Positions 1 through 23,342 of a DNA stretch of 23,342 nt are shown piece by piece. The position numbers and the translations under genes are program-made. The stretch's first letter is position 1. Each line of letters opens with the position of its first letter. This stretch comes from a virus. Below the pieces are notes generated by a model. That model did no database searches and was not told the DNA's origin. It saw only the letters and a program-made list of their open reading frames with translations. Location of the stretch: IMG/VR virus record IMGVR_UViG_3300009124_000107, positions 1 to 23,342 of that record; one strand, given 5' to 3'.

Positions 1-3000
1 CAACGTTCTACCAACAACTGGTGATATTCTACTCAAGGGTAGCGCAATCAATAAGAACGGTTCACTTGGTTGGATCTACGCTAACATCTACAATACTATT
101 CCAAACAATATTATTTCTTCTCTCGAAGTAATTGTAGATCAGGGTGTAAACATTGCTAAGTTTACTTTTGTAGATCAAAGCAGCAACCCCGTAACTATTG
201 GTTCACTTAACATTAAGTCTTCTTCTGAGATCAGACTACAGAACATCAACTATAATGGTCTGTTAAATGGAACTTGGAAGGTTGTTTCTACACCTTCTTA
301 CCCATATGATCCACAGGATAACGTAGTATACTTCCAGATCAATCCAAGAACTGGTACTCCAATCGGTGCATTTGATGTCAACTGGAATGCTGATATCATC
401 AACGGACCAGTTAATGCTTCTCCAAATGCTATTGTCTCCTTCTCTATTGCTAACTGGAAAGAAACCTCAATTATTGGTGCTGAGGCACTAAGAACTGAGA
501 CTGAGATCTATGGTGATTACAAACTTGGTATTAACACGATTGCAAGAGCTTCACATCTTGCTTACCTAGATGGATTCGTTGAACCAGTTAACACAGATCC
601 TCGTGCAAACCTAGATGTAATCGGTAACGCATACATCAGCGGTCGCTCGATGACTGACTGGTTGGCAGAAGATGACTACAACAACCGTGAGAGAAACAGA
701 ATCTCTGATGCTCTAGTTGTTGGTTGGAATGATGAAGTATCACCAAACAGCAATGATATCGATGCTGTTACTGCTGCTTTCCGTGTTTCCACTGAGACTT
801 CAGCAATCACTGAATCTGGTAGAGGAAATAACGAGAATAAGGTTGGTATTAACGTTAATAACAGCGAACTCGATAGAGCACTGGTTGTCAAGGGTGATGC
901 TAGATTCACTGAAGATGTACGCTTCGAGCGTGACATCGAGATCCATGGTGATGGTATTCTAACTGAGGTAAGAACTGATACCACAACTGGTACATTCAAC
1001 CTCATTACCGATACCAACTTCACTGGTACTCTGAATATTGCTAACTCTGCTAGCGTACTTAACTTTGTTAATACTGCTACCACGATCGAGATTGGCAATG
1101 ATGCTACAGCAAATTCATTCTACCTTGGCAATGATGTAGCAGGAGATCAGTTCGTCTACTTCGGTAATACTTCAGATCATAGCAACTTCTTCATCGGTAA
1201 CACACCTGATAGTGCTACTGTTGCTGCTGATGGTTCTGTAGCAACTCCTGGATTCGGTATCAGCAAGACAGTAATTGGTGGTGCTTTCGGTAACACCAAC
1301 CAAGATCTCTCCTATGTAAGAATCTCAGCACAGAATCTACGTGTTGATGGTGATCAGTGGTTAGGATTCCGCCGTCAGGGTGGCACTGCTAGCCTCAGAT
1401 CTCAGGCATCCTTCATCAACTTCTTCTCCAACTCTGGTGGTCCTTCGACTATTAACTTCGGTCTCAATGCTTCTGAAATTAATATCGCAGGTCAGGGTGG
1501 TACAACCACAATCAACAACTCACTACATGTTGTTGCTTCTGCTAAGTTTGATGGCAACATCTTACTCTGTGGTGGTCTTGCTGCCTTCTCCTTCACTGGA
1601 AACAGAGCACAGATGGGATCAACCATCTCTACCCATCAAGATGGTGTAGAACCAGATGGTTCATTTACTAAGAACGTTGATATCCTTAACGTTCTAGTTC
1701 TAGATCCAACTGATGATGGTTATAACCAAGTTGATACTGCTGGTTCTGGACAGTGGGGTGGTTCTGCATATCAGCAGACAATTACTAATATTGGTGGCAC
1801 ACCTGAAGTTGAACCTCAGGAACTACCAACTCTAACTAGTGACGAATACTATCTACCAATTAAAAATTCACCTAACCTCAATAATGGTGATCCATATCTA
1901 GTAACAGGTGATTACATTATCATCAACAGTGCTATTGGATCTGGTACTCACCCAGAATTTTTACAGATTCTTGAAGTTGTAAGAGCTAATGTTGGTCCTT
2001 ACTATCTAAGAGTTAAGCGTCAACCATTTGGTGCTTTTGGTGGTGTTCTAACCACACACGCTGATACAAATGCTATTTTCAAAGTTAACGTACAGTTTGA
2101 TGCTACTTGGTTGGAGCAAAGTGTTGATGGTCTTGGAGCACAAGATAGTTTCTACCTTGCTGAGTTTGGTGGCAACCTAACAAATAATGATTATGTAATT
2201 CTAAGTAGAAATGATGCTACTGGAACTCCAGAATATGTGAAAGTTGTTGCTCCTCTATCTGAAGAAGTTCAGAAGTTTAGAATCAACAACGGTCAAGATT
2301 GTGATGATGAAGCGGGTGATGTATTTGTTGTTAACTCTGTAACTGGTGACACTATCATCAAGGGTGGTACAACAATTAATAACACACTCACCATCTCTGG
2401 TGGATGTGGAACAATCAGTAACATCGCATTTGAAGCTGCTGGAACCGTCAATACTAAGGTATTGAGTAATGTTTCTGTTGTTACCCCAGACAAGACAATT
2501 AATGATATTCAAATTGGAGATGTAATTGAAGTTATCACCAATGAAGCTTCACTACAACCTCTATTTGATACGAGAATTGTTTCTATTGATTCGGTAAACA
2601 ATAGAATCTTCCTTGACAAACCAATGGCAGGTGGTGGTGCTGCAACAGTAACATTTGCAGCACGTAGAAATGAGAAACTTCTTCTAACAAATGGAGAGAG
2701 TGTTCCTACCTTCGAAGTCGATACTTGCACTGGAACCACTCATATTGGATCGCATTATGGAAGAATTGAGATTGAATTTGGTGAGACTGGTGGATACGCA
2801 AATAATATCGCAGATACCGATGATATCGTAACTGCATTTAATAATGGTGAGATTGAATACGCATATAGCTTCTACTATGATCCTCAGATGATGTCTGATG
2901 GTGGTCCTTCTACAACGATTAGGGCAACTGTCGCTGGTTCTTCCACTCAGATTCAGATTCCAGTTCAATCTCTGGGTGTTGGAACTGGTGCATTTGCAAT

Positions 3001-4297
3001 CGGTGATTATGTCTTCGTTGGAGATCCCACCGCTGCTTCTACTGGAATCGGAACGTTCCAAATCGGATACATCAATGATATTGTTGATAATGATCCAGCA
3101 AACCCAACTATTGTTATTCAGTCTGCTGGTGATGGTTTGATTACTAACGAACCATTTACTCCTGGAGACGATGTATTTACTGTTGGTAATGTTGTCAGAC
3201 GAGTAATCAAGCACAAAGAGTTTGCTAGAATCATTGACGTTGAGACAAGAACTAGAACAATTCAAGGATCTCAATCTACATATTGCTCGATTATCCTAGA
3301 TAAGGGTTATATCGTTCAGCAAAAACTAGATTATCTCGGATGGGTTGTTCTAGTCAACTCGGAGCATGAAGCACAGACGTTTGCTGCTGTTGCGGGAAGA
3401 CTCAAAGGTGTAGTCCACACTGCCGTCATGGACGAGCAGAGAAAGGATGGTGCTATTGAGTTTAGAAGTGGAACTCTAAATATCGCTTCTAGCATTCACA
3501 TGACTGGTGGAAGTCTTGAGATCTACGATTCTGTCAATCAAACGAGACTATTTGGTTTCGTTAATGATGACGGTCACGCAGATCACCAGGGTCTACTATT
3601 CTGGGATGCTGGTGTTGTTGCTCGTGGTGACTTCTATCTCTTTAGTTCTTCTGATCCAGAAAACATTATTCAGAATCCAGATAGCAATACTCCATCGTTC
3701 TTTGTTGATAACCTAGGTAATGTTGGTGCTGAAACTACACTTACGATTACTGGTAATGCACAAGTAACACCATCTACTACTGTAGAGCAGTTCTCTATTC
3801 AGAATCTAGGACCTAATGGAACTAAGAAGTTTGCAGTCAAGCAAGACAACTCAATCGACTCGTTCGGTTACACTAACTTCTTCACTTCGAGCGGTGGTTC
3901 TCATACCAGATACATTTCTAGTGCATCTGCTGAAGAGGATCTAACTCTACAACCTAACATCGTTTATATGGTAAATACTACAGCACAGTCAACGCTTGTA
4001 GTTACTCTACCAACTTCACCACAAACTGGCGATGTTGTTAGACTGATTGATGTCAGTGGTAACCTAAGTTACAACACTTCGCTTGTTGTAAGAACCGCTG
4101 AGTCTTCTGGAACTAAGATTCAAGGAGACAACACTGGAACATTGTTGGGTGGTAGATTAACTCCATATCCTTCTGGAGAACTAGTGATTCAAACTCCTAA
4201 CGCTGCATTCAGTCTTGTATATCTTGGATCTACTGATAGCAATGGTCAAGTCGGAATTCCTTCCGCAGTTCAAGGCTGGTGGTTAATGGAGGTCTAA
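1..4297 (+). CDS. Large tail-fibre-like virion protein, 5' end outside window
   Basis: The reading frame is open from base 2 to the TAA at 4295-4297, giving at least 1431 residues; the ATG at 650 is internal, because the same frame continues upstream without a stop. The protein is rich in Asn, Thr, Gly, Ser and Val, with short beta-type repeats of the pattern TTIxIG and several TLTI or TLNI strands, as in phage fibre shafts. Near the C terminus a segment resembles fibre-tip domains: it has VYMVNTT, then VTLPTSPQTGDVVRLID and a final WWLMEV. No enzyme motif is visible. The next three genes encode collar-domain tail proteins, so a role as a long tail fibre or baseplate-attached fibre is inferred. 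Structural role fairly sure; exact subunit unknown. Confidence 0.75.
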   Translation, partial: NVLPTTGDILLKGSAINKNGSLGWIYANIYNTIPNNIISSLEVIVDQGVNIAKFTFVDQSSNPVTIGSLNIKSSSEIRLQNINYNGLLNGTWKVVSTPSYPYDPQDNVVYFQINPRTGTPIGAFDVNWNADIINGPVNASPNAIVSFSIANWKETSIIGAEALRTETEIYGDYKLGINTIARASHLAYLDGFVEPVNTDPRANLDVIGNAYISGRSMTDWLAEDDYNNRERNRISDALVVGWNDEVSPNSNDIDAVTAAFRVSTETSAITESGRGNNENKVGINVNNSELDRALVVKGDARFTEDVRFERDIEIHGDGILTEVRTDTTTGTFNLITDTNFTGTLNIANSASVLNFVNTATTIEIGNDATANSFYLGNDVAGDQFVYFGNTSDHSNFFIGNTPDSATVAADGSVATPGFGISKTVIGGAFGNTNQDLSYVRISAQNLRVDGDQWLGFRRQGGTASLRSQASFINFFSNSGGPSTINFGLNASEINIAGQGGTTTINNSLHVVASAKFDGNILLCGGLAAFSFTGNRAQMGSTISTHQDGVEPDGSFTKNVDILNVLVLDPTDDGYNQVDTAGSGQWGGSAYQQTITNIGGTPEVEPQELPTLTSDEYYLPIKNSPNLNNGDPYLVTGDYIIINSAIGSGTHPEFLQILEVVRANVGPYYLRVKRQPFGAFGGVLTTHADTNAIFKVNVQFDATWLEQSVDGLGAQDSFYLAEFGGNLTNNDYVILSRNDATGTPEYVKVVAPLSEEVQKFRINNGQDCDDEAGDVFVVNSVTGDTIIKGGTTINNTLTISGGCGTISNIAFEAAGTVNTKVLSNVSVVTPDKTINDIQIGDVIEVITNEASLQPLFDTRIVSIDSVNNRIFLDKPMAGGGAATVTFAARRNEKLLLTNGESVPTFEVDTCTGTTHIGSHYGRIEIEFGETGGYANNIADTDDIVTAFNNGEIEYAYSFYYDPQMMSDGGPSTTIRATVAGSSTQIQIPVQSLGVGTGAFAIGDYVFVGDPTAASTGIGTFQIGYINDIVDNDPANPTIVIQSAGDGLITNEPFTPGDDVFTVGNVVRRVIKHKEFARIIDVETRTRTIQGSQSTYCSIILDKGYIVQQKLDYLGWVVLVNSEHEAQTFAAVAGRLKGVVHTAVMDEQRKDGAIEFRSGTLNIASSIHMTGGSLEIYDSVNQTRLFGFVNDDGHADHQGLLFWDAGVVARGDFYLFSSSDPENIIQNPDSNTPSFFVDNLGNVGAETTLTITGNAQVTPSTTVEQFSIQNLGPNGTKKFAVKQDNSIDSFGYTNFFTSSGGSHTRYISSASAEEDLTLQPNIVYMVNTTAQSTLVVTLPTSPQTGDVVRLIDVSGNLSYNTSLVVRTAESSGTKIQGDNTGTLLGGRLTPYPSGELVIQTPNAAFSLVYLGSTDSNGQVGIPSAVQGWWLMEV

Positions 4298-4300
4298 TAA

Positions 4301-5548
4301 ATGGCAAGTTACAATAGAATCAGGGCATCAAAACAGTCCCCTATCGGGACTATCATGCCCTGGGGAGGTTCATCTAGTAATTCAAAACTAGATGAGGATG
4401 CTATTCCAACTGGTTGGATAGTGTGTAGGGGACAAACTCTTCTAGCAAGAGATTATCCCTTACTTGCTCAACTTTTAGGAAATACTTATGGTCCTTTTCA
4501 GGAACCTGGGGGACCAGCTGTTGGTATTCAAAACACGTATCCAAATTATGATGAAAATGATCTATTTACTTTGCCTAATCTAAACAATACTGGCATGGTA
4601 GATCTTGAAGGATCTAGATTAGATCCAGAAGATCAGTTAGTTGTCGGTCAATATGTTACAGAAAATGGTGCTGATGCTTCTCCCCCAAACATTGCTCTTT
4701 CTTATATTGATGTAAACTTTTCAATTGAATCAGATTCTAATCTGAGTGGTAAGATCACAGGTATTACTATTGAAGATCCTGCATATTTTGCTACTGGTAG
4801 AATTATTCCTAGAAAATTAGGTATTGACCATACCCCAGGTCACAGTCACCCACAACCAGAAGACGCAGATCAGAAATATCCATCTGCTGTTCTTGGTGGT
4901 GGTTACGTGGGACTATTTGAAGCTGGCAACTATGATGTTCAGGATTCTGAGTATACTACTGTTAGTGCTGAACCAATCAATCCATCAGAAGATAGTGCTG
5001 ATAGATTTAATCCTGGCACAGCACTTGTAACTTGGTATGATGAAGCATCTTTCACCCTGCCAACTATGAACCAGTTCAGGGATTTTACTGCGGCACCTGC
5101 TAATGTTCCTGCTATCCCTGGAACATCTAGATCAGTTAGTGGTTATGGAAATACTGTTGATTATGAAGATCCAAACACGTGTATTATTAATGTTCAAGCA
5201 CCCGCTGTTTCATCACCATTTCCCCCATCTGGATTGTATCAAGGACTAAAAAACTTTTATAGTGGTGGAGCAGTTGCGCCATCTAGAGGTGGATCGACCT
5301 TAAAACCATATCCAACCACACTGAACCACAATGCTGATGCGTGGAACTCAGAGTCTCTTGCTTCTCACAATCACTTCACGATTGACCTTGCTATGACGAA
5401 GGGACAAATGAGAATTCCTGGCACAATCCTCATAAATAATATGACGACAGGAACTATCGCTCCAGTCAGTGTTGATAAGGCGTTAAGTGTTCAAATCAAT
5501 GCAAATACACCTTCAGTTACAACTCTGATTATAATGAGGGCATACTAA
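4301..5548 (+). CDS. Tail collar domain protein (short-tail-fibre-like) 1
   Basis: This 415-residue protein carries a phage tail collar domain at about residues 14-64: PIGTIMPW, then PTGWIVCRGQ, then DYPLLAQLLGNTYG. That is the usual collar pattern of a Gly-Trp/Cys-Arg-Gly core followed by a Tyr-Pro-Leu helix. Two HxH motifs occur, H181/H183 and H356/H358; in T4 gp12 and gp37 HxH pairs bind metal inside the fibre trimer, so the same is inferred here. The C terminus (about 60 residues after the second HxH) resembles that of the next gene. The start is supported by GGAGG at 4288-4292, eight bases upstream. It lies three bases after the preceding gene. Likely a baseplate or fibre component; which one is not resolved. 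Confidence 0.85.
   Translation: MASYNRIRASKQSPIGTIMPWGGSSSNSKLDEDAIPTGWIVCRGQTLLARDYPLLAQLLGNTYGPFQEPGGPAVGIQNTYPNYDENDLFTLPNLNNTGMVDLEGSRLDPEDQLVVGQYVTENGADASPPNIALSYIDVNFSIESDSNLSGKITGITIEDPAYFATGRIIPRKLGIDHTPGHSHPQPEDADQKYPSAVLGGGYVGLFEAGNYDVQDSEYTTVSAEPINPSEDSADRFNPGTALVTWYDEASFTLPTMNQFRDFTAAPANVPAIPGTSRSVSGYGNTVDYEDPNTCIINVQAPAVSSPFPPSGLYQGLKNFYSGGAVAPSRGGSTLKPYPTTLNHNADAWNSESLASHNHFTIDLAMTKGQMRIPGTILINNMTTGTIAPVSVDKALSVQINANTPSVTTLIIMRAY
5431..5438 (+). promoter_or_regulatory. Candidate phage late promoter CATAAATA
   Basis: CATAAATA matches the T4-type late promoter core (NATAAATA in cyanophages). It lies inside the 3' end of the first collar gene, about 110 bases before the start of the second. 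It could give separate late transcription of the second and third collar genes. It is only eight bases long and also encodes protein, so chance occurrence is possible. Confidence 0.35.
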
Positions 5549-6853
5549 ATGGCAGTATTTTATAACAGAGAAAAATCTAAGATTGGAACAACTACTGGAT
5601 CAATTATTAATTGGTCTAGGCAATTAACATCAAATGATCCAGAGGATACTCAGACAAGAGATCAACTGCCAGCTGGATATTTGAGATGTGATGGATCTAT
5701 TTACGCTGCCGAGGTGTTTCCTGCATTAGCAGAAGTTTTGGGAACAGGACAGCAATCTAGATTTAGAAAACCAACTCAAACTCTGTTAGATAACCAATTT
5801 CAATTGCCAGATTTTGGATCCAAAAAGATTCGTGCGTCTAGTGGCGCAAACTTAGGAGATTATGTTGATCTCTATATCCAAGATGACAATGACAATACCA
5901 TTACAAAATCTGGTGTTGGATTAGAAGTTCAAAGTAATATTGGAACACAATACGAGATTCTTTATCAAGGATCATTCTTCTTGCCATCTCAAACCATTCC
6001 TATCACAGGTGAGCCAGGATTTACTAGATCAACTGGTAACTATACAGAGATAACGGATGTCTTGCAAAATGCATTCATCCCACACGCACACTTCCACGAT
6101 GGCAACAGAACTAGAGTTGCATCATCAACTGGAAATGAGTATGCAGCATTTGGTAGAAACTCATATATTAAAAAATCTACATTGTGTGCAGTTGATTGGG
6201 CAAATAATACTAGACAAGATCTTTGCTACTACAATGCTACCAGAATTAGATTATCATCTGTTGTGCAGCAAGAGTCTAACGCTGCTGGATGCCAAAGAAC
6301 ATACTATGCTGGATGTTTCAGTGGTTGTGAATTTACATCATCATATGAGTGTTTGATTCCCGATGGATATACTTGTGGATTCCCAATTTGGTCTGGTAGT
6401 GGTGGTGGATGTCCTGGTGCTGGTTCACAAGAAAATGCAACTTGTGGAAACATTCAGTATCAGGGAACTGTTGCTGTAAAATGTCAATCTGTTGGATTCC
6501 CTGGTTGTGCTATTGGTGGATTCATTGCACAACCAAGAACTGGTCCAGTTACATTGCCATCAAACTATAGTGATTCTAACTTGCCATTTGATTCATTTAA
6601 AGATTCTGATCAGGATGCGTATGCTGCTATTAATAACGTAACAAACCAAGTTGTGGCAACTGGTAATGACGGATCACATAGACACTTTGTTAATTTTAGT
6701 GCTGACCCACATACATATCAAGTGAACACAAGTCCAAGTTTTATTCCTTCATCAAACTTAGTTTCTACTATTAGTATTAATGTCAATGAAGAGAATAAAG
6801 CAGATCAATTTATTCAGCCATATATCGTTCAAGAGTTTCTTATTAAATACTAA
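5549..6853 (+). CDS. Tail collar domain protein 2 with cysteine-rich insert
   Basis: A 434-residue paralogue of its neighbours. The collar domain is at about residues 13-67: GSIINW, PAGYLRCDGS and VFPALAEVLGTG. HxH motifs are at H179/H181 (with H183 also near) and H377/H379, and the last residues (VQEFLIKY) match the ends of the adjacent collar proteins. Between the two HxH sites lies an unusual insert, C213 to C320, with 11 cysteines in 108 residues plus many Gly and aromatic residues; the flanking collar genes lack it. GAGG at 5536-5539 supports the ATG. Its stop overlaps the next ATG by one base. Probably a tail or baseplate receptor-contact protein; the insert could be disulphide- or metal-stabilised after release from the cell. 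Confidence 0.82.
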   Translation: MAVFYNREKSKIGTTTGSIINWSRQLTSNDPEDTQTRDQLPAGYLRCDGSIYAAEVFPALAEVLGTGQQSRFRKPTQTLLDNQFQLPDFGSKKIRASSGANLGDYVDLYIQDDNDNTITKSGVGLEVQSNIGTQYEILYQGSFFLPSQTIPITGEPGFTRSTGNYTEITDVLQNAFIPHAHFHDGNRTRVASSTGNEYAAFGRNSYIKKSTLCAVDWANNTRQDLCYYNATRIRLSSVVQQESNAAGCQRTYYAGCFSGCEFTSSYECLIPDGYTCGFPIWSGSGGGCPGAGSQENATCGNIQYQGTVAVKCQSVGFPGCAIGGFIAQPRTGPVTLPSNYSDSNLPFDSFKDSDQDAYAAINNVTNQVVATGNDGSHRHFVNFSADPHTYQVNTSPSFIPSSNLVSTISINVNEENKADQFIQPYIVQEFLIKY

Positions 6854-9800
6854 TGACAGTCTCGTATAGAAATCGATTTACATCGTATAAACAAGAAACT
6901 GACGGACAGTATGCACCTGTCGGTTCAATTGTTTCTGTCTTAGTAGATTCCTTTTCAAATAATACTCAATCTGCTGAATATGGGTATAAAAATTATCTCT
7001 ATTGTGATGGTAGAGAATTAAATATTAGAGATTATCCATTTTTATATCGTTCGGTTGGAAACACATATGGCGGATCCACTACTGTAGAAAAAACTCAACC
7101 AACACAATCTGGTGGTGTAACTAAACTATATTGGATTAACGGTAAAGCATTCTTTAACTTACTACAAGATGGATCTGTTACTGGTGGTTTGAAACTACCA
7201 TATCCATATGGTGTAAATTTTAGAATTTCGGATGATGGAAATGGTAGAGGTGGATTGGATGCCACAAATTTCCCATATGATACATTCTTCTCTACTCAAG
7301 CTCCAACAGAAAATGTTTCTGCATATCTTCCTGGTGATGGAACGGAGTATGCATACGAACTTATATTTCCAGACAGTGTAACACCAACTCCTGGTGCAAC
7401 CGTTGTTTTTACTAGTGGAACTCATCCAAACATTTCATTTAGAAAAAACTTTAGTGAATCTGATTATCCATTCCAAGTAGGAACTTTTAGACTACCTGAC
7501 TACAGAGATAAAGTTATCGTTGGTTACGGTGCTGTAGATGGTGAAGGGTCTCCAACTGTTGAGAATGCACTTATCAACAACGTTGGACAAACTGGAGGTA
7601 GATGGTATATCTCTCAAAATAATTTGATTGATGGTGGAGTGTTCTTCACGGTTGGTAATGTTAGAACAACTGGATATACAAATATTTCTGCGGATATTTT
7701 CACGTATATTACTGGATCTGTTGAATATACACTGGGACCAATTGATGACTATATTTTCAGTAGACCAGTAGAGCACTTCCACTACATCCTTTCATCCGAA
7801 CCAGATGAAGGACTAGAAGCTGAATTTGGATCATCTCCTTCTGATCAATATGCTGTTCTATACAACAAATCTAGATCTAACATTGCACCTTTTGAACCAC
7901 AAGGATCTAGTGGATTAGCATTGGGACACTCTCATGGTTTAACTTCGGAACCATTGAATGATCCAAGAATGGCAACATATGGTAACGTTGGTGGTATTGG
8001 TGGTGAAGATCCTAACGTTCCAGCTGATATCAATTACGATGTTAATGATTCTATTTTAACTAATACTGCTTCATATAGTGGTGTATCATTGGAACTATAT
8101 GGCACTGGATCTGGTGAAATTGGTGGGTTTTCTGGTCCTGCAGTTACTGATAAGGGAGACAGATATCTAGCATTTGGATATGGTAATAGTGGAACTTTTG
8201 GTTCATCTTTGCAGACAAATAGATCTGTTACCTATACAATGGATTTTACTGGATATACTCAGTTATATATTTTTGCTATTTGTGGCAATGATAGCAATGG
8301 TGGGGAGAGACCAAACAATATTGGTGAAGGACTTCAAGTTACTATTGGTGGAAACACACAACAAATTATTCCATCAGGTCAAGATTTCAATGCTCAAAAT
8401 GGTATTGAAGCTGGAACAGGATTTGATGCATATGATGCTGTATATGCATATTGGACTCAGAGCTTTATAAACATTCCTGCTGCCAATCAAACAGCAGGAC
8501 AAACTGTTACCATCTCACAGACATGTCAGAACGCTGGTGGTGGAAATGAATTGCAACCTGGCAATGAGGGTTCTACAAACGCACTTGATATGTTTGGTAT
8601 TCAATCAATTGGATTGCGTGGTGGTATTCCAGAAGTTCCACCAGATCCAAATGGAACTTATCCTGTAACAGGATCTCCATTGGTAACGATTAGCAGTCTT
8701 ACATATGATTCTGCTAATGGATATGCTATCGCTGGTAGTGGAGCTCCACATGGATTTGACTCGGGTATGATTGTTAATATCAGTGGTGCCTTGCCAGTAG
8801 AATTTAATGGTGCAGTTGAGGTTTTACCTGATCAATTGAGTAGTGTTTCATTTACATATGTTCCTTTGAATGGTGCAGTTCCATCGCCAACAACTGCTAC
8901 TGGCACAATCACAGCAAGGATTGCATCTGGTAGTTTTAGTGATGTCACTACTACTCCTGCTCCAAAAGTTTATGTTATTAACAATAATACTGTTGTTGGT
9001 GGTAAGCCAGATGTCTTTGAAGTTCCTGGAACTGGCGTAATTTTCCAAGACCAATATATTACAGCACCAGACACCATTAATATGAGTCCAGTAGCTACTG
9101 GACCTGGAGAGTCTTTCTCTCAAATTACTGTAAATTTAGTTGCTCCTGGTGGCGGCGGTGCTGGTAGTTTTGGCGATGGTGGTGATGCGGGATATGCATA
9201 TGCAACATTTAACTGGAAAGGGACAAATAGAACCATTTATGCTTATGGTGGAGATGGTGGAACAAGAGGAAATAATGGAGGTGCAGGTGGATCTGGTGGA
9301 ACATTCCTTATTCCTACGGAACTAATTAACGATCCAGATTTCCAATATACTGCTGTTAATGGTATTGACGGTCAGACTGGTGGTGGAACTGGCACTGATA
9401 CTGCTTCTACTAGTGGTGGTGGAACTGATAATGCATATGGAACTGGCGGTAATGGCAATTCAACATCATTCGTAACTCAGGAAGCGGGAACATGGGAAAC
9501 GTATACTACTAGTGGAACATGGTCTGCTCCAAGTCCATCAAGTGGAGAAACTTCTAGAAACGTCCAAATTCAACTCGCTGGTGCTGGTGGCGGTGGTGGT
9601 AACCCAAATGCCAACTCTGGTTGTGGTGGTGGAGCTATTGGTGGAGTTGGTGGAGGTGGTGCATTGCTAACAGCAACACTATCTCAACAACCATCAACTC
9701 TTTCTTATACCCTTGGAACTGGCGGTAGTCCTGGTTTCAACAACAAAGATGGCAACACAGGAACTGGATCTGAAGCTGGATCATCAGCTGGTGGTGGCGG

Positions 9801-11349
9801 TGCATCAAATGGTGGTATTGGAGGACAAGGTGCATGGGGTAATGGTGGTACTGCTGGTGCTGGTGGTGGTTCTTCAGGTGTTTATTTCAACGGAGGAACT
9901 GCTTTCCTAGGTGCTGGCGGCGGTGGCGGCGGTGGTGGATCAGGCGGTGGTTTCAACGGTGGTGGAACTACTGATGGTTGTTATGCTGGTGGTAATAATA
10001 GATCCGCTGATACTAACTTACACGTTCAAAACTCTGCTATTGACTTCAATGGTGGTGGCAATGGAACTAGTTCTGGTTGCAGCTCTGGTGGAGGCGGAGG
10101 CGGCGGTGGTGGCGCTGGTCCTACATCAGTAGCAAGTGGTGGCGCTGCAGGTCAGGCAGGTGTCGGTCACAACGGAAACGGTGGTGGAACTGGTGGTAAG
10201 CGTGGTGACTCTACATATAGAACAAATTATTGCACTGCTACATGGTCTACTGCGAGTAATGGTGGATCACAAGGAAGTTCTGGCGGTAGCGGATATTTCA
10301 GAGTTAAAGTTGATAGAACTATTTTAAACTATGGTAATGTAGGTGGTGCAGGTGGACAGGGTGCCTCACTTAACTTTAACTTACTTGGTGAAAACATCGC
10401 CGTCAGTGCTGGTTTGCAAAGTGCAGGTTCTGGATCTACTTCTGGTGGAGATTCTGCTTCTGGTGGAGAAAATGGATATGTTCAGGTAACATACTATGGT
10501 TCTGAAGGTGGTGGAGAAATTACTGGTGAATATACAACACCTGCTGGTACTTACTACGAAGGAAATGCTGTTGGTGTTCCTGGTGGATCTCTATTTGATG
10601 GTGGAATTTGGATTAGCTCCAGTGCTGATGGTGATGTCGAAGCAGAAGAGTTGACACCAGTTAATCCTGGACTTGGAACAGGATCATCTTCTAGATTTGC
10701 TATGCCATCTGGCACTGGTGCTCCAACCTATGGTGGACTAGCAACAAAATATCTTCCATTCAATGGTCCTGGAGACAGAGAATATGTTCTTGGGGAGATT
10801 GACTTAACAAATGCAAATAGGTTAAGATTTACTATAGTTAAAGGAACCAATTTGAATGGTGGGGCTTCACCAGAAGAAGGAATTCTTGCATACTGGAGAG
10901 TAGCAGGATCCACAACAACAAATCTATTGGATACTGTTATTACAGCAAATGATGGAACAGTTGGTTGGGGTGAGTTTGATATTGTTTTGGCAGACGGTTC
11001 TAGTATTAGACAAAACAATATTGAACTAATTCTCAGACAATCTAGACCTGCTGGTAATGATGATAATACCACTGCCACGCAAGACAATTATGGTATGTCT
11101 GCCTTTACCGTATTCTATGATGAAGTAACAACTAGGGTGTTTACACCATCAGATGGTCAAACTATCTCTGACGTTGATGAAATTGTCACCAATGTTTCTG
11201 CTACACAGGCTGGAATGATTTCAACTGATGGTTTATTCGAAATGAGTTCATCAACTCCAATTTCAACAACTGCCTTAGTTTCTCCAGAAAATGATATTTC
11301 ACTTGTCACTAAATATCACAGGGTAAAATATTTGATCAAAGCACTCTAG
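6853..11349 (+). CDS. Giant collar-domain tail fibre or adhesin with polyglycine region
   Basis: This 1498-residue protein starts with a collar domain at about residues 21-74: APVGSIVSVL, YLYCDGRELN, YPFLYRSVGNTYGG. It has two HxH sites (H308/H310, H359/H361). A long middle part of beta type follows, then a glycine-rich region at about residues 763-1212 with uninterrupted runs of eight and nine glycines. Two units there start like known glycine-rich phage domains (a strand, then VAPGGGGAG or LAGAGGGGG). The C terminus, KYHRVKYLIKAL, resembles those of the two preceding genes. Polyglycine helices form the tip of the Salmonella phage S16 gp38 adhesin, so host recognition is a reasonable inference. 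The ATG overlaps the preceding stop (TAATG). No strong ribosome site is visible. Confidence 0.8.
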   Translation: MTVSYRNRFTSYKQETDGQYAPVGSIVSVLVDSFSNNTQSAEYGYKNYLYCDGRELNIRDYPFLYRSVGNTYGGSTTVEKTQPTQSGGVTKLYWINGKAFFNLLQDGSVTGGLKLPYPYGVNFRISDDGNGRGGLDATNFPYDTFFSTQAPTENVSAYLPGDGTEYAYELIFPDSVTPTPGATVVFTSGTHPNISFRKNFSESDYPFQVGTFRLPDYRDKVIVGYGAVDGEGSPTVENALINNVGQTGGRWYISQNNLIDGGVFFTVGNVRTTGYTNISADIFTYITGSVEYTLGPIDDYIFSRPVEHFHYILSSEPDEGLEAEFGSSPSDQYAVLYNKSRSNIAPFEPQGSSGLALGHSHGLTSEPLNDPRMATYGNVGGIGGEDPNVPADINYDVNDSILTNTASYSGVSLELYGTGSGEIGGFSGPAVTDKGDRYLAFGYGNSGTFGSSLQTNRSVTYTMDFTGYTQLYIFAICGNDSNGGERPNNIGEGLQVTIGGNTQQIIPSGQDFNAQNGIEAGTGFDAYDAVYAYWTQSFINIPAANQTAGQTVTISQTCQNAGGGNELQPGNEGSTNALDMFGIQSIGLRGGIPEVPPDPNGTYPVTGSPLVTISSLTYDSANGYAIAGSGAPHGFDSGMIVNISGALPVEFNGAVEVLPDQLSSVSFTYVPLNGAVPSPTTATGTITARIASGSFSDVTTTPAPKVYVINNNTVVGGKPDVFEVPGTGVIFQDQYITAPDTINMSPVATGPGESFSQITVNLVAPGGGGAGSFGDGGDAGYAYATFNWKGTNRTIYAYGGDGGTRGNNGGAGGSGGTFLIPTELINDPDFQYTAVNGIDGQTGGGTGTDTASTSGGGTDNAYGTGGNGNSTSFVTQEAGTWETYTTSGTWSAPSPSSGETSRNVQIQLAGAGGGGGNPNANSGCGGGAIGGVGGGGALLTATLSQQPSTLSYTLGTGGSPGFNNKDGNTGTGSEAGSSAGGGGASNGGIGGQGAWGNGGTAGAGGGSSGVYFNGGTAFLGAGGGGGGGGSGGGFNGGGTTDGCYAGGNNRSADTNLHVQNSAIDFNGGGNGTSSGCSSGGGGGGGGGAGPTSVASGGAAGQAGVGHNGNGGGTGGKRGDSTYRTNYCTATWSTASNGGSQGSSGGSGYFRVKVDRTILNYGNVGGAGGQGASLNFNLLGENIAVSAGLQSAGSGSTSGGDSASGGENGYVQVTYYGSEGGGEITGEYTTPAGTYYEGNAVGVPGGSLFDGGIWISSSADGDVEAEELTPVNPGLGTGSSSRFAMPSGTGAPTYGGLATKYLPFNGPGDREYVLGEIDLTNANRLRFTIVKGTNLNGGASPEEGILAYWRVAGSTTTNLLDTVITANDGTVGWGEFDIVLADGSSIRQNNIELILRQSRPAGNDDNTTATQDNYGMSAFTVFYDEVTTRVFTPSDGQTISDVDEIVTNVSATQAGMISTDGLFEMSSSTPISTTALVSPENDISLVTKYHRVKYLIKAL

Positions 11350-11354
11350 ATTAT

Positions 11355-11969
11355 ATGAATGAACATGATTTTGTCTTTCCCATCGATCACATGGTGGGGG
11401 AGTTTGATGATTTTATTGGAATTTGGAATAATTTTTTTCCTAAACAATTGTGTGAACAGGCAATTTCTAAAATTGATAAGATTTTCGAAAGTTCTGCAGT
11501 TGTCAATTCTGAGACAGGAAAGAAACAGTTCAAACATGGTAAACTTGGCAGACATGACTTTGCTTGTGTTCTGAATGATTATGATGTGAAGTTGTCAAAT
11601 ACAGTAAATGATTATCTGAAGTGTTGTCTTACTCATTATTGTAGAGAATTCGAGCAGTTACTGAGTGTAAAACTCATGTCATATGCTGTGAAAGCACAAA
11701 AAACTCCACCTGGCGGAGGTTATCATGAATGGCACTATGAAAATGCATCTTACATGAGTGCAACTCGTGAACTTGTGTGGACGATTTATCTTAATGACAT
11801 GCCAGAAGGTGAGGCTGAAACAGAGTTTTTGTATCAGAGACGTAGAATCAGACCACAAAGAGGTATGGTTTGTGTATTCCCAGCAGGCATGACTCATGTT
11901 CACAAAGGGAACACAGTTTTTACCCAAGATAAATATATCTTGACAGGATGGGCTCATAAAGTAAAATGA
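11355..11969 (+). CDS. 2-oxoglutarate/Fe(II)-dependent oxygenase, prolyl 4-hydroxylase-like
   Basis: The 204-residue protein has the order of metal and cosubstrate residues of the 2OG-Fe(II) oxygenase fold. H127 and E129 (in GGYHEWHYEN) form an HxE version of the usual HxD, H183 (in GMTHVHKGN) is the distal histidine, and K193, ten residues later, would bind 2-oxoglutarate. The size suits a stand-alone prolyl-hydroxylase-like domain. It begins five bases after the giant fibre gene and lies within the virion module, so hydroxylation of a tail protein is possible but only inferred. A GATAAATA late-promoter match lies in its 3' end. Its coding sequence overlaps the next gene by four bases (ATGA). 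Confidence 0.8.
   Translation: MNEHDFVFPIDHMVGEFDDFIGIWNNFFPKQLCEQAISKIDKIFESSAVVNSETGKKQFKHGKLGRHDFACVLNDYDVKLSNTVNDYLKCCLTHYCREFEQLLSVKLMSYAVKAQKTPPGGGYHEWHYENASYMSATRELVWTIYLNDMPEGEAETEFLYQRRRIRPQRGMVCVFPAGMTHVHKGNTVFTQDKYILTGWAHKVK
11928..11935 (+). promoter_or_regulatory. Candidate phage late promoter GATAAATA
   Basis: GATAAATA fits the NATAAATA late core of T4-like cyanophages and sits about 30 bases before the ATG at 11966. That distance would leave a normal short leader for the tail-assembly-like gene. It lies within the codons for the C terminus of the oxygenase, so selection on protein sequence alone could explain it. Confidence 0.45.
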
Positions 11970-12796
11970 CAGAATTTGCCTCAACACAAACGGTAGCGTT
12001 GTATGTGAATGCCACTACTAGGCAAATGCAGCGTGATGGAATCACCAAAAGCATTAGCGATCAGTATTGGGCTGATGAAATTGTTCCTATTCTCTATCCT
12101 GTTTGGGACTCTGATAGAGATAAACTAGAAAGTTTTATCTATTATAAGGACGGAACTTCTAAGATGCTTAAAAATAAGTATCAAAGAAATCAAAAGACTG
12201 GTGGATACAAATGGGTATCGTATGAGTTTAATCTCTCTGCATTCCCAGAACATGAGATCATTGGACTTTATAATCAGTTGAATGACAAGTTCACAAACTT
12301 CAGGGACATTGAAGAATATGATCTTGACAGACAACTCCAGAGCACATATGCAAAAGATAATATTGTAAACTGGAATAAACTAACCATGATTAGAAAGTTT
12401 CTTCTTATGGATAGTGATTGGACTCAAGTTGGTGATGCACAAATCACTGACGAACAAAAGGCACAGTGGGTGGCATATAGACAGAAGTTAAGAGATATTC
12501 CACAAGATTATAGTGGATTCCCTGCTGCTGAAGTTAAGTTTCCCATCACCCCATCTAAGTATGCTGATAGAGTAGGATCTGGTGATACCGCAGAATACTT
12601 AGATGATGACAAGAATCATTTCTTCCTTCTTAATCAGTCTGTATATCAGAAGTATTCAAATAGAATTCTTACTTATCTGTCTATCTCTATTGCAGTTAAG
12701 AATATTGATGATATGCCAGTGTCTAGAGTATATGACTCTGATACTGACACCAACCTGGATGCAATTCTTGATTCTATTGAAAACGGAGAGGTCTGA
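11966..12796 (+). CDS. Tail fibre assembly-like protein with tail assembly chaperone segment
   Basis: A 276-residue protein. Residues about 144-180 (KFLLMDSDWTQVGD, then QWVAYRQKLRDIPQ) match the pattern of the phage tail assembly chaperone family: a Leu-Leu, an Asp-Trp-Thr, then Trp-x-x-Tyr-Arg-x-x-Leu-Arg-Asp-Ile-Pro. In that family the segment usually stands near a C terminus; here it is central, with about 140 unrecognised residues before it and about 95 after it, ending in an acidic tail. Placement right after collar proteins fits a helper or component of fibre assembly. The start overlaps the preceding stop, and a late-promoter match precedes it. The function is inferred from this one segment. 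Confidence 0.7.
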   Translation: MTEFASTQTVALYVNATTRQMQRDGITKSISDQYWADEIVPILYPVWDSDRDKLESFIYYKDGTSKMLKNKYQRNQKTGGYKWVSYEFNLSAFPEHEIIGLYNQLNDKFTNFRDIEEYDLDRQLQSTYAKDNIVNWNKLTMIRKFLLMDSDWTQVGDAQITDEQKAQWVAYRQKLRDIPQDYSGFPAAEVKFPITPSKYADRVGSGDTAEYLDDDKNHFFLLNQSVYQKYSNRILTYLSISIAVKNIDDMPVSRVYDSDTDTNLDAILDSIENGEV

Positions 12797-13188
12797 TGGC
12801 ACTAATTTCATTACAACCACATTCAATTCACGATCTTTGTGTTCGTATTGCTGCTAGTGAGAACAAATATGTTCTAGTGATTGATAATCATAGATATCAC
12901 ACACTCACCGACGAGCAGCAGGCAGCAGTATGTAATTACTACAAAGATCCTATTGATGAAGAGTTTGCAAACTGGATCATTCCTGAAGCAGAGATTGATG
13001 CTATTTTAGAAGCAAAAGATCTATTCTATGTGTTTGACACAGAGATTCAGGCAACTGATAATTGCTTTGATTGGTTCCCAAGACCAGAAAATTTACCAGA
13101 TGAGAATCACTGGATTAAAGCGTATGTTGTCAAGCCAGATGGCACGATCCCATACATCAACGAGAGAGCAGTTCCAGCAGAGGGTTGA
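12796..13188 (+). CDS. Unknown 130-residue protein, end of virion module
   Basis: I do not recognise this protein. It is acidic, has no signal peptide or membrane segment, and contains an acidic helical part (PEAEIDAILEAKD) and a compact C-terminal stretch, YVVKPDGTIPYINERAVP. The ATG overlaps the TGA of the preceding gene by one base, and GGAGAGG just upstream is a good ribosome site, so it is translated with the tail-assembly-like gene. Its own stop codon lies inside the TTGACA of the next promoter. A role in tail assembly or structure is suggested only by position. Confidence 0.7.
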   Translation: MALISLQPHSIHDLCVRIAASENKYVLVIDNHRYHTLTDEQQAAVCNYYKDPIDEEFANWIIPEAEIDAILEAKDLFYVFDTEIQATDNCFDWFPRPENLPDENHWIKAYVVKPDGTIPYINERAVPAEG

Positions 13189-13214
13189 CACTGGGTTGAC
13201 TGGTGTGCTAGGGT
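13185..13214 (+). promoter_or_regulatory. Sigma70-like promoter for the 13237 gene
   Basis: TTGACA (13185-13190), an 18-base spacer and TAGGGT (13209-13214), with TG two bases before the -10 as an extended element. The TGA of the preceding gene is inside the -35 box. A second TTGAC lies 11 bases downstream at 13196. Transcription would start close to 13221, shortly before the ATG at 13237. The -10 is a weak match. Confidence 0.5.
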
Positions 13215-13236
13215 AGCAAAGCACAAGTGAAAATTT

Positions 13237-13467
13237 ATGAAAGTACCTACGCAACCCGAGTTGACACACTTGCAGCTACAAGCAATGTTACGCGATCACA
13301 ATATTCCAGAAAGCGAAGTAAAGTATCTGGGTGAGTTTGAGTATACTATTGAGTATCAAGCACATCCACAATATCACGGTCAAATGATGCATTGGTATCG
13401 CATTGGAGGCGAGCACGAGGTGCCTGTCTGCGACATCGCATCGGTCGATCGAGTGGACGAAGAATAA
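13237..13467 (+). CDS. Unknown 76-residue protein, one-gene unit
   Basis: No family is recognised. The protein is small, His- and Glu-rich and soluble, with an aromatic middle part (LGEFEYTIEYQAHPQY) and an acidic end. It stands alone between a TTGACA-type promoter 50 bases upstream and a strong intrinsic terminator ten bases downstream, which suggests expression as a separate short early transcript between the late virion genes and the helicase unit. No clear ribosome site precedes the ATG. The gene call rests on the intact frame, the flanking signals and the otherwise tightly packed genome. Confidence 0.65.
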   Translation: MKVPTQPELTHLQLQAMLRDHNIPESEVKYLGEFEYTIEYQAHPQYHGQMMHWYRIGGEHEVPVCDIASVDRVDEE

Positions 13468-13476
13468 ACTGTCACA

Positions 13477-13499
13477 GGGGGGTCTCGCACCCCCTTTTT
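13477..13499 (+). terminator. Intrinsic terminator after the 13237 gene
   Basis: Six G (13477-13482), the loop TCTCGCA, five C (13490-13494) and five T (13495-13499) form a strong G:C hairpin with a T tail. The part CACCCCCTTTTTCATGC (13488-13504) is repeated exactly at 16649-16665, in the terminator ahead of the nuclease gene. Confidence 0.88.
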
Positions 13500-13506
13500 C
13501 ATGCTC

Positions 13507-13512
13507 TATAAT
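13507..13512 (+). promoter_or_regulatory. Consensus -10 box (TATAAT) of the helicase unit
   Basis: A perfect TATAAT lies eight bases after the terminator T run. No good -35 box is present: with a 17-base spacer the position falls on CTCGCA in the terminator loop. By analogy with the composite signal at 16638-16671, transcription should start near 13519, which would exclude the ATG at 13501 as the helicase start. Confidence 0.5.
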
Positions 13513-13536
13513 AATCACATCAACGCAAGAGACCAC

Positions 13537-14787
13537 TTGACCCTGACCCTTCGCCCACACCAGCAGCGTATGCTTGACGCTCTGCAACGTGCAGATCGTG
13601 GACGCCTGACCTGCCCTACAGGCGGCGGTAAGACCCTTGTGATGATCCTTGACACCCTGCGTCGTCTTCAGCAGGCAGACCGCCCCCAGACCATTGTGGT
13701 GGTGTCTCCTCGCATCCTGTTGTCAGTTCAGCTCTATGAAGAGTTCTTTGCTGAACTGAATGGTAAGGTAGATGTTGCTGTCATGCACGTTCACAGCGGT
13801 GAAGTTGAAGGTAACAGCACCACTAAGATTCAAGAGATCCAGTGTCATGCTGCTGTGTGTGCTGCTGCTAATACTCACCAACTGATCTTCACTACTTACA
13901 ACTCGCTGCGTCGCATCAATGAGGCAGGCATTGATGTTGATACCATCTATTACGATGAGGCGCACAATTCTGTTCGCCGTGACTTTTTCAAGGAAGTTGC
14001 TGCTGCTACCCTCACTGCCAAGCAAGCATACTATTTGACTGCCACTCCTAAGTATCGTGGTGGTGCTATCAGCATGAATAATACTGATGTATATGGTTCT
14101 GAACTGATTAACGTTCCTGCTCCTGAGCTTATCAACAACGGTAGCATCATTCCTCCTACCATTCTGCCTCACGTTGTTGACATCGAGCGCCACAAGTCTC
14201 TGCTTGCTGCTGAGAATGACCGTGAGGTGCTGGTTGACATCATCAACAAACTCGATGATGATGCCGCCCAAAAGATCTTGGTTGCTGCTCCTAACACTCG
14301 TGTGCTGTGGGCGTTGCTGACTGGCACTAATGTGATGCAGCAGTTTGCTGACCGTGGTTATGATGTGCTCCACATCACCAGCAAGCACGGTGCATATGTC
14401 AACAAGACTAAGGTTGGTCGTCAAGAGTTCTTCGACACTCTTGATGCATGGGGTAAAGATCCTAACCGTAAGTTTATCATGTTTCACTACAGCATCCTGT
14501 CCGAAGGCATCAACGTGCCTGGTCTCACCCATACCATTCTTCTCCGCAATCTTCCCGTGATTGAGATGGCGCAAACCATCGGTCGTGTGATCCGTCTTGA
14601 CCGCCAGGATGCTGCTGACATCGCTGGTGGTAAGATCCCTGCGGGTAGTCTTCAGTTCTATCGCAAGCGCACTGGTTTTGTGACCGTGCCTGTCTTCACC
14701 AACTATGGTAAGCAGACTGAGAAGCGTTTGCAGCGTGTGGTAGACTCTATCTTTGTCAAAGGTGTTGCTGCTACGGAGTTTGCCTAA
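13537..14787 (+). CDS. SF2 DEAH-type helicase
   Basis: A superfamily 2 ATP-dependent nucleic acid helicase, 416 residues from the TTG at 13537. Motifs in order: Q-like LRPHQ (5-9), Walker A CPTGGGKT (26-33), DEAH (140-143), TAT (168-170), SEGINVP (322-328) and QTIGRVIR (346-353), so both RecA-like lobes are complete. The fold class is that of type III restriction helicase subunits and phage UvsW; which role it plays in replication or recombination is not decided. The frame also offers an ATG at 13501, adding 12 residues, but a TATAAT lies within those codons and AAGAGA precedes the TTG, so I prefer the TTG. All 28 arginines are CGT or CGC. It overlaps the next gene by one base (TAATG). Confidence 0.88.
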   Translation: MTLTLRPHQQRMLDALQRADRGRLTCPTGGGKTLVMILDTLRRLQQADRPQTIVVVSPRILLSVQLYEEFFAELNGKVDVAVMHVHSGEVEGNSTTKIQEIQCHAAVCAAANTHQLIFTTYNSLRRINEAGIDVDTIYYDEAHNSVRRDFFKEVAAATLTAKQAYYLTATPKYRGGAISMNNTDVYGSELINVPAPELINNGSIIPPTILPHVVDIERHKSLLAAENDREVLVDIINKLDDDAAQKILVAAPNTRVLWALLTGTNVMQQFADRGYDVLHITSKHGAYVNKTKVGRQEFFDTLDAWGKDPNRKFIMFHYSILSEGINVPGLTHTILLRNLPVIEMAQTIGRVIRLDRQDAADIAGGKIPAGSLQFYRKRTGFVTVPVFTNYGKQTEKRLQRVVDSIFVKGVAATEFA

Positions 14788-15395
14788 TGCTATTTGAGTT
14801 CGAGAATCCATTTGTATTCTGGACTAGTGTCAAAGATCATCAAAAGATCAAAGACAAACTGGTCCCGAGGATCAAACGCGACTCAGCAAATGAGGATCTC
14901 ATTCACAGACCAAATGAGTTTATGGTCTCATCATTCTATAGTCAAACATATGATTATATTACGGATGAGATGCTGAAGAATATAGTATGGGATCCTTTGG
15001 AGCAAATGCATGTAGAGAAGCAAATCATGACACCTTCAAACTATACACTGGAAGCATTTTGGTGGAATGTGTATCAGCCAGGTGGATTTGCTAAAGTTCA
15101 CTCACATGCATCTGCTGATTGGTCTGGTGTGTATCTCGTTCATTTAGAAGAACCGAATCAGACGTATTTTTACTCGCACTTCGGGCACACACCCAACACT
15201 GGGTACATGAATCAACAAAAAATCCTAGATGAGGCTGTAGAGGGTGATGTTATCCTATTTCCATCATTCTTAGAGCACTCATTTCATCCTGGTGCTAAGG
15301 ATCGTATCATTATTGCGTTTGATATTATATCAAACCATGGTCGTCCTAGAGTAAATATTGTAAAGAAAAGAAAACAGGACCTGCTCTGGTCCTGA
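14787..15395 (+). CDS. 2-oxoglutarate/Fe(II)-dependent oxygenase (small phage type)
   Basis: This 202-residue protein matches the putative 2OG-Fe(II) oxygenase family common in cyanophages. WNVYQPGGF (93-101) precedes the metal motif with H105 and H107, then WSGVYLV (112-118), GDVILFPSFLEH with distal H164, and R173 as the likely 2-oxoglutarate-binding residue, followed by IIIAFDI. Cyanophages usually carry several such enzymes; substrates are unknown. It starts on the stop of the helicase (TAATG), so the two are translated together, although no direct functional link is known. An inverted repeat overlaps its stop codon. It is only distantly similar to the oxygenase at 11355. Confidence 0.85.
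   Translation: MLFEFENPFVFWTSVKDHQKIKDKLVPRIKRDSANEDLIHRPNEFMVSSFYSQTYDYITDEMLKNIVWDPLEQMHVEKQIMTPSNYTLEAFWWNVYQPGGFAKVHSHASADWSGVYLVHLEEPNQTYFYSHFGHTPNTGYMNQQKILDEAVEGDVILFPSFLEHSFHPGAKDRIIIAFDIISNHGRPRVNIVKKRKQDLLWS
15375..15394 (+). other. Perfect inverted repeat across the oxygenase stop codon
   Basis: CAGGACC and GGTCCTG form a seven-base-pair stem around a six-base loop, ending inside the TGA. There is no T run downstream on this strand; on the opposite strand the hairpin would be followed by a T-rich tract. A second, weaker stem (TGTGAG/CTCACA, 15409-15435) follows. Together they may end or protect the helicase-oxygenase transcript. Confidence 0.4.
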
Positions 15396-15469
15396 ATCAT
15401 TAAGAATGTGTGAGGGAATCCCATTTTCTCTCACATCCAATCTAAAATACCTTAGTTCGACAGACAACC

Positions 15470-15652
15470 ATGGATCAAGACAAGCACGACAAACGCCGCG
15501 ATGCCCTGGGTCTCTTCTATGAGAGCGTATTGAAACCCGATCCAGCACTGCGCCAGTGTGCTCACAATCAGAAATGTTACCATGAGTTGATGGAATGGCG
15601 CTCACAAGTGCTAGAATATCTTGACAACCGCCGTAATGAGGAATTTAACTAA
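15470..15652 (+). CDS. Unknown 60-residue charged protein
   Basis: No family is recognised. The protein is helical and strongly charged, with Asp/Lys/Arg at the start (MDQDKHDKRRDALG) and an Arg-rich end; two cysteines (C30, C36) lie in the middle. It is the first gene after a 74-base gap holding hairpins, and TAAAAT at 15443-15448 is a possible -10 box though no -35 is visible. Its TAA overlaps the ATG of the next gene by one base, which supports it as a real member of a small-gene operon. Confidence 0.7.
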   Translation: MDQDKHDKRRDALGLFYESVLKPDPALRQCAHNQKCYHELMEWRSQVLEYLDNRRNEEFN

Positions 15653-15951
15653 TGACCATTGAAGGACGCCCCGAGATTCAACATGACTGGAAAAAAGAGT
15701 TTGAGAGACAGCGCAAAGATCGTCTCCAAGATGCTATCGATGAGTATCTCCAAGATCATGAAGTATCACCACGACGAGCGTATGAAGAGATTCTATCTTG
15801 CGTCCAAGATGTAATGGATTATCACAGAAAGAACCTTGATCGCACTACTGCGCTAAAATGTCTTCTGATGGGTCATCGTGAGATTGATTTCATGGGTGAT
15901 CCCGAACTTGCCTCTAAATGGCAATATGAAAAACTGCCCGAGCGATTCTGA
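15652..15951 (+). CDS. Unknown 99-residue helical protein
   Basis: Not recognised. It is almost wholly charged and helical, with pattern WKKEFERQRKDRLQDAID near the N terminus and a C-terminal DFMGDPELASKWQYEKLP. There is no membrane segment or known motif. The start overlaps the preceding stop (TAATG) and its own stop overlaps the next start (TGATG), so it is one of a chain of co-translated small genes between the oxygenase and the nuclease-methyltransferase unit. Confidence 0.75.
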   Translation: MTIEGRPEIQHDWKKEFERQRKDRLQDAIDEYLQDHEVSPRRAYEEILSCVQDVMDYHRKNLDRTTALKCLLMGHREIDFMGDPELASKWQYEKLPERF

Positions 15952-16157
15952 TGAATGAAAAAGAGCGTTTGCTGATTGCATTGCAGCAAATAAATAACAT
16001 CACCAATCTGATACAGGACAACCAACACAAAGAATTTCTGTATGGTAAACTGATATCGGTTGAGGTAGAATTACAAAGGCAACTCACTAACATCACATAT
16101 CATGAACGAAGAAGAGTTCAAGGCAGCAGTAAAGAACCTGCTGATGCTACAAAATAA
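15951..16157 (+). CDS. Unknown 68-residue helical protein
   Basis: Not recognised. The first 48 residues look like a real amphipathic coiled helix (MNEKERLLIALQQINN, then LIQDNQHKEFLYGKLI). The last 19 residues are encoded in DNA shared with the next gene in another frame, where composition is less protein-like. The start overlaps the previous stop (TGATG). Good evidence for the start and body; the C-terminal end may simply be read-out into the neighbour. Confidence 0.6.
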   Translation: MNEKERLLIALQQINNITNLIQDNQHKEFLYGKLISVEVELQRQLTNITYHERRRVQGSSKEPADATK

Positions 16158-16299
16158 TAACGATCACAACTTTCAGATTTTACAAGTTCAAATTGATGAT
16201 CTTAAACGTCAGTTGAATGATCTTAATGATTTGAAAGAAATGTTCCGTCTTCCCAAACCTGAGAATAAGGATCGGAAAGCATTTGATGAAGCAGACTGA
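16102..16299 (+). CDS. Unknown 65-residue coiled-coil-like protein
   Basis: Not recognised. It is a short acidic and helical protein with a leucine-spaced stretch (ILQVQIDDLKRQLNDLND) that should form a coiled coil, followed by a Lys/Pro-rich tail. It overlaps the previous gene by 56 bases in another frame and the next gene by 14 bases. A scaffolding or oligomerisation role is possible but not shown. Confidence 0.65.
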   Translation: MNEEEFKAAVKNLLMLQNNNDHNFQILQVQIDDLKRQLNDLNDLKEMFRLPKPENKDRKAFDEAD

Positions 16300-16573
16300 T
16301 TTTGAGTTACTTCAACCAGTGTGCTATCATGGCACATGTGGTTACATCTCTTTCATTAGTGAATACTATATCAGTATTTGCTTTAGAGACATCCCACTCC
16401 CTGAAAGTGCAAACTCTCGGTGGGGTCGCCACTATGTTAATCTCGTTGTTTACCCTGAATTTTGGCATGAAATACGCTGTTGTCTGGATGAAGACCAAGA
16501 AAAAGGGTACTGCCCGCCAAGAAGCAATCTTCTACAATTTGGAAGACGCCGCCTTGTGGGAGCAGCACATTAA
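16286..16573 (+). CDS. Unknown 95-residue protein (YHG...VYPEFWHEI type)
   Basis: The function is unknown. The first 65 or so residues look like a small beta-barrel protein of a kind often seen in cyanophages: LLQPVCYHGTCGYISFI, then YYISICFRDIP, then YVNLVVYPEFWHEI. The remaining 30 residues overlap the next gene in another frame and look less natural. I chose the ATG at 16286 over the TTG one codon earlier; GGAA lies upstream. It overlaps the preceding gene by 14 bases. A functional product could depend only on the N-terminal part. Confidence 0.62.
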   Translation: MKQTDFELLQPVCYHGTCGYISFISEYYISICFRDIPLPESANSRWGRHYVNLVVYPEFWHEIRCCLDEDQEKGYCPPRSNLLQFGRRRLVGAAH

Positions 16574-16625
16574 CAAAACAGAACACGCCAAGACGGACAT
16601 CATCCCGATCTTTGGTGACAGTTGA
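16467..16625 (+). CDS. Unknown 52-residue protein inside the end of the previous gene
   Basis: Not recognised. Translation from the ATG at 16467 gives a compact, natural-looking protein: MKYAVVWMKTKKKG, a helix EAIFYNLEDAALWEQHI, and DIIPIFGDS at the end. The first 107 bases overlap the preceding gene in another frame, and no ribosome site is evident, so translational coupling is likely. The frame is open upstream to a TTG at 16302, but that part reads as a shadow of the preceding gene. Its TGA lies within a TTGACA just before the terminator. Confidence 0.6.
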   Translation: MKYAVVWMKTKKKGTARQEAIFYNLEDAALWEQHINKTEHAKTDIIPIFGDS

Positions 16626-16637
16626 CAGACTGGTCTA

Positions 16638-16660
16638 GGGGGTTGACACACCCCCTTTTT
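16638..16660 (+). terminator. Intrinsic terminator before the nuclease-methyltransferase unit
   Basis: Five G (16638-16642), the loop TTGACACA, five C (16651-16655) and five T (16656-16660). It ends the upstream small-gene operon. The loop contains a perfect -35 hexamer, TTGACA, and 17 bases (16649-16665) are identical to those in the terminator at 13477. Confidence 0.88.
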
Positions 16661-16671
16661 CATGCCATACT
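16643..16671 (+). promoter_or_regulatory. Sigma70-like promoter nested in the terminator
   Basis: TTGACA (16643-16648), a 17-base spacer and CATACT (16666-16671); TACTAT overlaps as an alternative -10. The -35 lies in the terminator loop, and the descending stem and T run form the spacer. Transcription would start near 16678, leaving about 18 bases before the ATG at 16696. Confidence 0.65.
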
Positions 16672-16695
16672 ATCTGTATCAAAGCAATCCACTCC

Positions 16696-17310
16696 ATGCG
16701 CTCCCTTGTTACCAAACTGAACGAGAGTTACAAGCAGCAGGCATCTTACTGGTCTGGTTCTATCTTTGAAGATGTTGTCAACTTCTCTACTGATTACAAA
16801 GGAAGATGGGGTGAAGAGCTACTGCGTGACATCATCAAAGATTACACTGACATTCCAGTGCAATGGGATGAAGACTCTAACACATCTAATGATGACGGTG
16901 TGTATGATTTGTTCTGGTTTCTTCACGAAGGTAAGAAACGTCGTGTTGAGGTGAAGACATCTGGGCGCACTGTCGCTAAGGGCAAACCTATTGGTTGGCA
17001 GCATGAGAATGTTTATTTTTCTGATGACAAGTGGGATAAACTTGTCTTCCTTGATTATGATGCTAATGATGTGATCTACATCACTGTTGTCAACTACAAT
17101 CAGGTTGTGAAGGACAACATGATTGATCTTTCTCTCTTTGGTAAGAAAGGTCACCAGCGTAAGAATGAAGAAGGTAAAGCGAAGGTTGACTTTAGCATGA
17201 AGTCCATCCAGAGAGGCATTGACGCTGGTGTCACATTCATGTATGATTTTAACAACCCCCAAGACGAACTGCTCGGTCTCTTCCTCATCAACAAACTCAG
17301 CATATACTGA
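16696..17310 (+). CDS. PD-(D/E)XK-type nuclease, candidate restriction endonuclease
   Basis: The 204-residue protein has the residue order of the PD-(D/E)XK nuclease fold. E40 lies in a helix (GRWGEELLRDIIKDY), D71 ends a strand (GVYDLFWFL), and E85 and K87 are in RRVEVKTSG, 14 residues after D71, which would bind Mg2+ and cut DNA. A following WQHENVYFSDDKWDKLVFLDYD resembles strand-helix parts of small type II restriction enzymes. It directly abuts a DNA adenine methyltransferase gene, stop TGA then ATG with no gap, and is first in the unit. Restriction activity is inferred; it might instead be a structure-specific or host-DNA-degrading nuclease. Arginines are mostly CGT/CGC. There is no strong ribosome site. 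Confidence 0.68.
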   Translation: MRSLVTKLNESYKQQASYWSGSIFEDVVNFSTDYKGRWGEELLRDIIKDYTDIPVQWDEDSNTSNDDGVYDLFWFLHEGKKRRVEVKTSGRTVAKGKPIGWQHENVYFSDDKWDKLVFLDYDANDVIYITVVNYNQVVKDNMIDLSLFGKKGHQRKNEEGKAKVDFSMKSIQRGIDAGVTFMYDFNNPQDELLGLFLINKLSIY

Positions 17311-18387
17311 ATGAATAATATCTACGATTTCTTCCTCCCCATTTACAACAAGCATGGCATGACTGCCATTTGTGATGGATTGTATCTTCATAAAGGTACA
17401 GTCAAGCGGTGGATGGAGAAGAAAGAAGTGCCACCGCAGTATTATTTTGATCTGTGTCGCATTGATGGTATTGATGTAGATTACTCCCATCACACTGAGA
17501 AGGAGAAAGATCAGTTTTTCACCAGCAAAGAGACAGCACAGTATTGCTATAACAAAGCGATTGAGATCATAGCACCGCTCTGCAATCTTGGTGACTATAC
17601 TTTCATTGAACCATCCGCAGGTGATGGTAGTTTCTACAACATCATGCCTACGATGCAGCGCGTTGGTGTTGACATTGAGCCACGATGTGAGGGTGTGATT
17701 CAATCTGACTTTCTCAACTGGGTGCCAGAGACACAGAATAATATCTGTATTGGCAATCCTCCTTTTGGTCTGCGCGGACACCTTGCGCTCAAGTTTATCA
17801 ACCACGCGGCAAAGTTCTCTGACTTTGTGTGCTTTGTGCTCCCTCAGTTGTTTGACAGCAATGGCAAGGGCAGTTGTAAAAGTCGTGTGAAAGGTATGAA
17901 CCTCATTCACAGTGAGGTTGTTGACTCTGCATTCTACTATCCTGGTGGTAAGGATGTGACTGTCAACGTTGTATTTCAAGTGTGGGCTAAGAACCATAAG
18001 GTAGAGGAGGAAGAGGTTGATCTAACTAACATCATCAAACTCTACTCCCTATCTGATGGTGGTACGCCAGGTAGCACTCGTAATAAACAACATCTATATT
18101 CTTGTGATTTCTACCTGCCTTCCACCTGCTTTGGGTCGGACAGCATGACGGTCTACGATAATTTTGAAAATCTTCCGCATCGACGCGGATATGGTATTGT
18201 AGTACAGTCATGTGGTGATGAGATTAAGAGTATTATGCGCGAAACTAACTGGTCTGAGGTAGCATTTGCCTCTACAAATGGCGCATATAACCTCAGATTT
18301 GATATTATTGAGCGTCACATCTGGTCTCACTTGACTGGGACGTGCAAAGATACAAGCAAAAGACCCACGCTCATGGCATTTGTGTGA
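17311..18387 (+). CDS. N6-adenine-type DNA methyltransferase with N-terminal HTH-like segment
   Basis: A 358-residue SAM-dependent methyltransferase. Motif X-like KEKDQFFTSKE (63-73), motif I FIEPSAGDGSF (98-108), an acidic motif II GVDIEP (119-124), QSDFL (131-135) and catalytic motif IV GNPPFG (148-153) come in the gamma order of type II adenine (or N4-cytosine) methyltransferases; the rest of the protein would hold target recognition. Residues about 14-45 (MTAICDGLYLHKGTVKRWMEKK) resemble a helix-turn-helix, as in methyltransferases that regulate their own operon. It follows the nuclease gene without a gap and should protect sites the nuclease cuts. The target sequence cannot be read from this. 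A lone epigenetic or anti-restriction role is the alternative. Confidence 0.85.
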   Translation: MNNIYDFFLPIYNKHGMTAICDGLYLHKGTVKRWMEKKEVPPQYYFDLCRIDGIDVDYSHHTEKEKDQFFTSKETAQYCYNKAIEIIAPLCNLGDYTFIEPSAGDGSFYNIMPTMQRVGVDIEPRCEGVIQSDFLNWVPETQNNICIGNPPFGLRGHLALKFINHAAKFSDFVCFVLPQLFDSNGKGSCKSRVKGMNLIHSEVVDSAFYYPGGKDVTVNVVFQVWAKNHKVEEEEVDLTNIIKLYSLSDGGTPGSTRNKQHLYSCDFYLPSTCFGSDSMTVYDNFENLPHRRGYGIVVQSCGDEIKSIMRETNWSEVAFASTNGAYNLRFDIIERHIWSHLTGTCKDTSKRPTLMAFV

Positions 18388-18431
18388 CAGATGACAAACC
18401 GCACACCATCTGACCCACGGGCACCTGGATG

Positions 18432-18468
18432 CCCTATACTACAAAGGTAGTCAAGGGAACACCCCATG
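18432..18468 (+). repeat. 37-base promoter-leader repeat, copy A
   Basis: This copy runs from CCCTATACT through AAGGTAGTCAAGGGAAC to the ATG of the 18466 gene. It differs from copy B (18926-18962) at only three positions. It holds a -10 box, the leader and the ribosome site (AAGGGAA), so the repeat is a whole expression signal. Confidence 0.9.
18435..18440 (+). promoter_or_regulatory. -10 box TATACT of the 18466 gene
   Basis: TATACT lies 25 bases before the ATG, matching five of six consensus bases. CTGACC (18410-18415) with a 19-base spacer is the best -35 and is weak. A five-pair GGGCA/TGCCC stem abuts it upstream. Confidence 0.5.
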
Positions 18469-18702
18469 CAACTCCAGAACTCTGCCACTCAAGTCGATTT
18501 CTACCCTGTCGCTGGTGGCAAGCGTTTTGTCAAGCGTGTGATCTGGCATCCTGGTGCTGAGAGCGAGATGACTTCCTTCAGCACTGTAGTCAAGACCGAT
18601 GCTCTCTATTCTATCCGTAACCTGATCGCCAACGGTGCTGAGGTGACTGATTTCAACCTCGAAGCATATACTGGTTCTGATTACTCTCCTGTCGCCTGCT
18701 GA
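18466..18702 (+). CDS. Unknown 78-residue protein
   Basis: Not recognised. It is a small soluble protein with beta-type segments (VDFYPVAGGKRFVKRVIWHP) and an Ile/Leu-rich middle, without a membrane segment or signal. It is the first gene after the methyltransferase and has its own promoter, leader and ribosome site (the 37-base repeat, AAGGGAA). Codon use is rich in CGT and C-ending codons, as in other early-type genes here. Confidence 0.75.
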   Translation: MQLQNSATQVDFYPVAGGKRFVKRVIWHPGAESEMTSFSTVVKTDALYSIRNLIANGAEVTDFNLEAYTGSDYSPVAC

Positions 18703-18748
18703 GAGGCGTCTAGAAGCGCCTGTAATGCCCCTCTGACCCCTGTGACCT

Positions 18749-18925
18749 ATGAAGACCGCTGAAGTCCCTCTGACTGCCCCTGAACTGAAGTTTCTGATCG
18801 ACCTGATGTGGGGTGCTCCCATCGCCACTGTGCGTGAGACAGCATCGCGCCATGGTCTGTCCGATACCGAGGTTGAGGGACACTTGGTGAAGTGTCTAGG
18901 CTACCTGTACCTGGAGACCGATTGA
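18749..18925 (+). CDS. Unknown 58-residue protein
   Basis: Not recognised. The ATG at 18749 opens a clean frame to the TGA at 18923: LTAPELKFLIDLMWGAPIA, then VRETASRHGLSDTEVEGHL, an arrangement of short helices that could suit a small DNA-binding fold, though this is only a guess. Its last bases lead directly into the promoter of the next gene, with the stop sitting in an attgaccc. No ribosome site is evident. It follows a 46-base gap. Confidence 0.65.
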   Translation: MKTAEVPLTAPELKFLIDLMWGAPIATVRETASRHGLSDTEVEGHLVKCLGYLYLETD

Positions 18926-18962
18926 CCCTATACTACTAAGGTAGTCAAGGGAACGACCCATG
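18926..18962 (+). repeat. 37-base promoter-leader repeat, copy B
   Basis: Second copy of the element at 18432, identical at 34 of 37 positions and also ending on an ATG (of the 18960 gene). The changes are an A to T in the discriminator and two bases just before the CCC. Confidence 0.9.
18929..18934 (+). promoter_or_regulatory. -10 box TATACT of the 18960 gene
   Basis: TATACT, part of the repeated element, lies 25 bases before the ATG. The position of a -35 box at a 17-base spacer reads TGTACC, a poor match, so recognition may rest on the -10 and sequence downstream or on a phage-altered polymerase. Confidence 0.5.
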
Positions 18963-19118
18963 CCTCTGATCTCAGACGACACTCTCGACAAGCAACTCCG
19001 CCGCACCATTCTCCAAAACATTGAGAGTTATGACATTGAAACGCTAAAGCGCATCGCTTACGAGTGCCGCTGTGAAGAGATGGGTCTGCTCCCTGACAAC
19101 ACTTACCTGAATTTTTGA
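18960..19118 (+). CDS. Unknown 52-residue protein
   Basis: Not recognised. It is a short helical protein: MPLISDDTLDKQLRRTILQN followed by ETLKRIAYECRCEEMGLLPD, with two close cysteines (C36, C38). Its promoter, leader and ribosome site are the second copy of the 37-base repeat. The next gene begins one base after its stop, so the two are transcribed together. Confidence 0.72.
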   Translation: MPLISDDTLDKQLRRTILQNIESYDIETLKRIAYECRCEEMGLLPDNTYLNF

Positions 19119-19119
19119 A

Positions 19120-19275
19120 ATGACTGACGAATTTGAAATGCTTGTGAACGAGATGGCATGTGATCCTCTCTTCATCAAAGCATGTGAAGAAAACAATCAA
19201 CAGTGGGAAGAAGAAGCGGCAGCGCATCTTGAGATCACTGTAGACCAACTCCAAACCATTCTTAACAACAACTGA
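19120..19275 (+). CDS. Unknown 51-residue acidic protein
   Basis: Not recognised. Acidic and helical (MTDEFEMLVNEMACDPLFIK, then QWEEEAAAHLEITVDQLQTIL). The start is one base after the preceding stop. It is one of three small acidic or helical proteins made from the 18929 promoter. The frame is intact but short, so the call depends on the tight packing and the natural composition. Confidence 0.68.
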   Translation: MTDEFEMLVNEMACDPLFIKACEENNQQWEEEAAAHLEITVDQLQTILNNN

Positions 19276-19280
19276 TTACC

Positions 19281-19409
19281 ATGATTAACGAAGTAATGCT
19301 TGACCGCTGGTTGCTCGATCAACTGGAAGAAAAATACGATGTGATGGAAGTAGACAGCGACATGCCAGTCGAAGAACTGTCCCAAGACGTGCTCGAACTG
19401 CTCTCCTGA
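19281..19409 (+). CDS. Unknown 42-residue acidic protein
   Basis: Not recognised. A very short, acidic and helical protein (NEVMLDRWLLDQLEEKYDVM, then PVEELSQDVLELLS). It starts five bases after the preceding gene, and the TATACT of the next promoter follows just after its stop. Length makes this the least certain of the group. Confidence 0.6.
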   Translation: MINEVMLDRWLLDQLEEKYDVMEVDSDMPVEELSQDVLELLS

Positions 19410-19413
19410 GCCC

Positions 19414-19419
19414 TATACT
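19414..19419 (+). promoter_or_regulatory. -10 box TATACT of the 19447 gene
   Basis: CCCTATACT is the same nine-base core as in the 37-base repeat, here without the rest of that leader. It lies 27 bases before the ATG. AAAGGA upstream of CACCACTCC serves as ribosome site. No -35 match is visible. Confidence 0.5.
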
Positions 19420-19446
19420 GATTACATCAGCAAAGGACACCACTCC

Positions 19447-19827
19447 ATGATCTCGATGCCTAACCCCACCGCCACCCGCCAAGAGTTCTCTCAGTTCTGT
19501 GCTGAGCGTGATGCTCGCAACACTATCCACCTCAACATTGTGAAGTATGGTCTGATGCTGTGTGATGCTCTCCAGCAGACTGCTCCTGACGGTTATTTCT
19601 ACTCTCTGGACTCTTCTGGTCGCAAGTATCACAAAGTCTTCATGTATATTGGTGATCGCCGCGATAGCATCCACGCTTTCATCGACAAGAAGACTGGTGA
19701 AGTTTTCAAACCTGCTAGCATCAAAGCGCCTGCCAAGGGTGCTCGCTACAACGTTCTCTCTATCTCCTCTCGTGAAGAGATGCTTGAGCGTTGTGACTGG
19801 GCTGGTGGTTATCTCTACATGCGTTGA
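19447..19827 (+). CDS. Unknown 126-residue protein, conserved-type cyanophage early gene
   Basis: Function unknown. It is a soluble alpha/beta protein with TRQEFSQFCAERDARN at the start, a middle YHKVFMYIGDRRDSIHAFID, then KTGEVFKPASIKAPAKGARY and a final WAGGYLYMR. This layout is familiar from hypothetical proteins of many T4-like cyanophages (from memory, not searched). The ATG at 19456 is an alternative start three codons in. It has its own CCCTATACT promoter, and the stop lies in the -35 of the next promoter. The codon choice (CGC/CGT, C-ending) suggests good expression. Confidence 0.8.
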   Translation: MISMPNPTATRQEFSQFCAERDARNTIHLNIVKYGLMLCDALQQTAPDGYFYSLDSSGRKYHKVFMYIGDRRDSIHAFIDKKTGEVFKPASIKAPAKGARYNVLSISSREEMLERCDWAGGYLYMR

Positions 19828-19852
19828 CATTCCGCATCATACATAGTACACT
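19824..19852 (+). promoter_or_regulatory. Sigma70-like promoter of the 19876 gene
   Basis: TTGACA (19824-19829), a 17-base spacer and TACACT (19847-19852), the best-spaced host-type promoter in the window. The TGA of the preceding gene lies within the -35 box. Transcription should start near 19859, leaving about 17 leader bases with no ribosome site. Confidence 0.75.
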
Positions 19853-19875
19853 GTAATTCGTTCGCTTTCACTCCC

Positions 19876-20112
19876 ATGTTCTACCTCGTTGCTGCTGGTA
19901 ATGCCTACGCGATGGATCATTCTAGTGATACCATGTACGGCATGACCTGCTATGATGATCAAACTGTCGATCTTGACGATTGCTATGACATCGCTTATGA
20001 TGCTGTTGATGAGGACGAGCAAGAATACCTTGCTCATGTCGCCTATCATCTGCAACAGATTGCTAAACTGACTGAAGAACACCGTCAACTCAACGAGGTA
20101 TTTGTTAAATGA
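19876..20112 (+). CDS. Unknown 78-residue acidic protein
   Basis: Not recognised. The N terminus is mildly hydrophobic (MFYLVAAGNAYAMDHSS) but too short for a confident signal peptide; an acidic part (DQTVDLDDCYDIAYDAVDED) and a helical Gln/Leu/Glu end follow. It is led by a clear TTGACA/TACACT promoter with a short leader lacking a Shine-Dalgarno. Its stop overlaps the next ATG by four bases (ATGA), so it heads a chain of coupled small genes that runs to about 22264. Confidence 0.75.
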   Translation: MFYLVAAGNAYAMDHSSDTMYGMTCYDDQTVDLDDCYDIAYDAVDEDEQEYLAHVAYHLQQIAKLTEEHRQLNEVFVK

Positions 20113-20357
20113 ACATGTTACAAGATTACATCCGCGAGTTCATCAATCCGTATCCTAGTCGATACACTCGTGGTGCGTGGGAGATTCGTGTGCTCCCGCA
20201 TGAAGATCTAGATTACGACGGCATTCAAAAGTTCTGGCGTCTCTTCAAGAAGTTTCCTAACGATTTTGCCGCTGCTGCTGTCTCTCTACTCCCTGAAGAT
20301 GTAGAATTCATTCAGTACGACCACCTCAACAACGTTCTCTTCGCTAACAAACTATGA
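20109..20357 (+). CDS. Unknown 82-residue protein
   Basis: Not recognised. Aromatic- and Phe-rich (DYIREFINPYPSRYTRGAWE, then FWRLFKKFPNDFAAAAVSLL) with acidic C-terminal half, no membrane segment. Four-base ATGA overlaps at both ends join it to its neighbours, strong support for a real coupled gene. Confidence 0.78.
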   Translation: MNMLQDYIREFINPYPSRYTRGAWEIRVLPHEDLDYDGIQKFWRLFKKFPNDFAAAAVSLLPEDVEFIQYDHLNNVLFANKL

Positions 20358-20581
20358 GTACCGACACCCAGCGTCTTTCCTACCAGCGTGATCTTGTCTA
20401 TGATTACTGCTGTGAGCGTTTCAAGGAACTGATGCAACTGGAAGATCATGAGTCTGCTCTCGCTCTCGCTGATGAGTTCTATGAGTGGTTAGATCCCGAG
20501 CAAATGGAACAAGAAGAAACCCTGTACTACAATGAAGAAGAACTCCTCGAACTCTACGCCCAACGATGCTCTGAGCGATGA
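20354..20581 (+). CDS. Unknown 75-residue acidic helical protein
   Basis: Not recognised. Strongly acidic and helical: YDYCCERFKELMQLEDHESA, ALADEFYEWLDPEQMEQEE and a final LLELYAQRCSER; it contains a CC pair at residues 19-20. The start overlaps the preceding stop (ATGA). Its 3' 50 bases are shared with a short gene in another frame. Confidence 0.75.
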   Translation: MSTDTQRLSYQRDLVYDYCCERFKELMQLEDHESALALADEFYEWLDPEQMEQEETLYYNEEELLELYAQRCSER

Positions 20582-20690
20582 ACTGAAGCATTTGATCCTC
20601 AGCTATATGGAAGCATGTAATGCTGAGGACTATGCTAAGGCAGACACTATCATTCATTTGATACAGAAGTACAATGCAAGTCACGATTGA
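20532..20690 (+). CDS. Unknown 52-residue protein
   Basis: Not recognised. The open frame from the ATG at 20532 reads MKKNSSNSTPNDALSDELKH then a natural helix pair (LILSYMEACNAEDYAKADTI). The first 16 codons are shared with the preceding gene and look low-complexity, so a non-ATG start nearer 20571 (a CTG) cannot be excluded. It overlaps the next gene by 17 bases. Confidence 0.62.
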   Translation: MKKNSSNSTPNDALSDELKHLILSYMEACNAEDYAKADTIIHLIQKYNASHD

Positions 20691-20850
20691 ATTAGGTGCA
20701 GATCTCCAACTAGAGTATCAATCATGGTTGGATGTGAAGGAGTCGCTCGGTATTGAGCGCACAATCAACAATTTCCTTTATTACACATACAACTATGGTA
20801 CGTTCGCTAATCCCCGTAATCCTGACGACAATGAGCCTAGCACTGAGTAG
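20674..20850 (+). CDS. Unknown 58-residue protein
   Basis: Not recognised. MQVTIELGADLQLEYQSWLD gives a strand and a helix, followed by KESLGIERTINNFLYYTYNY and a polar tail. The shape suits a small soluble ribbon-helix-like or Gln-rich binding protein, but there is no motif. It overlaps the gene before by 17 bases and covers the first 56 bases of the metalloprotease gene, where the signal peptide is encoded. Confidence 0.68.
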   Translation: MQVTIELGADLQLEYQSWLDVKESLGIERTINNFLYYTYNYGTFANPRNPDDNEPSTE

Positions 20851-21475
20851 TTTTGCTCTAGCAGGTGAAGAGAAGATCAAGAAAGGATTCTACTCTTATG
20901 ATGCCATGGGGTGTATGTTGCTCCGTGAGTGTAAGGATGGTGTGGAAGAAGTAAACTCTATGATGGATGTCTCATCTAATTACAAGAACATGGAGGCATT
21001 CACATCACAGGCACAGGAGTTCAATAACATGCTCTCCAGTCTGAATACCATTGGTGTGAAAGTATTCCTTGCTGATGAGAAGTATTTCCCTGTAGGACAT
21101 CGTGGTGTGTATCACACTGTAAGCAACAATTTCTTCCTCAACAAGGCATACATGGGTCGTCCATCTACACTCATGTCAGTAATGAGGCATGAGGGATGGC
21201 ACGCAGCACAAGATTGTATGGCAGGTAGCATCAAGAATAGTATGATTGCTATTATCATGCCAGAGGAGAAAGTTCCGCCCCTATGGCGTGAAATGACAGA
21301 GCGTACATATCCTGCTTCCGCAGTGCCATGGGAGGCAGAAGCGACATGGGCTGGTAAGACTGAAGGCATGACTATGAAAGCATTAGAGTCATGTGCTAGG
21401 GGGACAATGTGGACGGATTATGAACCGACCCCACTGACACGCAAGTGGTTAGAAGAGGAGGGATTTATCAAATGA
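20795..21475 (+). CDS. Secreted HEXXH metalloprotease candidate
   Basis: From the ATG at 20795 the protein has 226 residues and a clear signal peptide, VRSLIPVILTTMSLALSSF with the cleavage site ALA/GEE near residue 23, so it should be exported to the periplasm or envelope. HEGWH (132-136) is a HEXXH zinc motif, and E180 or E182 in PWEAEATWAG may be the third ligand. The mature part has cysteines C40, C46, C141 and C200 that could pair. The frame is open from a TTG at 20753, but that start would hide the signal peptide. The role is unknown: wall or surface-protein cleavage, or superinfection control, are guesses. It overlaps the gene after by four bases (ATGA). Confidence 0.75.
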   Translation: MVRSLIPVILTTMSLALSSFALAGEEKIKKGFYSYDAMGCMLLRECKDGVEEVNSMMDVSSNYKNMEAFTSQAQEFNNMLSSLNTIGVKVFLADEKYFPVGHRGVYHTVSNNFFLNKAYMGRPSTLMSVMRHEGWHAAQDCMAGSIKNSMIAIIMPEEKVPPLWREMTERTYPASAVPWEAEATWAGKTEGMTMKALESCARGTMWTDYEPTPLTRKWLEEEGFIK

Positions 21476-21855
21476 TTGAGGTAACTGAGAATGACGACAA
21501 AACGTTCACCATCTCGTGGGACGAAAACGACCCAGAAGAAAGCATCTTCAACGACTTCAAAGAGGAAGACTTCATCAACCTCATCCAAAACTACCTCAAC
21601 ACTCTCCAAGAATCTGGAGAAGTTGACATCAACCAAGTCACGGAAGCAATCAACAACATCAACGACCACATCGAAGAAGAAATCATCGCCGTCTGCGAAG
21701 AAACCTTCGGTAAAGAGTGCTACGAAGTCAAAGACCCAGACAACTGGTACGAAGCGAAAGCCCAGGCAATCGAAGAATACATCAGAGATCAAGATGCAGA
21801 ACAGCAGAAAGATCGAACTCTTCCCCCACCTGACAACTTTCCCCTATTTCCTTGA
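21472..21855 (+). CDS. Unknown 127-residue acidic protein
   Basis: Function unknown. Very acidic, with IEVTENDDKTFTISWDENDP at the start, a helix FNDFKEEDFINLIQNYLNTL, and EEEIIAVCEETFGKECYEVK; this N-terminal type is familiar in cyanophage hypothetical proteins (from memory). The ATG at 21472 overlaps the metalloprotease stop; a GTG at 21445 in the same frame is less likely. The C-terminal end shares 62 bases with the next gene. Confidence 0.75.
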   Translation: MIEVTENDDKTFTISWDENDPEESIFNDFKEEDFINLIQNYLNTLQESGEVDINQVTEAINNINDHIEEEIIAVCEETFGKECYEVKDPDNWYEAKAQAIEEYIRDQDAEQQKDRTLPPPDNFPLFP

Positions 21856-21967
21856 AGATCTAACTGAAAAGAAAAAATGTTGGTTTACTTGTTATGAACA
21901 TGCCGTCAAATACATCGAACGATACAACCCCCAATACAAACTATATTGTTACAGTGGAAGGCAATGA
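21794..21967 (+). CDS. Unknown 57-residue protein (EKKxCWF type)
   Basis: Not assigned. A natural-looking short protein with FPYFLEDLTEKKKCWFTCYE, then HAVKYIERYNPQYKLYCY. The frame is open upstream to 21491, but that part is Ser/Thr/Lys-rich shadow of the preceding gene, so I use the ATG at 21794. It overlaps its neighbours by 62 and 74 bases. The pattern of conserved aromatic and Cys residues (C33, C37) suggests a small folded domain, maybe metal binding. Confidence 0.65.
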   Translation: MQNSRKIELFPHLTTFPYFLEDLTEKKKCWFTCYEHAVKYIERYNPQYKLYCYSGRQ

Positions 21968-22088
21968 AGAGGAATGTTTTCTCCCTCTTCCTGATGATCT
22001 ATTAGATCAACTTGACTGGCATGATGGTGACGTGTTGGAATGGATTATAAATGATGATAACACCATTACGATCAGGAAGGAACAATGA
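21894..22088 (+). CDS. AbrB/MazE-like (SpoVT-AbrB domain) small protein
   Basis: The 64-residue protein has an approximately 15-residue polar start, then a swapped-hairpin type pattern: YIVTVEGNEEECFLPLPDD, LLDQLDWHDGDVLEWIIN and NDDNTITIRKEQ. A strand, a Leu-Pro-Leu-Pro turn, a helix and a Trp-x-x-Gly-Asp-x-Leu-x-Trp core are those of the AbrB/MazE DNA-binding family. Known roles are transcription regulation and antitoxin; neither is proved, and no toxin gene is recognisable next door. A second ATG at 21900 is possible. It overlaps its upstream neighbour by 74 bases and the next by four (ATGA). Confidence 0.75.
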   Translation: MNMPSNTSNDTTPNTNYIVTVEGNEEECFLPLPDDLLDQLDWHDGDVLEWIINDDNTITIRKEQ

Positions 22089-22264
22089 ACCAACGTCAAT
22101 GGCAAGAGGTAGAGGCAATTGTCCGTAAAGAACGAGAACGAGCATTACAACAAATGAATACACCCAGATACAATGAACTAGGAGAGATTCTTGATCATTT
22201 GTATGACCCTGCTCATTGTGAACCATCAGCATTAGCATGTAAAGATCACCTCACTGATGAATAA
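22085..22264 (+). CDS. Unknown 59-residue protein
   Basis: Not recognised. Charged helical start (MNQRQWQEVEAIVRKERERA, then LQQMNTPRYNELGEILDHLY) and a C-terminal half with C45 and C52. The ATG overlaps the AbrB-like stop (ATGA), typical of coupled genes in this region. It could partner the AbrB-like protein by position, but no toxin motif is seen. Confidence 0.7.
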   Translation: MNQRQWQEVEAIVRKERERALQQMNTPRYNELGEILDHLYDPAHCEPSALACKDHLTDE

Positions 22265-22266
22265 CA

Positions 22267-22356
22267 ATGTTGAGCACTGTCTTTATCTTCTCCTTTATTA
22301 TATTATTAACTGTTACACTTGAATCAACGTGGCCTATCAAAAACAACAAATTGTAG
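22267..22356 (+). CDS. Possible 29-residue membrane peptide
   Basis: Starting two bases after the preceding stop, the frame gives MLSTVFIFSFIILLTVTLES followed by a short basic end (WPIKNNKL). It would be a single membrane helix. Its 3' end overlaps the next gene by 28 bases. No family is recognisable and so short a frame may be chance, but without it a 64-base gap would remain in a tightly packed region. Confidence 0.4.
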   Translation: MLSTVFIFSFIILLTVTLESTWPIKNNKL

Positions 22357-22532
22357 ATGCTCTACAGCGAGAGTATGAGTATCTCTGTCATGATGACTTT
22401 GATCCAGATGAGGATCTTACCTTAGAAGAGCATCTTGACATGCTTAATAAGATGACTTATGATGAACTGGTAGAAGAGACATCCACTGATGATATCTTCA
22501 CCCTTGATGACTTTATGGAGGCATACGGATGA
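22329..22532 (+). CDS. Unknown 67-residue acidic protein, GTG start
   Basis: Not recognised. Acidic and helical (QQIVDALQREYEYLCHDDFD, then EDLTLEEHLDMLNKMTYDEL). The start is GTG at 22329; no ATG occurs near, and later Met codons would remove the first helix. Its stop overlaps the next ATG (ATGA). Confidence 0.7.
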   Translation: MAYQKQQIVDALQREYEYLCHDDFDPDEDLTLEEHLDMLNKMTYDELVEETSTDDIFTLDDFMEAYG

Positions 22533-22966
22533 CTTACAACGCTGAACTGACATTCAAATTTGATGCTACCTACACTCATGATTATACTAGTGGATTTGGT
22601 TCTACTGTTGTTGATGACTTTATCCCAGAAGAGCATTTCGTCATCACAGCACCTGCTGCTGATCTTAACTCCACACAGTATTTCAAACTGTTTGAGAAGT
22701 TCCTGCTCTGTGTAGGTATGTCTCCCAGTTCTATTCGTTCTGGTGCTATGTCATTGGTCTTCAATGATTATGTGGATGAGAAAGAACAGCGTAAGGTCTG
22801 TAAAGAGTATGAGATCACGATGGATGAAGACCTTGAAGATAAGTTCAAGGAGTGGAAAGAGCGTGACGCACAATGGGCCCAGATGAATGCTCACTACAAA
22901 GAGAATGTTGTGAGTGAACCCAAGATCAAAGGTGATTGGGTAGATAGTGCTGATGGAGTAGCATAA
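22529..22966 (+). CDS. Unknown 145-residue protein
   Basis: Not recognised. N-terminal half is beta-type (ELTFKFDATYTHDYTSGFGS, EEHFVITAPAADLNS, FEKFLLCVGMSPSSIRSGAM), C-terminal half is charged and helical (DEDLEDKFKEWKERDAQWAQ). The start overlaps the preceding stop (ATGA) and its TAA overlaps the ATG that follows by one base. No membrane or catalytic motif is seen. Confidence 0.75.
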   Translation: MTYNAELTFKFDATYTHDYTSGFGSTVVDDFIPEEHFVITAPAADLNSTQYFKLFEKFLLCVGMSPSSIRSGAMSLVFNDYVDEKEQRKVCKEYEITMDEDLEDKFKEWKERDAQWAQMNAHYKENVVSEPKIKGDWVDSADGVA

Positions 22967-23250
22967 TGAAACTCATTCAATTCGGTATCCGTGAAGATTA
23001 TGGTAAGGAGTATTATATGATGATCCTTACTACAAAGAACTATTCTCTACTTCAGATGTCATTTGATGTTGGTGAGTATGGTAATTGGATTGAGTTTCCT
23101 TATCTCCAAATCACGGTAGGAAATGGTAGACTATTCTCATTCCTACTTTCTATTGGTAAGTTAGGTTTTACATTTGACATTGCTGGTCGTAACTGGAGTG
23201 ATGAACTGTTTTATGCCTTAAGAGATTACATGGAGTTGAAAGGTGATTGA
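22966..23250 (+). CDS. Unknown 94-residue aromatic-rich protein
   Basis: Not assigned. A beta-rich, Phe/Tyr-rich protein: LIQFGIREDYGKEYYMMILT, YSLLQMSFDVGEYGNWIEFP and LSIGKLGFTFDIAGRNW. The hydrophobic stretches are short and interrupted, so I do not call a membrane protein. Similar aromatic small proteins are frequent in cyanophages (from memory). It overlaps the preceding stop by one base (TAATG). Confidence 0.75.
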   Translation: MKLIQFGIREDYGKEYYMMILTTKNYSLLQMSFDVGEYGNWIEFPYLQITVGNGRLFSFLLSIGKLGFTFDIAGRNWSDELFYALRDYMELKGD

Positions 23251-23267
23251 AGTATTTGGAGATGTTG

Positions 23268-23342
23268 ATGACTAACCGCAACTTTACCAAAGAGCTCCTA
23301 TACACATATTATAATGATATGGAAGGTGGAGACGATGTTGAA
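23268..23342 (+). CDS. Start of an unknown gene, cut by the window end
   Basis: The ATG at 23268 follows TTGGAG at a six-base distance, and the frame stays open to the end of the window: MTNRNFTKELLYTYYNDMEG. The ATG at 23262 in the same frame is an alternative. Too little sequence is present to judge function. Confidence 0.55.
   Translation, partial: MTNRNFTKELLYTYYNDMEGGDDVE

Follow-up and report, generated by a model that had tools for sequence, protein, structure and literature searches.

A putative type II restriction-modification pair with predicted site TGNNCA in an exchangeable slot of T4-like cyanophages

Introduction

Two adjoining genes on a viral contig, one resembling a nuclease and the other a DNA methyltransferase, raise the question of whether a phage carries a restriction-modification (R-M) system of its own and, if so, which sequence that system recognises and whose DNA it would attack. 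The genes, here called R and M, lie on a 23,342-nt virus contig (IMG/VR record IMGVR_UViG_3300009124_000107), which we analysed at its full length and refer to as the window. The UvsW-like helicase that it encodes shares 93-95% identity with those of Synechococcus phages S-WAM2 and S-H9-1, and the window therefore belongs to a T4-like cyanophage.

Results

R and M adjoin and retain the motifs of a nuclease and a methyltransferase

R (204 aa, positions 16696-17310, plus strand) is followed with zero gap by M (358 aa, positions 17311-18387, plus strand), the R stop codon TGA occupying 17308-17310 and the M start codon ATG beginning at 17311; most relatives have an ATGA in which the two codons overlap. 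An initial annotation, made from sequence alone, had described this gapless arrangement and had proposed E40, D71, E85 and K87 as PD-(D/E)XK nuclease residues, and both claims held. The four residues, together with W101-Q102-H103 of a WQHEN motif at residues 101-105, are invariant in 20 R homologues, and purifying selection on R is strong (dN/dS 0.06-0.13, about 0.07). An AlphaFold (AF2) model of R (pLDDT 86) has as its top PDB matches a restriction endonuclease-DNA complex (3ndh), NhoI, I-Ssp6803I, DpnI and EcoRV, and almost all of its top structural matches are nucleases of the PD-(D/E)XK fold, with Foldseek E-values that are modest singly (best 1.6e-3). Single-sequence family searches with R gave no clear match except to an uncharacterised PHROG, and an R profile searched against 85,000 bacterial and archaeal species genomes returned zero matches. 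Model and sequence together predict that R has a PD-(D/E)XK fold with intact active-site residues; that it catalyses cleavage is inferred.

The gamma-order N6-adenine-type motifs attributed to M (PSAGDGSF and GNPPFG) also held, EPSAGDGSF (motif I) and GNPPFG (motif IV) being invariant among 18 M homologues. M matches PADLOC MTase_II PDLC03280 (E 4.8e-62) and, by sequence, M.TaqI, and its structure model matches M.BseCI, CamA and MmeI. With the SAM and catalytic motifs of a gamma-class N6-adenine DNA methyltransferase, M satisfies what a type II R-M system demands of its modification gene. Searches with M found many phage methyltransferases; M itself fails the criterion for an orphan methyltransferase, that no nuclease be nearby, because R adjoins it. 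Residues 1-58 of M (positions 17311-17484, plus strand) form a helix-turn-helix (HTH)-like domain with AF2 helices at residues 5-15, 17-24, 28-37 and 42-52, a region present in full-length Helicobacter relatives (L109, L112-L116) and missing in Helicobacter relatives of 304-320 aa. It is possible, by inference, that this domain autoregulates its own operon.

The weakest of the initial claims was that the two genes share a promoter. A sigma-70-like candidate, TTGACA-17-CATACT with TG preceding its -10 element, does lie at positions 16643-16671 (plus strand), where it overlaps an intrinsic-terminator-like hairpin 3' of the upstream gene (16637-16656, plus strand). It is a consensus match only, and a promoter scan of the region gave 8 promoter-like sites against 7.5 by chance in shuffled sequence, which is no excess. 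The zero gap, and the ATGA overlap in relatives, are stronger evidence for a single operon than the promoter match.

The pair is conserved among viruses and has homologues in Helicobacter

IMG/VR scans and ORF analysis placed R and M side by side in about 40 distinct viral contigs, satisfying the type II criterion of separate, adjacent endonuclease and methyltransferase genes, and the pairing is kept in nearly all viral relatives. The exceptions are one contig with R and no adjacent M (L060/L129), one with M and no R (L098) and one with the order M-R (L099). R and M have recombined relative to each other, as the R of one contig (L002) shares 95% identity with the R of the window and its M only 73%, and the opposite pattern occurs in L008-L009. 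The assignment of R would have been refuted by a predicted fold lacking the PD-(D/E)XK core, by homologues without E85 and K87 or by a lack of association with the methyltransferase in relatives; the predicted fold resembles restriction enzymes, both residues are invariant and the association holds, so that none of the three refutes it.

Bacterial relatives in Helicobacter, Campylobacter and Ureaplasma were reached via M and not via the R profile, and most of these loci have a small PD-(D/E)XK gene directly 3' of M. The Helicobacter R gene matches PADLOC REase_II PDLC03498 and its M falls in PDLC03280. Phage and bacterial R proteins give reciprocal profile HMM matches, align by hhalign with an E-value of 7.6e-6 (60 of 60 column shuffles score lower) and match by BLASTP at 7e-7, with about 30% identity over 91 residues. 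Helicobacter intermediates (L109/L112, of a second branch comprising L109 and L112-L114) have an R that both profiles detect and an M with the HTH region. Homology of both phage proteins to Helicobacter M-R pairs satisfies the criterion that we set for an Hpy188III-type subfamily.

The Helicobacter and Campylobacter pairs (PDLC03498 with PDLC03280) resemble the phage pair in having homologous M and R, adjacent genes and a gamma-class m6A methyltransferase, but their order in Helicobacter is M-R rather than R-M. In one Helicobacter branch (L117/L128) M-R is flanked by accC and a gene for a PseC-like aminotransferase; by the gene order accB-accC-M-R-x-aminotransferase we take this locus to be H. 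pylori HP0369/JHP1012. The JHP1012 methyltransferase (M.Hpy99XVIII) is of the gamma class with site TCNNGA, and JHP1013 (Hpy188III) cleaves TCNNGA (PMC3936762). The H. pylori branch is likely to be of Hpy188III type (TCNNGA), with the reservation that the link rests on gene order. This TCNNGA-like branch lacks the N-terminal HTH of the phage M; the TCNNGA of these probable Hpy188III-type pairs and the TGNNCA predicted below for the phage are both gapped NN palindromes.

The closest bacterial relatives are full-length pairs of Helicobacter bilis type (L109, L112-L114; M 397-410 bits, R E-values 3.6e-11 to 8.4e-13), in which an M of 357-365 aa with the HTH adjoins a PD-(D/E)XK R of 153-185 aa; they differ from the phage pair in lying in bacterial genomes and in their M-R order. 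Around the full-length M-R pairs of L109 and L112-L116, GTNNAC occurs once against 37 expected in 24 kb, an observation that may be Helicobacter-wide. C. jejuni Cj0208 (RAATTY) was considered as a relative and dropped, there being no sequence link.

Missing sites predict TGNNCA as the recognition sequence

We scanned all 256 dinucleotide pairs at spacings 0-8 (2304 patterns) in 22 R-carrying contigs of subfamilies A and B and in 8 cyanophage isolates without R. TGNNCA was the most depleted pattern of all, with 629 observed against 2618 expected in contigs with R and 1634 against 2397 in isolates without it; its log2 ratio of -1.50 compares with -0.82 for the runner-up and a standard deviation of 0.28 over patterns. 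The spacing controls TGNCA and TGNNNCA were mostly normal. The controls are cyanophage isolates and not R-free siblings matched to each contig, and the contigs are fragments.

The window holds 37 TGNNCA sites against 154 expected, and some R contigs are nearly free of the site (0/39, 0/37, 5/151 and, in a contig with R alone, 1/53), the depletion among R phages being uneven, from 0.00 to 0.67. By simple expectation R-free cyanophages are also somewhat low in TGNNCA (0.6-0.8), but the two tested, S-H9-1 and S-WAM2, lie above their own codon-preserving null, whereas under the same codon-preserving shuffle the window's genes have 31 sites against 69.5 +/- 6.5. In uvsW, 5 of the 7 S-H9-1 sites and 6 of the 8 S-WAM2 sites are gone in the window with the amino acids unchanged. 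The stretch around the pair, positions 12437-19955 (no strand assigned), has sites only at 15559 and 15653, with none in the R-M genes (12.7 expected) and none in uvsW (10.9 expected). Chance depletion is ruled out by the spacing controls, the 2304-pattern scan and the codon shuffles. TCNNGA, the Hpy188III site, was rejected, on indirect evidence, as the phage specificity, as it occurs at expectation (0.93 in the window, about 1.0 pooled in R phages).

By contig counts, depletion accompanies both the R+M system and R alone, and TGNNCA stands at background level in a contig with M alone (G003). Five divergent relatives (G314, G005, G004, G322 and G324) are also not depleted in TGNNCA beyond background, so the prediction extends only to the two subfamilies closest to the window. 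Within that limit, genome statistics lead us to infer TGNNCA as the predicted recognition site of the window pair; cleavage there, and the specificity of M, are likewise inferred.

Two other depletions were recorded. In the G317/G318 contigs (L152, L173, L153 and L174) TGNCA is depleted as well (0.39), which suggests a second enzyme or another history. None of the cyanophage isolates examined contains CCGG, and GGCC is close to absent from them, whatever the slot content, perhaps a host restriction signature.

The pair occupies a slot whose contents are exchanged between close relatives

Downstream of uvsW, the same two small genes, both conserved cyanophage ORFs, flank differing contents in close relatives of the window. 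The left border gene, g107 (positions 16302-16625, plus strand), is present in S-WAM2, S-H9-1, ACG-2014h and contigs L002, L060, L176 and L177; the right border gene, g78 (18466-18702, plus strand), lies directly right of the slot in S-WAM2 (88%), S-H9-1 (91%), L060, L176 and L177. At the left border, small ORFs at 16283-16573 and 16302-16625 overlap in different frames, and both have counterparts in relatives.

The slot holds the R-M pair in the window and in L002, which has extra ORFs before the right border gene. In L060 it holds the window-type R alone, on an 8.9 kb fragment that is the contig with 1/53 TGNNCA; the rest of that genome may still encode a methyltransferase. In S-WAM2 it holds a 188-aa protein, whose resemblance to nucleases rests solely on a D-X12-E-S-K motif, and a D12-class (Dam-type) methyltransferase. 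In S-H9-1 (contig labels L101/L132/L196-L198) and L176/L177 the only slot protein is one of 257 aa with weak similarity to MamI; its gene also stands alone in ACG-2014h (L102/L133) and L180, where it follows the same left-hand gene. This MamI-like nuclease matches Pfam RE_MamI at E 0.02, below the Pfam cut-off, and PADLOC REase_II PDLC03588 at E 4e-5; the resemblance concerns the lone nuclease of these other phages and not the window pair.

The MamI restriction endonuclease has the site GATNNNNATC. That site is a subset of GA-N6-TC, which is missing from both MamI-like isolates: in the complete 192,454-base genome of S-H9-1 (MW117966) 863 are expected and none occurs, and no other GA-N-TC spacing between 0 and 12 falls below 531 copies; ACG-2014h has 0 of 298 in 74 kb. 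Cyanophages without a MamI-like enzyme have normal GA-N6-TC counts. MamI-like relatives with no adjacent methyltransferase have 0/72, 0/46 and 0/45 (2/29 in a truncated contig), and where a TDPPY-type methyltransferase adjoins the gene, 0-28 sites are retained per relative, in total 114 of about 366 expected. S-WAM2 has one GTAC against 52.6 by codon shuffle. When homologous genes are compared between close relatives, a change of slot enzyme goes with a change of missing site. The MamI-like and S-WAM2 enzyme assignments rest on weak family matches or a motif plus the missing sites.

Discussion

These data make it likely that R and M are a type II R-M system, distantly related to a Helicobacter family, with TGNNCA as its predicted site and an exchangeable slot as its home. 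Computation shows the gene structure, fold, homology, conservation, site depletion and slot; enzymatic activity, the methylated base, timing and target are inferred. The initial suggestion of an R-M-like pair is thereby supported beyond adjacency, by the Helicobacter M-R homologues and by TGNNCA depletion, and what goes beyond it is the slot, in which restriction enzymes are interchangeable and do not always come with a methyltransferase.

We propose that R and M would be co-transcribed, probably early, by host RNA polymerase. M would methylate the adenine of TGNNCA on phage DNA, and R would cut unmethylated TGNNCA in the host chromosome, where about one site per 256 bp is expected, and in the DNA of competing phages. 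The phage would be doubly protected, by methylation and by loss of about three quarters of its expected TGNNCA sites. Different restriction enzymes would succeed each other in the slot, some accompanied by a methyltransferase and some not; a phage lacking an adjacent methyltransferase for its enzyme would depend on site erasure, and an adjacent one would ease, without abolishing, the cost of keeping sites. The missing site tracks the slot enzyme, the solo-R contig has 1/53 TGNNCA and S-H9-1 has 0/863 GA-N6-TC, and the enzymes are therefore probably active. Active, sequence-specific slot nucleases are likely the simplest account, with activity inferred in the absence of any enzyme assay, and it is likewise a likely inference that the phages are immune through methylation, site erasure or both.

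Several points count against this explanation. TGNNCA is still about 4-fold depleted in R+M phages, although a working M should make the sites tolerable. The residual depletion could stem from methylation that is incomplete, from an earlier stage with R alone or from host enzymes sharing the specificity, and we regard these only as possibilities. The unevenness of the depletion, the somewhat low TGNNCA counts of R-free cyanophages by simple expectation, the modest Foldseek E-values, the promoter match at chance level and the fragmentary state of the solo-R contig weigh on the same side.

The harder question is whose DNA is cut. One candidate for the main role is breakdown of the host chromosome with recycling of its nucleotides, as proposed for chloroviruses, rather than exclusion of rivals, and the arguments for and against it are nearly balanced. 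Chlorovirus restriction enzymes are credited with rapid degradation of host DNA and are not responsible for mutual exclusion (PMC7019647); an enzyme that shreds host DNA would require just such a combination of solo nuclease and phage genome free of its sites; and an early-type promoter is possible. Against this, a co-expressed M could also methylate host sites, the marseillevirus R-M system leaves host DNA undegraded (PMC7253447) and there are no host data for the cyanophage pair.

The other candidate, exclusion of superinfecting or co-infecting phages, we hold to be slightly the weaker. R-free cyanophages retain many TGNNCA sites and MamI-free ones have normal GA-N6-TC, and such phages would therefore be cut; the varied enzymes in one slot resemble frequency-dependent competition, and marseillevirus R-M has been discussed in co-infection terms (PMC7253447). 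However, there are no co-infection data, and self-protection by itself would suffice to select for site erasure. Both the host chromosome and rival phages are likely targets, which genome data cannot separate, and in the absence of enzyme assays or of infection or co-infection data we keep them as alternatives, as the initial annotation had.

A third reading is counter-defence only: hosts carry a TGNNCA-specific restriction enzyme, phages shed sites and gain M, and R is a passenger or inactive. Phages commonly avoid host sites and carry lone methyltransferases, of which our searches found many, and TGNNCA depletion persists in M-carrying phages. This reading is nevertheless unlikely, as R evolves under strong purifying selection with invariant catalytic residues, a contig with R and no adjacent M lost nearly all TGNNCA, same-slot MamI-like phages without an adjacent methyltransferase have no sites whereas most with one keep some, and close relatives lose differing sites according to the slot enzyme. 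That R is a repair or recombination nuclease beside a methyltransferase by chance is very unlikely: the PD-(D/E)XK fold does occur in repair nucleases and family searches with R were unclear except for the uncharacterised PHROG, but the pairing is conserved, including in bacterial R-M homologues, and sequence-specific depletion is tied to the presence of R.

Other viruses offer partial parallels. The chlorovirus systems (CviAI, CviAII and CviJI) likewise have virus-encoded R and M and a proposed attack on host DNA (PMC7019647), but their hosts are eukaryotic and the restriction enzyme is packaged in the virion; the relevant sections of PMC7019647 make no mention of a solo restriction enzyme with erased sites. 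The marseillevirus pair is also virus-encoded, protects viral DNA and can threaten R-M-free relatives, but its site is GATC and host DNA is not degraded (PMC7253447). Neither this cyanophage pair nor solo phage restriction enzymes with erased sites were found described in the open-access literature searched, most subscription journals lying outside its scope.

Returning to the reading of R and M as an R-M system in an exchangeable slot, a bolder form of it, which we consider more likely than not, is that T4-like cyanophages keep a dedicated locus of interchangeable restriction enzymes as weapons against host and rival DNA, with the methyltransferase optional and immunity provided by genome-wide site erasure; the window pair would be the methylase-assisted version, with site TGNNCA. 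If this is true, a site wholly erased from a 192 kb virus that encodes the apparent cognate nuclease would amount to restriction without modification, and the usual picture of phages as restriction victims would be reversed. It bears on host genome breakdown by, and competition among, abundant marine phages. With the missing-site signature, phage genomes alone suffice to predict the specificity of uncharacterised viral restriction enzymes; candidate new specificities are TGNNCA for the window, GA-N6-TC for the MamI-like enzymes and possibly GTAC for the S-WAM2 pair.

Some observations on slot enzymes stand apart from this argument. The S-WAM2 slot pair is found at 14532-15957 of L100 and in L131, and S-WAM2 is strongly depleted in GANTC beside GTAC. 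A homolog of the S-WAM2 pair adjoins the helicase in S-CAM8, which has no clear missing site. In S-RIM44 (L136/L195) GTAC is absent in 49 kb, and no restriction enzyme was recognised downstream of the helicase. Finally, L181 carries two tandem R-M pairs at 6655-9682, the first a 178-aa PD-(D/E)XK-like protein (KGEFGERF) with a DLPYG methyltransferase and the second a MamI-like nuclease with a TDPPY methyltransferase.
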